This document shows positions 1 through 64,000 of a stretch of 64,000 nt of DNA, piece after piece (within the stretch, counting starts at the first letter, position 1; every line of letters begins with the position of its first letter). A program made the position numbers and the translations under genes. The stretch is from Nitrospiraceae bacterium (GTDB lineage: Bacteria > Nitrospirota > Nitrospiria > Nitrospirales > Nitrospiraceae): assembly GCA_013140715.1 (NCBI GenBank), contig JABFSG010000038.1, positions 1 through 64,000 on the forward strand, read 5' to 3'. The notes beneath the pieces are model-generated. The model saw only the letters and a program-made list of their open reading frames with translations, ran no database searches and was not told the DNA's origin.

Positions 1-11
1 GTATTGAACGG

Positions 12-647
12 GTGCGATTCACCTCCCCGCACCCCAAAGACTTTCCGCTTTCACTATTGGAAGCCGTCGTGTCCCACCCCAATATTTGCAAACAAATTCA
101 TTTGCCGGTGCAATCCGGCAGCGACAGCATCCTCGGCCTTATGAATCGCACCTATACCAATAAAGAGTATCGCGCCTTGGTCGACCATATCCGCACCCTA
201 CGGTCGGACATCGTCCTCAGCACCGATATCATCTGTGGTTTTTGTGGGGAAAGCGAGGCAGATTTTGCCGAGACCTATCGGTTGGTTGAGGAAACACGGT
301 TTCACTCAGCCTTTATCTTCAAATACTCTGAACGGAAGCACACCATCGCTGCACGGAAGTTTTCCGACGATGTTTCTGAAGAGATAAAGACCGAACGGGT
401 CACGCAGCTTTTCGACCTCCAACGGAACATTTCCTACGAGCGCAACCGAGAATATCTAAAGACAACAGTTCCCGTCTTGGTCGAAGGAGACGCGAAACGA
501 TCCACCGAACAGGGTATGGGAAAATCGGATGGTAACATCACAGTCATTTGGGACAAACGTGCGATATCGGCTCGACCGGGAGACATGGTCTCTCTAGCCA
601 TCTATGATGCCTCTTCCACAACATTGTATGCGGAATACCCCCTGTAG
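12..647 (+). CDS. miaB: MiaB-like tRNA methylthiotransferase, C-terminal part (5' end probably outside window)
   Basis: Protein has HLPVQSGSDSIL..M.R.Y and DIICGFCGESEADF motifs and a TRAM-like tail; the N-terminal Fe-S/radical SAM motif is missing, consistent with truncation by the window edge. Confidence 0.85.
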   Translation: MRFTSPHPKDFPLSLLEAVVSHPNICKQIHLPVQSGSDSILGLMNRTYTNKEYRALVDHIRTLRSDIVLSTDIICGFCGESEADFAETYRLVEETRFHSAFIFKYSERKHTIAARKFSDDVSEEIKTERVTQLFDLQRNISYERNREYLKTTVPVLVEGDAKRSTEQGMGKSDGNITVIWDKRAISARPGDMVSLAIYDASSTTLYAEYPL

Positions 648-1062
648 ATTGAATCGCTAGCCTCTCCTTAATTCCTAAGACTCATTTCTGTAGAACTGTC
701 TGAGAAAACGAACACTTCTGAACATAATCTGTTTATGAATTTCCCTCTCCACTATGTCTTTCGAGACTGATGAAGCATTACAACCTAGATGATGATCCGA
801 AACGAAATGGGAATCTACCTAAGCATAGGCGATACAATCGACAAAATATCATTAATACTCTATATGTCTTATCAAATAGTTATGTTATATACCTCATGTG
901 AAATCTCCTGCCTGTACTGAATCGCGCTGGTCCATAATCCTTCTCTTTTTCATTGCAATTGTCCCAGTGACCTACTACACGATCTTTATTGCTACTGCAG
1001 GCATAACCTTTGCTTGCACCCATACGACGTAACTATACGAATTCACTCTCTGGAGATGAAGC

Positions 1063-1194
1063 ATGGTCGAGAATCAAGATCCCGGCATGAAAGAAAAAGT
1101 AGATAGCTCCATGAGCCTGGAAACCCGAATTGCGATGGGACTTTTCGGATGGCTCGCACTGAGCATGGCACTGATGGGTCTGGGAATCTGGTAA
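1063..1194 (+). CDS. Small (43 aa) single-TM protein, not in the ORF track
   Basis: Hand translation: MVENQDPGMKEKVDSSMSLETRIAMGLFGWLALSMALMGLGIW; hydrophobic C-terminal segment; ctggag upstream of ATG. Confidence 0.5.
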   Translation: MVENQDPGMKEKVDSSMSLETRIAMGLFGWLALSMALMGLGIW

Positions 1195-1267
1195 TCCCCG
1201 CAGACACACCACCCCGACTTTCGCATGAGAGATCACCAACACTCGTCCTGAAAGAAGGAGAGTCGCC

Positions 1268-2197
1268 ATGAAAAGCTGTCTCATACTCACAAATATGCAC
1301 AACCCTATCATGCGGAGCCTCCTTGGTATCGCTGCATGCGCCCTTATCGTCAGCGGTTGTGCCAGCGGAGCAAAACTCACCGACAATGCAAAAGGCAGCG
1401 TCTACCTGGAAGAAGTGACTGATTTGTCGTTTGAAGCCAGCCATCCCGCCGCAATCGATCAACAGACCATCGCAAAGGTCGTGAAAGGGATATATCGCAA
1501 CGATGGCATGAACGGATCTTCGAGAATGTCCGTTGGTGGCAGCAAGCCGATGAGAATTTTCAGCGATGAGGATGCAGAATTTCTATCCCCCCTGCTCGCC
1601 CAAGGCTTAGCAAAAGCGAAACCTGAACAGCTTGTTTGGTTCCGCATATCCTCATCGGCAGGGTCAGGCTCTGAACCCACCACGGGCAGTATTTATGTGC
1701 AGAATAAATCCATCTATTTGACCCTTGGAAAGGGTCTCCAACCGACGGATTTCATGCCTGAATCGGCGGCGCGCACGGAGCTGGCTCCGGCCTATGCGTC
1801 AGATGGTGTACCTGACGCCCTTACAATGGTCATCGACTACTATGCGCTGGCCACGGCTCCAATGCCCGCTGCCATACCGACCGTGAAAACCGTGCCGTTC
1901 GCTCCGGTTACCTCCACGGTGGCAGCCGTTTCTGAAAAGACTGACAATGGCTCTCCCAGCGCTCCTCAGGAAACGGCGCAGGGCGACTCTATGACTCAGA
2001 AACTCACTGACTTGAAGAAAGCCAACGAAGCGCTCTACAAGAAAGATACCGAAATCATGATGCTCCGTAAGGAATCTGAGTGGATGAAACGCGAACTGCG
2101 GAACCGCGACGAAGAGATTAACGCGATGAGATCGATGAAAGCCTATTCCAGATTGACGCCGAAGAAGAATCCAGCACAGGCGACAAGGAGTCGCTAG
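1268..2197 (+). CDS. Hypothetical lipoprotein with C-terminal coiled coil
   Basis: Lipobox-like IVSGCASG; charged heptad-like C-terminus; gaaggaga RBS upstream. Confidence 0.75.
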   Translation: MKSCLILTNMHNPIMRSLLGIAACALIVSGCASGAKLTDNAKGSVYLEEVTDLSFEASHPAAIDQQTIAKVVKGIYRNDGMNGSSRMSVGGSKPMRIFSDEDAEFLSPLLAQGLAKAKPEQLVWFRISSSAGSGSEPTTGSIYVQNKSIYLTLGKGLQPTDFMPESAARTELAPAYASDGVPDALTMVIDYYALATAPMPAAIPTVKTVPFAPVTSTVAAVSEKTDNGSPSAPQETAQGDSMTQKLTDLKKANEALYKKDTEIMMLRKESEWMKRELRNRDEEINAMRSMKAYSRLTPKKNPAQATRSR

Positions 2198-2202
2198 TCC
2201 CC

Positions 2203-2919
2203 TCAGCCGACATTCAATAATTCTGGCTGAAGTAAGACCACTTCACTGGATAGGGGCTCTCGAAAATTCATTCGGCAATAACAGGCATAGGTCACATAAG
2301 TATCCTGTAAGCAGTATCGAGCCAACTCGATCCCCTGCCCGCTCCCCCACATTTCAGCCACCTGAGCCCCGCTGCCCGATTTAGTTTCGACCTTCAGGGC
2401 TCGCGCCAGTACATCGAGCTTTACCCATCCACGCATATCCCAATTGCTCCAGATCGCCATCGTGTCGTAGACCGGTTCCGTACGGAACTTGGCAAGGTTG
2501 ATCTCCAGACTCGGCTTGACCTGATGGATCATCGACCGCTTCTTAATGAAGGGTAAATCGAAACCCAACCCATTATGGGTAATGAAAAGCGACGGACGGT
2601 TCTGAGCTAAACGGCTCCAGAATTGCCGTAACAACTCCCGTTCATCCCCGCCATACCAGGCCACCGACCCACGCGGTTCGAGCTGATCGGAAAATTCCAA
2701 CAGGCCGATACAAACGATCTGACTGAAGGTTCCGTCGAAGGCCGACTTCCCATACTGTTCATCCTCAACACGGCGCTCAGCCTCAGCAGCTCCTGCTGCG
2801 AACAAGTCATACCCCTCGCCGGCCGGCTCTGGCTCGCCGATTGACGGAAGCTTTCCCGCCAGACGCGCCCATTCTTCACGAGGCGTTTGAATGGTCTCGA
2901 TATCCAAGACAACCTTCAT
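2203..2919 (-). CDS. PolB-related 3'-5' exonuclease
   Basis: VLDIETIQTP, ITHNGLGFDLPFI and YCLQDTYVTY (exonuclease I-III-like motifs). Confidence 0.8.
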   Translation of the reverse strand: MKVVLDIETIQTPREEWARLAGKLPSIGEPEPAGEGYDLFAAGAAEAERRVEDEQYGKSAFDGTFSQIVCIGLLEFSDQLEPRGSVAWYGGDERELLRQFWSRLAQNRPSLFITHNGLGFDLPFIKKRSMIHQVKPSLEINLAKFRTEPVYDTMAIWSNWDMRGWVKLDVLARALKVETKSGSGAQVAEMWGSGQGIELARYCLQDTYVTYACYCRMNFREPLSSEVVLLQPELLNVG

Positions 2920-3320
2920 AGTGTCTTCCCTATGTTCTCTCGCTGTACAGCTTCAATGATCGGACGGTCCGCTGGAGGAAACTCAAAATCGCCCAACTCA
3001 TGCGGAAAAACCCACCGAATTTCTGCGCAGTCGATTGCTGTGGCCTGCCCCGATTCAATCCTGCAGTGGAAAAAATGCAGCTCCACGGTTTTCTCCTCAT
3101 ACTCGTGCCGGACAACTTGAAACGGAATCGGCACATCGATGCATATACCCAGCTCCTCGAACAACTCTCGCCTCAAACATTCTTCCAAGGTTTCACCAGG
3201 TTCGCACTTTCCGCCTGGAAATTCCCAAAAGCCGGCCAAGTGCACACCCGGGCTCCGTCGAGCGATCAGGTAGCGACCCTCACGATAGATAAGACCGGCG
3301 GCGACTTCGACCACCTTCAT
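2916..3320 (-). CDS. mutT: MutT-type NUDIX hydrolase (8-oxo-dGTP diphosphatase-like)
   Basis: NUDIX box GGKCEPGETLEECLRRELFEELGI; overlaps neighbouring genes by 4 bp. Confidence 0.85.
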   Translation of the reverse strand: MKVVEVAAGLIYREGRYLIARRSPGVHLAGFWEFPGGKCEPGETLEECLRRELFEELGICIDVPIPFQVVRHEYEEKTVELHFFHCRIESGQATAIDCAEIRWVFPHELGDFEFPPADRPIIEAVQRENIGKTL

Positions 3321-4060
3321 ACCGCACCATGCGCTCTGCGCGTTTTCTGTTCGAATGGATACGACTTACACAACGATTTCATCGGACATTGGCCGCAGGA
3401 CGGATTTCTCGCCGTGCAGCAGGTCGCTCCAAAATCCATGAGCGCCTGGTTGAAGTCATAGCCCTTCCCACGCGGGATTAAGGATTCCGACAATTCCCAC
3501 AGTTTCGGTTTTTGAGTCTTGGGATCGCCCTTTGCCAGAAACACCCGATGGAGAACTCGAATGACGTTCGTATCCAGGATCGGCGCATCCTCGTTGAAGG
3601 CGAACGAGCGAATCGCACCGGCCGTATAACGTCCAATTCCCTTGAACGACAACAATTCCTCCTCATCGCTCGGAAGCCGGCCTCCATACCGCTCCACAGT
3701 CTCGCATGCAATACTGTGCAACCGCTCCGGACGGATATTGTAGCCGAGCGGATACCAGGTCTTCTTCACATCCGAGACCGGCGCATCAGCCAACTCTTCA
3801 AAGCTCGGGTACCGGCCTAAAAATTCATGGTACTTCGGAATCACCCGATCGACCTGCGTCTGTTGCAACATCACTTCTGAGACTAAAATATGATAGGGGT
3901 CGGAGGTCTTCCGCCAAGGCAAATCACGGCCATGTTTCCCGTACCATTTCAACAGCCGGGTCTGAAAACGGCGCTTCCGTGAGGCATCGAGACCCTGAGG
4001 CTTCTTCAAGCCCTTCTTCTTGCGTTGCGAGGTTGTTCGAGAACCTGAAATGGTGGGCAT
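3317..4060 (-). CDS. mutY: A/G-specific adenine glycosylase, short form
   Basis: DLPWRKTSDPYHILVSEVMLQQTQVDRVIPKY, FKGIGRYTAGAI, CX6CX2CX5C Fe-S loop; no C-terminal NUDIX-like domain, but a separate MutT follows. Confidence 0.9.
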   Translation of the reverse strand: MPTISGSRTTSQRKKKGLKKPQGLDASRKRRFQTRLLKWYGKHGRDLPWRKTSDPYHILVSEVMLQQTQVDRVIPKYHEFLGRYPSFEELADAPVSDVKKTWYPLGYNIRPERLHSIACETVERYGGRLPSDEEELLSFKGIGRYTAGAIRSFAFNEDAPILDTNVIRVLHRVFLAKGDPKTQKPKLWELSESLIPRGKGYDFNQALMDFGATCCTARNPSCGQCPMKSLCKSYPFEQKTRRAHGAV

Positions 4061-4362
4061 ACGACGTCAATCCAATGGGGCATTCTAGAAGCGCGTCAGC
4101 CGGAAATCAAATGGAGCTCACGCGGAACAGCCTAATGAGCACATCGGTGACAGGCGCGATAAATTGAGTTGTTTCATCTGGTTGACCATGCTTATCTGGC
4201 TCCGCCGACTCCCGGAAAATCTTTAGCCAGGAGATTGTCAAAGGTCTCTATTTCTTTGACAACCTCCTGCTCAGCAATTAGTCTCTTCTGAGCGTCGGCA
4301 ATAACATCGGCGAAAGCCTTAGCACAAGAGCTCTGTGGAGAAGAGCGATCTGTTCAGGGATT

Positions 4363-4683
4363 TTGATGACGGAACATAGGCAGCGCATTCGCTATAAAGT
4401 GGAATTCCCTGCGACATTCTCAAGCGATCATGCCGGAATGGAGATCGTATACAACCTCGGGATAGGTGGCTGTAAAATGGTCAGCCATCGGAAGATCAAA
4501 AGTGGAGATCATATCTCCGTGCATCTGAATATTCCGAAACACAAAACTCCCATCTCGATCCGAACCGCCAAAGTCCAGTGGGTCCTGGAACATGGGTTCG
4601 GAGTAGAGTTTTTTGAAATACAGGAACAGGAACGAGCCCGCCTGGAGCAATTCCTAGCAACCCAAATCCACGTTGCCTCGTAA
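4363..4683 (+). CDS. PilZ domain protein
   Basis: HRQRIRYKVEFPATFSSD...NLGIGGCKMVS. Confidence 0.8.
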   Translation: MMTEHRQRIRYKVEFPATFSSDHAGMEIVYNLGIGGCKMVSHRKIKSGDHISVHLNIPKHKTPISIRTAKVQWVLEHGFGVEFFEIQEQERARLEQFLATQIHVAS

Positions 4684-4704
4684 AAACTCGCTCAATGCAA
4701 AACT

Positions 4705-5031
4705 ATGGTTACTAGAAAGCATCCCCGATTTACCGTGTCGCTCTCCAGCACCTTGGTGCATAAGGACCAGTTTCGCCATGCTGGGTCCGTCCGAAATATT
4801 TCGGCCAAGGGATGCCGCGTCGAGAGTATGATCAGCCCCTTTACCGGTATGCAGCTCACCATGCAGTTGCACGTCCCAGGCGAGCCCCAGCCTATTTTAA
4901 TCGCCAACGCCGCCGTCCGCTGGTCCGGGGCTTCCGGCATCGGCGTAGAATTCCTGACTGTGGCACCCCCGCATCAAGACCGACTGGACCACATGATCCA
5001 ACAGCTTCAGCCTAAGACCAGCCCTCAATAG
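4705..5031 (+). CDS. PilZ domain protein (tandem paralogue)
   Basis: RKHPRFTVSLSSTLVHKD...VRNISAKGCRVES. Confidence 0.8.
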   Translation: MVTRKHPRFTVSLSSTLVHKDQFRHAGSVRNISAKGCRVESMISPFTGMQLTMQLHVPGEPQPILIANAAVRWSGASGIGVEFLTVAPPHQDRLDHMIQQLQPKTSPQ

Positions 5032-5040
5032 CAGGCTGCC

Positions 5041-5128
5041 ATTGATCTGGTTTCTCTGGTTTGCTGGTTCGTTTGGTGTCTTCGGTTGTGCGAACTAAAC
5101 AAACCAGACAAACCAAATGAACAAGCTA
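5041..5128. repeat. Intergenic TTTGG/CCAAA palindrome (family W, copy 1)
   Basis: tgatctggtttctctggtttgctggttcg...cgaactaaacaaaccagacaaaccaaatgaac; arms complementary; related copies near 32.9, 38.1 and 47.2 kb. Confidence 0.7.
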
Positions 5129-5196
5129 GGCCGGCGGACTTCATCACCAGCCTGCCAGTTGCATTTTAGGCGCTCGCCTCCGTATTCTCCGCCTGT

Positions 5197-5400
5197 ATGG
5201 ATCTCTCACAACTTTCCCAAGAACAGCTCAAAGGACTCGTACGTGGAATCGTCGACGATCGCCTGCGCGAGCTCCTAGGCGATCCAGACCTGGGACTGCC
5301 ACTTGGCGACGGCCTCCGCGCCCGGCTGAAAGAGTCTTTGTCGAGCAAAGAAAGACTATCCGGCGAAGACGTCGCGGACCAACTCGGCCTCCGCTGGTAA
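5197..5400 (+). CDS. Small antitoxin-like protein
   Basis: 67 aa acidic protein immediately upstream of a RelE/ParE-like ORF. Confidence 0.5.
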   Translation: MDLSQLSQEQLKGLVRGIVDDRLRELLGDPDLGLPLGDGLRARLKESLSSKERLSGEDVADQLGLRW

Positions 5401-5407
5401 GGATGAT

Positions 5408-5671
5408 ATGGCCTGGTACCGGCTTGCCTACCGCCCAACCACCCTCAAGGACCTGGCAAACCTTGAGCCTTCTATGGCACAGAGGCTCCTGGACAAGACA
5501 AAATGGATCGCCTCCAACATCGACAACTTGCGCCACGAACCGATCTCGCCGGACTTGCCTGGCCTGTCTAAATATGCTGTTGAGGACTGGCGAATTTTCT
5601 ACTCCATCGACCGGGACGATCATCTGGTCGACATTCACGGCTTCATCCGCCAGAAGGAACTCCGTTTATGA
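5408..5671 (+). CDS. RelE/ParE-superfamily toxin-like protein
   Basis: MAWYRLAYRPTTLKDLANLEPSMAQRLLDKTKWI...LPGLSKYAVEDWRIFYSIDRDDHLVDIHGFIRQKEL matches RelE fold pattern. Confidence 0.7.
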   Translation: MAWYRLAYRPTTLKDLANLEPSMAQRLLDKTKWIASNIDNLRHEPISPDLPGLSKYAVEDWRIFYSIDRDDHLVDIHGFIRQKELRL

Positions 5672-5982
5672 TTGCCGTCACGATTGCCGCCATTGCGCAG
5701 CTGAAAACGATCCAAATCCATCACCCTGAAGATCCCGTCGTCCGTATTTCCGTACGTGACGTCGACGATTCACGTTTGAGTTTCAGTATCACGCTGGAAG
5801 CAACCACCAAGCCTGACGACGATATTCAGCAGGTCGATGGCCTCACGATTGCCGTGGATCAGAGAAGTGCTCCACGGATGGAAGGAGTAACAGTCGACTA
5901 CTCGGAGTCAGCAGGGTTTCGCTTTCTCCACGGCGGCGAAGGCCCCGCCATGCCGTTTCTCACGATTCCGACCCTTAATTAA
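5668..5982 (+). CDS. HesB/IscA-like protein lacking all cysteines
   Basis: MIAVTIAAIAQLKTIQ...GLTIAVDQRSAPRMEGVTVDYSESAGFRF resembles A-type carriers, no Cys in the protein; ATGA overlap with the toxin ORF. Confidence 0.55.
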   Translation: MIAVTIAAIAQLKTIQIHHPEDPVVRISVRDVDDSRLSFSITLEATTKPDDDIQQVDGLTIAVDQRSAPRMEGVTVDYSESAGFRFLHGGEGPAMPFLTIPTLN

Positions 5983-6012
5983 TTGAATGAGCGTCTGTAG
6001 GCTACGCTCTGG

Positions 6013-6185
6013 CAGGATGCTCAAACAAGCGGTCCAGCAAGGCCGCAGCAAGCGAAGAAGCGAGGCGTAGACTGTTTTCACCCAGCCCACCCATCGCCTG
6101 TGGGAACAGGCGTTCTCCCAGGCCGTACGTTGAGCCTCTGAGCGCGGCGAGAACGCCGCTGGACACCCGTTTCAGCATCCTGCTA
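6013..6185 (+). repeat. Quasi-palindromic intergenic element, family A (copy 1, with internal extension)
   Basis: caggatgctcaaacaagcggtccagcaaggccgcagc...gtacgttgagcctctgagcgcggcgagaacgccgctgg...ttcagcatcctgctag. Confidence 0.8.
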
Positions 6186-6719
6186 GAGGCGGTCTGGGAG
6201 GCTGGCCACATGCACCTGGAACTCGCCCCGCGTCACATCGTCGACATAGCGTCGCAGGGCGTCCTTGACCACGGGGAACGCAATCTGGTCCCAGGGAATG
6301 GCGGAGAGTGAGAAGAGCTGCACTTCTAGGCTTTCCTCACCGGCCCCGAAGTCCGGCGACCGCATCGGTCCTCGAAACACCAAGTAAGCCTGGCCGATGT
6401 GTGGAAGGCTCAGAACCGCGAAGAGGCTGATCCGCTCCATCTGAGCCTGCGCTTCTTCGAATGTCTCACGAGCGGCCGCCTGCTCGATACTCTCACCGAT
6501 TTCCATGAAACCGGCAGGAAAGGTCCAGAAACCCGATTTGGGTTCGATGGCGCGTCGGCAGAGAAGAATATCTCCATTCCATTCGGGAATACAGCCTGCA
6601 ACGATCTTGGGATTGTGATAATGAATAGCCCGGCAGGCCTCGCAGACAAAGCGAGGCAAGTTGTCGCCATCAGGAACTTTCTTTGTGACCGGAGCGCCGC
6701 AAGCGCTGCAATAATTCAT
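6183..6719 (-). CDS. NUDIX hydrolase with N-terminal zinc ribbon (NADH pyrophosphatase-like)
   Basis: CSACGAPV...CEACRAIHYHNPK; NUDIX-type FPAGFMEIGESIEQAAARETFEEAQ. Confidence 0.85.
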   Translation of the reverse strand: MNYCSACGAPVTKKVPDGDNLPRFVCEACRAIHYHNPKIVAGCIPEWNGDILLCRRAIEPKSGFWTFPAGFMEIGESIEQAAARETFEEAQAQMERISLFAVLSLPHIGQAYLVFRGPMRSPDFGAGEESLEVQLFSLSAIPWDQIAFPVVKDALRRYVDDVTRGEFQVHVASLPDRL

Positions 6720-6760
6720 ATCCAGGACGTAGTCGTGAAACGAGATACGAATAACGCTTC

Positions 6761-7963
6761 ATGAATAACGATGCGATGACCATGGATAGCACAAAACGAC
6801 GGTTCTTTGCACCCTGCCCGCGCGGGCTCGAAGGCGTGCTCGAAACAGAACTCCATGGCCTCGGCGTGCCGGCGACGACCAAGACAGAAGGCGGTATCGG
6901 CTTTACAGCCCCCTGGTCGACCATGTACTGGGTGAATCTGAAATCTCACATTGCCAGCCGTGTACTCTGGGAAGTCGGTCACAGCCCCTATCGCTCCGAA
7001 GAGGATGTCTACCGTGCCGCCTATGCGCTTGCCTGGCCCGAATGGTTTGCACCATCGCAGACCATCAAAGTCAAGGTCAGCGCGCGCCGTTGTCCCCTCC
7101 CCAGCCTGGACTTTCTCACCCTCCGGATCAAAGACGCAGTCTGCGATAAGTTCGTCGCCGCCAGACACAGAAGACCCAGCGTCGATACAGAGCGCCCGAA
7201 TATCAGGCTGGATGCCTTTCTCGACCAACAGACCGTCACGTTCTATCTCGACACCTCCGGCGAGCCGTTGTTTAAACGCGGGCATCGGATCGGCTCCGTC
7301 GAAGCGCCGTTGAGAGAAAATCTGGCAGCCGGAATACTCCGACTTGCCGGCTGGACCCCCAAAGAGATCCTGCTCGACCCCATGTGCGGAAGCGGCACCA
7401 TTCCACTCGAAGCCACCTTGATGGCCCGTCAAATCCCGCCTGGTATCTCTCGGAACTTTGCCTTCGAGCGGCTGCTGATCCACGATAGCCAACGTTGGGG
7501 CCATCTGCGCGAAGCGGCCCGTGCCAAACAACTGGCCGACGTTCCGTCCGCCATCTATGCCTCCGACCATGATCCAGCAATGGTAAAGATCGCGCAACGG
7601 ACATTTCAGAGCGCGGGGGTGGGGATCGATGTCCGCCTGAAGCAAAGCGATATTCTCGATTTCGAAGCCCCTGCCGACCAGGGCGTGATGGTAATCAACC
7701 CTCCCTATGGAGTCCGCCTCAGTCAGCCGGATGAGTTGGAATCGTTCTATCCCAAACTCGGCGATTGGCTGAAACAGCGGTTCGCTGGATGGCGCACCTA
7801 TATACTGACCGGCGATGCCCGCGTGCCGAAACTAATCGGCCTCGCCCCCTCCAAACGCATTCCGCTCTTCAATGGAGCGTTGGAATGCCGGCTCTATGAA
7901 TTTCTCATCGTCCAAGGAGGAGCGCGGCGACGTCTTGCTCCACCGCCGCAGCCTATAGGTTAG
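6761..7963 (+). CDS. THUMP-domain class I SAM RNA methyltransferase (RlmL/YpsC-like)
   Basis: LLDPMCGSGTIPLEA, VMVINPPYGVRL, N-terminal THUMP-like region. Confidence 0.88.
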   Translation: MNNDAMTMDSTKRRFFAPCPRGLEGVLETELHGLGVPATTKTEGGIGFTAPWSTMYWVNLKSHIASRVLWEVGHSPYRSEEDVYRAAYALAWPEWFAPSQTIKVKVSARRCPLPSLDFLTLRIKDAVCDKFVAARHRRPSVDTERPNIRLDAFLDQQTVTFYLDTSGEPLFKRGHRIGSVEAPLRENLAAGILRLAGWTPKEILLDPMCGSGTIPLEATLMARQIPPGISRNFAFERLLIHDSQRWGHLREAARAKQLADVPSAIYASDHDPAMVKIAQRTFQSAGVGIDVRLKQSDILDFEAPADQGVMVINPPYGVRLSQPDELESFYPKLGDWLKQRFAGWRTYILTGDARVPKLIGLAPSKRIPLFNGALECRLYEFLIVQGGARRRLAPPPQPIG

Positions 7964-8056
7964 GAGTGGCACCTCCGTACCAGTTGCCGACTGCTTCGGC
8001 CTCAAGGAGAACGATACTGGACGCTGGTGGCCGGCTACCTGAAGATTCAGGTGCGG

Positions 8057-8971
8057 TTAGCCAAAAACCGAGGCCGCCAATTGCGGGAGCCAGGGAAGCA
8101 GGGCCACGCCCAGACAGATCGAGAGCGCCACGATCGAGGCGACCAGATCTTCATCCAGTCCGGTTTCTGCCGCAAAGATCACCGCCGTCACCGCCGAGGG
8201 CATCCCACCGATCAGAATCACCACCGCCCGTTCCACTCCCGTGAGATTCAGCAGCCAGGCCGCCATCCATCCCAGCAACAGCCCTCCCGCCATCCGCACC
8301 GCCACACCCAGGCATGTCAATGCCAAGGTCCGCCGCACCGAAGCAAAACTGATTGAGAGGCCGAGGAGGAGACTCGCGAGCGGAGTCGTCGTCATATGCA
8401 CCGGCGTGAGGATGTCGCGGAGCCACGAAGGCAGATGGAGTCCGGCGGCCTTCAGCACCAGCATAACGACCAGGGCCCAGAACGGAGGAGCGGAGAACAG
8501 GCGTATCAGGGCCGAGCGAGCTGAAGACAACGCAGAGCCATGCCAGAGGGCCAGCGCATAGAGAACCGTCAGGGTGAGGGTGGTTTGTCCGAGATCGAAG
8601 AGAATCGCCTGCGCGAGCCCCTCTTCTCCAAATGTCGCCAACGCCACCGGATAGGCAAAGTAAACGGAATTGATGCAGCCTACTGCAAGCAACCACCCAC
8701 CCTGTGACGGGCGAGAAAGGTGCAACAACCGAACGAGGGGCCAGGAGCACAGCAGCAGCGGAAGCGTCACAAGGCAGGCAGCCAGCGGCAGTTTCCAGGC
8801 CGTCGGCGCGAAAGCCACGCGATCCAGCGAAACGAGAATCGTCGCTGGCAGGCTGACAGAAAAGACGAGCGCCCCTAGCCTTTCTGCATGGGCCTTCCCG
8901 AGCAGGCCAAACAGACGAAGCAATGCGCCGACAACGAATAACACGAGAAATATCTGCAGAGACGCAGGCAT
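8057..8971 (-). CDS. AEC-family (auxin efflux carrier-like) permease
   Basis: Approximately 10 hydrophobic segments; GGMPSAVTAVIFAAETGLDEDLVASIVALS C-terminal AEC pattern. Confidence 0.8.
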   Translation of the reverse strand: MPASLQIFLVLFVVGALLRLFGLLGKAHAERLGALVFSVSLPATILVSLDRVAFAPTAWKLPLAACLVTLPLLLCSWPLVRLLHLSRPSQGGWLLAVGCINSVYFAYPVALATFGEEGLAQAILFDLGQTTLTLTVLYALALWHGSALSSARSALIRLFSAPPFWALVVMLVLKAAGLHLPSWLRDILTPVHMTTTPLASLLLGLSISFASVRRTLALTCLGVAVRMAGGLLLGWMAAWLLNLTGVERAVVILIGGMPSAVTAVIFAAETGLDEDLVASIVALSICLGVALLPWLPQLAASVFG

Positions 8972-9058
8972 GCGAAAGAGTAGCAGAAACGATTGACCGG
9001 GACCTACGGAAAGGCGATGCCCACTGCCAACTCACGCCGCCGACTCAAACCGGCTGAG

Positions 9059-9087
9059 TTGACACACCATCTGGCAAAAAGTAGCCT
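9059..9087 (+). promoter_or_regulatory. Candidate sigma70-type promoter TTGACA-N17-TAGCCT
   Basis: Same module with 17-nt spacer occurs at 10608-10636 upstream of another gene. Confidence 0.45.
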
Positions 9088-9166
9088 ATTCTCGTTCTCG
9101 GCCGTTGCCTGGATCCTGAGAAAGGAGGACCTCTTCCGGCATTCGCAATTCGAAAGGAGCCCTACC

Positions 9167-10330
9167 ATGAAACCGTTCCGACTCCTCTCCGTAACCCTTG
9201 TACTGCTCCTCTCCTGCACGTCGCTCGCGTCGGCAGAACTGCTGGCCCTCTTAAACTATGAGAGTAAGCAGGGCCAGCCGGTGAGACGAGAAGGGATCGC
9301 GATCATGGAGATCGATCCCGAGTCTCAGGACTTCGGGAAAATCTTGATGGACATTCCGTTACCGTCCGACCTCGTCGCTCACCACATCTTCTTCAACCGC
9401 GATCGGACCAAGGCCTACATCACGGCCTTGGGAAAAAGCGAACTGTACGTCATGGACCTGACGCGCTTTCCCTATCGGCTGCGGACGATTGCTGTGCCGG
9501 ATTGCCAGGTCTCGGAAGATCTGGTGGTGTCGGAAGATAACCGGACCTGGTACCTCACCTGTATGGGCTCCAGCTCAGTAATTATGGGAGATGCCCTGAA
9601 GGATGTACCCATCAAGACGATCCGCGCGGCTGCGCCGGCAACGCCTTTCATTCAGTATCCGCACGGCATTACGATTCACAATGGCATCGATCGAGTCCTC
9701 ATCACCAACACCGTCAAACCGGGTAATATGACGGAGGCAGGCGAGACGGTCACAGTACTGGAAGCCAGTACCGGCAAGGTGCTCTCGACACACAAAATCT
9801 CATCGAAACCATCCCCCGCCAAATCCGCCCCGGTCGAAGTAATGTTCGCCCCGAATGCTGATCCGCCGGTGGTCCATATTACCAATATGTTCGAAGCAAC
9901 TCTGTGGGCCGGGATCTGGGATCCAAAAACCCGATCCTTCTCCTTCAATCAGGTAGATGACTTCGGCGCACGAGAACAGGGGATGCCATTGGAAATACTC
10001 TACAACGCAAAGGGAGACCGCCTATACGTCACCACGGCCAAGCCGGGATTCGTCAATCTGTATGACACTATCGATCCGCGACAGCCCAAGTTTCTCCAGG
10101 CTATTCCAACCGCTCCAGGCGCCCACCATACGGTCCTGTCTCCCGACGAACGTTATCTGTTCGTCCAAAACAGTCTGCTCAATCTGGAAGGCATGAGCGA
10201 TGGATCGATCACAGTGATCGACTTGGCTAAGGGTGGGAAGGTGCTGGGGAACATCGACACCTTGAAAGCGCAGGGGTTCAACCCCAACTGCATCATGCTC
10301 CTTCCGAATCATTTTCGCCCAAGAGACTGA
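9167..10330 (+). CDS. Exported beta-propeller (YncE-like) protein
   Basis: Signal peptide MKPFRLLSVTLVLLLSCTSLASA; blade-like repeats; aaggagc RBS upstream of this start. Confidence 0.75.
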   Translation: MKPFRLLSVTLVLLLSCTSLASAELLALLNYESKQGQPVRREGIAIMEIDPESQDFGKILMDIPLPSDLVAHHIFFNRDRTKAYITALGKSELYVMDLTRFPYRLRTIAVPDCQVSEDLVVSEDNRTWYLTCMGSSSVIMGDALKDVPIKTIRAAAPATPFIQYPHGITIHNGIDRVLITNTVKPGNMTEAGETVTVLEASTGKVLSTHKISSKPSPAKSAPVEVMFAPNADPPVVHITNMFEATLWAGIWDPKTRSFSFNQVDDFGAREQGMPLEILYNAKGDRLYVTTAKPGFVNLYDTIDPRQPKFLQAIPTAPGAHHTVLSPDERYLFVQNSLLNLEGMSDGSITVIDLAKGGKVLGNIDTLKAQGFNPNCIMLLPNHFRPRD

Positions 10331-10332
10331 GG

Positions 10333-10500
10333 GGTAACCCGTTCGTCTCCTGTGCTCGCGCAACGCGCGGTCTCCGAAAGCCCTCGCCTGGGCTACTGGC
10401 ACGTCTCGGCGTGCCAGTGGGTGGGCGGGTGAGAAAGTCGCGCGCAGTGGGAGACCAATCGAGCCACCCCTTTGAGAAAGTGACAAACAGGCTTGGAAGA
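10333..10500. repeat. Intergenic repeat family B, copy 1
   Basis: gtaacccgttcgtctcctgtgctcgcgcaacgcgcggtc...cgcgcagtgggagacc...ccacccctttgagaaagt; near-copy at 12368-12500. Confidence 0.7.
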
Positions 10501-10607
10501 AGTATTGCTGGGGCTGCTCCCCGTCAGGTACACATAGACCATCACTGATACCATTCTCCTCTCCCATTCTAAAACCCGGTGAATGCGTGCCTCAGCCTTG
10601 TGCAGAG

Positions 10608-10636
10608 TTGGCACACACCTGGGCAGAAAGTAGCCT
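10608..10636 (+). promoter_or_regulatory. Candidate promoter TTGGCA-N17-TAGCCT
   Basis: Shares agttg[ag]cacac..ctgg.ca.aaagtagccta with the 9059 site. Confidence 0.4.
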
Positions 10637-10714
10637 ACCCTCATTTTTTCCTTAGTACGATGAGGCTCAATTCAACCCCATTGAGGAAGTCGTCTGGTAT
10701 CCGTACACTGAGCC

Positions 10715-11614
10715 ATGTCGATTTCACCCCTCGTGCGATTCGGCACCTCCACCTGGACCTATGAAGGCTGGCAGGGCCAGATCTATCAGAGGAAGTACGC
10801 TAAGACCTCGTTTGCGCGAGAGTGCCTGGGTGAATACTGCCAGTATCAATTTCAGGGAGAGCCGCTCTTCAGGACGGTCGGAAACGACTCGACCTTCTAC
10901 CGTCCGCCCACCACGAGCCAGCTGAGACGATACCTCAATCAGATTCCTGAAGACTTCGAGATGTGCTTTAAGGTCTGGGAAGAGATCACAATTCCCAGTT
11001 ACGCGAATCAACCACGTTACGGCGTGAGGGCTGGACAACCGAATGCACGGTTCCTCGACGCAAAACTCTTCAACGACCTCGTGCTCGCTCCCTACCGCGA
11101 AGCCAAGTTCGAGCCGCACACGGGCCCCTTCCTCTTCGAGTTCCAGCGGCACGGCCTGTCTACTGAAGAGTTCTGCACACGACTCGATACCTTCTTTAGC
11201 CAACTCCCGAAAGACTTCCGCTATTCAGTCGAGATCCGCAATCCAGGCCTGCTCGGCCCCGACTACCGAGCGATGCTGGAACGGCACGGGGTAGCGCACG
11301 TCTACAATCATTGGTCCTACATGCCGTCGTTGGCGGAGCAGCATCAGACGATGAATAGTTTTAGTGCTCCGTTCACCCTGCTGCGCCTGCTCACACCACT
11401 CAAGATGACCTATGAGGCCGCAAAGAAACAGGCTGAGCCCTACAACAAGATCGTGGGAGAGCTGCCGGAGATGCGGCGGGATACGGTTGAGCTCGTGAAG
11501 AAGGCAGTGGCGGACAATCGGAAGACCTATGTGTTGGTGAACAATCGGTCGGAGGGGAATGCCCCGCTGACAATTCAAGCGTTACAAGCCGGACTGAAGG
11601 CAAAGAATCAATAA
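10715..11614 (+). CDS. DUF72 family protein
   Basis: RFGTSTWTYEGWQGQIY...; FEFQRHGL...YSVEIRNPGLLGPDY... Confidence 0.85.
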   Translation: MSISPLVRFGTSTWTYEGWQGQIYQRKYAKTSFARECLGEYCQYQFQGEPLFRTVGNDSTFYRPPTTSQLRRYLNQIPEDFEMCFKVWEEITIPSYANQPRYGVRAGQPNARFLDAKLFNDLVLAPYREAKFEPHTGPFLFEFQRHGLSTEEFCTRLDTFFSQLPKDFRYSVEIRNPGLLGPDYRAMLERHGVAHVYNHWSYMPSLAEQHQTMNSFSAPFTLLRLLTPLKMTYEAAKKQAEPYNKIVGELPEMRRDTVELVKKAVADNRKTYVLVNNRSEGNAPLTIQALQAGLKAKNQ

Positions 11615-11649
11615 GAGAACGCTTCATTGCACAGAGGCGGGAGAAAGAC

Positions 11650-12330
11650 ATGTCGGCGAACGGGTTGCCTAAAGCATTACTCTGTTGGAGTAGCGGAAAA
11701 GACAGTGCCTGGACGTTGCATGTCTTGCGGAAACGTGGCGAGGTCGAGGTTGTCGGTCTCCTCACGACCATCAATGAAGTCCATGATCGTGTCGCCATGC
11801 ATGCCGTGCGCAAGACACTGCTGCAGGCGCAAGCAGATGCGGTGGGACTGCCGCTGTGGCCGGTACCTATTCCAAGCCCTTGCAGCAATCAGGAGTATGA
11901 AGCGGCCATGAGCGCAGTCATCCAGCGGGCACGAGCCGCGGGGATTACGATCATGGCATTTGGCGATCTATTCCTGGAAGACGTGCGGCGCTATCGGGAA
12001 ACGCAGCTGGCCTCGACCGGCATCACACCCCTGTTCCCGCTATGGGGGTTGCCGACGAATGAGTTGGCCATGACGATGATCCACAGTGGCCTCCGCGCCA
12101 GGCTCACCTGTATCGATCCGAAACAGATTTCCGCTTCATTCGTCGGGCGGGAGTTTGATGAATCGTTGCTCGCCGAACTCCCACCAAACGCCGATCCCTG
12201 TGGCGAGCGCGGGGAGTTTCATACCTTCGCCTATGCCGGACCGATGTTCCGCCATCCGATCCCGGTTGAGCGTGGCGAGATCGTGACACGAGATGGATTT
12301 GTCTTCGCCGATTTGCTCCCCTCCCAATAG
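11650..12330 (+). CDS. ATP-pyrophosphatase / diphthamide synthase-like adenine nucleotide alpha hydrolase
   Basis: ALLCWSSGKDSAWTLHVLR PP-loop; GDLFLEDVRRYRE; NADPCGERGEFHTFAYAGPMF. Confidence 0.85.
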   Translation: MSANGLPKALLCWSSGKDSAWTLHVLRKRGEVEVVGLLTTINEVHDRVAMHAVRKTLLQAQADAVGLPLWPVPIPSPCSNQEYEAAMSAVIQRARAAGITIMAFGDLFLEDVRRYRETQLASTGITPLFPLWGLPTNELAMTMIHSGLRARLTCIDPKQISASFVGREFDESLLAELPPNADPCGERGEFHTFAYAGPMFRHPIPVERGEIVTRDGFVFADLLPSQ

Positions 12331-12367
12331 ACTCCAGTGCACAAGGAGTGCGCACACAAGAGAAGAA

Positions 12368-12500
12368 AGAGGTAGCCCGTTCATCTCCTGTGCTCGCACA
12401 ACGCGCGGTCGCGGACTCCCCTCGTTGGACGCGCGCAGTGGGAGACCGAACGGACCACCCCTTTGGGAAGGTATCAAGCAGGCCTTGGGACCCCGTAAGT
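12368..12500. repeat. Intergenic repeat family B, copy 2
   Basis: gtagcccgttcatctcctgtgctcgcacaacgcgcggtcgcgg...cgcgcgcagtgggagaccgaacggaccacccctttgggaaggtatcaagcaggccttgg. Confidence 0.7.
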
Positions 12501-12714
12501 ATGTGCAGTGCGTCCTTGCGCTGAGACGACACTCATCCTAGAAAAAAGTGGGCTTGTCTCACATTCCTTTTCCCCGAAATATGCAGCTGGTTCCTTCTAT
12601 GACCGAAGTGTGGAAGGCCTCGATCCACGCCAGGGTCCGCTTGACAGCTTCATGTGCAGTTGTTAGGTTTTCGCCCTAGAGTTTTACTATGGATTTATAG
12701 ACCGATGCCTTCAG

Positions 12715-12785
12715 GCAAGCCTAACTCAATGACAGAGCAACGGTTTTGTAAACCGTCCTGGGCCGGATTTGTAACCCTGTGAAAA
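12715..12785 (+). pseudogene. tRNA-Thr(UGU)-like remnant with degenerate acceptor and T arms
   Basis: taactcaatgacagagcaacggttttgtaaaccgtcctgg: perfect 5-bp anticodon stem (ACGGT/ACCGT) around TTTGTAA, near-canonical D arm; T loop reads atttgta and no acceptor pairing was found. Confidence 0.45.
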
Positions 12786-13579
12786 CGTGAGCAACCACGT
12801 ATGAACACTGGTGAAACTGCGTTTCAAGCCTTCCGACATTTTCCGTAGAATTCCCTCGTTTCCCCCACTCTATTCACAGCACTTTTTCGCAGGGTGGACA
12901 TGCCCAGCTTTGTCCTTGCACGTCCGTCGCGTCCCTCCTAGAATGAGCCTCTCTGCGAGGCTGCCCTGCCCTCGGGTCGCGTCCACGGTCACGTCCCTGT
13001 CCATCATTCTTGCGGAGGCAATAATGACTCTTCGAAATGCTGTGAATGATCGTATCTGGTACGAAACCGCAGACAAGCGGTCATTCGCGTTTCTGGTAGA
13101 CAGACCGATCGCCCTTGGCCATTCTCAATTGGTTATCTCAATCCCCCACGGTATTCAGGGGAAGAGGCTTTCAACCTTGCCGCAACACACATAGTCCTAT
13201 GTATCGAGAGATTTCGATCCACCTTCAAGTCCCTGAACATTGGAGAGTGGAGCGCTCTAGCACGGTACACTGGAACAGCGGGAAACTATGTGAAAACACT
13301 GGTCCTGAAGGCCAGTGCGAAAGAAGAACTGGGAGAGGAGTATAAAGTTCACCTCGTCCCCTGCTTCTCATCCCATATTGAATCCGCTAATAACCTATTC
13401 CGTGCGCGATTCGGCGGGAATGATGTGGGCGGATTGCTGCATTGGATTGGACAACGCGAGCAGCTGGTCGACTATGACATGGTGTCGGCGGCCGATGATG
13501 TGGTCAAGAAGCGCGTAGAGTCCTTCTCCCTAACGAGTCTGGCTGCATTGTTGAGATGTCCGATATCACCAGCGACGCC

Positions 13580-13930
13580 CTAGCGTGGCCTGATTTCTGG
13601 AACCGAATCGAGGGCGCTTTCCCAACGAACTGGTTGTATGCCACCACTGCACCCACTTACGTGCGACCTGTAAGAATTAATTCCGGTTACTCGCCCACCG
13701 TTAAGCCAAATTATTTTATGATCGTTCCAACCAAACCCCGCGCCAGAAACGCAGTATTGCCACGCCTCTTGCCGCCCTTGGATTTGACGATCCGTCGGGG
13801 TCCCCATGACTTCAAGCACCCTTTCTTTTGAGTCTCCAACATTCAAGAGAATAGTTTTATTATCAAGCGTTCCGCAGCCTGCCACTAAGAGCGAAAGAGT
13901 TACTGCTATCGCTGTGATTGAGGCACGCAT
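13580..13930 (-). CDS. Small lipoprotein, SmpA/OmlA-like
   Basis: MRASITAIAVTLSLLVAGCGTLDNKTILLNVGDSKERVLEVMGTPTDRQIQGRQEAWQYC; lipobox; start set internally to ORF 13580..14383. Confidence 0.65.
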   Translation of the reverse strand: MRASITAIAVTLSLLVAGCGTLDNKTILLNVGDSKERVLEVMGTPTDRQIQGRQEAWQYCVSGAGFGWNDHKIIWLNGGRVTGINSYRSHVSGCSGGIQPVRWESALDSVPEIRPR

Positions 13931-14049
13931 AACTTCTCCCGAAGGAGTGGAACTATAATTCGACAAAAGATGAGAGGGCGTGGGCCTCGCAGGGAGGCTC
14001 ATTGTAGTAGGGGGGGGCGAACAAACCACAAGGCGAGGGCTGAATGGAA

Positions 14050-14270
14050 TTAGCATCGGCCAACCGACCTTCCAACAACCCCTTTTGGGTCTGTAGTAAT
14101 CCGATCGGCCCGTTCCTGCAGCGCCTGGGCCAGTGGCGCGACGGCCAGATAGGCATACTTGGCCGTCTGGCTTAAGCTGCGATGATTGAGCGCCCCCTGG
14201 ACGACGCCGAGGCTCGCGCTCTGGTTGAGTAGGTCGCTGTGTGAAGGGGCAAGAAAAGGGGTCGGGAGTC
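14050..14270 (-). pseudogene. Tyrosine recombinase (phage integrase) C-terminal remnant
   Basis: LNQSASLGVVQGALNHRSLSQTAKYAYLAVAPLAQALQERADRI resembles the H-x-x-(S)-x-x-T-x-x-Y-A/xHL catalytic C-terminus; no upstream catalytic core. Confidence 0.6.
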
Positions 14271-14409
14271 TTTGTTTGATGACAGGAACATTTCCGGATG
14301 ACCGAGACAATACCAAGAACTCTCTCGCCTGGACAAAGAGAACAGTAGCAGGAAGCGTTTTCAACCTTGAACAATTCCGCCAAGCGCGCGCGTTATCTTC
14401 AGGGATGAG

Positions 14410-14780
14410 GGCTGATTAATCTTTCACTGCGCGCAACTTTCTCACCCACCTACTGGCACACCAAAACGTGTCATGACCCCGGGCGAGGACCTTCCAATTC
14501 TCATCACTCTCTTTGGAGGAGTGGCCAAGGCTGCCCTTGACTGCGCGCATCGAACGAGCACCTCCATCCTATAGATCCTTCCAAGCTCGCTCGTTCTCTC
14601 TCAGGGATGGGGGCTGATGGATCTTCTATTGCGCGCGTCCAACGAGGGGAGTCCTCGACCGCGCGTTGCGCGAGCACAGAAGATCATCAGGCTCCATCCC
14701 CGCCCTCTGTTCTGCGAGCAATAAGGGCACCTGGCCACTCCCTCCCATCTTTCGGAGGCCGCACGTTGCGCTGAGCTGAC
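14410..14780. repeat. Family B repeats, two degenerate copies
   Basis: ggaggagtggccaaggctgcccttgactgcgcgcatcgaacgagc and gcgcgtccaacgaggggagtcctcgaccgcgcgttgcgcgagcac...gggcacctggccactccc. Confidence 0.65.
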
Positions 14781-14817
14781 AGTCACCCTGGCTCAGAATG
14801 CCCCTACTTCTTCTCTG

Positions 14818-15294
14818 TCACGGGCGCTCTCTCCACTTCTGCCACTCCCACGGAGGAACAGGGTACTGGTCCACCCACAGGCCCCGCTTGCCGGTTCTCG
14901 CCTCAGATTCGAACCGCTTCATCGCCTTGTCCATGGGGCCAGACTTTGGATACCACCAACACCAACCTTCTTTGACCAACTCATGATTGACGTTAGTGCC
15001 ATCGGAGAGAACCACAGTGGCCGCCGTGCGCCGATCTTTTTCCTTACTGTGAAATTGGAGCGTGACCTCTTTCCCCAAGACAAGGGCAGACGTTGCCTGC
15101 GTGGCCTTCTCCCCGAAGGGCTGGCGCTGTTCCGGGCAATCGATCCCGCTCAGGCGGATACGTTCAGGACGTTTGTTGTGGAGGACTTCAATCCTGTCGC
15201 CCTCAAGGACCGCGACCACTTGGCCGGTGAACTCCCCGGCCAGGGTGGATGGGGCAAACCACAGAGTCAACAGCATCGCGAAGAGAAAGAGCAT
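14818..15294 (-). CDS. Secreted thermonuclease (SNase-like)
   Basis: Signal peptide; GQVVAVLEGDRIEVLHNKRPERIRLSGIDCPEQRQPFGEKATQ; YWWYPKSG-like SNase tail. Confidence 0.88.
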   Translation of the reverse strand: MLFLFAMLLTLWFAPSTLAGEFTGQVVAVLEGDRIEVLHNKRPERIRLSGIDCPEQRQPFGEKATQATSALVLGKEVTLQFHSKEKDRRTAATVVLSDGTNVNHELVKEGWCWWYPKSGPMDKAMKRFESEARTGKRGLWVDQYPVPPWEWQKWRERP

Positions 15295-15543
15295 AGGGCC
15301 TCATGCTAACAGGCTTCGTAGCCCCTGGCGAGGGATTTATCGTCGGGTTATAGAAATACCTATCCCTATGCCCTGGTTCTCTCATCTCCAGGATGCTCAG
15401 ACAATCAGTCACCCCAAGAGACAAAAAGAGCTGGTGGGAGTGGAGCCGGAACTTCGCCTACCAGGCATTCTTGACAGGCTACCGAAACGCTGTGTAAGGT
15501 CATTTTCTCGACAGTACATTCTAACCAGGGAGGCAAGACGACG

Positions 15544-15888
15544 ATGAGCAGCAAATTCTACCGTGGAGCCCTCATTCTGGCTGCGCTTGGAGCATTCTTC
15601 GTGAGTGCCCCCATGGTGAACGCCCAGCCGTCCCCCGCCAGCAACGTCATGGATGCCGTTGCGCACGCCAAGGAAGCAGTGGACCATGGCAAACAGGGCC
15701 ATGCAGACGCGCTCGTCGCCCATGCGGAAAAGTCCCTGCAGTATGCTGAGAGGGGAGGCAAAGGCTCGCATGTGGCCGAAGGGATGAAGCATCTCAAAGA
15801 AGCCATCGAACATGGCAAAGCTGGTCACGCCGACGTCGGCACCCAACATGCCGAAGCCGCCCTCCAGCATTTGTCCGAAGCCAAGTAG
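15544..15888 (+). CDS. SmbP-like small metal-binding periplasmic protein
   Basis: Signal peptide; His-rich helical repeats HAKEAVDHGKQGHADALVAHAEKSL / HLKEAIEHGKAGHADVGTQHAEAAL. Confidence 0.8.
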   Translation: MSSKFYRGALILAALGAFFVSAPMVNAQPSPASNVMDAVAHAKEAVDHGKQGHADALVAHAEKSLQYAERGGKGSHVAEGMKHLKEAIEHGKAGHADVGTQHAEAALQHLSEAK

Positions 15889-16174
15889 CCGACATTCTCG
15901 CGAACGCATGGAGGGAGCGGCTAGAGCTCCCTCCTCCTTGTCCGAAAGCGACAGAGCGACCTTTCTGGACGATCAGTCCCACCCGCGCTTTCGAACTCGT
16001 TCCTCGTCATGTGTTGACAGCTCCTATCTAAAAGAGTCATTTTCCGTTTATAATTTCATCTCCATTTTTTTCAAATTGTCTCAAAGACGTTGCTGGAGTT
16101 CCGACGAAGGCTGAACGGAACGAAATACCTTGCACCGACTTGAATGCCGCGCAACTGAACGATCTACCGGGCAC

Positions 16175-16969
16175 ATGACGTTTTACCCTCTGAGTCGATC
16201 CCCTCTGCATGCAGCCGTTTTGCCTATGCCATCACGCTGGGCGATGGTCATGGCTTCGTTGTTGCTCGTGAGCAGCTTGGGCCTGTTCGGTTGTGAAAAC
16301 CCCTCTTCCAAAGAAGTGGCCTCGATGATTGCAGCGCCACAAGGCGAGGGAGTGTCCAGCTTATTACGCGGCATCGATTACAAAGTGGACGGCACGAAGA
16401 TCGATGTCGGCAGCCACCGACTCGAGATCTTCCCCTATGTCGAGCAATGCACCGACACTGAGTCCGATCATATCTGCGGCGTCCGATTCGAAGTCACAGA
16501 GGAAGGAACAAAGCAGCCATCGTTGACCTACGGAGTGGTGGGCACCGGCAAGACCATGGATGCCGCCCTCCAACATGCCGTGGGCAGCTGGTGGGCCGAA
16601 TTCACGGTTCCCTTGATTGTGTCGTTATCTGGGAAGAACCTCGACTTCACACAAACATCGATCATCGTCTATCCTGGATCCATGGCTATACGGGGCGCTC
16701 CTCCCGGAGGTTGGCTCGATGGTTCTCAGGAAATGCACGGACGAATCGTACCGGCGTTAAATCCGGTTGTGCGCGATAAACCGCCGACGAAAGTTGTATC
16801 GTTGATGCTGGTGATCCGTCCTGACGGAGTCAAGGATTTGGGTAGCCGTATCGACGGCATCCCGTCGCAAGAACTTGTGAAGGCCGTTTCCGCCCTACCC
16901 TGGCCGAAGTCCGACAAGGAGTATGTGTTTTACCAAACGTACTTCTTCAGGCATAAGGGCGAGTCCTAA
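16175..16969 (+). CDS. Hypothetical exported lipoprotein
   Basis: LLLVSSLGLFGCENPSSKE; long unoverlapped ORF. Confidence 0.65.
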   Translation: MTFYPLSRSPLHAAVLPMPSRWAMVMASLLLVSSLGLFGCENPSSKEVASMIAAPQGEGVSSLLRGIDYKVDGTKIDVGSHRLEIFPYVEQCTDTESDHICGVRFEVTEEGTKQPSLTYGVVGTGKTMDAALQHAVGSWWAEFTVPLIVSLSGKNLDFTQTSIIVYPGSMAIRGAPPGGWLDGSQEMHGRIVPALNPVVRDKPPTKVVSLMLVIRPDGVKDLGSRIDGIPSQELVKAVSALPWPKSDKEYVFYQTYFFRHKGES

Positions 16970-17132
16970 ATCACGGCAGGGAAAAAGCAGGAGTCTCGTG
17001 TCATGGCAATGAGTCATGAATTAGGTGAGAGCCAAAACTGAGTGCGTACTTAATACCTCATAATGGCCTCGTCTCTCTCATTTAACTCGAGTTTCTCGAC
17101 AGCCTACTGCGGCATTGTACCTGTTAGGACAT

Positions 17133-20100
17133 CTACTCACCCATGTCCAATCCTTTATTGAGTACCCGGGCCACCTCTTGCTTCTGGGAACGTTTCTCGC
17201 CGATTCTTCCATAGACTGCCGGAATAACCAACAAGGTTAATATCGTCGAGGTGAATAATCCCCCGATGACGACGGTGGCGAGGGGCCGCTGGACCTCCGC
17301 TCCCATGCTGGTGGCCACTGCCATGGGAAGAAATCCGAGGCTGGCAACCAGTGCCGTCATCAGCACAGGCCTGAGCCGATCCATCGCTCCTTGCATGATG
17401 GCCTGATCAGTCGGAAGCCCTTCCGCTTCAAGTTGCCGGATGTGGCTGATGAGCACGACACCATTGAGCACCGCAATGCCAAACAGGGCAATGAATCCAA
17501 TGACCGCTGACATACTGAGCGGCAAACCCCTTAGCCAGAGGGCCACGATACCACCGGACAGGGCCAAGGGGACATTGAGAAAGATCAGCAGCGCGGGGCG
17601 CATGGCCCCGAAGATGACCGACAGCACACCCAGAATCAGGAGGAGGGTGATGGGCACGACCAAGACAAGCCGGTTGGTGGCTTCTTGAAGATGCTGAAAC
17701 TGTCCACCCCATGTCAATTCGTATCCGGTCGGGAGCGACACCTCACGTGCCACGGCACGCTGCGCCTCTGTTACGAAGCCTCCCAAGTCCCTTCCTCGGA
17801 TATTGTTCTCCACCAGAATACGTCGCTGCACGTGCTCCCTGCTGATCTGCGCCGGTCCTGTGTCCACTCGGATAGCCGCCACGCGAGAGAGGGGGACGAG
17901 TTCACCGTGAGCGGTTGGGATGAGCAGATTACCTAATGTGCCAGGATCAGCTGCTGCGCTGTCGGCCAAGCGGACGACGAGTTCAAACCGTCGTGGGCCT
18001 TGAAAGACGGTGCCGACAACGCGTCCCACCCGTGTGGTTTGAATGAGGGTGAGCACGTCGTCTGCCGCAAGCCCATATCGGGCGATCTGTTCCCGGTCCA
18101 CAATCACCCGCAGCAGTGGAAGGCCCGCCACCTGCTCAACTCTGATGTCTGCCGCGCCACGCACGGTTTCCAACACACGTGCCACGGCCTCGGCCTGCTG
18201 TTTGAGAACCTCCAGATCCGGTCCAAAGATTTTAACTGCGAGATCAGAGCGCGTTCCCGCAATCAACTCGTTGAAGCGCATCTCGATCGGTTGCGTAAAA
18301 CCTAGGCCGACACCAGGTACCGCATCGAGAATGGCTGGCTTCATTTTGGCGATCAGGTCCTCTCGTGTGCCTGCGGTCGTCCATTCTTTCTGCGGCTTGA
18401 GAATGACGAATACATCGGACATCTCCACCCCCATCACGTCGGTCGCCACCTCGGGACTCCCAGTCCTAGTCACCACCTGCACGACTTCCGGAAATCGGCG
18501 TAGTACCCGTTCAACGTCTACGGCATTCCGAACCGATTCAGTGAGTGAGACGCTGGGCAACCGCCAAAGCTGAATTGCCATGTCCCCCTCGTCAAGACGA
18601 GGCACAAACTCAATGCCAAGCCACCCGGTGATTCCGAGACTCACGACAAACAGCCCAACGGCAGGTGTCACCACCCACGCCGGACGCACAGTTGCCCATC
18701 TGAGACAGGGTTCGTAGGCCACGCGCAGCATGCCAACCACACGCGTATCCTCACATCGAGCGTGGACCCGCATAAACCAAAAGGCGAGTAGTGGGATAAC
18801 TGTCGCCGCGAGGAGAAGCGATCCAGCCAGGGCCAGGATGACGGTCAGCGCCATGGGGCGGAACATCTTCCCCTCGATGCCGGTCAGCGCCAGGATGGGC
18901 ACGTACACGAGAATGATGATGCTGACGGCAAGGGTCATAGGGCGAAGCACCTCGCGGCCAGCCGCCTGAATCTCATTCAGCCGTGCTTCCTGGCTCATAA
19001 CGCCTTTTTTCGCCAATCGCCTGAGGATGTTGTCGATCATCACCACCGAGCCATCCACCAGCAAGCCGAAATCGATGGCGCCGAGACTCATGAGATTGCC
19101 GGAGAGCCCGGCCTGCATCATCCCGCTGAAGGCGATCAGCATCGACAGCGGAATAGCCAGTGCCACGATCACGCCTGCGCGGAGATCACCGAGAAAAAGG
19201 AACAGCACGGCAATGACAAGGAATCCCCCTTCGAGCAGATTGTTACGCACAGTGCGCATCACTTTCGAGACCAACAGCGTTCGGTCGTAGTAGGGTTCGA
19301 TTGTCACCCCGGAAGGGAGAGTCGCTTCAATCTCTCTCATTCGGGTCTTAACACGTTCGACGACCTGCTGCGCATTCTCGCCCGCTAACATCTGGACCAT
19401 GCCGATCACGGTTTCGCCCTCGCCCATCGCGGTTGCCGCGCCGATACGGAGTGCCGATGCCTCCTTCACCTCCGCAAGATCTGCAATATAGATCGGAACT
19501 CCTCCGGGGCCGTGCGCCACCACGATCCTCGCAAGATCAGCAACCTGCGTCGCCAGGGCTTCGCCACGAATGAGCACCTGCTCGCGTTGACGTTCAATGT
19601 AACCGCCGCCTGCGATGGCATTGTTGCGTTCGAGCGCCTCAAACACCTGCCGCAGTGAGAGTTTGAAGGACAGGAGTTTCGCTGGATCCAACACGACTTG
19701 GAACTGTTGCGGTTCGCCTCCCCAAATATTCACTTCCACCACACCCGGCACTGCCCGTAACCGCATGCCGATATCCCATTCAAGCAGCGTTCGGAGTGCC
19801 ATGGGGCTGTGGTCCTTTCCTTTCACCGTGAATTGATAGACTTCACCCAATCCGGTCGTCAGCGGCCCCACAATCGGACGGCCATACTCGACTGGAATAC
19901 GTTCCATCGCACGCGTCAACCGTTCTGCAACCAACTGCCTTGCCCGGTAAATGTCTGTCTGATCTTCGAAGATCGCAGTGACCGCCGAGAGCCCGTAGCG
20001 CGACACAGAGCGGAGTTCGCGCAGAGCAGGCAATCCGCTCAGCGAGGCCTCAATTGGAAACGTGATGAACTGTTCCACTTCAACCGGGCCGAGCGATGGG

Positions 20101-20255
20101 GAACGGGTCAGGATTTGGACCTGGACCGGCGTCAGATCCGGCATCGCATCAATCGTAAGACGGGTCATCGACCACAGGCCGATGACGATCACGAACATGA
20201 CCGCCACCAGAGTAAAAAAACGGTAGCGCAGCGAGAGGGTGAACAGCCTGTCCAT
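17133..20255 (-). CDS. RND heavy-metal efflux pump, CzcA/CusA family
   Basis: 1040 aa; VQVQILTRSPSLGPVEVEQFITFPIE, DFGLLVDGSVVMIDN (HME-RND motif), two TM blocks. Confidence 0.93.
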   Translation of the reverse strand: MDRLFTLSLRYRFFTLVAVMFVIVIGLWSMTRLTIDAMPDLTPVQVQILTRSPSLGPVEVEQFITFPIEASLSGLPALRELRSVSRYGLSAVTAIFEDQTDIYRARQLVAERLTRAMERIPVEYGRPIVGPLTTGLGEVYQFTVKGKDHSPMALRTLLEWDIGMRLRAVPGVVEVNIWGGEPQQFQVVLDPAKLLSFKLSLRQVFEALERNNAIAGGGYIERQREQVLIRGEALATQVADLARIVVAHGPGGVPIYIADLAEVKEASALRIGAATAMGEGETVIGMVQMLAGENAQQVVERVKTRMREIEATLPSGVTIEPYYDRTLLVSKVMRTVRNNLLEGGFLVIAVLFLFLGDLRAGVIVALAIPLSMLIAFSGMMQAGLSGNLMSLGAIDFGLLVDGSVVMIDNILRRLAKKGVMSQEARLNEIQAAGREVLRPMTLAVSIIILVYVPILALTGIEGKMFRPMALTVILALAGSLLLAATVIPLLAFWFMRVHARCEDTRVVGMLRVAYEPCLRWATVRPAWVVTPAVGLFVVSLGITGWLGIEFVPRLDEGDMAIQLWRLPSVSLTESVRNAVDVERVLRRFPEVVQVVTRTGSPEVATDVMGVEMSDVFVILKPQKEWTTAGTREDLIAKMKPAILDAVPGVGLGFTQPIEMRFNELIAGTRSDLAVKIFGPDLEVLKQQAEAVARVLETVRGAADIRVEQVAGLPLLRVIVDREQIARYGLAADDVLTLIQTTRVGRVVGTVFQGPRRFELVVRLADSAAADPGTLGNLLIPTAHGELVPLSRVAAIRVDTGPAQISREHVQRRILVENNIRGRDLGGFVTEAQRAVAREVSLPTGYELTWGGQFQHLQEATNRLVLVVPITLLLILGVLSVIFGAMRPALLIFLNVPLALSGGIVALWLRGLPLSMSAVIGFIALFGIAVLNGVVLISHIRQLEAEGLPTDQAIMQGAMDRLRPVLMTALVASLGFLPMAVATSMGAEVQRPLATVVIGGLFTSTILTLLVIPAVYGRIGEKRSQKQEVARVLNKGLDMGE

Positions 20256-20256
20256 C

Positions 20257-21444
20257 TTAACCTCCCTCTCCGGACCCGATATGTTCTTTCAACAACACAT
20301 TCTTCAGGTCGAAGACGCCGTCGACTACCACCTGCTCGCCCGCTGTCAGCCCTTTCTGCACTTCAACCCACTCTCCGCCTTCACGGCCGGCTTCGATCGG
20401 AACGAACGCATACCCGGTCTGCCGTTGAACGAAAACCCCACGCACTTTGCCCACCATCGTCAGCGCCGACAGGGGGACGGCCAAAGTCGCTGGACTCTCG
20501 ATAGTCAACTGAACATTCACATACTCCCGTGGTTTGAGGATGTGTTGCTGGTTTGCGACTTCGAACCGAACTTGAATCGTGCGCGTAGTTTCGTCTGCCA
20601 CCGGCGCAAGATACGTGAGCGGAGCCGTGACAGGCTCACCGCCTTTGGGCAAGATCGTCCCCACATCGCCCTCTTTGAATTTTCTGGCCTGTTCGATCGG
20701 CAAATTCGCAAAGACCCAGACTCGGCTCGTATCGACGATCTCGAACAGCTCATTTCCAGGAGTGACTCCCTGCCCTCGCACAACATTTTGTGCAACCACC
20801 GTCCCGGCGATCGGCGCGGTGAGGGTATAGCGATGCCCCTCCTGATGGCTTCCATGTTCTAACTGATGCAATTCAGCGGCGGTCATGCCCATATTCAGGA
20901 GCTTCTCGCGAACATGCTGATGACGAGCCTTCGCTTCAATGAACCGGCCTCGCTCTTCCACCAGTCGGCGCTCCGCCACGATCTTATCGGCTGCGAGTAT
21001 CACCGTCCGGAGATACCCATTCTCGGCCACATCGGCCTGGGATTTAGTCACGAGGTACTCCTGCACTAATTCATCCAATCGCAAACTCTCAATCGCGACC
21101 AACGGCTGACCGCGTCTGACGCGATCACCCAACTGGACATGGATGACCTGGGCTTGCCCTTCAATTCGGGACATAATCTTGGCAACCTGGTTGAGATCGA
21201 GTGCGACTTCGCCTGGAGCCGTCACGACATCTGGAACCACGTGCACTGCGATCACGTCGGTCCGCACTCGATCCTGCGCGGACGGCGGAGCCTGAATGGT
21301 GGCGCTACGGAGAGCGCCTGACTGTGGGCTCGCTTTCGGCGGCAGCGTTGGCTGTTCACTCCCGCGGTCTCCGCAGGCTGTGACCGACAGGAACAGCGCG
21401 GACACACATGCGGTCAGTATTGTCCATTTACTTCTCATGGTCAC
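20257..21444 (-). CDS. RND efflux periplasmic adaptor (CzcB/CusB-like)
   Basis: Lipobox VTACGDRG; APIAGTVVAQNVVRGQGVTPGNELFEIVDTSRVWV; adjacent to the RND pump. Confidence 0.9.
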   Translation of the reverse strand: MTMRSKWTILTACVSALFLSVTACGDRGSEQPTLPPKASPQSGALRSATIQAPPSAQDRVRTDVIAVHVVPDVVTAPGEVALDLNQVAKIMSRIEGQAQVIHVQLGDRVRRGQPLVAIESLRLDELVQEYLVTKSQADVAENGYLRTVILAADKIVAERRLVEERGRFIEAKARHQHVREKLLNMGMTAAELHQLEHGSHQEGHRYTLTAPIAGTVVAQNVVRGQGVTPGNELFEIVDTSRVWVFANLPIEQARKFKEGDVGTILPKGGEPVTAPLTYLAPVADETTRTIQVRFEVANQQHILKPREYVNVQLTIESPATLAVPLSALTMVGKVRGVFVQRQTGYAFVPIEAGREGGEWVEVQKGLTAGEQVVVDGVFDLKNVLLKEHIGSGEGG

Positions 21445-21693
21445 ATTCCTTCTGGGTCATTAGATTCCACCTGCCGCACGTTCAAGCCAAGCAAGCATGG
21501 ACATGCTCGAAGCATGTTTGCCTCTACGCGCGCTGGGAATCATCGAGCAGGTCCAAGTCGCTGACAGCTTCCTCAACAGCGATCCCGTATGATCATGGTC
21601 TTTGGAGACCCACGGTCACAAATGAGGCGGAGCGCCAGCACCAACCTTGGCGATACAGCAGCCTAACGCGATTGTCAGGGAACGGGAAATAGA

Positions 21694-22194
21694 TCAGACT
21701 GATCGGGAAGGCGGCGCACGCAGAGAGAGTGCGCTGGAGAGAAACAGAATGTTGTGAGAGGGGCCGGGGTTCAACAAAGCCACGGCAACAGCCCGTTGAA
21801 CTGCCTTGTACTCGACGACCGGCAATCCAAAGACCGTCATCCCCGGCTTTGGGAGCGGACGGTCGGTTGAAACAGTCAGCAGTGAGTATTCAATCTCAGG
21901 GTGATTGAGCGCATGACCGGAATGTGCGCGAGCTTGAAGGTGCTGATGCGCTACGTCAGGACAACTTGAATCATGGAGATCATCCTGGTACTCGCACTCA
22001 AGATCCGGGGAGAACACCGTATGGATAATGCCGCCATGAACATGACCCGCCACCCCATGGCGATGATCCGCCTCGGCATGGATATGGAACAGTGGGAGCA
22101 CGAGCATCCACGAGATCAACCAGAACAAGCCAAGTATACGTACTCGCGTCACTCTTGATGCCCTCCCGCGCTCAATCTTTCTAACCTTCAGCAT
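21694..22194 (-). CDS. His-rich exported hypothetical protein associated with the RND operon
   Basis: LFHIHAEADHRHGVAGHVHGGIIH; co-directional with the efflux genes. Confidence 0.5.
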   Translation of the reverse strand: MLKVRKIERGRASRVTRVRILGLFWLISWMLVLPLFHIHAEADHRHGVAGHVHGGIIHTVFSPDLECEYQDDLHDSSCPDVAHQHLQARAHSGHALNHPEIEYSLLTVSTDRPLPKPGMTVFGLPVVEYKAVQRAVAVALLNPGPSHNILFLSSALSLRAPPSRSV

Positions 22195-22616
22195 TACTTA
22201 ACGCTACACCACTTGGGTCGTAGGAGCAAGCGCTGCGGCTTTTGGGTACTGTGGTGCCATTACCGGACTTGTCTCAACCGGGAGGTTCACCCCAGAGACT
22301 GTGCTAAAGACTGCCAAAAGCATACCCTCCTTGGAAGCGATCGCAGCAGATAGAAAACCGTAAATCATCGATTTTTCATAAAAGCGAGAAACCAGTTCGC
22401 CGCCCCTCGCCTTGCACGCGTAGGCTCTACCCTCTTGACAAAAATTGTCGCCCGTGAGACCTGCGATTAGCTGTATGGCAGGGCTCACATTAAAAGTGAA
22501 AGAGCTGGAAACTTTTTCGTCCCGGCTCCGTCTTAGTTCATAGAAGACGCAACAGACTTCAATGACGGAGTGGGTTGCACAGGGTGCTCAACTTTAACTT
22601 TTTCAGGAGGTGTGTG

Positions 22617-22832
22617 ATGAGCTGGAAGATGTTGGCAATTGCGGCGATGTTCATGAGCTTCGGTACGGTCAGCGCGTTCGCCGCCGGCGAAGTGCAAGCG
22701 CCTGAGGTCCAGAAGCCGGAGATTCACAAGCCCGAGATGCAGAAGCCGGAGATCCAGAGGCCGGAAGTTCAGAGACCGGAAATCCACAAGGCAGAGCGGG
22801 TTGAGCACACACGGCCAGAACGCCACCGGTAA
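22617..22832 (+). CDS. Small secreted protein with tandem pentapeptide-like repeats
   Basis: MSWKMLAIAAMFMSFGTVSAFAAGEVQAPEVQKPEIHKPEMQKPEIQRPEVQRPEIHKAERVEH; strong caggaggtg RBS. Confidence 0.7.
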   Translation: MSWKMLAIAAMFMSFGTVSAFAAGEVQAPEVQKPEIHKPEMQKPEIQRPEVQRPEIHKAERVEHTRPERHR

Positions 22833-23142
22833 GCGATCTTGCTGCAGGGCGCTGGGATTTACCAGCGCCCCGTAGCCATAGTTCAGCCATCGGCCCACCA
22901 CGTCCGTGCCCCAGTGGCGAGCGTTCCCTCCAACCCCTACGATTAAGAATATGATTCCATGAGTGGGAGGAGCCACAAAGCCAAAAGTTCACTCGGATAG
23001 AGTATCGCCATTGTGAACGGTTCAAGCCTTCCAACCTGCAATCTGCTACCATCGTCCTTGTACTGATGGGATACCCCGCGCCTCCACGTCAACACCGTGA
23101 AGCTAACGGCGGGTCAGTTCCTATCCGAAAGGGGTGTGGCGA

Positions 23143-23304
23143 ATGATCGCATTGAAATGTCCAGCCTGTAGCAACCTTCAAGTTGAGGCTGTCCTGTCGC
23201 ACCGTCTTGGGGACGATGAAGACCAAGTTTATGTATGCAAACTCTGCAATACAGAGTTTGGAGTCATGAAAAATGGGAGGCCAGTTTGGTGGAAACCCAT
23301 CTAA
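23143..23304 (+). CDS. 53-aa zinc-ribbon protein, not in the ORF track
   Basis: Hand translation MIALKCPACSNLQVEAVLSHRLGDDEDQVYVCKLCNTEFGVMKNGRPVWWKPI; two CxxC knuckles. Confidence 0.55.
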   Translation: MIALKCPACSNLQVEAVLSHRLGDDEDQVYVCKLCNTEFGVMKNGRPVWWKPI

Positions 23305-23762
23305 CCTTCACGGTCCTGGTGCCATAAGGCCGCTCGAAATGTGGGAGGAAGAAACTCGGTCACCCTACACTGGAAGCCGGACCGCCATGCGCCATTCCCG
23401 GCTTCGCCTCCATACGAAAGTCTGGAGCTGCTCCCCCGCCACTCGCTCGCACGGTAGTTGCCACGCAAGCTCCCGGCGCTCACTTCTCCTTGCGATTAAA
23501 CCGCTTCACGACAAAATAGCCGGCGACGATCAATACGCCAAAAATCTGTAACGTTCCGGTGCACTCGGAATCGAGAATTGAGGCAGGCAGTTGAAAGAGA
23601 CAACTCACGAGGATCCACCATCCTTAAAGGCTACGCCCATTCATAGCGCATCCTTGGCAGGCCTGTAAAGATCGACCCCATCCCCTTTCAAGACCTACCG
23701 CCAAGCGGTATACTGCCCGTCGTTCGCATTCGTAGAATTCTGCCACGTATAGGAGGATCTGT

Positions 23763-24092
23763 ATGAACCGTCACCGCAACCCTCTGCACCTCGCTCTCGT
23801 CGCTTGCTTCGTCTGTGCCATCGGCGGTTTGGCCGGCCCGATACCTCTTGTATCGGCTGAGGAACAGGCGATCGATCTCAACAGTCCGGAGGCAATTCGC
23901 CATACCCTTGAACAACAGGCAGGGAAGCGTGTGAAGCTCAAGCTGGTGTCCGGACAGGATGTGGAAGGGAAAGTGTCAAAAGTGGGGTTGCATGCGGTTG
24001 TCGTTACAGAACTGAGCGGGATGGAATTCTTCGATGCAACAGTCCGGATCGATCAAGTTGCTGCGGTTATTATAAAGGTTCGTACAAAGTAG
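23763..24092 (+). CDS. Exported hypothetical protein
   Basis: Signal peptide; KLVSGQDVEGKVSKVGLHAVVVTELSGMEFFDATVRIDQVAAV (Sm/LSm-like strand pattern); aggagg RBS. Confidence 0.65.
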   Translation: MNRHRNPLHLALVACFVCAIGGLAGPIPLVSAEEQAIDLNSPEAIRHTLEQQAGKRVKLKLVSGQDVEGKVSKVGLHAVVVTELSGMEFFDATVRIDQVAAVIIKVRTK

Positions 24093-24372
24093 ATGTGACT
24101 CCGTCAGCTCTTCAACGCCCTTTCCCCACTCCTGGCAATGACCTGACCTAAGAGCTTCACCTTCTAATCCAACCGCCACCGGCCCCTGCTGCCTACAATG
24201 GCATCGCGTCGCTCACCGCAACTGATCACAAACGCTCGTCGCGATTCCCACTAGTGGTCGAGGCTTCTTCTTTCCTCCCCTTGACTTGTGCTGGCAGGAA
24301 TCTATCTGATTTACTATACCTAGGAGCCTGTCCGAGTAATCCTTCACCGGCCGAGCGAAGGGATGTGAACAG

Positions 24373-26766
<2,394 letters not shown>

Positions 26767-26959
26767 AAAACAAACCGGCTGAACGAGATCAACCAGTCTC
26801 GCGTTGCTCGTCAATCATGTCAGTGGCTTGCTCCAAAACTGATCCATGTGTAAGGATGCGTTTGCTTCCTCGACTCATCTAGCAGGGTGTTGACACACTA
26901 CTCGAGCAGGGCAGAAATGAAAAGCCAGGACACCCACAGAACAATTGAGAAGCCATCGC

Positions 26960-27075
26960 AGGCTGTTCAGAAAGGGCGTCCAGCAAGCGAAGTGGCCAAG
27001 CGTACTCTCTGTAGTACGTTGAGCCTCTGAGCGCCGCGAGAACGCCGCTGGCGGGATTTTTCAACAGCCTGTTAG
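26960..27075 (+). repeat. Family A element, variant ends (caggctgtt.../...caacagcctgttag)
   Basis: gtccagcaagcgaagtggcc...gtacgttgagcctctgagcgccgcgagaacgccgctggcgggatttttcaacagcctgttag. Confidence 0.8.
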
Positions 27076-27104
27076 GGAAGACCAAATAAGAAAGGAGCCA
27101 TACT

Positions 27105-27530
27105 ATGGCTATGCCGCCAAAGGTTGAAATCGGCCCGATTGTCAAAGTCGTAAAGACCGACGATGAGTGGAAGAAACTGCTCTCAGCGGGAGCCTATCAG
27201 GTCCTGCGGCACGAAAGTACAGAACGCCCCTTTACCGACAACATGCACGATAACCATAGGGCCGGGATCTACTATTGTGCCGGCTGTGACCTCCCAGCCT
27301 ATTCATCCGACCATAAGTTCGACAGCGGTACAGGCTGGCCCAGCTTCTGGCAGCCGATCGACCCCAAGGTGGTCGAATCCACCACCGACTACAAGCTGAT
27401 TTTCCCAAGAACAGAAGTCCACTGCGCCCGCTGCGAGGGGCATCAAGGCCATATCTTCAAGGACGGCCCAAGGCCGACAGGGTTACGCTACTGTATCAAC
27501 GGCGTCGCGCTGAAGTTTGTCCCAGCATAA
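27105..27530 (+). CDS. msrB: Peptide-methionine (R)-S-oxide reductase
   Basis: GIYYCAGCDLPAYSSDHKFDSGTGWPSFWQPI, CEGHQGHIFKDGPRPTGLRYCINGVALKF. Confidence 0.95.
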   Translation: MAMPPKVEIGPIVKVVKTDDEWKKLLSAGAYQVLRHESTERPFTDNMHDNHRAGIYYCAGCDLPAYSSDHKFDSGTGWPSFWQPIDPKVVESTTDYKLIFPRTEVHCARCEGHQGHIFKDGPRPTGLRYCINGVALKFVPA

Positions 27531-27537
27531 ACCCTAA

Positions 27538-27690
27538 TAGGCTGAGGGGGAGGATGGACAGTGTTGGAGGTTTGAGGGTAGAGGGTGGCGGCAGTTTGGG
27601 AACGTCAAGATCGAAGGAGCGCGGCTCCTGACTTTCAATCCGGCCTCTAACCTCCTGCCTCAACCCTCCAACGTCCCACAGACCTAAGCT
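27538..27690. repeat. Large imperfect intergenic palindrome (family C, copy 1)
   Basis: gtgttggaggtttgagggtagagg ... cctctaacctcctgcctcaaccctccaac. Confidence 0.6.
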
Positions 27691-27798
27691 TTCAAGACGC
27701 TGACCGATTTTTCACATCGCTGGTGACTCCTTCCAGGTTGCGCCCGTACAGAGCCGCTTGCTACGATAGCCTTTTCCCCCTCCGGACAAAGGCTCTTT

Positions 27799-30678
27799 GT
27801 GCCCAACACTACGCCCTCTTCTCACAGTCCCGGCGACCTGATCGTCGAAGGCGCGCGGCAAAATAACCTGAAAAATATCTCGCTCCGCATCCCGCACAAT
27901 CAAGTCACGGCCATCACCGGCATATCGGGATCGGGAAAATCCTCTCTCGCCTTCGATACGCTGTTCGCCGAAGGCCAATGGCGCTATGTGGAATCGCTGT
28001 CCACCTATGCCCGCATGTTTCTCGACAAGGTCAATCGGCCCGATGTCGACCGGCTGGTCAACGTGCGCCCCGCCATTGCAATCGAGCAGAAAAATCCCAT
28101 CCGCACTGCCCGTTCGACGGTCGGGACCACGACCGAAATTGCCGACCTCTTGCGGCTTCTATTCGCCAAAGTGGGCCATCCAGTCTGCCCGGATTGTTCC
28201 ATCGATGCGCGCAGCTTTCACCCCGGCAGCGTCATCAACGACCTCCTGACCCATTGCGGGGACACCCGGGCCATGATCCTGTTCCAGGTCACAGCGCCGG
28301 CGCCGAAACAGGATCAGGTCTTTCTCCAATCTCTCTTGCTCCGCGGGTTCAGCAGGGTGCGATGCGGTGCAGAAATCCTCGATCTCCACGAGACCCATAG
28401 CCTTCCCAAAACCAGACCAGACCAACTGCATGTAATCCTCGATCGGCTGGTGATACGCGAAGACAACCGACCCCGCCTCGTCGAAGCGGTCGAAACCGCG
28501 TTTCACGAGGGCGAGGGCCTGTGCCTGGTGGAAGTCATCGATCGGGGTCCCAGAACCTACAGCACGAACTTTCGCTGCCAACAATGTGCGCGCACATTCG
28601 AACCGATTCGCCCGGTCCTCTTTTCCTTCAACCATCCACTCGGCGCCTGCCCTGAGTGCAAGGGGTTCGGCAACATACTCCGCTACGATCCGGACCTCGT
28701 CATTCCCGACCACAGTAAATCCCTGGCCCAGGGAGCCATCGAACCCTGGAGCAAACCCAGCGGCGATTGGTGGCAGAAACAAATGTTCCTCTCCATGAAA
28801 AGGCGTGGGGTCGACCTCACGATCCCCTACAAGGACCTGCCGCAGCCTATCCAGCAAATCCTCTGGCAGGGGGAAGGCAAGCTGGAGGGAGTGCAACAAT
28901 TCTTCGAATACCTGGAGGGGAAGCGCTACAAGTTACATGTGCGCGTGATGCTCAGCCGCTATCGAACTCCTGTCCCCTGCCCAACCTGTAAGGAATCTCG
29001 GCTTCGACCAGATGCCCGCTATGTGAAGATCGCGGGCAGAGACATTCATGAGCTTTCTTCGCTCACAATCGAAGAGGCTGCCACTTGGATCGCAGCCCTC
29101 ACCCTCTCTCCCTATGAAGAACAGATCGCCCGCGATATTCTTCGACAACTGACGGCCAAGCTTGGCTTTCTCTTGCGAGTGGGCCTCAGTTATCTGACTC
29201 TCTCCCGTCAGACCCGCACACTCTCGGGAGGAGAGGCCCAGCGTGCTGCCTTGGCCAATCAACTTGGCGCCCGTCTGGTCGGTACTCTCTACGTCCTCGA
29301 CGAGCCGACCATCGGTCTCCACCCGCGTGACACGGCGACGCTCTCTGGCATCCTGCGAGAACTGGCAGTCCAGGGCAACACCGTGGTCGTCGTCGAACAT
29401 GACCGTCAGATGATGCGGGCAGCAGACTATCTTGTCGAGCTAGGCCCCCTGTCGGGAGAAAAAGGCGGCGAAGTGATCTGCGCTGCGCCACAAAAAGAAT
29501 TCATGGCAGACCGGCGGTCGATCACAGCTCGCTATCTGCGTGGTGAAGATGAGATTTCAGTCCCGCGATCGCGGCGGAGAGGAAACGGCAAATTTCTCGT
29601 AATAGCAGGAGCTTCCGAGCATAACCTCAAAGATTTGTTTGTGCGAATTCCGCTCGGCATGTTGGTCTGTGTGACCGGTGTCTCAGGGTCCGGCAAGAGC
29701 ACATTAGTCGAGGACACGCTCTACCGGGCCATCGCTCGCGCCTTTCGTGTCGAGTCCCTGTCCATGGGGAGGTTTCGCGCGATTAAGGGAATAGAACATC
29801 TGAGCGGCATCAAGCTCATCGATCAAGAACCGATTGGCCGGACACCTCGCTCAAATCCAATCACCTATTTAAAAGCATTCGATGAGGTCCGTTCTCTCTT
29901 CGCCTCTGAACGCGAGGCGCTCAGAAACGGACTGACTCCAGGCCATTTCTCCTTCAATACGACCGGAGGCCGGTGCGCCCGGTGCGAAGGAAGCGGCGTT
30001 GAAAAGCTCGAGATGTATTTTTTCGAAGATATCTACGCCACCTGCGAGGCCTGCGACGGGAAGCGCTTCAAACCAAACGTCCTCTCCATTCGCTATCGTG
30101 GGAAAACTATCCATGACGTGTTGCAGATGACGGCTGAGGAAGCTCTGGGGTTTTTTAGCGGCTCACCCAAGCTCACCGAAAAGCTCCATCTCCTCTCCTC
30201 CATTGGCCTCGGCTATCTGCGGCTCGGCCAGTCTGCGACGACCCTCTCAGGCGGCGAGGCTCAGCGGTTGAAAATCGCCGCAGAGCTGACGAATGGGGGA
30301 CTGTCACGACAAAGGCCTTCCCCCCTTCCCTCTCGGACGCTTAGGAACAGGCACCAGCCAGGCCGGAGCCAATCCCCAAGCATGCTCTACATCATGGACG
30401 AGCCGACCACCGGACTGCACGTCGAAGACATCAAAAAACTCCTGGCGATGCTGCAGAAACTGGTGGACAGCGGTAATACCCTGGTAGTCGTGGAACACAA
30501 TCTCGACATCATCAAGTCGGCAGACTGGATTATCGATCTAGGCCCGGAAGGCGGCGCAGCAGGCGGGCAGATTGTCGCAGAAGGACGCCCCGAACAGGTG
30601 GCGAAGGTAGCAGCTTCTTACACCGGGCAGTTCCTAGCAGACGCGCTCATGCCGGCCTCGGACAAGAGTGGTTCCTGA
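27799..30678 (+). CDS. uvrA: UvrA-family excinuclease ATPase, with extra segment between second signature motif and Walker B
   Basis: GISGSGKSSLAFDTLFAEGQ, VNVRPAIAIEQK, LSGGEAQR twice, CxxC zinc modules; start codon not certain. Confidence 0.9.
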   Translation: MPNTTPSSHSPGDLIVEGARQNNLKNISLRIPHNQVTAITGISGSGKSSLAFDTLFAEGQWRYVESLSTYARMFLDKVNRPDVDRLVNVRPAIAIEQKNPIRTARSTVGTTTEIADLLRLLFAKVGHPVCPDCSIDARSFHPGSVINDLLTHCGDTRAMILFQVTAPAPKQDQVFLQSLLLRGFSRVRCGAEILDLHETHSLPKTRPDQLHVILDRLVIREDNRPRLVEAVETAFHEGEGLCLVEVIDRGPRTYSTNFRCQQCARTFEPIRPVLFSFNHPLGACPECKGFGNILRYDPDLVIPDHSKSLAQGAIEPWSKPSGDWWQKQMFLSMKRRGVDLTIPYKDLPQPIQQILWQGEGKLEGVQQFFEYLEGKRYKLHVRVMLSRYRTPVPCPTCKESRLRPDARYVKIAGRDIHELSSLTIEEAATWIAALTLSPYEEQIARDILRQLTAKLGFLLRVGLSYLTLSRQTRTLSGGEAQRAALANQLGARLVGTLYVLDEPTIGLHPRDTATLSGILRELAVQGNTVVVVEHDRQMMRAADYLVELGPLSGEKGGEVICAAPQKEFMADRRSITARYLRGEDEISVPRSRRRGNGKFLVIAGASEHNLKDLFVRIPLGMLVCVTGVSGSGKSTLVEDTLYRAIARAFRVESLSMGRFRAIKGIEHLSGIKLIDQEPIGRTPRSNPITYLKAFDEVRSLFASEREALRNGLTPGHFSFNTTGGRCARCEGSGVEKLEMYFFEDIYATCEACDGKRFKPNVLSIRYRGKTIHDVLQMTAEEALGFFSGSPKLTEKLHLLSSIGLGYLRLGQSATTLSGGEAQRLKIAAELTNGGLSRQRPSPLPSRTLRNRHQPGRSQSPSMLYIMDEPTTGLHVEDIKKLLAMLQKLVDSGNTLVVVEHNLDIIKSADWIIDLGPEGGAAGGQIVAEGRPEQVAKVAASYTGQFLADALMPASDKSGS

Positions 30679-30697
30679 CACCGTTGTATAACGTACG

Positions 30698-30823
30698 CAG
30701 GATGCTCAAAAATGCTGTCAGCAAGGCCGCAGCGAGCGAAGAGGCGAAGGCGTACCCTTGCGGTACGTTGAGCCTCTGAGCGAAGCGAGAACGAAGCTGG
30801 CGGACTTTTTCAGCGTCCTGCTA
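30698..30823 (+). repeat. Family A element; right end supplies stop of the 30821 gene
   Basis: caggatgctcaaaaatgctgtcagcaaggccgcagcgagcg...gtacgttgagcctctgagcgaagcgagaacgaagctggcggactttttcagcatcctgctag. Confidence 0.85.
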
Positions 30824-32077
30824 GAGCCCCGGGCGTTTTTCAGCGGTGATCAGTACCTCAATCGGTTGATTCGCTCGACGCACATCCAACTGAAGAGTCT
30901 GTCCTGCTTCAACCTGACAGAGTCGCTTTGCTTCCCGCTCGGATGATACGCGGGAGAGTACTGCGCCGTTACAGGCGATGACTCTATCGCCTACCTTGAG
31001 GCCAGCCTTCTCGGCCGGCAGTCCGCTGCGAAGTTCCCGCACGAGATAGTATCGTGCGCCTGCTGATTCTTGAAGTTCCCAGTTGACTCCAATCCGTCCG
31101 GAGCCGAGCAATCCTGTCTGTGAACCGAACCGGGAGAGAATGCGATTGACGATCACCCGCGCCAAGCTCTCTGGATCGTCGGTCGTGGGATCGGAACCGT
31201 ATCCTCCCCCGTTGAATAGCACCACGCCGCTCTCGACATCGATCATCCGAAAGGCCAGCGACACGCGGTTGGTCTGATCGCCTTCGGATCGCTCCCATTG
31301 TTGCACTTCGCCCACCACGATGGCCTGAGCACCGACGAGTTGTCCGACTTTCAGCACATCGGCATCGTCGGCATGCTGCAATTGGACAACTTGTTCTTTG
31401 AACACTTCATCGAGCTCGGCTCGCTCAACCATATTCAGATCCAAGTCCAGCAACAGGGTCGTCACAATTCCCGCGACGCGCGACCCGGTTCCCTGTGCGC
31501 CAGGCGCATCCTCAAACGACAGGACTGCCATCGTCCGATAATGATCGATCGTATCTCGATTGATCGGACCAATACCGGTCACCACCGGCTCAGGACGTCC
31601 ACGCATCCCGCCTGCCCCAAGAGCTGCAGTGCCCGACGAGGCACAGGTGCGGCGTCGCTGTAGGATGGCAGCAGGAGGACCCCAGGCACAGAGTTCCTCG
31701 TTCACCAACACAATGTGATGTGGATACTCACGTTGATGGTCTACCGCAATGTTAGTGAAGGGATAGAAAATGCAGCCGCCGACCCAGACCGAGAGAGGAC
31801 AGAGTGCCAATTCATAGAGCCACTGTTTGCGGGCTGTCAGGGAATATTCCCAGACCAGCAGATGGCCATCGTCACGCAGCACACGGTCAGGCCGACCGAT
31901 CTGATCGATCACTTCGGCCTTCGTCATCGGTACGGACAGACGGTCCAGCTTGGATTCCGACTTGATGATGGTGTAAGCCACCCCGCAAGCCGAGAGTGAG
32001 CCGGAGAAACAGAAGGCTATGACGGCTATTACGACACGCGACCACGGGAGATGCGAGTGGGCCTGCGGCTGCAGCAT
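30821..32077 (-). CDS. Lipoprotein with CsgG-like domain and C-terminal PDZ domain
   Basis: MAVLSFEDAPGAQGTGSRVAGIVTTLLLDLDLNMVERAELDEVFKEQ; PDZ GLPAEKAGLKVGDRVIACNG. Confidence 0.8.
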   Translation of the reverse strand: MLQPQAHSHLPWSRVVIAVIAFCFSGSLSACGVAYTIIKSESKLDRLSVPMTKAEVIDQIGRPDRVLRDDGHLLVWEYSLTARKQWLYELALCPLSVWVGGCIFYPFTNIAVDHQREYPHHIVLVNEELCAWGPPAAILQRRRTCASSGTAALGAGGMRGRPEPVVTGIGPINRDTIDHYRTMAVLSFEDAPGAQGTGSRVAGIVTTLLLDLDLNMVERAELDEVFKEQVVQLQHADDADVLKVGQLVGAQAIVVGEVQQWERSEGDQTNRVSLAFRMIDVESGVVLFNGGGYGSDPTTDDPESLARVIVNRILSRFGSQTGLLGSGRIGVNWELQESAGARYYLVRELRSGLPAEKAGLKVGDRVIACNGAVLSRVSSEREAKRLCQVEAGQTLQLDVRRANQPIEVLITAEKRPGL

Positions 32078-32267
32078 TCCTCAGCGTAACACTCCAAGCG
32101 TAAAAGCCGCAACGAAGGTAACGGTAGGAGTTGCGCGTTAGCAATGTATTGGCAAACTACATGCGCAGGACAAGAACACTCGGCTAAATAGGCTGAGACT
32201 CCGACCACCTCAACCTCAACCTGATCTTTAACCTTCCGGTAGGCTGACGGACTTTTTCAGCATCCTG

Positions 32268-32828
32268 CTAATTCAGGGAAGGGTCGATGGGCATATCCGC
32301 ATAATGACGATAGTCGTCGCCCATGGCGCTCACCATGTCCGGCCAGATACGCGCGGGATCGCTGGCAAAGACCGCATTGGGATCTGCCGGAATCGTAAAC
32401 CAGGAACCGGTTTGCATTTCAGATTCCAGCTGCCCTGGACCCCATCCGGAATACCCGATATAGGCACGAAAGGCCTCGCGCCCCTCACTAGACATCAAAA
32501 TACGATCGACGAGGTCTGTATCCCCGCCGAGGCAGACTCCATCGAAGACGTGATGGGAATTCTCAGGCAATTGATCCAAGCGATAGAGCATCATCACCTG
32601 GTTCGTTTGTACCGGTCCCCCCGAAAAGAGGACATGCCGTTGACCTTCGAGGATCGGCACTTGCGGCAAGGCCTCCGAAACCGACATCGCCGTCGGGCGA
32701 TTGACGACGACACCCAGCGCGCCCTCGGCCCCGTGCTCGCAGAGCAACACGACGGTCTGTCGAAAGTTCGGATCGCGCAAGGACGGCGCTGCAATCAGAA
32801 AAATACCTTTTGCGAGTGGAGCTTTCAT
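32268..32828 (-). CDS. YqgE/AlgH family protein
   Basis: LAKGIFLIAAPSLRDPNFRQTVVLLCEHGAEGALGVVVNRP; YIGYSGWGPGQLESEM. Confidence 0.93.
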   Translation of the reverse strand: MKAPLAKGIFLIAAPSLRDPNFRQTVVLLCEHGAEGALGVVVNRPTAMSVSEALPQVPILEGQRHVLFSGGPVQTNQVMMLYRLDQLPENSHHVFDGVCLGGDTDLVDRILMSSEGREAFRAYIGYSGWGPGQLESEMQTGSWFTIPADPNAVFASDPARIWPDMVSAMGDDYRHYADMPIDPSLN

Positions 32829-32873
32829 GGGTATCATCCTACCGCGCTGGTTTATGCCGCGCAAGCGGGAGGC

Positions 32874-32952
32874 TGGTTGATCTGGTTTGTTTAGTTCATT
32901 TGGTTATTTCGTTCAACCAAGCAAACCAAATAGGCCACACAAACAAGAGCAA
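32874..32952. repeat. Intergenic palindrome family W, copy 2
   Basis: tgatctggtttgtttagttcatttggttatttcgttcaaccaagcaaaccaaataggcc. Confidence 0.7.
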
Positions 32953-32961
32953 TCGCCTGCG

Positions 32962-33750
32962 TTATCGGTAGAGGGATTCTCGTCGATCGCGGAGTAGATC
33001 GTTGTAGGGAGTAAGGGCTTTATTTCGCGCATCGGCGGGATCGATCTCGACGATATAGAGCTCTTCCTGGTCTCGGGGCGCGCGATGCAGGATCGTCCCA
33101 CGTGGAGCGACGACTTCGCTATTCCCGATAAACGTCAGTTGATCTTTGCCGCTTCGCGCTTCGCTGCCTGTGCGATTCGCTGTCACAGCAAACACTCGAT
33201 TTTCCAAACACCGAACCGGCATGGAGTCAGGGCAATTGGGCAAAATGAGATTGGAAGGATGACAGATGATGTCTGCCCCCTTGAGCGCCAAGGTGCGAGC
33301 TGCCTCCGGATAGTACCAATCGAAACAAATCATCGCACCGATCTTAGCCGGTCCGATATCCCACACCTGAAATCCTGTGTCGCCCGGTGTAAAGAAGAGC
33401 GTTTCTTCAAAGAAGAGATGTGTCTTCCGATAACAGCCGATAAACCCGGACGGACCGACGATCACAGCGGAGTTATAACAGGCAACCCCGGCACGCTCCG
33501 GAAGACCGGCAACAATCACCATCCGACGCTTTTTGGCAAGGGCTATCAGCCGTTGTGTCGTTGGCCCATCAGGCACCGGCTCTGACAGAGCGATTGCTTC
33601 TTGTTGCGACACGAACTGATAGCCGGATGCACATAACTCGGGCAAGACAACCAGATCGGCCTCAGCCTGGGCGAGTGTTTCCACAACTCGATCCAGATTC
33701 TGCGACACCTCCCCAAACCGTGGAGTGAACTGAAAATATCCGATACGCAT
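32962..33750 (-). CDS. Carbon-nitrogen hydrolase (nitrilase superfamily)
   Basis: DLVVLPELCASGY (E), YRKTHLFFEE (K), IGAMICFDWYYPEAAR (C). Confidence 0.92.
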   Translation of the reverse strand: MRIGYFQFTPRFGEVSQNLDRVVETLAQAEADLVVLPELCASGYQFVSQQEAIALSEPVPDGPTTQRLIALAKKRRMVIVAGLPERAGVACYNSAVIVGPSGFIGCYRKTHLFFEETLFFTPGDTGFQVWDIGPAKIGAMICFDWYYPEAARTLALKGADIICHPSNLILPNCPDSMPVRCLENRVFAVTANRTGSEARSGKDQLTFIGNSEVVAPRGTILHRAPRDQEELYIVEIDPADARNKALTPYNDLLRDRRESLYR

Positions 33751-33823
33751 GATCGTCGTATCCCCAGAACAAAACGGGCAGGGTTACCCCTGCCCGTTCA
33801 ATAACAATCTCAGACCGATCGAC

Positions 33824-34168
33824 TTACTTTGCTTCGGACAAATGGGTCACGGCGCCTTCGGCATGTTGTGTGGCCACATCGGCATGACCGGCCTTGCCAT
33901 GCTCAACCGCCTCCTTGAGGTGCTTGACCCCTTCATCCACATGAGGATTCTTCCCGGCTGCTCCGGCATGCTTGAGCGCTTCCTGTGCATGTTGCACGAT
34001 GGCATCGGCATGTCCCTGTTTGCCATGAGCCACAGCTTCCTTGGCATGCTCCAAGGCCTCACCGACATGCTTGTCCGCTGCAAGGGCGAGCCCGCTGAAC
34101 AGCGGAAAACCGACAAGCGCGGCAACTGCCGCCACAACCATTGCTCCACGATGGATTCTCGTTTGCAT
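33824..34168 (-). CDS. SmbP-like small metal-binding protein (paralogue)
   Basis: HAKEAVAHGKQGHADAIVQHAQEALKHA...HLKEAVEHGKAGHADVATQHAEGAVTHLSEAK. Confidence 0.8.
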   Translation of the reverse strand: MQTRIHRGAMVVAAVAALVGFPLFSGLALAADKHVGEALEHAKEAVAHGKQGHADAIVQHAQEALKHAGAAGKNPHVDEGVKHLKEAVEHGKAGHADVATQHAEGAVTHLSEAK

Positions 34169-34262
34169 GGATCCCTCCTCAGTGATTAAGGTTTATTCGG
34201 CAGAAGAACGGTATCTGCAAGATTCTGATTTCCTTTCACCTTACACACCCATATTTTTACTG

Positions 34263-35141
34263 TCAAGAAGGCCTGACCTGAGGATCGACATTCAAGATAT
34301 GATTCAATCCCTTAGCATCTTTCTCCACCGGACAGGCAAAGTCCCGGCTCCACTCCCACCAGGACCCTGGATAATTACGGACCTTCCGATACCCGGCGAG
34401 CTTGAAAACAAAATACAGCCAGGCTGCACGGACGCCGCCGGTGCAATAGCAGATGATCTCCTGGTCCTGGGTGAGACCCTTCTCGGCCAGGCTCTCTGTG
34501 ATCGCCTGGAGATCTTTTACCGTGGCGTTCGCCTGAAGAAATCCGGTCCAAGCCAGATGGATCGCGGAGGGAATATGGCCGGGTCGCGGAATCCCCGACA
34601 CCTCTTTCCCAAGAAATTCTTCGAGGCTCCGAGCATCGACGATCGCCGTGCCGGGATGCGGCTGCTTCACAAGATGCTTTAATTCGTCTTTGCCGGCGAT
34701 CACGGAAGCCACCGGTTTGACAGTGAAGGTTCCGGGCTTGGGCGTCACGCACCCATGTTCGAACGGCCGTTTTTCCTGTATCCACTTGACCCACCCCCCG
34801 TCCAGAATCCGCAAGCGCCTGTGCCCAAGATATTCCAGCATCCAGAACATGCGGCCTTCGTCGCCCCAGTTGTCGAATGGATTGGAATAGATGACCACAT
34901 CGCTGTCTTCACTAATACCCAAGGCACGAATCTTCTGTTCCATGCGCCCACGATCTGGGTCCAGTAATCCCTTCGGCACGGCATTCGGATCGCTGTACTC
35001 ATGCCAGGTCGTATGCACCGCCCCTGGAATATGGCCGCCGAACTCGTAGGTTGCCCGCCCCCGCACATCGAGAATGACCAAACCTGGCTGTCCTAAGCTC
35101 TGCTGGAGCATGTCGGTGTCGATCAGCAACGCATGTGTCAT
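34263..35141 (-). CDS. Tandem-rhodanese sulfurtransferase
   Basis: LDVRGRATYEFGGHIPGAVHTTW; CYCTGGVRAAWLYFVFKLAGYRKVRNYPGSWWEWS. Confidence 0.9.
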   Translation of the reverse strand: MTHALLIDTDMLQQSLGQPGLVILDVRGRATYEFGGHIPGAVHTTWHEYSDPNAVPKGLLDPDRGRMEQKIRALGISEDSDVVIYSNPFDNWGDEGRMFWMLEYLGHRRLRILDGGWVKWIQEKRPFEHGCVTPKPGTFTVKPVASVIAGKDELKHLVKQPHPGTAIVDARSLEEFLGKEVSGIPRPGHIPSAIHLAWTGFLQANATVKDLQAITESLAEKGLTQDQEIICYCTGGVRAAWLYFVFKLAGYRKVRNYPGSWWEWSRDFACPVEKDAKGLNHILNVDPQVRPS

Positions 35142-35172
35142 CTGTTCCCCTTGTGATACGAGCTGTCGTCGA

Positions 35173-36459
35173 TCAGCTCTTAGCTTCGGCCTTGCAACTT
35201 AGCCCATCGCGCTGACGGCTGACGGTTGCGAGCTGATCGCCCTCGCTCAATACCTGGGCCAACGCCCCGGACAGCGGAAACTCCCGCTCGTATACGACGA
35301 ATCGATAGGGATCGTTTCCCGTCAGCCCATACTTAGTCTGCAACATCTCATGTTGTTTATCGGTCAAAATGTGGTACTGCACGCGGGTCTTCACTTTCAA
35401 TCCTTCTGCCTGAGCCGGAAGTTGGTATGCGAACTGGTACTCCCGACTGGCCAAGGGCAATAGGCGATTATCATACAACTCGACAATGGCCGGCTGCCAC
35501 ATGATCCAGCGGCCCATGGTCGAGGTCTGGTGATCCAACACCCGCCCCTGCCGATCTTCCACAGTAAATTCCACCGTGAAGTATCGATCGGGATCGCCGG
35601 TTGGAATCTTATGACCTGCGCCTGCATTGACCAACGTCAGCGTAAATCCTACCCGATCGCCAGGCATAGGCGAAACGTTGTCGGCCTTTACTTGCACCGC
35701 CACCGCCCGCTTCACCATATCCGGGTCGTGCCCGCCTCGCCAGAGGTGCTTACGTCCACGACGGATCGGACTATCCAAGGCGACCGGCCGGTCAATTTCC
35801 GGCATGTGGCAACTCTGGCAAATGAAACCCCGTTCCTGCATGAAGAACTTGCCTTCGTACTCCGCATAGGTCCCACAAGGTCCCCCGTTATAGAATTGAG
35901 CCGGTCCGGACACGACATTATGACATCGTTGACAGACCTGCGCCGTCCTGAAATTCGGATCGAACTTGGTCGGATGAGGCGCGGCAGAATCCTCAAACGG
36001 TCCATAAATGACTCCGTCCCGGACATGACAGACCGCGCAGGTGACCGATTCCTTCTGATACTCAGGATCGTATTGGGGATTGGGCTCTTGCATCGCCTTC
36101 TCGACCCTCCCTCTCGGGATCTCTTTCACCAACGTCGGCTGTTGATTTTCCAGCGGAGTGTGACAGTTCAGACAGACCCAAACGTTCTTGTCCTTTTTCC
36201 AATAGGCTTGAAAGAATGGATCCTCATAGGCATGGGCGTGGATACTCGTCTTCCATTCGTCGTAAATTTCGCGATGGCATTCCCCGCAAGACTCGGCTTT
36301 CAAACTCGTCAGACCCTCCGGGATTTTTTGATAGGGAATCGCATGGGCATATTCAGGCCGCAACCCGAAAATCACGACCGGTTTGATCTCGGTGTAATAC
36401 ACGTAGATACAGACCCCTACCAGCACACAGCCGAGCAAAACTTTGACAACGATCTTCAT
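35173..36459 (-). CDS. Membrane-anchored multihaem cytochrome c (5 CxxCH)
   Basis: CGECH, CLNCH, CAVCH, CQRCH, CQSCH; N-terminal hydrophobic anchor. Confidence 0.9.
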   Translation of the reverse strand: MKIVVKVLLGCVLVGVCIYVYYTEIKPVVIFGLRPEYAHAIPYQKIPEGLTSLKAESCGECHREIYDEWKTSIHAHAYEDPFFQAYWKKDKNVWVCLNCHTPLENQQPTLVKEIPRGRVEKAMQEPNPQYDPEYQKESVTCAVCHVRDGVIYGPFEDSAAPHPTKFDPNFRTAQVCQRCHNVVSGPAQFYNGGPCGTYAEYEGKFFMQERGFICQSCHMPEIDRPVALDSPIRRGRKHLWRGGHDPDMVKRAVAVQVKADNVSPMPGDRVGFTLTLVNAGAGHKIPTGDPDRYFTVEFTVEDRQGRVLDHQTSTMGRWIMWQPAIVELYDNRLLPLASREYQFAYQLPAQAEGLKVKTRVQYHILTDKQHEMLQTKYGLTGNDPYRFVVYEREFPLSGALAQVLSEGDQLATVSRQRDGLSCKAEAKS

Positions 36460-36542
36460 ATGGCTAAGCGATCATGGGAAAACTCAGTATACGCGCTTGG
36501 GGTTTTTGGGCTGTACGTCTGGGAGATCGGTGGCACACCTCG

Positions 36543-36668
36543 CAGGGTGCTCAAAAAGACCATCCAGCAAGGCCGCAGCAAGCGAAGAGGCGTAGGCGTA
36601 CGTCCCGGTACGTTGAGCCTCTAAGCGAAGCGAGAACGATGCTGGTGAGCTTTTTCAGCATCCTGCTA
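36543..36668 (+). repeat. Family A element; provides the TGA stop for the HDAC-like gene
   Basis: cagggtgctcaaaaagaccatccagcaaggccgcagcaagcgaagaggcg...gtacgttgagcctctaagcgaagcgagaacgatgctggtgagctttttcagcatcctgctat. Confidence 0.85.
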
Positions 36669-37602
36669 TGAGGGCCTGGATGTGGCGATCGACCGAGGCA
36701 GCCAAAGCCGTCAGATGATACCCTCCTTCGAGCGACGAGAGTAAGCGCCCACCGGCATGGCGATTGGCGATGTCTGCTACAATGCCTGTGAGGTCTGCAT
36801 AGCCTTCTTCCGTCAACCCCATGCTTGCAAGCGGATCGTCCTTGTGCGCATCGAAGCCGGCTGAAATGATCACGAAATCCGGCTTGAAGAGATCCGCCGC
36901 AGGCAACAACGATTTCTGAAAGACGGCACGGTACTCCTCATCGCCCTCGCCCGCTTCCATCGGTACGTTGATCGTGAACCCCTCACCTGCGCCTTTCCCT
37001 CGCTCCGTCCCGCGGCCTGTTCCAGGATAATGCGGATATTGGTGCGTGCTGAAAAACAGCACGGAGGGATCGTCTTCAAAACTGTGCTGCGTGCCATTGC
37101 CATGGTGCACATCCCAATCGACAATCAACACACGCTTGAGACCATACTTTTTCTGAACATAGCGCGCGGCAATCGCCACATTATTAAAGAGACAAAAGCC
37201 CATCGCTCTCCCAGCTTCGGCATGGTGACCCGGCGGCCGCACAGCACAAAATACATGCTCCACTTGCCGGCTCATAATCGCATCGACAGCAGCCAAGGCC
37301 CCACCGGCTGCCAGATAGGCGGCGGTCAAAGAACCGGGGGACATAGAAGTATCGGGATCGAGCGAGACCCGCCCATCGGTCGGTGCGTGACTCTTCAGCA
37401 TTGCAAGATATGAAGCCGTATGAATCTGCGTAATCCATTCGTCCTCAGCTTCGCGCGGTTCAAGCCTGGTCAGCCGAGCCGCAGTCCCGCTCTGCCCCAG
37501 TTGCTGCATGATCGCCCGCAACCGATTGGGCGACTCAGGATGTCCGGCCCCCATGTCATGGTTGAGATAGCGTGGATCGTAGACGAGTCCGGTTTTACCC
37601 AT
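36655..37602 (-). CDS. Histone deacetylase/AcuC family protein
   Basis: RPPGHHAEAGRAMGFCLFNNVAIAARY; VLIVDWDVHHGNGTQ; ISAGFDAHKDDPLASM. Confidence 0.93.
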   Translation of the reverse strand: MGKTGLVYDPRYLNHDMGAGHPESPNRLRAIMQQLGQSGTAARLTRLEPREAEDEWITQIHTASYLAMLKSHAPTDGRVSLDPDTSMSPGSLTAAYLAAGGALAAVDAIMSRQVEHVFCAVRPPGHHAEAGRAMGFCLFNNVAIAARYVQKKYGLKRVLIVDWDVHHGNGTQHSFEDDPSVLFFSTHQYPHYPGTGRGTERGKGAGEGFTINVPMEAGEGDEEYRAVFQKSLLPAADLFKPDFVIISAGFDAHKDDPLASMGLTEEGYADLTGIVADIANRHAGGRLLSSLEGGYHLTALAASVDRHIQALIAGC

Positions 37603-37613
37603 ATCGAAAGCCT

Positions 37614-37693
37614 GTGAAGCGTGAAACGTAAAGCGTATTTCTCAAGCAGCTCGGAGGCGAGATACGCTTCACGAGATACGAAATACGTTCTCA
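37614..37693. repeat. Intergenic palindrome family D, copy 1
   Basis: gtgaagcgtgaaacgtaaagcgtatttct...gagatacgcttcacgagatacgaaatacg. Confidence 0.6.
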
Positions 37694-37764
37694 GATTAGC
37701 ATGCAGGAAAGTGCATAGACAACGAGCGTGCGTGCTGCTATCGTCCATCGAACTGGAGGAAGAG

Positions 37765-38097
37765 ATGCCAAATCGACGAATCGAACCGCTCAAGAAAGTC
37801 CTGGCGATTGATCCGAACGACGAAGTGGCCTGGTTCGGTCTCGGGAAGGCCTACATGGAAGATGCAAACTTCGAAGAAGCGGCCAAGGCCCTTCAGCAAT
37901 GTGTCGCAGTCAAACCCACCTACTCAGCCGCCCACTATGCCTGGGCCCAATCGCTGCACAAGCTGGGGCGAATAGAGGAATGCAGAACCGTCTGCGCCAC
38001 CGGCATCGACGTCTCCACAAAAAACGGCGACGTGATGGTGACGAAGAATTTCGAGATGCTCAAGGACTCACTGCCCGCTTCTGGTTCAATTGCTTAA
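37765..38097 (+). CDS. TPR-repeat protein
   Basis: KVLAIDPNDEVAWFGLGKAYMEDANFEEAAKALQQCVAVKPTYSAAHYAWAQSLHKLGR. Confidence 0.8.
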   Translation: MPNRRIEPLKKVLAIDPNDEVAWFGLGKAYMEDANFEEAAKALQQCVAVKPTYSAAHYAWAQSLHKLGRIEECRTVCATGIDVSTKNGDVMVTKNFEMLKDSLPASGSIA

Positions 38098-38172
38098 TCC
38101 CGTTTATCTTGTTCATCTGGTTAGTTTCGTTCAATCAAATAAACAAGACAGACCAAAAAAACCAGAGCAACC
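38098..38172. repeat. Intergenic palindrome family W, copy 3
   Basis: cccgtttatcttgttcatctggttagtttcgttcaatcaaataaacaagacagaccaaaaaaaccagagcaacc; between convergent genes. Confidence 0.65.
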
Positions 38173-38179
38173 AACTGAT

Positions 38180-38512
38180 TTAAACCGCCTCCGCCCCTTC
38201 GTCATCATCATCGGAAAAACGACCGAGCGCTTGCGGCTGTCGCTTTGAAATTTCTTCATACACTTCATCCAGCCAGCGGTTCGCGCAGCCGAGAATCTCC
38301 CTGACTAACGGTTCCGGTTGACCCGTACGCTTGATGGTCCACTGGGAAACGTATTCCAATAACACCTCCCGTTCGAACTGTTCTGACGACTGCATGGCCA
38401 ACGACGTCATTTCGCCAAGGCCTGTCTTAAGAATCTCGGCCACCATGTCACGCCCATAGGAAGTGCTGGCAGTAACATATTGGACAGCCCGATTCAGTTC
38501 TTGGTCAGTCAT
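38180..38512 (-). CDS. Hypothetical acidic protein
   Basis: MTDQELNRAVQYVTASTSYGRDMVAEILKTGL...; GGGAG-like RBS upstream. Confidence 0.65.
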   Translation of the reverse strand: MTDQELNRAVQYVTASTSYGRDMVAEILKTGLGEMTSLAMQSSEQFEREVLLEYVSQWTIKRTGQPEPLVREILGCANRWLDEVYEEISKRQPQALGRFSDDDDEGAEAV

Positions 38513-38733
38513 AATGTCTCCCGTCAATCTTGGCGCATCATACCGAGAATGCCACCATAGATGGAAGATTCCACCGGCCGCAAGCACGAGAAAACTTATC
38601 CGCCCTTGCCGACAAGAATGATATGATCGCGATCGAGCCTACCCGTATATGCTGGATACAGGCTGCAAGGACACTCAACTTTTTCGCAATGCCGGCGCGA
38701 TACCACACGTAGAAATAGGGCCAGAATAGCCAG

Positions 38734-38860
38734 CAGGATGCTCAAAAAGGCCGTTCAGCAAGGCCGCAGGCGAGTCGAAACCGGAGGCGTAGCCCCTGGC
38801 TACGTTGAGGATTTCGATGAGCCGTGAACACCGCTGGCGGACTTTTTCAGCATCCTGTTA
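38734..38860 (+). repeat. Family A element
   Basis: caggatgctcaaaaaggccgttcagcaaggccgcagg...gctacgttgagg...ccgctggcggactttttcagcatcctgtta. Confidence 0.85.
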
Positions 38861-38886
38861 AAAACGAGACGAAGGAGATGTGACCC

Positions 38887-40710
38887 ATGCCCGCCAAGAT
38901 CAACCGAAATACTTCGACCTCACGTAGCACCTCTTCCAAAAAAGGACAGAGCCGCACCTATCCCGAGCGCTGGGATCTCACACATGTGGCAGAAGATCCG
39001 ATTCAGCGATTCGAGATCCTGGCAGGAGAAATCGAAACCAAAGTCGCACAGTTCGAATCTGCGCGCACCCGACTCAGTCCGACCATGGAAGCCTCCCACT
39101 TTCATTCACTGTTGAAACTCAGCGAAGACATCGCAGCCGCCTCCTCACGGCTCAGCGCCTATGCCTATCTCTGGTTCTCTGAAAATACAAAGGACCTCGC
39201 CGCCCGTTCCTTTAAGACCAAGGTCGAGGAACGGCTCACGGCACTACAGAACCGCCTGGTATTTTTCGACCTCTGGTGGCAGAGCGTCGATGCCAACAAC
39301 TCACGGCGGCTCATGACGGGAGTGGGCACACTCCAGTATCACCTCGAAACCATTCGCCGGTTTCAGCCTCATACCTTGTCTGAACCGGAAGAGAAGATCG
39401 TCAATATCAAGAACATCACGGGCCGAACCGCTGTCCATTCTCTGTACGACGTCGTGACGAACGCCTTCACGTTCACCCTTACCGTCAAGGGCAAACGAAA
39501 GACCATGTCTCGCGAGGAACTGACGCCCTATCTCCGCCATGCGGAAGGACGCCTTCGTGAAGCAGCTTATCGAGAGCTCTACCGTGTCTATGCCGATCAG
39601 CACGATCTGCTGGGCGAAATCTACAAGGCCTTGGTCAACGACTGGAAGGCAGAAAACCTTCAACTACGCCGGTTCTCCTCCCCGATTGCCACCCGCAACC
39701 TCGGTAACGATATTCCCGATAAAGCCGTGACCTCTCTATTGCGGGTCTGTCAGAAAAACGCCGGCATCTTCCAACAGTACTTCCGCATCAAGGCTCGCCT
39801 GTGCAAGATCAAGCCGATGAGCCGTTACCACATCTATGCGCCGCATCGAACAGAACAGAAATCTTACCGCTATCAGGATGCCGTCCGAATGGTGCTGGAC
39901 GCCTATCGGGGATTCTCCCCACAATTAGCCGAGATGGCGGAACAAGTCGTGCGCGAAGGCCATATCGACGCGCGTACGAGGCCCGGGAAGATCGGAGGCG
40001 CCTATTGTTACAGCATCGTGCCAGGCATGACCCCCTACGTGCTGCTGAACTTTACCGGCGAGGCCCGCGATATCGCGACGATGGCCCATGAACTTGGCCA
40101 TGCCGTTCATGGCATGCAGGCGGCGCGGCACTCCATCTTTACCTTCCATTCCACCCTCCCACTGGCAGAAACTGCGTCGGTATTCGGGGAACGCATCCTG
40201 TCCGATGCCCTCATGACTCAGGAACGGGATACGAAAGTAAAACAGGGACTCCTGCTTAACCAACTGGACGACATCTATGCCACGGTCCTCCGGCAAGCCT
40301 ATTTTGTTCAATTTGAAAATCAGGCCCATGAGATGATCGCCCAGGGCGCCACCGTGAAGGATTTAGCTCAAACCTATCTAGCCGAGGTCCGGCAGCAGTT
40401 TGGGAAGGGGATGAAAGTCCCGGAAGAATTCCAATGGGAATGGCTGACCATTCCACACATTTTTGCCAGCCCGTTCTACTGCTACGCCTATAGTTTCGGC
40501 AATCTATTGGTCCTCGCGCTTTATCGGATGTATCAGAAAGAAGGAGCGACGTTCGTGCCTAAATATCTGGATCTGCTGAGTACCGGTGGATCGGAGGCGC
40601 CGCAGACGATTCTTGCTAAAGTGGGAGTCGATATGACATCTGAGGACTTTTGGCAATCGGGGTTCGATACGATCCGCGAGATGGTGGATCAACTGGAACA
40701 GACCCTGTAA
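38887..40710 (+). CDS. pepF: Oligoendopeptidase F-like M3 metallopeptidase
   Basis: MAHELGHAVHGM (HExxH), ETASVFGE; length 607 aa. Confidence 0.93.
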   Translation: MPAKINRNTSTSRSTSSKKGQSRTYPERWDLTHVAEDPIQRFEILAGEIETKVAQFESARTRLSPTMEASHFHSLLKLSEDIAAASSRLSAYAYLWFSENTKDLAARSFKTKVEERLTALQNRLVFFDLWWQSVDANNSRRLMTGVGTLQYHLETIRRFQPHTLSEPEEKIVNIKNITGRTAVHSLYDVVTNAFTFTLTVKGKRKTMSREELTPYLRHAEGRLREAAYRELYRVYADQHDLLGEIYKALVNDWKAENLQLRRFSSPIATRNLGNDIPDKAVTSLLRVCQKNAGIFQQYFRIKARLCKIKPMSRYHIYAPHRTEQKSYRYQDAVRMVLDAYRGFSPQLAEMAEQVVREGHIDARTRPGKIGGAYCYSIVPGMTPYVLLNFTGEARDIATMAHELGHAVHGMQAARHSIFTFHSTLPLAETASVFGERILSDALMTQERDTKVKQGLLLNQLDDIYATVLRQAYFVQFENQAHEMIAQGATVKDLAQTYLAEVRQQFGKGMKVPEEFQWEWLTIPHIFASPFYCYAYSFGNLLVLALYRMYQKEGATFVPKYLDLLSTGGSEAPQTILAKVGVDMTSEDFWQSGFDTIREMVDQLEQTL

Positions 40711-40822
40711 AACTGCCAACACATCAAAAACACAAGAAATATTTCAACTTTCTCGCCCTCATCACCGATACCAGCGCCCCTCTTGACAGGCAGGGAAGAC
40801 GGGAGTATCCTTAATACAAGTT

Positions 40823-40841
40823 GATAATGGTTATCATAATC
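40823..40841 (+). promoter_or_regulatory. Fur-box-like operator
   Basis: GATAATGGTTATCATAATC matches GATAATGATAATCATTATC at 16 of 19 positions by hand count; upstream of BFD-like ORF. Confidence 0.65.
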
Positions 40842-40875
40842 TGTTCTGGCAGCCGACAGATAAAGGATACAGCCC

Positions 40876-41082
40876 ATGTACCTCTGCCTCTGTAAAGGAA
40901 TCACCGAATCAGATGTCCGGGAAGCAGGACAGGAGGGTATCGTTATGCCAGGCCAACTGAAAGCAAAGTTCGGACTGAAAGACGCGGGATGCTGTGGTCG
41001 CTGCTCGCGAAACATTCATGAATTTGTAGAAATCGCCACGGCTACCCACCACCTTCCTTCCTCCAACAGCGTACGAAACTAG
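40876..41082 (+). CDS. BFD-like [2Fe-2S] protein (bacterioferritin-associated ferredoxin)
   Basis: MYLCLCKGITESDVREA...KDAGCCGRCSRNIHEFV. Confidence 0.85.
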   Translation: MYLCLCKGITESDVREAGQEGIVMPGQLKAKFGLKDAGCCGRCSRNIHEFVEIATATHHLPSSNSVRN

Positions 41083-41237
41083 CCTCCTCTCGCTCAAACT
41101 GCACAACAGCGATCCCCCGCCCCCGGCAGGGTCCGTCGCATCTCCATCGCTGGTAGATCATCGACAACTGCCATGATTCAGAAATAAATACAGAAAGGAG
41201 CCGAGAGTAGACTACTGCGGGTTGTTTCAACAGCCTG

Positions 41238-41915
41238 TCAGCGAGAAGAGCCTCGCTGCATCACCACAGCAACTTCTGCCACACGCCGACCCAATTCCTT
41301 GGCATCGGCCATCTCCTTGTTATCAATGCCGAGACTGTCACCTTCAGTAGTTGCGGAAGCGCCAAAGGCCCCGCCCCCGCTGACGACGATCATCTGGTTT
41401 CCCAGCATTGCGGCAAGGATCGTTAACATCGTCATTTCCTTCCCGCTCGACACCTGACCGCCTGTGGCAAAGGCCGCGCCGATCTTATTTTTCATCTTCC
41501 ACTCGGGGAAGACCCCGAATTTGAATTGCCAATTGTCGAAAAATGTCTTCACTTCTCCCGACATGTTCGACCAATAGACCGGTGACCCGACCACAACTGC
41601 ATCGGCGGAAAATAAATCGTCCGCCGTCACCTTGCCGACTCGTTTCAAAAGCGCCTCGGCGCCGGAAACGCTTTTTACACCATCGGCCACCGCTTCAGCC
41701 ATGCGTTCCGTATTGCCGGAGAGCGAATGGTAGGTCACAAGCACTTTCACCAACGGGGCCGGCTCGTCGGCTGATACGTCGCCGAAGCCCAGCACAAGAA
41801 AAGCAGCACACAAACACAGGGGTCCTAGGATACGGTTTCGTGAAATAGCGGTGAGGGAGAAAACCATCGGCTCACAGAGAGAAGGAGACAGCGCACGAGA
41901 TTGGCACCGGTTCAA
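41238..41915 (-). CDS. Predicted exported flavodoxin/WrbA-like protein
   Basis: Signal-like ILGPLCLCAAFLVLGFGDVSADE then VLVTYHSLSGNTERMAEAVADGV and VVVGSPVYWSNMSGEVKTFFDNW. Confidence 0.8.
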   Translation of the reverse strand: MNRCQSRALSPSLCEPMVFSLTAISRNRILGPLCLCAAFLVLGFGDVSADEPAPLVKVLVTYHSLSGNTERMAEAVADGVKSVSGAEALLKRVGKVTADDLFSADAVVVGSPVYWSNMSGEVKTFFDNWQFKFGVFPEWKMKNKIGAAFATGGQVSSGKEMTMLTILAAMLGNQMIVVSGGGAFGASATTEGDSLGIDNKEMADAKELGRRVAEVAVVMQRGSSR

Positions 41916-42097
41916 CGACGGACGACTTCTTCTTCCATCCGTTCCTCAACGGAAACTTCTGTCAACGTTCCGCGATAGTCGCACTTATGACAGCGAACCC
42001 GCCATTCTTCGATCCACTTTTCTTGCACATACGACTGCCGGCACTTCGGGCAGACAAATACGCCTTTGACATAATGTACTTTTCGTATCTCTTTCAT
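41912..42097 (-). CDS. Small zinc-ribbon protein
   Basis: MKEIRKVHYVKGVFVCPKCRQSYVQEKWIEEWRVRCHKCDYRGTL; stop overlaps the flavodoxin ORF. Confidence 0.6.
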   Translation of the reverse strand: MKEIRKVHYVKGVFVCPKCRQSYVQEKWIEEWRVRCHKCDYRGTLTEVSVEERMEEEVVRR

Positions 42098-42186
42098 ACA
42101 CCCACCCCTTGCTTGTTCGGGCCGAGGATCGCATAAGCGACCGCGCGATTGCAAGACGCACGTGGCAGGAACGAGTCGGTTTCAAC

Positions 42187-42408
42187 CTATTGGTGCTGAT
42201 CGACCCATTTCTTGGCCTTTCCAAGCGCGATCTCATTCGCTTTTTTTTCCGTGTCCCTGACCTCATGCGATTCACCCTGCAGGGTTTTCATCGGCGCTCT
42301 CCCCCCCTCGGAGAGCCATGCCAGCGCCTTGGGCGACCATTGGTCACCGCCGAGATGTTGCGAACAGGCCTTAATCTTATGATTTTTGTATGTCACCCAC
42401 TCAGCCAC
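42187..42408 (-). CDS. Hypothetical small protein
   Basis: 73 aa ORF MAEWVTYKNHKIKACSQHLGGDQWSPKALAWL. Confidence 0.5.
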   Translation of the reverse strand: MAEWVTYKNHKIKACSQHLGGDQWSPKALAWLSEGGRAPMKTLQGESHEVRDTEKKANEIALGKAKKWVDQHQ

Positions 42409-42552
42409 TTTTAGCCCGCCTTTTTATCTCGTCATCCCGCAGACTCATGGATAACAGATACGAACGATGCATTGTCTAACTCCTCAAACCAGCCTGCGAC
42501 CTAGGTGACTTCAAACTTGACTGGCTCCTGGTTGGCCGATTAGGATGCCGCC

Positions 42553-43020
42553 GTGCAACGACACCGACCACTTATCCTGTTCCTCGTTCTCCTCTTCTCG
42601 TTCCCCTGCTATACCCTGGCGGGAAACGATCCATCCCTATCCGGGCTGGTCCCAATTACCCTCCCTGGAGGGGCCATCATTCATGCGGAGTTGGCCGATA
42701 CGCCCCAAAAACGCGCAACGGGATTGATGTACCGCGAGCATTTGGATGCCGACCGGGGCATGCTCTTTATGTTCACTCAAGCACAAGCCTGGGTGTTCTG
42801 GATGAAAAACACGAAAATTTCGCTCGATCTCATCTGGATGAATGAGAAAAAACAGATCATCCATATCGAACAGAACGTACCAATCTGCACGAGAACGGAC
42901 GATAGCTGTCCTCAATACCGGCCCAACGAAGAAGCACTCTATGTCTTAGAGCTTGCGGCAGGGCGAGCCGAGAGTCTCAAACTGCAGCGAGGATCGAAAC
43001 TTCAGTTCCGAATTCCGTAA
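42553..43020 (+). CDS. DUF192 family exported protein
   Basis: ADTPQKRATGLMYREHLDADRGMLFMFTQAQAWVFWMKNTKISLDLIWM. Confidence 0.92.
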   Translation: MQRHRPLILFLVLLFSFPCYTLAGNDPSLSGLVPITLPGGAIIHAELADTPQKRATGLMYREHLDADRGMLFMFTQAQAWVFWMKNTKISLDLIWMNEKKQIIHIEQNVPICTRTDDSCPQYRPNEEALYVLELAAGRAESLKLQRGSKLQFRIP

Positions 43021-43153
43021 GCAGGCCACAGCCAGTGAAGCAGGTTGAGGTCGAGGTTGAGCGATGATCTGACTTTCATTGTCTCAACCTTAGCCTCAGC
43101 CTTAACCTTCCCCCTAAAGCTGGCGGTCTTTCTCAGCATCTTGTTGATCCTGT

Positions 43154-45340
43154 TTAGGAGCGTTCCTGCCAGGCCCGCATCCGTCTCGCCGTAATCACCC
43201 CATCCACACGTTCAACAGCCTTGAGCACCTGCCCCAGATGGCGAGTGTCTGAAACCTCCACGACAAAATCCAGTAGCGCCTTCTGATCCTCCCTTGTCGT
43301 AATTTCAGCGCGGCTGATGTTGGCATGGCATTCCGCAATCGCGGAAGACACGTTGGCCAATACCCCGGTCTTATCGACAGCCACAATGGACATCTTGACC
43401 GAGTGGGTGCTGGGTGTGGCAGAGTCCCACTCCACTTCCACCAACCGCTCCTTATCGTAGTCCAGTGCCTCAAGATTCGGGCAATCGACAGCATGGATCG
43501 TCAGCCCACGGCCACGAGTGATATATCCGAGAATCCGGTCTCCCGGCACGGGATGACAGCAGCGTGACAGTTGCATCAACAGATCTCGAGACCCCTTGAC
43601 CTGTACACCGGTGCTATCGCTCTTCCCGCCTATCGCTTTATTCGCGGCGGGACGCTCTTGAGCCGAAGCCGGCGCCGATGCGCCGGCCAATGGAGCCGTG
43701 AGTTTGCCTATGACCTGCGAGGTTGCCACGCGGCCGAAGCCCACCGCCGCAGCCAATTCGTCGGTACTGTCGAACCCGGATTGACGAGCAGCCTCTAAGA
43801 GCTCTGCCGATTTGAACATCTTGGCCGGCGCCATCCCCTGACGGCGGAACTCCGACTCCAGCAAGCGCCGACCGATTTCGATACTCCGTTTCTGTTCTTC
43901 AAGCTTGATCCAATGTTTGATCTTGGTCTTCGCACGAGAAGTACGGACAAATTTTAGCCAGTCTTTGTGTGGCGACTGCGTGGGAGACGTCAGAATTTCA
44001 ACCATATCTCCACTGGCCAGTTGATACTTCAGGGGCACAATCTTTCCGTCTACTTTAGCCCCGACACAATGGTCCCCGACTTCGGTATGAATCGCAAAGG
44101 CAAAATCGACCGGTGTCGATCCTCGCGGCAACTCTTTCACAATCCCTTTGGGCGTAAACACATAGACCACATCGTGAAAAAGGTCGAGCTTCACCGAGTC
44201 CATGAACTGCCGGTTATCCGTCATATCCTCATGCCATTCGACGAACTGGTGCAGCCAACCGAAGGCCTTGCTGTCACGATCTGCCACGTGGCCCTGCTCT
44301 TTATACTTCCAGTGCGCGGCGATTCCGTGCTCGGCAATACGATGCATATCCTCCGTACGGATTTGGAATTCGACATGCTCCCCCTTCGGGCCCACCACCG
44401 TCGTATGCAGCGATTGATAGAGGTTGGACTTTGGAATCGCAATGTAGTCCTTAAAACGCCCTGGCACGGGCCGCCAGGCTGAATGAATCACTCCAAGAAC
44501 GGCGTAGCAATTCATCTTCGTATCGGTCACGATCCGTAGCGCAGTGAGGTCATAGACCTCTTCGAACGTAATCGACTGTTTATTCATCTTTTGGTAAATG
44601 CCGTAAAGATGCTTGGGCCGGCCGTAGACCTGTCCGACCAACCCGTTCTCTTCCATAGCCTTCTGCACCAGCCTCCTGACTTCATCGATATACTGCTGCC
44701 GATCCTCATCCCGTTTTGCCACACGGACAAGTAACGTTTCGTAGACATCGGGTTTGAGATGCTTGAGACAGAGGTCTTCCAGCTCATTCTTGATCCACCC
44801 GATGCCAAGGCGATTTGCCAACGGCGCGTAAATCTCCAGCGTCTCCTGGGCGATCTCCTGCCGCTTGGCCGGGCGGAGATGTTCCAACGTGCGCATGTTG
44901 TGCAACCGATCGGCAAGCTTAATGAGGACGACCCGAATGTCGTCCGCCATCGACAAGAGCATCTTACGGAAGTTCTCCGCCTGTTTTTCCTCATAACTCC
45001 GAAACGTGATCTTGCCGATCTTGGTGACCCCATCGACCAGATGCACGACGTCCTTTCCGAACTCTCTTTCGAGTTCATCAGGCGTCGCGACCGTATCTTC
45101 GAGGGTATCGTGCAGCAGCGCTGCGACGATGGCGGTGACATCGGTTTTGAGCGAGGTGAGGACTCCGGCGACGGCGATGGGATGTTGGACGTAGGGCTCT
45201 CCGGACAGACGACGTTGGCCTACATGAGCTTTCGCTGAAAACTCGTAGGCCTTGCGAACGAGACCGACGTCCGCATCGGCGTGATAGCTCTTGATCCGAT
45301 CCAGCAGCTGATCGAGACCTGTGACGGTTTCGTATACCAT
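43154..45340 (-). CDS. rel: RelA/SpoT-family bifunctional (p)ppGpp synthetase/hydrolase
   Basis: HD domain HDTLEDT, synthetase RIVTDTKMNCY..LG.IHS.WRPVPGRFKDYIAIPK, TGS and ACT domains. Confidence 0.96.
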   Translation of the reverse strand: MVYETVTGLDQLLDRIKSYHADADVGLVRKAYEFSAKAHVGQRRLSGEPYVQHPIAVAGVLTSLKTDVTAIVAALLHDTLEDTVATPDELEREFGKDVVHLVDGVTKIGKITFRSYEEKQAENFRKMLLSMADDIRVVLIKLADRLHNMRTLEHLRPAKRQEIAQETLEIYAPLANRLGIGWIKNELEDLCLKHLKPDVYETLLVRVAKRDEDRQQYIDEVRRLVQKAMEENGLVGQVYGRPKHLYGIYQKMNKQSITFEEVYDLTALRIVTDTKMNCYAVLGVIHSAWRPVPGRFKDYIAIPKSNLYQSLHTTVVGPKGEHVEFQIRTEDMHRIAEHGIAAHWKYKEQGHVADRDSKAFGWLHQFVEWHEDMTDNRQFMDSVKLDLFHDVVYVFTPKGIVKELPRGSTPVDFAFAIHTEVGDHCVGAKVDGKIVPLKYQLASGDMVEILTSPTQSPHKDWLKFVRTSRAKTKIKHWIKLEEQKRSIEIGRRLLESEFRRQGMAPAKMFKSAELLEAARQSGFDSTDELAAAVGFGRVATSQVIGKLTAPLAGASAPASAQERPAANKAIGGKSDSTGVQVKGSRDLLMQLSRCCHPVPGDRILGYITRGRGLTIHAVDCPNLEALDYDKERLVEVEWDSATPSTHSVKMSIVAVDKTGVLANVSSAIAECHANISRAEITTREDQKALLDFVVEVSDTRHLGQVLKAVERVDGVITARRMRAWQERS

Positions 45341-45355
45341 GGTTCACTCACCGAT

Positions 45356-47053
45356 TTACTCGCCTACACTCGGCCGAACGTCGCGAATGCGAAGCTGGAT
45401 TCGATCTCGCCCATTCCAGTGATTCAGTTCCGGCGTGAAGGCCAGATCGACCGGGGTGCGTGACGGGATACCCCGTTCCAGCAACGACTTCATGCCGAAT
45501 CCAATACTATCGAACGGCGGCGAAGTCCCTTGCCGCACGGTCATCTTCAGATGTTTCTCACCGACCGTACGCGAATCCATGACGTCGAGACCGGTCACTG
45601 CAAACGTCGGCTCTGGATTGCCTGCGCCGAACGGATACAGCGAACCGATTTCCTGGATCAATTGCAGATTCACTTCATCCAGACGCACTTCGGCATCGAC
45701 GGTTAATGTTGGAACTTTCGCTCCATCCTCGGTCCATCTTGCCGCCACCTCGGAAAATCTGGAACGAAACTCGTCGATCCGGGACTCTCGAATAGTCACC
45801 CCAGCGGCGCTCGGATGCCCGCCGAACGATTCCAGCATCTCCCGGCAAGCGGCCAACCCTTGATAGAGGTCGAACCCGCCGGTCGTCCTGGCCGAGCCTT
45901 TGGCCATGCCCTGCTCATTGATAGCCATAACAATGGCCGGGCGCTGAAACCGATCGACCAGACGCGCCGCCACGATACCGACCACCCCCAGATGCCAGTG
46001 TCTGGAAGCCAGTACGAGCGCAGGCGACAATTCTCGATCCTTCAGAGAAGCCAGCGCTTCCGCCATGATATCCACTTCGATGCGTTGCCGCTCCCGATTC
46101 AGCTGTTCAAGCCTGTCTGCCAACTGTTGCGCCTCGGCCGGGTTGTCGGTCGTCAACAACCGTACACCCAACATGGCATCGTCCAATCGTCCGGCGGCAT
46201 TGATACGCGGCGCCAGCTTGAACGCGATCGTCTCCGCCGTGCAGTCCCGCGTCACCCCCGCAACCTGCTTCAACGTCCGAACGCCGCAACGAGAGCCACG
46301 CGACAGCTGCACCAATCCCTCTCGTACAAAATTTCGATTCTCATCGTGCAACGGGACGACATCCGCAACCGTCGCCAAGGCCACAAGATCGAGCAACGAC
46401 TCCAGCGGCACACCAGCGACTCCGTAGCGCATCTGATAGGCCTGCGCTACCTTATAGGCCAAGGCAGCGGAACAGAGACCGCGAAAAGGATAGAGGGCAC
46501 CGACTCGATGGGGATTGAGCACCGCCACAGCCTGCGGCATGTCCTCGTCGGTCTGGTGATGGTCTGTGACCACCACATCCATGCCAAGCTGTGCGGCTAA
46601 CGCAATTTCTTTATGCGAAGTCGTACCGCAATCGGAGGTCACCAGAAGGGAGATGCCTTCGTCATATAGACGCTGAACGGCTCCTAGATTGAGTCCATAG
46701 CCCTCGCGCAGACGATGGGGGACATAGGCTCGAACCTGCGCGCCCAACCCGCCAAAGAACGACATGTAGAGACTGGTTGCGGTAATCCCATCGACATCGT
46801 AATCGCCGTAGAAACAGATCGGCTCCCGAGTCGTCACGGCACGGTGCAATCGTTCGACCGCCTGCTCCATGTCTGGGATCAAAAACGGATCGTGCGGTGT
46901 CTGCAGCGACATCCAGATCGTGGCTTCATCCGGCGTGGTCACGCCACGAGCCAGAAACAACGACGCGGTGACCGGAGAAATCGAGAGAGCCTGAGCCAAC
47001 GAAGCCCGCTGGGACAGATTGATATCGCGAAAGACCCAGAGCTTGGACTTCAT
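45356..47053 (-). CDS. recJ: Single-stranded-DNA exonuclease RecJ
   Basis: YGDYDVDGITATS, TSDCGT, VVTDHHQTDEDMP, LAPRINAAGRL, GGHPSAAGVTI. Confidence 0.96.
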   Translation of the reverse strand: MKSKLWVFRDINLSQRASLAQALSISPVTASLFLARGVTTPDEATIWMSLQTPHDPFLIPDMEQAVERLHRAVTTREPICFYGDYDVDGITATSLYMSFFGGLGAQVRAYVPHRLREGYGLNLGAVQRLYDEGISLLVTSDCGTTSHKEIALAAQLGMDVVVTDHHQTDEDMPQAVAVLNPHRVGALYPFRGLCSAALAYKVAQAYQMRYGVAGVPLESLLDLVALATVADVVPLHDENRNFVREGLVQLSRGSRCGVRTLKQVAGVTRDCTAETIAFKLAPRINAAGRLDDAMLGVRLLTTDNPAEAQQLADRLEQLNRERQRIEVDIMAEALASLKDRELSPALVLASRHWHLGVVGIVAARLVDRFQRPAIVMAINEQGMAKGSARTTGGFDLYQGLAACREMLESFGGHPSAAGVTIRESRIDEFRSRFSEVAARWTEDGAKVPTLTVDAEVRLDEVNLQLIQEIGSLYPFGAGNPEPTFAVTGLDVMDSRTVGEKHLKMTVRQGTSPPFDSIGFGMKSLLERGIPSRTPVDLAFTPELNHWNGRDRIQLRIRDVRPSVGE

Positions 47054-47152
47054 GAAAGCCTCGTCAAATATCTTGAGCTAAAGAGAAGCTAACTATCTGA
47101 GAATTAAAGGGATACTAGCCGCTCAGCCCGGCGTTGTCAAACTGGAGGGACG

Positions 47153-47251
47153 GGTTGATCTGATTTATTTAGTTTGTTTTGTTCATTTGGTTCATCTGCT
47201 TCAATCAAACAAACCAACCAAATAGACCAACCAAACCAGAGCAACCAGCCG
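47153..47251. repeat. Intergenic palindrome family W, copy 4
   Basis: ttgatctgatttatttagtttgttttgttcatttggttcatctgcttcaatcaaacaaaccaaccaaatagaccaaccaaaccagagcaacca. Confidence 0.7.
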
Positions 47252-47334
47252 GTGTTGTTTCAGCATCCTGCGAAACACTGGAGCGTGATGAGGAGGAAGG
47301 AACGGGAAGGAGTATGTCTGCTCAACTACTGAGA

Positions 47335-47532
47335 CTACTCCCCCCCTTTTTGCACATAGTTCTTCACGAATTCTTCTGCGTTCGTTTCGAGTACGTCGTC
47401 GATTTCATCTACGAGCTTATCGATGTCTTCTTTTAATTTTTTACCGGCTTCGACGACTTTGGGATTCGCCTTGACCTCTTCCTTCCCCTGAGGCTCTCGC
47501 CTGGGTTCCTGTTTACGTTCTTGTTTCTCCAT
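47335..47532 (-). CDS. Prokaryotic ubiquitin-like protein (Pup/UBact), C-terminal GGE
   Basis: MEKQERKQEPRREPQGKEEVKANPKVVEAGKKLKEDIDKLVDEIDDVLETNAEEFVKNYVQKGGE; DEIDDVLExNAEEFVxxYVQKGG is the Pup C-terminal signature; GGGAGG RBS upstream of internal ATG. Confidence 0.9.
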   Translation of the reverse strand: MEKQERKQEPRREPQGKEEVKANPKVVEAGKKLKEDIDKLVDEIDDVLETNAEEFVKNYVQKGGE

Positions 47533-47686
47533 CCGAGCACCTCCCGTGATTCTGGGAAACCCTCGTGGACCAGCCACCAGCATGATCCCGTACGATCACC
47601 TTACTCTATGATTCTTTTAACCGTCAAGCCGAGCATGGAAACGTGAAACATGAAACTCGCAACGAGAGACGCTGATCTCGTCGTTC

Positions 47687-49741
47687 TTACTTGATGATCA
47701 GCGACACAATCAGCAAGGCCACAATGTTAATAACCTTGATCATCGGATTGATCGCTGGACCAGCCGTATCCTTATAGGGATCGCCGACCGTATCGCCCGT
47801 CACCGCCGCCTTGTGGGTATCTGTTCCCTTCAAGCCCTGCTCTTCAATAAATTTCTTCGCGTTGTCCCAGGCGCCGCCGCCGCTCGTCATCGAGATGGCT
47901 ACAAACAAACCGGTGACGATGCTGCCAACGAGCATGCCGCCCAACGCCTGCGGCCCTAGGATTACGCCGACGACAATCGGCGAGATGACGGGAATCAATC
48001 CCGGCACCATCATCTTCTTGATCGCCGCCTGCGTCACAATATCCACGCAAGTGCCATATTCCGGCTTGCCGGTCCCTTCCATAATCCCCTTGATCGTTCG
48101 AAACTGCCTCCGCACCTCTTCCACCACCATGCCCGCTGCCTCTCCCACCGCTTTCATGCAGAGAGCCCCAAAGATAAAGGGCAACATCCCGCCCAGGAAG
48201 AGTCCGACCAGGACGGACGGATTGGAAAGATCGAACGTGCTCGCGCCACTCCCCTTTGCCACTTCACGCGCATACTCAGCGAACAGCACCACGGCCGCGA
48301 GACCGGCCGATCCGATCGCATAGCCCTTGGTCACAGCCTTCGTCGTATTACCGACCGCATCCAGTGGATCGGTAATGTCGCGCACCTCTTTGCCAAGATG
48401 GGCCATCTCCGCAATACCGCCTGCATTGTCTGTGATCGGGCCGAAGGCATCAATCGCCACCACAATACCGGCCATCGACAACATCGACACCGCTGCAACG
48501 GCCACACCGTACAAACCGCCAGAGGCCGCGCCGCCGCAGACCCAGTAGCTCGAAAGGATTGCGGCCCCAATCACCACCACAGGCCAGGCCGTCGCCTCCA
48601 TGCCCACTGCTAGCCCTGCGATAATGTTTGTGGCATGACCCGTTTCACTGGCCTTGGCAATGGCCTTCACAGGCTTATAGCTCTTGGAGGTGTAGTAATC
48701 GGTGATAAAAACGAGTCCGAGGGTCACAGCCAAGCCGATCAATGCTGCGATGAAGTAGCTCACCCCGCTTACCCCACCCACACCGTCCATGATCGTGTTC
48801 GTGACAGGATAGAACGCCACCGCGGCAATGCCACCCGCTACAAACAGGCCCTTATAGAGCGCCGTCATGATCTCGCCGCCCTGGCCTACCCTCACGAAGA
48901 AAATCCCGATGATCGTCGCGAAGATCGTGACGCCTCCGAGAGCGAGCGGATAGAGAATCGGAGCGCTGACTCCCTTGAACAGAGTGAAAGCCAAGACCAT
49001 GGCAGCCACCGTCGTCACTGCGTAGGTCTCGAAGAGATCTGCGGCCATACCGGCGCAGTCGCCGACATTGTCTCCCACATTGTCCGCAATGACCGCCGGG
49101 TTACGAGGGTCATCCTCTGGAATCCCTGCCTCGACTTTTCCGACAAGGTCTGCGCCGACGTCCGCCGCTTTCGTATAGATACCTCCGCCGACACGAGCGA
49201 ATACTGAAATCAAACTGCCGCCGAACCCAAGACTCAACAACGCATGAATCGCATGTTCCTGTCCTGCAAACTGCGATGCCAGCGCATAGAATGTGGTGAT
49301 GGCCAGCAAGCCCAAACCGATCAACAAGAGTCCTGTCACCGCACCGCCACGGAACGCCACGGTCAGCGCCGCATTCATCCCATTATGGGCAGCCTGGGCT
49401 GTCCGGACGTTCGCCCGCACGGCAATGACCATGCCGACATACCCAGCCAGCGATGATGCGCCGGCGCCGATCAAGAATCCAATCGCGGTCAGTAAGCCGA
49501 ATTTATCGGAGAAAGCGCCCGCACCCCACAACACGACGAATAACACTGCTGCGACGACACCGACAGTCCGGTACTGGCGATTCAGGTAGGCGCTTGCGCC
49601 CTCCTGGATGGCCTTCGCGATGTCCTGCATCTTTTGGTTACCGGCGTCCAGCTTGAATACCCACATGGCCAGGTACAGGCCATAGGCAATACCGGTCACT
49701 GCCGCTATCAACGCAAACGTAATAATCACCGAGTCACTCAC
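47687..49741 (-). CDS. hppA: Membrane-bound proton-translocating pyrophosphatase
   Basis: [58 protein letters not shown]. Confidence 0.96.
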
Positions 49742-50159
49742 TGTAGGCTCCTCCCGTAATCAGAATGGGTAAAAAAGCTCCGGCTTTGTTCCTGTCTTCG
49801 GTGTCTGCCTGCAGCCTTGCAGGCCTGCCCGCACGCAGACAGGCGGGTCACACGGGAGAGCCCTCTTGACCATCATGCACATGCGCCAATCTCAGCTCTG
49901 CGCAAACTTACCAACCACATGATGTATGTCACACAACTCCCAATGCTTCAACCCATCAAAAGTACATGAGTCAGAAGGGTAAAACGCGAGGTGGTGCAGA
50001 TTCGGTCCGTGCAGTTAACTGCCTGAAAATGTGGGCCATTCTATACAGATGACGTGGAAGGATCAAGCGAAAAGAGGGGGAAACGGATGCCAGCACGATG
50101 AAAAGGATTGGAAGAACACCCGCATTAAGTCCTGCGCTCCCGGAATGTGAGACCTGAGA

Positions 50160-50240
50160 AGGAAAGAACGGGAGCGGTCAGGTGCCCTTCTTGCTCGCAG
50201 TCAAGGGCAGCCTCAACCACTCCCTTGGCAGATGTTTAGC
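50160..50240. repeat. Family B-related fragment
   Basis: ggagcggtcaggtgcccttcttgctcgcagtcaagggcagcctcaaccactccc matches parts of both copies at 14.4-14.8 kb. Confidence 0.55.
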
Positions 50241-50446
50241 GCAGGGAAGGGATTTGGCTCGACGGGCGCCGGGGGCCCAACAGGGGTGCCATTCCTAGTG
50301 AGAGAAGCAAGCTAGCTTGGAGGCGTCAATTCGATCGATAACGGTCACTCCGTACCATGAGTGAGAAAGCGTAACCGCTGAACCGTCAGCTGTTGAACGG
50401 CTGCCCCCCCCCACTTCCCTGGCGCCCTTGCAATCGTTTCTGCCCA

Positions 50447-51088
50447 TCAGTCTTTGATTACACCGGGATAGACAGCTTTTATACATACCTGGCAGATACC
50501 GTGACTAAACTCCGCTTCTGAATGGGTCTGAATGTATTCCTCCAAATGTTGCCAATTCCCGTTGTCTGTCCGAACTCGCTTGCACTTGGCACAGATTGGA
50601 ATCAACCCGTGCAATACTTTGACTTCCCGCAACGCTCGTTCGAGTTCTTGTGTCCGCACCAGCAAGTCCTGCTCTCTCGCCTTACGAGTGTCTCGTTCTT
50701 CTTTTAACGCGAGCGCCGAGGATACGCGGGCGACGAGTTCTGCTGGATTGACCGGCTTACGTATATAGTCCATCGCACCGGCAGCAAAGGCTGCGAGAAG
50801 AGATTGTTCGTCGGTCTTCACGGTAATGACGATGATGGGAATATCCTGAAGCCATTCGATAGCCTTAATTCGTCGACAGGCTTCAAGTCCATCTACGCCA
50901 GGAAGCATGATATCCATCAGGATGAGATCGATCTCTTCCTTCCTCTGTCCAACGCTCTCTTGACTCAGCAATCCCAGCGCAGCCTCAGCAGAGTCGGCAA
51001 CCATCAGCGACTCGTAACCAGCTGCGCGAAGCCTGGTTGATAGCAATGTCTGCTCATCGTGCGAATCATCTACAATGATAATGGCCAC
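50447..51088 (-). CDS. Response regulator with C-terminal Cys-rich module
   Basis: IIIVDDSHDEQTLL, LILMDIMLPGVDGLEACRRIK, IRKPVNPAEL; CAKCKRVRTDNGNWQHLEEYIQTHSEAEFSHGICQVC. Confidence 0.88.
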   Translation of the reverse strand: MAIIIVDDSHDEQTLLSTRLRAAGYESLMVADSAEAALGLLSQESVGQRKEEIDLILMDIMLPGVDGLEACRRIKAIEWLQDIPIIVITVKTDEQSLLAAFAAGAMDYIRKPVNPAELVARVSSALALKEERDTRKAREQDLLVRTQELERALREVKVLHGLIPICAKCKRVRTDNGNWQHLEEYIQTHSEAEFSHGICQVCIKAVYPGVIKD

Positions 51089-51271
51089 AATTTTTGTCTC
51101 CCGTTGCAGAGAAATATGTCTATCCAGTGCTCTTGAGTCTGTCGAAAATATTTGTACCCACGAGTTTCAGTCTACCGCCAGGGCCTGGATAATACGCTCA
51201 GTTGTGTCGTGAGTTCCATAGAGCTTTCTGGAGCAGCCTCATATGACCTCTGAACGGATAGGTTTACGGGG

Positions 51272-51565
51272 ATGACTGGGTTTGTTATAGTGCGCACGGA
51301 GGAAATATTCGTGGGCGTGGCGCCGGATTATATTTTGGTGGAAGGACAGACCTTCAGCAAAGCGAAACTATCGCTGGATAACCACGTCTACAAGAACTGT
51401 GCAATCGATGACTGCGATATCTATTTCAGCGGTGGACAATACGAATTGCTCGACACCCACATCACCAATTCCCGCCTCATCCTCAATCACCCGGCCAAGG
51501 GCATGTACAACGCCGTCCAGATTTTTAAGATGAAGTCGCCTGGCTCCAGCATTATTTTCGAGTGA
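51272..51565 (+). CDS. Hypothetical protein
   Basis: 97 aa; start codon uncertain. Confidence 0.5.
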   Translation: MTGFVIVRTEEIFVGVAPDYILVEGQTFSKAKLSLDNHVYKNCAIDDCDIYFSGGQYELLDTHITNSRLILNHPAKGMYNAVQIFKMKSPGSSIIFE

Positions 51566-51654
51566 AGCGTATCTCATGAAGCGTTGGTCGTATCGCCCGA
51601 GACCGAAAACATTCAGGTCTTCAACGAGATACGCTTCACGATTCACGCGCGACG
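51563..51654. repeat. Intergenic palindrome family D, copy 2, between convergent stop codons
   Basis: gtgaagcgtatctcatgaagcg...caacgagatacgcttcacgattcacg. Confidence 0.65.
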
Positions 51655-52899
51655 TTATCTGTTGACTGGAACGTTTTCGACGTACTTGATGATCTCGATC
51701 GGCTGAAAGGCCGGGTCAAACGATCCCCTGGAGGATTCGGCTTCGACTCGCTGTATAAAGGGGGCGGGGCCTGTGAGCGGCGCGTAGCTGAGGGTCACCT
51801 CGACGTCGAACGTCCTGGTGTCTTTCGGCGTGGGGAAGGTAAAGGTCTCGACACGTGTTTCGTCCGGTTTCAAGACCGTATCCTCAAGAACCTTGACTGC
51901 CTCGAAATCGAAGGTCGTCTTCTGGCCCTTGGCGTCTTGATAGACTCGCCCATAGACCCGCTTGTCGGTAAAAACGGTCTTCAGATTCTTCCCCTTGATA
52001 TCCAGATCCAACAGCACTGATGCCCAGGCCGGATGGGTAGCCGGTAGGTTGTGCGGAACGAGACTCTGCACCTTCACCGTGATGGTCGTCTTCTCCCCCT
52101 CGATTTTCGTCTGGACATCCAGCTTGGCCGCTTCCTGGCGAAGCTTGCCGAGACGTCCGGGGAAGGTATGGTTCGCCACCTTCCGCTTCTTTTCCCCATT
52201 CGCCGACTCGCCGACTTGCTCCGGCATGTGACAGGTCTGGCATTCTTTGCCGGCCTTCGTCATCTTGTCCTGGTCCCAACTACCCAACAAATCGTTGGTC
52301 TTGCCGAGGTTGGTCGCAGAGGGAACGGACTGGTGGCAATTAAGACAAAGGTCCGACTTTTGAAATAGCCCCAGCTCCATCGACTGATGGGCGAGATTCG
52401 GCACGAAATCCTTATAGGGACCATAGAGAGTCATACTCCCAAGTTCGTACTTGGGCTCCGGTGGTTGTTTCGCCCGATCGACATGCTTGATCAAGTGACA
52501 TTGTGCGCAGGCCACTCCATCCAGCAATGGGTCACCGGACTTGGCCTGCTCGATAAAATGTTGGACCTGATCGGGGAATTCTCGGATGTGCGGCGCGTGG
52601 CAGCGAAAGCACTGAGCTTTGTCTTTCCCTGCTGGAGAAACCAAAAATGTGTCGAGTGAGGCGCGGAACGCCGGGGAATGGATCGAATGGGCGAGAGGAG
52701 AGATTTCCCACTCTTCAAACACCCGCTCATGGCAACGTTTACACTTGCTGGAACTGGGGAAGGATTTTTCGAGGGTGTTCTGGGGCTTGGCCGTTTCCTG
52801 CGCGAACGAACTACTACCGAACCAAGACGAGAAGAGCAACGCCAGCACGATTGCCGCGCCAATCGCGATTTTTACAGGGATCGAGTCTCGCATCACCAT
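51655..52899 (-). CDS. Exported multihaem cytochrome c (5 CxxCH)
   Basis: CKRCH, CFRCH, CAQCH, CLNCH, CQTCH; signal peptide VKIAIGAAIVLALLFSSWFGSSSFAQE. Confidence 0.9.
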   Translation of the reverse strand: MVMRDSIPVKIAIGAAIVLALLFSSWFGSSSFAQETAKPQNTLEKSFPSSSKCKRCHERVFEEWEISPLAHSIHSPAFRASLDTFLVSPAGKDKAQCFRCHAPHIREFPDQVQHFIEQAKSGDPLLDGVACAQCHLIKHVDRAKQPPEPKYELGSMTLYGPYKDFVPNLAHQSMELGLFQKSDLCLNCHQSVPSATNLGKTNDLLGSWDQDKMTKAGKECQTCHMPEQVGESANGEKKRKVANHTFPGRLGKLRQEAAKLDVQTKIEGEKTTITVKVQSLVPHNLPATHPAWASVLLDLDIKGKNLKTVFTDKRVYGRVYQDAKGQKTTFDFEAVKVLEDTVLKPDETRVETFTFPTPKDTRTFDVEVTLSYAPLTGPAPFIQRVEAESSRGSFDPAFQPIEIIKYVENVPVNR

Positions 52900-52951
52900 T
52901 CCGCCCTTCCGCCTCGAGTTCTTACCTGATATCCATATCAAATTAACCGCA

Positions 52952-53183
52952 GAATGCTCAAAAAGGCCAGCCTTCTCACCCGCCCGGCCTGAATCTGCAA
53001 GACAACCTCTTCGCCCAGGCACGCGCCTTAGCCCAAACAAGACCGCAGGCGAACTATCATTTTACAAGGGGTAGGTGGGATGCCCCCAACTGCGCGCGTT
53101 CAACGAGGGCTTTCTGAAGTCGCGTGTTGCGCGAGCACGGGGATCGTCCCAGCTACCCCGCCTCCCTTTGTAGCATCCTGCTA
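52952..53183 (+). repeat. Composite element: family A ends flanking a family B-like core
   Basis: cagaatgctcaaaaaggcc ... aactgcgcgcgttcaacgagggctttctgaagtcgcgtgttgcgcgagcac ... tagcatcctgctaa. Confidence 0.55.
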
Positions 53184-54488
53184 AAGTGTTTTGGTTCGGT
53201 ACGTCAACAAGCGTGGTTGCGTATACTCATCGAAAATCTTCTTCGCGCTCTCCCGCTCTTTGTCCGTCGCCAGGGTCGCGAGATATTTCTCTCTGAGTGC
53301 CGGTTCGGGCGTCGGAATCAAGGCATAGTTCAATACGACTTCAAGCGATGCGGCGGTCGAGCCGGACGGGATCGCAAGGGAAAATGGGACTTTCCTCGTA
53401 TGGCCGCCCTTGATGAAGGGGTCAGGGATCGGGCCACGGAGGATTTTGTCGTACGACAAGCCGAACTGCCTGGTCTCTTCCTTCAGCACTTTGCCCTGCG
53501 CATCCTTGACGGTCAGAACCAGATAAAACTGCTTGAGCACCGGATCCCCGTCAGGGAAGCTATGAGGGAGACTGCCGATTTTGACCAACGCCGTCCCCTC
53601 CACCGCCGCAGCAGACTTGCTGGTTTCAAGATCCACGCGAGGCATCCATTCGGCCTGTAGATTTCGATTCTTCAGCATGGTACCGGACACCACCACACCG
53701 CGGAACCAGTGGCGACCGATGGCGCGCGTCATGGCTCCGCGCTTCGACGTGGAACTGCCGGTCGAGGACTCCATGTGGCAATCTTGGCAAACCGTTCCTT
53801 GCAGGATCTCGCCCGGCAGATCCCTCTGCGTCACATCCTTGACCTTATCGAAGTGACAGGAGGCACAATAGTTCGCGCCACGGAACAGATCGGACTGTGT
53901 CGCAGGATGGACGAGATTCTCCTCTGGGTTCGCATAGGGACCGTAAATCATCTTGCCCGGCTCGATCTTGAACGAGGGTGGAGAGTTCGGCGTCTGCTCG
54001 ACCTGCTTGATCAGATGGCAGGAAGCGCACCCGATGCCCTCCACTTGCGGTTTTCCGGCCAGCACCTGCGCCACGATCTTGTCGGCATGTTGAGGGAAGA
54101 CGGTCGTTGAAGGCGCGTGGCAAGAGAGACAGCGGCCTCGCTCATCAGTCGTCGGATCGGTCTGCAACCACAGGCCCAAGACCGTGCGGAACACCGGCGA
54201 CTCCAGTGATGTGCCATGCAATAGCGCGGCATCGACCCGACCGAAGGTCTTGAGGTCCGGCGTCTGCTCACGCGCGCCTTTCCACTCCTCATAGTGCCGA
54301 TCGTGGCATTGCTTGCAATCTTCCGATCGAATGAAGATCTTTTCAATTTCAGCCACCCAATCGCCAGGAGCTTCCGTCTTTTGAGCGACAGCATGGCCAC
54401 GATAGAGGCCAATGACGGCCATAATGAGCGTAAAGAACAGTCCGGCAATGATACGTGGTGCAAACTGCCTACATCGTGACATCGTCAA
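53181..54488 (-). CDS. Exported multihaem cytochrome c (5 CxxCH), paralogue of the preceding one
   Basis: CKQCH, CLSCH, CASCH, CASCH, CQDCH; shared layout GxxCxxCHLIKQVEQ...YGPYxN. Confidence 0.9.
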   Translation of the reverse strand: MTMSRCRQFAPRIIAGLFFTLIMAVIGLYRGHAVAQKTEAPGDWVAEIEKIFIRSEDCKQCHDRHYEEWKGAREQTPDLKTFGRVDAALLHGTSLESPVFRTVLGLWLQTDPTTDERGRCLSCHAPSTTVFPQHADKIVAQVLAGKPQVEGIGCASCHLIKQVEQTPNSPPSFKIEPGKMIYGPYANPEENLVHPATQSDLFRGANYCASCHFDKVKDVTQRDLPGEILQGTVCQDCHMESSTGSSTSKRGAMTRAIGRHWFRGVVVSGTMLKNRNLQAEWMPRVDLETSKSAAAVEGTALVKIGSLPHSFPDGDPVLKQFYLVLTVKDAQGKVLKEETRQFGLSYDKILRGPIPDPFIKGGHTRKVPFSLAIPSGSTAASLEVVLNYALIPTPEPALREKYLATLATDKERESAKKIFDEYTQPRLLTYRTKTL

Positions 54489-54970
54489 TCCCGCTTACAT
54501 CCGACAAAATGGAAATTCACTCCCCACCCGACCGGATCTCCCGGGTCGGCCGGCTCATAGGTGCCGACGGTGAAGTTACAGGCTTTCATCCCGCGCTTGA
54601 TCGCCTTCCCAAAATCAATCATGCTTCTGATCTCGGCCTTGTCGATTTCCTTGATGATAGACCGGACCTTGATGCCTGCATAGTCTGCGCGCGAACTCCC
54701 GATCACCTCGAATACCGCGACACCCTGCGTCCGTTCGAGCTTCAATTCCCTTTTAATATCCTCGTCCACATCACCGACAATCACCCCAAATTCTTCCCCC
54801 AATCGCGCGGCTTCATCCACGGTCATCGGTTCCTGGTCAGCCGCAGAGACCGGAACCGGCGCAAGACCGACCAGGACTCCCAGGCACAGGCCGATACACA
54901 AGACAAAGGCCCTTCCACTCCGAAGGGCCTTTGTCCGAGCACTGATCGATCTGCTTCGAGCATCCTCCAA
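54485..54970 (-). CDS. Exported PDZ-like protein
   Basis: GVAVFEVIGSSRADYAGIKVRSIIKEIDKAEIRSMIDFGKAI; 4-bp overlap with downstream cytochrome. Confidence 0.7.
   Translation of the reverse strand: MEDARSRSISARTKALRSGRAFVLCIGLCLGVLVGLAPVPVSAADQEPMTVDEAARLGEEFGVIVGDVDEDIKRELKLERTQGVAVFEVIGSSRADYAGIKVRSIIKEIDKAEIRSMIDFGKAIKRGMKACNFTVGTYEPADPGDPVGWGVNFHFVGCKRD
54902..54935. promoter_or_regulatory. Perfect hairpin (terminator/attenuator-like) inside the 5' end of the PDZ ORF
   Basis: GACAAAGGCCCTT-ccactccg-AAGGGCCTTTGTC: 13-bp perfect inverted repeat (14 with closing C-G). Confidence 0.55.
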
Positions 54971-55006
54971 CGTTCACGCCTCTCATCCGTCAGCAAAACA
55001 ATCTCG

Positions 55007-55134
55007 CAAGATGCTCAAAATGGTCGTCCAGCGAGGCCGCAGGGAGCGAGCTAAGTGAGGCGTACCCTCTGGGTACGTCGCAGCGAAGGTCGCGACTGAG
55101 AACGAAGCTGGCGGCCATTTTCAGCATCTTGCTA
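55007..55134 (+). repeat. Family A element; right end supplies TAG of the 55132 gene
   Basis: caagatgctcaaaatggtcgtccagcgaggccgcaggg...gtacgtcgcag...gagaacgaagctggcggccattttcagcatcttgctag. Confidence 0.8.
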
Positions 55135-55992
55135 GAGTTTTGAGACTGGGTCGATGACAAGCTGAAACCATGGCGCAACCGCCTTCTGTCCGTTTCGCTC
55201 TTTGTTCTCTCCGTTCCAGACTGCAAAGGACAGGGTCTGCACCCGGCCTGGAATCAACTTCGCTTCATTCTCTTGTTCTTCACTCACCAAGGGGCGGCGC
55301 ATGACAACACGCCACACTCCATCTTTCCACACGGCGTTCCCCTGGACACGGCCCTGCTTATCTTTCGTCGTCAGGGTACTGAAGCCCCCGCCGATAAGAT
55401 CCTCAACCGAAGAGACCCGGCGTGGAATCACTTCAAACGTCCGCACGCCGTCGCGAGCTTTTTCGGACGTCTTCGCGGCCCGACGATCGATATCACTCTG
55501 CCAATCGGCCTTCCAATGCCAGATATTGATGTAGTGGTCGAGTTGGCCCATGCAGAAGAACGAAGGGGCATCGCCAAGCGGCAGCCCGATCGCAACGCCG
55601 TCGCGAAAGGTTCCCGGCGTCAGACGGTCGTTCTTCGTATTGTCCTGCCATTCAAGCAAAAAGGCGATCTCGGTTCCATTGTGAAGCGCCCGAACCGTCA
55701 AGGCATGGGCGCTTGGCTCAGGCCAGACCGGCCTGGTAATCACCTGACCGCTCAATGGAAGAGTCATTGGAGAAATCTTGGCCCATGCGACATCCTCCGG
55801 CCCAACCGGCAACTCTCCCTCGACCAGGCGCGCACGAATCATCATCCCCTCAGAACTGACGAGAGGCACACCGAAGCCCACTAACACGCCGGCCACAACC
55901 AAAATAAAGAGAAAGAAAAGCAGTAACGGGCGGGAAGAAGTCTTCGTCTGAGTACGCACTATGACAGGCCCTCCAGTAAGCGGCGCGAGCAT
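55132..55992 (-). CDS. Ethylbenzene-dehydrogenase-type haem-binding protein, NxrC-like
   Basis: DVAWAKISPMTLPLSGQVITRPVWPEP..LTVRALHNGTEIAFLLEWQDNTKND; WHWKADWQ; WRVVMRRPL; aligns by eye with 61772..62722. Confidence 0.8.
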   Translation of the reverse strand: MLAPLTGGPVIVRTQTKTSSRPLLLFFLFILVVAGVLVGFGVPLVSSEGMMIRARLVEGELPVGPEDVAWAKISPMTLPLSGQVITRPVWPEPSAHALTVRALHNGTEIAFLLEWQDNTKNDRLTPGTFRDGVAIGLPLGDAPSFFCMGQLDHYINIWHWKADWQSDIDRRAAKTSEKARDGVRTFEVIPRRVSSVEDLIGGGFSTLTTKDKQGRVQGNAVWKDGVWRVVMRRPLVSEEQENEAKLIPGRVQTLSFAVWNGENKERNGQKAVAPWFQLVIDPVSKL

Positions 55993-56096
55993 ATCCTCGC
56001 AGGATGCTGAAAAAGTCTGCCAACTCTCATGGAAGATTGAAGCTTAGACGACGGTCGCTGGTCGAGAGCCCGACGATGATCTTTGGCCTCGGGTTT

Positions 56097-57350
56097 TTAC
56101 CAGAGTTTCACACGGCGGATTTTATTTTCTCCCCGTTCACAGATGTAAAGATACCCCTGGGAATCCAGACAGAGTCCGACCGGGGAGTTGACGACGGCCT
56201 CCACGCCGAGAAGTCCGTCTCCATGCTTCACGGTCCCCGCCGATTCCTTCGCCACGAAACGCGCAGCGCCGCAGCCGCCCATATTCTTGTCTTCGTAACC
56301 GCTGTCTCCATTGCCCGCTACCGTCGTAATCAAGCCCGTCGTGACATCCACTTTGCGAACCCGGTGGTTCATCGTATCGGAGATGTAGAGATTATCCTCT
56401 CGATCGACCACCACTGCTTCCGGCGCATGGAGCATCGCTCTGATCGCCGGCTTGTCGTCACCGTCGTAACCGTACCGGCACACACCGGCCACGGTCGAAA
56501 TGATGCCGCTACGGTGATCGATGCTACGTACACGGTTGCTGCCCTTATCCACAAAAATAATATCGCCTTTCCCGTTCACCGTAAGTCCGACCACATCGTA
56601 GAGGCGGGCATCCGATGCGGGTTTACCATCGTCAAGGTACATGGACATGTCCAGTCCGTCGGAACAGACCGGCATGAGCCAACCCTGGTCGTCGCTGAAG
56701 TCGATGCCGATAGCATCGCCTGAGAGCACGACTAGATTGCGCGCAACAAGGGGTTGTTCACGAGCTTCATCTTCGGCTGTCCAGGTCCCTGCCACGGTCG
56801 TCACCATGCCTGTCCTGGGATCGTAACGCCGGATTCGGTGTGCCTGGGTGTCGGCGATATACATGATATCGTCAGGGTCGAAGGCAATGGCGGCAGGCCA
56901 GGTGAGATTGACTTCAAGGGCCGGACCGTCTCCGTTGAATCCATGCTGACCGGTGCCGATGATCGTGGTAATGACACCGGTTTCATGGTCCACCTTCCGG
57001 ATGCGGTTGCTGCCGGAATCGCAGATAAAGAGGTCATTACGGGAGTCGAATGCGACATCCAGCGGCAAATACAGCCCTGCTTCCCCACAGAGGCCCTCGT
57101 CACCGCTATAGCAGGTTTCTCCGATGCCGGCGAAATTATGGAGCGTGCCTTCCCGAAGATTGACCCGCCTGATACGGTCGGATCCGGACTCGGCAAAGTA
57201 GAACCAGATCTCGTCCTTGTCGAGCGCAGCGTGATGGGGCAGAGGAATCCCGGACTTCACTGCCCGTTTTCCATCGCCGGTGCTCCGGGCCTTGCCGTTC
57301 CCTGCAAAGGTTTCGATATAGCCGGTCGCGAGCTGAAGCTCGGTGTCCAT
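56097..57350 (-). CDS. NHL-repeat protein
   Basis: Repeated NRIRKVDHETGVITTIIGTGQHGFNGDGPA / HRVRKVDVTTGLITTVAGNGDSGY. Confidence 0.9.
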   Translation of the reverse strand: MDTELQLATGYIETFAGNGKARSTGDGKRAVKSGIPLPHHAALDKDEIWFYFAESGSDRIRRVNLREGTLHNFAGIGETCYSGDEGLCGEAGLYLPLDVAFDSRNDLFICDSGSNRIRKVDHETGVITTIIGTGQHGFNGDGPALEVNLTWPAAIAFDPDDIMYIADTQAHRIRRYDPRTGMVTTVAGTWTAEDEAREQPLVARNLVVLSGDAIGIDFSDDQGWLMPVCSDGLDMSMYLDDGKPASDARLYDVVGLTVNGKGDIIFVDKGSNRVRSIDHRSGIISTVAGVCRYGYDGDDKPAIRAMLHAPEAVVVDREDNLYISDTMNHRVRKVDVTTGLITTVAGNGDSGYEDKNMGGCGAARFVAKESAGTVKHGDGLLGVEAVVNSPVGLCLDSQGYLYICERGENKIRRVKLW

Positions 57351-57375
57351 CTGTCTGTAACCCTATCCCGGCTGG

Positions 57376-57657
57376 TTAGCCGCGTGAACCTGAGTGAACC
57401 GTCGCAGCCGGTTGTTCCACGGAAACCGGTCCTTGCACCGGAGGCGCCGAAGCCGGTTGCTGTGGAGCAGCTGCCATCTGCTGTTGAGTCGCTTGGGCTT
57501 CGGTTTCAATCCCGTCCGCCTCATGGACGGACTTCTTGAAACCCTTGATCGCCTTCCCGAATCCTTCGCCTAATTGCGGCAATTTCCCTGCACCGAAGAT
57601 AATCAGCACGATGGCGAGAATCAGGATCAACTCTGTAAAACCGAGACTTCCAAACAT
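57376..57657 (-). CDS. tatA: Sec-independent translocase TatA/E
   Basis: MFGSLGFTELILILAIVLIIFGAGKLPQLGEGFGKAIKGFKKSV. Confidence 0.95.
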   Translation of the reverse strand: MFGSLGFTELILILAIVLIIFGAGKLPQLGEGFGKAIKGFKKSVHEADGIETEAQATQQQMAAAPQQPASAPPVQGPVSVEQPAATVHSGSRG

Positions 57658-57685
57658 GGTCTGTCCCTCCTTACAAATGGGGCAA

Positions 57686-58495
57686 TCAGAAAGCGCTACT
57701 CTCCTTCGCCCGTTTGGAAAATCGTTCCTTCAACCGCTTCCGAGCCTGCTCTGCCTGCTCGAACATCTTCGCCTTGTCGTACACACTTATCAAGTTATAG
57801 TAGGCTAACGGCTCCTCGGGATTCTGTTCGACGGCTTCTTCCATGACCTTGATGGCAAGATCCGTCTTCTTGTGATTTAGCGCCAACTCCATCAGCTTAA
57901 AACTGCCCTCCAGATGTTTTGGGTCCAGTTCGAGCGTGCGGATATAACATTGGATGGCCATATCGATCGTGTTGTAGTCCGTCACCTCGGGATTGTCGAG
58001 TTCGACATAGACCCCGGCGAGATTGTACCAAGCCATAGGATCGTCCGGCGTAATTTCCACGAGACGCTCGTAATAGCCCCTGGCTTCCATGAAGTTTTTC
58101 TTGTCTGCATACACCCGCCCCAGATTGAAGAGGGCCAGGACATCGTGGGGAAACACGTCCAGCGCATGCTTAAACTCGGTCTCGGCTTCGTCCGTCATCG
58201 CCTTCGTGGCATAGATCGTCCCCAAGTTCGAATAGTACATCGCGAGGGACCGATTCATTTCTGCACGAAGCCCCTCCGCCATCTCGATCGACTTCTTCAC
58301 CTCCGCAAGCGCATCATCCATCCGGCCCTTACTGAAATACAGTTCGCCTAATCGGCAGCGGGCCTGGAAATCGTCCGGCTCGACCGCCAGCAGCTTTTCG
58401 ATCTCGGAAATTTCTTCGTCGGGGCTCAATGGCTGATCGCCTGGATCGACGACGGTCTGGCTTTGGTCGGGGGCAGAAGCTGTTGGTTCGTTCAT
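57686..58495 (-). CDS. TPR-repeat protein
   Basis: ALFNLGRVYADKKNFMEARGYYERLVEITPDDPMAWYNLAGVYVEL. Confidence 0.88.
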   Translation of the reverse strand: MNEPTASAPDQSQTVVDPGDQPLSPDEEISEIEKLLAVEPDDFQARCRLGELYFSKGRMDDALAEVKKSIEMAEGLRAEMNRSLAMYYSNLGTIYATKAMTDEAETEFKHALDVFPHDVLALFNLGRVYADKKNFMEARGYYERLVEITPDDPMAWYNLAGVYVELDNPEVTDYNTIDMAIQCYIRTLELDPKHLEGSFKLMELALNHKKTDLAIKVMEEAVEQNPEEPLAYYNLISVYDKAKMFEQAEQARKRLKERFSKRAKESSAF

Positions 58496-58521
58496 ATGTT
58501 TCCCTGTCGTAAAAAGGCCTA

Positions 58522-59652
58522 TTAAATGTGTCCGCCCACCAATGAATCCGGCCTGCTGACCACGGGAGGGTTCGTCGCCGGCGCCGAATCCGTCGCATCG
58601 CGCCGATACCGATCCATCGTCAACAACATGGCGCCCAATACCACCATGAGCGTCAGGTTCGAATACAATAGCGCATACCCAGCAATAAACATCAATCCCA
58701 GCCCATACCCGGCAAGCCGCCCCATGTTGAGCAACTTAATGACCGTGTACGACCAGCACAATAGGCCCGTCAAATAGATCGCAAAGGGCATAAAAAACGT
58801 GTACCCCATGCCGAACTGAAAAATCCAGCCGATGCCGTCTGCCGCCTTACGGATATTACCGGCCATCCCTGCGTCATACCGATGGAGCAGATAATCCAAA
58901 AACAGCATCACGAGAAAAGTGGAGACGGACGTCACCCAAAACCAGATCGCGCGTCGACGTTGCCGCTGATTGCGCGTCCGTACCGAGACACCCTGTCCAT
59001 AGGCCCACATGACCAGAATGCTGGATAAGACCAGCAGCCCTTCGCCGCCGCGATGGGCCTCGTACACGAGTGGCGGAGCCGCGACGGTTCCGGCAAAACT
59101 ATAGATGGTGGACACGATCTGGTAATACAACCAGCCGCCGATCCCGAGGAGATAGGTGATGCCCATGGCACGATGCGACCATTCCGTATGTGTGGAAAGG
59201 TATTCCACCATCAGACAGACCAGCACGACTAGCGCCACAAGGTTGTAGATTGCAGACCCCAGAAAAGCGGGCGGGATCAACAAGAAGCCCACCGTAAGGA
59301 GTAGGAGCAGCGCCACGCAGGGAATGACGATCAGGTTCGTTCCCACAAACCCACGATTGGTCACCCGACTGATCGCCGCCACGCACAAGGCGATAAACAG
59401 CAGAATCGCCACGACATTGAGCAGCCACTGCCCGATCTGCGTCAATGCCGTAAAGGTCGGAATAATCCACTCATGCTCCTGCGCCAGTTTGCTGAGGTGC
59501 ATGCCTAAACGCGACACGAGTCGATAGAGGATCAACTCCGCGAAGGAGACGATCAGAACGAGTTTGACCGTGTATTGAAATAACAGGGATTGATCGCTGA
59601 TCTTCCCCGTAATCCGTTCGATGGTGGGGTTCGAGGCAATCACGCTGGACAC
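58522..59652 (-). CDS. Polytopic membrane protein of unknown function
   Basis: 376 aa with about 9-10 hydrophobic segments. Confidence 0.75.
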   Translation of the reverse strand: MSSVIASNPTIERITGKISDQSLLFQYTVKLVLIVSFAELILYRLVSRLGMHLSKLAQEHEWIIPTFTALTQIGQWLLNVVAILLFIALCVAAISRVTNRGFVGTNLIVIPCVALLLLLTVGFLLIPPAFLGSAIYNLVALVVLVCLMVEYLSTHTEWSHRAMGITYLLGIGGWLYYQIVSTIYSFAGTVAAPPLVYEAHRGGEGLLVLSSILVMWAYGQGVSVRTRNQRQRRRAIWFWVTSVSTFLVMLFLDYLLHRYDAGMAGNIRKAADGIGWIFQFGMGYTFFMPFAIYLTGLLCWSYTVIKLLNMGRLAGYGLGLMFIAGYALLYSNLTLMVVLGAMLLTMDRYRRDATDSAPATNPPVVSRPDSLVGGHI

Positions 59653-59719
59653 CCTTGAGGGAATGCTGAATGAGACCGATTGAGAAACAAGAGAACCGGC
59701 ATCGCGCGGGACCGATTCA

Positions 59720-61501
59720 TCAGGACCCCGCCGGCTGCGGCACGCCTACTTCCTGGGCCTTGGCCCGTGCGATATACAGTAATCCATCGGCCATCGAGTA
59801 GTTGAACGGCAACTCGCAGACGACTTCACTAACCTTTTCGTACACGTGCTGATACAGACGCTCCGCTTCGTCCGGAGTCATCCCTTCCGATACTTCGTAG
59901 AAAAACCCCAAACTCAAATCCTCCGCCGACGGACGCATGATGCGCCTGATGCCATAGCTGCCGGGATCGCTCATAATCGGCGCTTCTTTTTCCAAATCGA
60001 AGAGACAGGGCTGGCAGGAAAACCCGTACGATCCCTGAAGCCGCCTGTTCTCCACGATAAAATTCATCGTCTCCAGGGCTTCGTCTTCCTTTTCGGTCGG
60101 GAATCCTACGATGATGTAGCAATGCACCGCGATCCCCAGATCGACACAATCGTCGGCGATGCGCCGCACCCACTCCTGTTTGATCCCCTTTTGCATCAAA
60201 TCCATCACACGTTGATTGAAGGACTCCAATCCGAACACGATCTTCAGACAGCCGGCATCCCGCATCGATGCCAGGAGTTCACGGGTCAGATTTTTCTCGA
60301 AGCGCATTTCACAGGTCCATTTGATGTCCAGCTTCTTTTCAACGATTTGCTGGCACAATCGTTTGGTCGGCGAAAGGGCAAAACACTCGTCGGTGAAGAA
60401 AAAGCGCTGAGCGCCATAGCGCTGCTTGAGCCATTCCAATTCCTCGACAGTCCGTCCCGGTTCTTTCTGCCTGAAGTTCTGGTGATCCAGAGTAAGGGCG
60501 CAGAACGCACAATCTTTGTAATAGCACCCCCGTGAAAACTGCACGGGCAACACCGGCTCCGGTGCCAGGTACCGTTCGAGCGGAAAGCCATCGTAGTTTG
60601 GGGCCGGAAGCTGGTTGATGTTTTCAGAATAAAACGGCTGATTCACCGTGATCTTGCCGTTCTGACGATAGATCAGGTTTGGAACTTTACTGAAGTCTCG
60701 TTTGCCATCCAATTGGTTGACGAGTTCGAGCAACGCGGTTTCACCCTCGAACACGATGATATCGTCGGCCAGATCGAAGAGACTCGGACAGCGACGCAAA
60801 TTATCCACCAATCTCGTGAAGATGCTGCCGCCAATAGTCAGATGGATGTTGGGAGCCGCCTCCTTGATCAAACGACAGAGAGTCAGACCAGGGATAATCT
60901 GTGAGGTAGCCGTAATCGAAACTCCGACCATATCCGGCTGGTCGCCGATGATGGACTGAATAAAATAACGTTGAAAGAGCTGAATATAAGGATTCTGGGC
61001 TTCATCCCTGATGATCTTCATCAGGTCTTTCGAAGAATAGATGGAACAGTTGCCGAATTGGTTGTCCACGACCGTCAGTCTGGTCGGAAAATAGAGGCTG
61101 GAGAGGACCTCCAGCCATTTATCGATGAGGAAAAGACTTTCCTTATAGGATTCGAGGTCGTAAAACCCCTCCCCGCGGAGCGTCTCCTTTGCCGGCTCAA
61201 TTCGATCGATGAGATAGGGAAATCGGTCCAGCGATTCCACCACTCTCGCCAAATGTTCGGCACTTCCCGGTCCAATCTCTCCGGTTCGTTCCCGCTCAAG
61301 CATCCGCTGTTTATCGACCAACTCCTGATAGAGACCTGCTCCGTAGGATTGGGTCAGCACCCCGTCTAACAGCTCAATTCCAAGATCGCGCTGAGAGACA
61401 TTGCTAACACCACCCTGCGCCAGAAATCCCTTTAACGATGGAAGACTCAGGTAGGGCTGCGATGGGTGCCAGGTTGGAGGAAAGAGTAGCGAAACCTTCA
61501 T
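59720..61501 (-). CDS. B12-binding-domain radical SAM protein
   Basis: LLFPPTWHPSQPYLSLPSLKGFL, VGVSITATSQIIPGLTLCRLIKE; FSRGCYYKDCAFCAL; FGLESFNQRVMDLMQKG. Confidence 0.88.
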   Translation of the reverse strand: MKVSLLFPPTWHPSQPYLSLPSLKGFLAQGGVSNVSQRDLGIELLDGVLTQSYGAGLYQELVDKQRMLERERTGEIGPGSAEHLARVVESLDRFPYLIDRIEPAKETLRGEGFYDLESYKESLFLIDKWLEVLSSLYFPTRLTVVDNQFGNCSIYSSKDLMKIIRDEAQNPYIQLFQRYFIQSIIGDQPDMVGVSITATSQIIPGLTLCRLIKEAAPNIHLTIGGSIFTRLVDNLRRCPSLFDLADDIIVFEGETALLELVNQLDGKRDFSKVPNLIYRQNGKITVNQPFYSENINQLPAPNYDGFPLERYLAPEPVLPVQFSRGCYYKDCAFCALTLDHQNFRQKEPGRTVEELEWLKQRYGAQRFFFTDECFALSPTKRLCQQIVEKKLDIKWTCEMRFEKNLTRELLASMRDAGCLKIVFGLESFNQRVMDLMQKGIKQEWVRRIADDCVDLGIAVHCYIIVGFPTEKEDEALETMNFIVENRRLQGSYGFSCQPCLFDLEKEAPIMSDPGSYGIRRIMRPSAEDLSLGFFYEVSEGMTPDEAERLYQHVYEKVSEVVCELPFNYSMADGLLYIARAKAQEVGVPQPAGS

Positions 61502-61671
61502 GCCAATTCACCACCAACTCGGATGAAAAATAAGATGAATTCTCAACAAATTCGACCCTTTTTTATACACTCCGGTATCGGTCAAATGCAAGATCAGAAG
61601 CCGCTCGCCGCCCCTAGCGATTCATACAAACCTATCGATGATCATGGATGGTACGGTTCTTCCAGAAAAGA

Positions 61672-61710
61672 GAAACCCCGGTCCGGCTTGACGCCGGACC
61701 GGGGTTTTCT
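61672..61710. terminator. Bidirectional intrinsic terminator
   Basis: gaaaccccggtccgg-cttgacg-ccggaccggggttttct; downstream of the minus-strand NxrC-like gene. Confidence 0.85.
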
Positions 61711-61771
61711 CGTTCCACTATCGCTCGCACTTCTAGAGAGACATCCTAGTCTCTCCGAGACTGGTTCCCTG

Positions 61772-62722
61772 CTACAGCTTCAAGGTAAACCAAGTCGAGA
61801 GTGCCTTCATACCGTTACGTTCAATGTTGTTTCCATCCCAGACTGCAAACGCGATGGGCACAGACATTCCCGCCTTAAACTGCGTATCGTTGGCATCGCC
61901 GGTTTCCAATGCGCGCTTCACCACCACGCGCCAGGTTGGACCGGAATAACCACCGCCCTTGACGGAACCAGAGGGCTCCCACACACCGTTTCCAATGACA
62001 TCCTGATGCGCTTGCGTGGTGAGAGTGCTGAACCCATTGGCATTCAGATCCTCAACCGAGCTCACACGGAGGGTCGGATCCGACATGATGTTCCCCGACC
62101 AGATGCCGGGATTGAAGGGTCCGAGGCTTCGTCCGATCCGGTCCGGATAGGTCACGCCGCCAGCCGGCTCTTCGAAGTAGTAATCCCAAAAAATGCCTGG
62201 GTATTGGTCGTCCACGTCCCAGATTCCAGCGCTATCCTTGCCGAGGTCTTTCTGCCATTCTGCGTTCCACCGCCAGATATTGGTGGTACCGCCTGACTGA
62301 CCCATGCATTGAAACGGTGGCGCTCCAGCCGTATTGACCGGAAACATCACCGCCGCTTGATCCCGGAAGTCCTGGGGACCGATCGTCGTATCGTTCTTGG
62401 TCTGATCGTTCCACTCGATACGCAAACCGATCTCTTTACCGTTGGTCATGGCTTTGACAAATACCGACTTCACCGAAATATTCGGATGCATCGGTGTGGT
62501 GATCAGCTGTCCACTCAATGGAATAATCACCCCTGGCACGCCTTCCCACACCGGGTTTGCGCCATCCATCGGGATCGCTCCCTTGACCATCTTTGCCGGA
62601 ATTGTAACCGGCTGGCTGACAGCCAACGGCACCTGCCCGATCGTCAACATCACGCCAACGACCAACGCAGCGAGAAGAATGCCAAACACCACACGTTTGC
62701 TGTGTGTCTGCACTAGTCTCAT
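61772..62722 (-). CDS. NxrC-like (ethylbenzene-dehydrogenase type) haem-binding subunit
   Basis: IIPLSGQLITTPMHPNISVKSVFVKAMTNGKEIGLRIEWNDQTKND; NIWRWNAEWQKDL; WRVVVKRALETGDANDTQFKAG; signal peptide. Confidence 0.85.
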   Translation of the reverse strand: MRLVQTHSKRVVFGILLAALVVGVMLTIGQVPLAVSQPVTIPAKMVKGAIPMDGANPVWEGVPGVIIPLSGQLITTPMHPNISVKSVFVKAMTNGKEIGLRIEWNDQTKNDTTIGPQDFRDQAAVMFPVNTAGAPPFQCMGQSGGTTNIWRWNAEWQKDLGKDSAGIWDVDDQYPGIFWDYYFEEPAGGVTYPDRIGRSLGPFNPGIWSGNIMSDPTLRVSSVEDLNANGFSTLTTQAHQDVIGNGVWEPSGSVKGGGYSGPTWRVVVKRALETGDANDTQFKAGMSVPIAFAVWDGNNIERNGMKALSTWFTLKL

Positions 62723-62772
62723 AGAATACCCCTCCTCTCGATTAAACGATTAAGGTCCCCGTCACTCAACGA

Positions 62773-62886
62773 TCAATTCTTTCCAATTAAAATAGTCACG
62801 ACTGCCCAAGCCACACCGAAGATCAACGAGGCAATAAGAATGCCGATCTTCACACGATTGTTCGGTGTCTCCTGTTTCTGGCCCAT
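62773..62886 (-). CDS. 37-aa single-TM protein between NxrC-like and TorD-like genes
   Basis: MGQKQETPNNRVKIGILIASLIFGVAWAVVTILIGKN; AAGGAG RBS 8-9 nt upstream of this ATG. Confidence 0.7.
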   Translation of the reverse strand: MGQKQETPNNRVKIGILIASLIFGVAWAVVTILIGKN

Positions 62887-62979
62887 TGTATACTCCTTCT
62901 CTCGATAAAAATAAAGAACCGCCGCCCAGATCATTATCGAGAACCGAAAAAATCCCTTGACCACGAACTGGGACAAGCA

Positions 62980-63951
62980 TTACGCAGTCCCGACCGGCCC
63001 CCCCTGGTCCTTGTCTTTTCCCTGTTCCTTCTTGTCCAAAAACGATTCTGCGCCGACTTCGTTCAGCAACAGACTCAATTCGTTCCCCTGGTCCTGTGCG
63101 CCGCATTCATAGGTCTGGCCTTCCGGCGCATTGAACGTCGCCGGGCGATAATCGGTTTCCGAGTAGGGCTGAGGGATGACACCGAGGAATGCGACTTCGA
63201 AATCCATCCACTCGGCCATCAAATCCGCCACATGTTTATACAGACCGGACGAAGCTTTCTTGACCAACATCCGGCAAAACAGCGGAACCCATCGTCCGAT
63301 ATGATTCTTCACAAACTTTTTCTGGGCGTCCAGAACAATCTGAGTCTTGTCCGCTCCGTCATGACAACGGGAATAGGATTCTTTGTAAGCCAGAAAATGC
63401 ATGAATTCGAATTCGACGCTCAAATGGTCCAATCGTTCGTGAATATCCTTCGATAACTCCACTCCGAACGCACGGTAAAATCCGGCGATGTCGCCCATCA
63501 CTTGCGATTGGGCAAACACGTGGTCGTTTCCGAAAAGGGTTTCATAGGGGGGGCAATCGAGAGTGATGACGTTGCTGAAGACGCGGCGATGTTCGGCTTG
63601 CAGGTCGGCGAGTTGCCAGTTCACACATTCCGATGCGACAACTTTTTCGATCTGATCGAACTGCTTGCGCAGCAACGTCAGCTTGAGCTTGGCCCGCTCA
63701 CCGCCGATGCCGTCAAGCGTCGTATCCAAGGCGTCGATCGCCGCACGGCCATCTTCGACGAACTCTCCACACTGGACGTAATCCAGAAACTCCTCGTCTT
63801 CAGGATAGAGCAGGCTCCACGACACAAGCAGATAGAGCTTGCTGCGACTGAGGGCGCGTTCGACTGCGGGGGAATCCTTGATGGCCGGCGACGTCGGAAT
63901 GACTGCGGCCACGGCCGGTGAGTTGGCTGGAACCGGCTGTTTACTCGTCAT
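62980..63951 (-). CDS. TorD-like molybdoenzyme maturation chaperone
   Basis: YLLVSWSLLYPEDEEFLDYV; DCPPYETLFGNDHVFAQSQVMGDIAGFYRAFGVEL; ERLDHLSVEFEFMHFLAYKE. Confidence 0.9.
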   Translation of the reverse strand: MTSKQPVPANSPAVAAVIPTSPAIKDSPAVERALSRSKLYLLVSWSLLYPEDEEFLDYVQCGEFVEDGRAAIDALDTTLDGIGGERAKLKLTLLRKQFDQIEKVVASECVNWQLADLQAEHRRVFSNVITLDCPPYETLFGNDHVFAQSQVMGDIAGFYRAFGVELSKDIHERLDHLSVEFEFMHFLAYKESYSRCHDGADKTQIVLDAQKKFVKNHIGRWVPLFCRMLVKKASSGLYKHVADLMAEWMDFEVAFLGVIPQPYSETDYRPATFNAPEGQTYECGAQDQGNELSLLLNEVGAESFLDKKEQGKDKDQGGPVGTA

Positions 63952-64000
63952 AAAAATCAGCTCCTCGGTTTACCCTGTTGCCCGCATACATATTCCTGGC

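Follow-up and report, generated by a model that had tools for sequence, protein, structure and literature searches.

Pup is a largely disordered protein. Its gene has been described as invariably adjacent to the PafA gene (PMC2588565), and it usually follows dop and precedes prcB (PMC3511204). A Pup with a C-terminal Glu needs no deamidation, as is known from the pathway (PMC7947786). UBact was reported by Lehmann et al. 2017, as cited in PMC12751074. According to a 2026 review (PMC13022661), Nitrospirales species encode only one subunit of each type, alpha and beta.

We analyzed a 64 kb stretch of DNA (the window), which begins at base 1 of contig C36 of a draft genome (3.58 Mb, 105 contigs, 99.7% complete). 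An earlier note on the window had reported a Pup ORF ending in GGE at 47335-47532, with recJ and hppA as neighbors. The coordinates were right, the ORF is on the minus strand, and both neighbors were recovered as ORFs. The genes of the locus are as follows:

47335..47532, minus strand: pup, 65 aa, MEKQERKQEPRREPQGKEEVKANPKVVEAGKKLKEDIDKLVDEIDDVLETNAEEFVKNYVQKGGE, TAG stop; matches PF05639 and TIGR03687; sole Pup of the genome
47687..49741, minus strand: hppA (membrane pyrophosphatase), upstream neighbor, from ORF and synteny; its end lies 154 bp from the pup ATG
45356..47053, minus strand: recJ, downstream neighbor, from ORF and synteny; 281 bp gap to pup
43154..45340, minus strand: relA/spoT-type gene, from ORF and synteny; 15 bp after recJ

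In the ORF table of the window, pup starts with the ATG at 47532 and stops with the TAG at 47337-47335 on the minus strand. Its product scored above the curated cut-offs of both the Pfam Pup profile PF05639 (E 1.3e-21, 77.7 bits, cut-off 27) and the NCBIfam profile TIGR03687 (E 1.6e-17, 63.2 bits, cut-off 41.45), and its C-terminal 39 residues align with solved mycobacterial-type Pup chains. At 65 aa and with a GGE end, it falls within the 60-70 residues and C-terminal Gly-Gly-Glu or Gly-Gly-Gln by which Pup is recognized. Since all related genomes have the ORF at the same position, with 61-100% identity, we consider it real rather than a chance reading frame. An alternative in-frame ATG upstream, at 47583, would give an 82-aa Pup; the 65-aa start was preferred because its ribosome-binding site is conserved and the start is common to the relatives. 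The UBact profiles (PF20513 and NF033388) gave no match to the window protein, which rules out the UBact identity raised in the earlier note, and the genome's UBact is a separate gene on contig C66. The suggestion of a second copy was also discarded, as a genome-wide search with PF05639 found exactly one Pup, the window gene.

The statement that no ligase, Dop, or proteasome gene accompanies pup stood for the 64 kb, in which PF05639, PF03136, and PF00227 matched nothing else, but not for the genome. A separate contig, C16, carries mpa-dop-prcB-prcA-pafA in one operon (L009, 6144-12817). No pup was found in this operon, where the gap between dop and prcB is only 28 bp. The encoded Mpa (739 bits), Dop (555), PafA (564), PrcA (305), and PrcB (298.9 against 191.9) all exceed their curated equivalog cut-offs. 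Solved homologues align with almost all of PafA and Dop and with Mpa from residue 82 onward, and the Mpa C-terminus, TGHYL, was read by eye as a GQYL-like proteasome-docking motif. The cognate PafA, Dop, and Mpa expected for a Pup are thus encoded in the same genome.

Genome-wide, we found four PafA/Dop homologues (PF03136) and two prcB/prcA pairs (PF00227). Contig C66 (L010, C66:1-5908) carries an Mpa-like ATPase, Dop-like and PafA-like proteins that are both PF03136 members, PrcB, PrcA, and UBact, the last of 73 aa with an RTGE end (NF033388, E 3.4e-23; C66:2545-2670). The Mpa-like ATPase (L010:1-852) is truncated by the contig end, beyond which its N-terminal part lies, and it ends in INQII, not in a GQYL-like motif.

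Using probes for recJ, hppA, relA, and the proteins of the operon, we compared synteny across 49 Nitrospirales genomes (44 from the window's family and 5 from a second family, 12 genera in all). We found pup outside the operon in 49/49. The recJ-pup-hppA arrangement proved to be shared with relatives: pup lies immediately upstream of recJ-relA in 48/49, and hppA is on its other side in 44/44 members of the window's family and in some of the second, where G068, G056, and G115 have different genes upstream of pup. The same arrangement of pup recurs on named Nitrospira contigs from GTDB. In contrast, pup lies between dop and prcB in 19 other Nitrospirota (families f3-f8, f15, and f16), and it was not found beside recJ-relA in the three outgroups where recJ-relA was located. 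Because pup is detached in all sampled Nitrospirales and operonic in these other Nitrospirota, the simplest history is a single relocation out of the dop-pup-prcB operon, before the order Nitrospirales diversified. The earlier idea of a relocated modifier is borne out by this outgroup order and by the position of pup beside recJ or relA in every sampled member of the order. In one small-genome relative (G143, L078), recJ has been lost and pup lies beside relA.

Where pup and dop share a contig, most members of the window's family have them about 40-62 kb apart; in genus g3 the interval is 129-218 kb, in G068 it is 88 kb, and in G115 it reaches 1.4 Mb. Both genes are on one strand wherever this was compared. 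In G070, which belongs to the same genus as the window, pup and dop again share a strand, with pup 49.6 kb upstream. Window positions 27830-49757 and contig C16 are each collinear with the pup-dop stretch of G070, and for the window this collinearity breaks near 27830. A proteasome operon just past the window edge was considered and set aside, as a join of C36 to C16 failed to emerge from the G070 collinearity.

Detached Pup genes were also seen outside Nitrospirales. Three NC10/Rokubacteria-type genomes (G150, G151, and G152; L128, L129, L135, L192, L197-L202) have a detached pup too, in two to three copies; the G152 operon has no recognizable pup between dop and prcB, and one of its Pups ends in GGQ and another in GGE. 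Here the separation seems to have arisen in parallel and independently. On a contig labelled Azambacteria (L126, MEYP01000003.1), a Pup with 63% identity to that of the window lies near a dnaJ-like gene, with no ligase within the 12.8 kb examined, and represents either a transfer or a mis-binned contig. A contig labelled Nitrospinota (L124, JADFRB010000100.1) has the Nitrospirales arrangement pup-recJ-relA and is likely a misassigned bin.

Four candidate expression signals were noted around pup:

47538..47545, minus strand: strong Shine-Dalgarno of pup, GGGAGGTG; GGAGGTGCTC nearly invariant across the family
47534..47565, minus strand: predicted hairpin pairing the Shine-Dalgarno (CGAG-n-GTTTCCC / GGGAGGTG-CTCG); prediction only
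47598..47627, minus strand: promoter-like element of pup, TTGACG-N18-TAAGGT; position and sequence conserved in Nitrospirales
47112..47140, minus strand: promoter-like TTGACA-N17-TAGTAT upstream of recJ; 10/12 matches, 1 found with 0.6 expected

The common upstream pattern, TTGAC[G/C]-N17/18-TAnnnT, lies about 72-101 bp before the pup ATG in nearly all Nitrospirales, whose pup upstream regions are otherwise unalignable. A loose form of the pattern was present at 48/49 relocated pups (0.28 expected from shuffles) versus 0/19 operonic pups, and a strict form at 45/49 versus 0/19; as the pattern was written after inspecting the same, related sequences, these counts describe conservation and are no blind test. 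The site at 47112..47140 suggests that recJ-relA has its own transcription start. The predicted hairpin is strong in genera g1, g2, and g7 and absent in g3. Accessibility drops similarly at hppA starts, used as a control gene, and the Shine-Dalgarno arm hardly varies among relatives, leaving no room for covariation. Because the control behaves alike and the paired arm is nearly invariant, we treat the hairpin as a lead only.

Between pup and recJ, window positions 47147-47253 form a long, imperfect inverted repeat of the TTGGTTGGTTTG type, and a similar-looking repeat occurs between prcA and pafA on C16 (L009, about 11270-11400). The element is probably a dispersed intergenic repeat. An Rfam scan returned only sub-threshold microRNA-like and similar matches, mostly on the repeat at 47147-47253, which were taken as chance.

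Among 43 family members with Pups of equal length, the median dN/dS of pup was 0.03. At equal pS, pN was 0.019 in the C-terminal half (the C-terminal 35 residues) versus 0.113 in the N-terminal part. These measures indicate strong purifying selection on the relocated pup, whose C-terminal half is almost unchanged. The scenario of a decaying duplicate, which the earlier note had tied to an operon carrying its own pup, was ruled out by this dN/dS, and the operon that was found is pup-less.

The Pup C-terminus is GGE in 43/44 and GGQ in 1/44 members of the window's family, while in the second family GGE and GGQ stand at 3 to 2. The earlier remark that a Pup with a C-terminal Glu need not be deamidated by Dop was sound, yet the Pups of G027, G111, and G115 end in GGQ, and the PafA/Dop genes are kept in all three. 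Across the sampled sequences, then, the Glu end is not a fixed property, and the residue flips among relatives. Retention of the PafA/Dop pair while this residue flips is consistent with Dop acting as a depupylase.

The window gene thus very probably encodes the sole working Pup for a Pup-proteasome system that is canonical in other respects, and it would have moved once in the Nitrospirales ancestor and be expressed from its own sigma-70-type promoter. This reading draws on sequence-based evidence, namely the identity, uniqueness, relocation, and conservation of the gene, its promoter-like element, the complete, pup-less partner operon, and their strict co-occurrence. In the mechanism we propose, pup would be transcribed upstream of recJ-relA, apart from the enzymes, and Pup would be supplied in trans to the C16 machinery. 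PafA would activate Pup and attach it to lysines; no deamidation would have to come first, since the window Pup already ends in Glu. Dop would serve mainly as a depupylase. Mpa, with its GHYL C-terminus, would capture the coiled-coil part of Pup and pass tagged proteins to the PrcB/PrcA core for degradation. Separate transcription would allow the cell to adjust Pup supply on its own, uncoupled from both the machinery and the parallel UBact system, which makes separate regulation of pup plausible.

Coexistence of the two systems in one genome, with Dop-like and PafA-like proteins of C66 that belong to PF03136, raises the question of whether the detached Pup is a second tag for the UBact enzymes or is common to both systems. 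We consider this very unlikely, as the C66 operon has a UBact of its own and the distribution of the genes separates the two systems. Of 150 Nitrospirota genomes surveyed, 72 carry Pup, 57 carry UBact, and 73 carry PafA/Dop. Genomes with Pup only have two PafA/Dop homologues and those with both tags have four; the few exceptions, such as G085 (3), G060 (6), and G057 (5), are put down to draft assembly. The detached pup persists without UBact in G121, G143, G145, G056, and G068, where a single PafA/Dop pair is left as the only possible partner, and G019 shows the reverse, with UBact and its two ligase homologues present and Pup absent. Because Pup-only genomes keep exactly one PafA/Dop pair, the detached pup is tied to C16-type enzymes. 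A proteasome-independent role, with Pup as a relic or orphan such as a free regulatory peptide tied to recJ/relA, would fit a gene that is unlinked from its enzymes and constantly beside recJ-relA. We regard it as remote, given that the most constrained part of the protein is the C-terminal 35 residues that align to Pup in solved complexes. Moreover, no genome among the 49 Nitrospirales was seen with a detached pup yet convincingly without the canonical operon; G085 is missing one ligase and one prcB, but its assembly is a draft of 100 contigs.

The remaining alternative is that pup is co-transcribed with hppA upstream or recJ-relA downstream, so that the move only switched operons. It is compatible with the preferred reading of a sole, relocated Pup in all but the independent promoter, and the shared strand of hppA, pup, and recJ and their short gaps (154 and 281 bp) speak for it. 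We nevertheless judge it unlikely, in view of the conserved promoter-like element upstream of pup in 48/49 genomes, the further such element between pup and recJ in the window, and the lack of conservation on the hppA side in G068, G056, and G115. For the preferred reading, a broader interpretation is that Nitrospirales may have uncoupled pup so that Pup supply became a separate control point, through its own promoter and, in three genera, the hairpin over the ribosome-binding site, with two tagging systems of the Pup type and two distinct 20S proteasomes operating in the same cells. We offer this only tentatively and hold it to be somewhat doubtful.

The tag and its enzymes are already known, but no earlier report was found, in the literature searched (without subscription papers and preprints), of a clade-wide detachment of pup from its operon with a conserved promoter-like element of its own. 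The window Pup shares its length, its GG[E/Q] end, and a helical C-terminal region with those of actinobacteria and Nitrospirota, but its gene, in the order hppA-pup-recJ, has neither dop, prcB, nor pafA beside it, in contrast to usual Pup loci. Compared to the canonical operon mpa-dop-pup-prcB-prcA-pafA of outgroup Nitrospirota (L092-L097), C16 has the same genes in the same order but no pup in the dop-prcB gap. The UBact system (PF20513, NF033388) on C66 is a parallel one, with its own Dop-like, PafA-like, PrcB, PrcA, and Mpa-like genes; its tag is of a different family, with an RTGE end, and unlike the window pup it stays in its operon. Two PrcB genes, one per tagging system, are present in 43/49 Nitrospirales, the UBact-operon PrcB scoring lower with PrcB profiles, which contradicts the single-beta statement of the 2026 review (PMC13022661). 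The questions this raises are how two tags and two proteasomes are kept apart within one bacterium and whether tag supply is separately regulated. Collectively, the unlinked pup of an entire order departs from both the invariable linkage to the PafA gene (PMC2588565) and the usual dop-pup-prcB order (PMC3511204).
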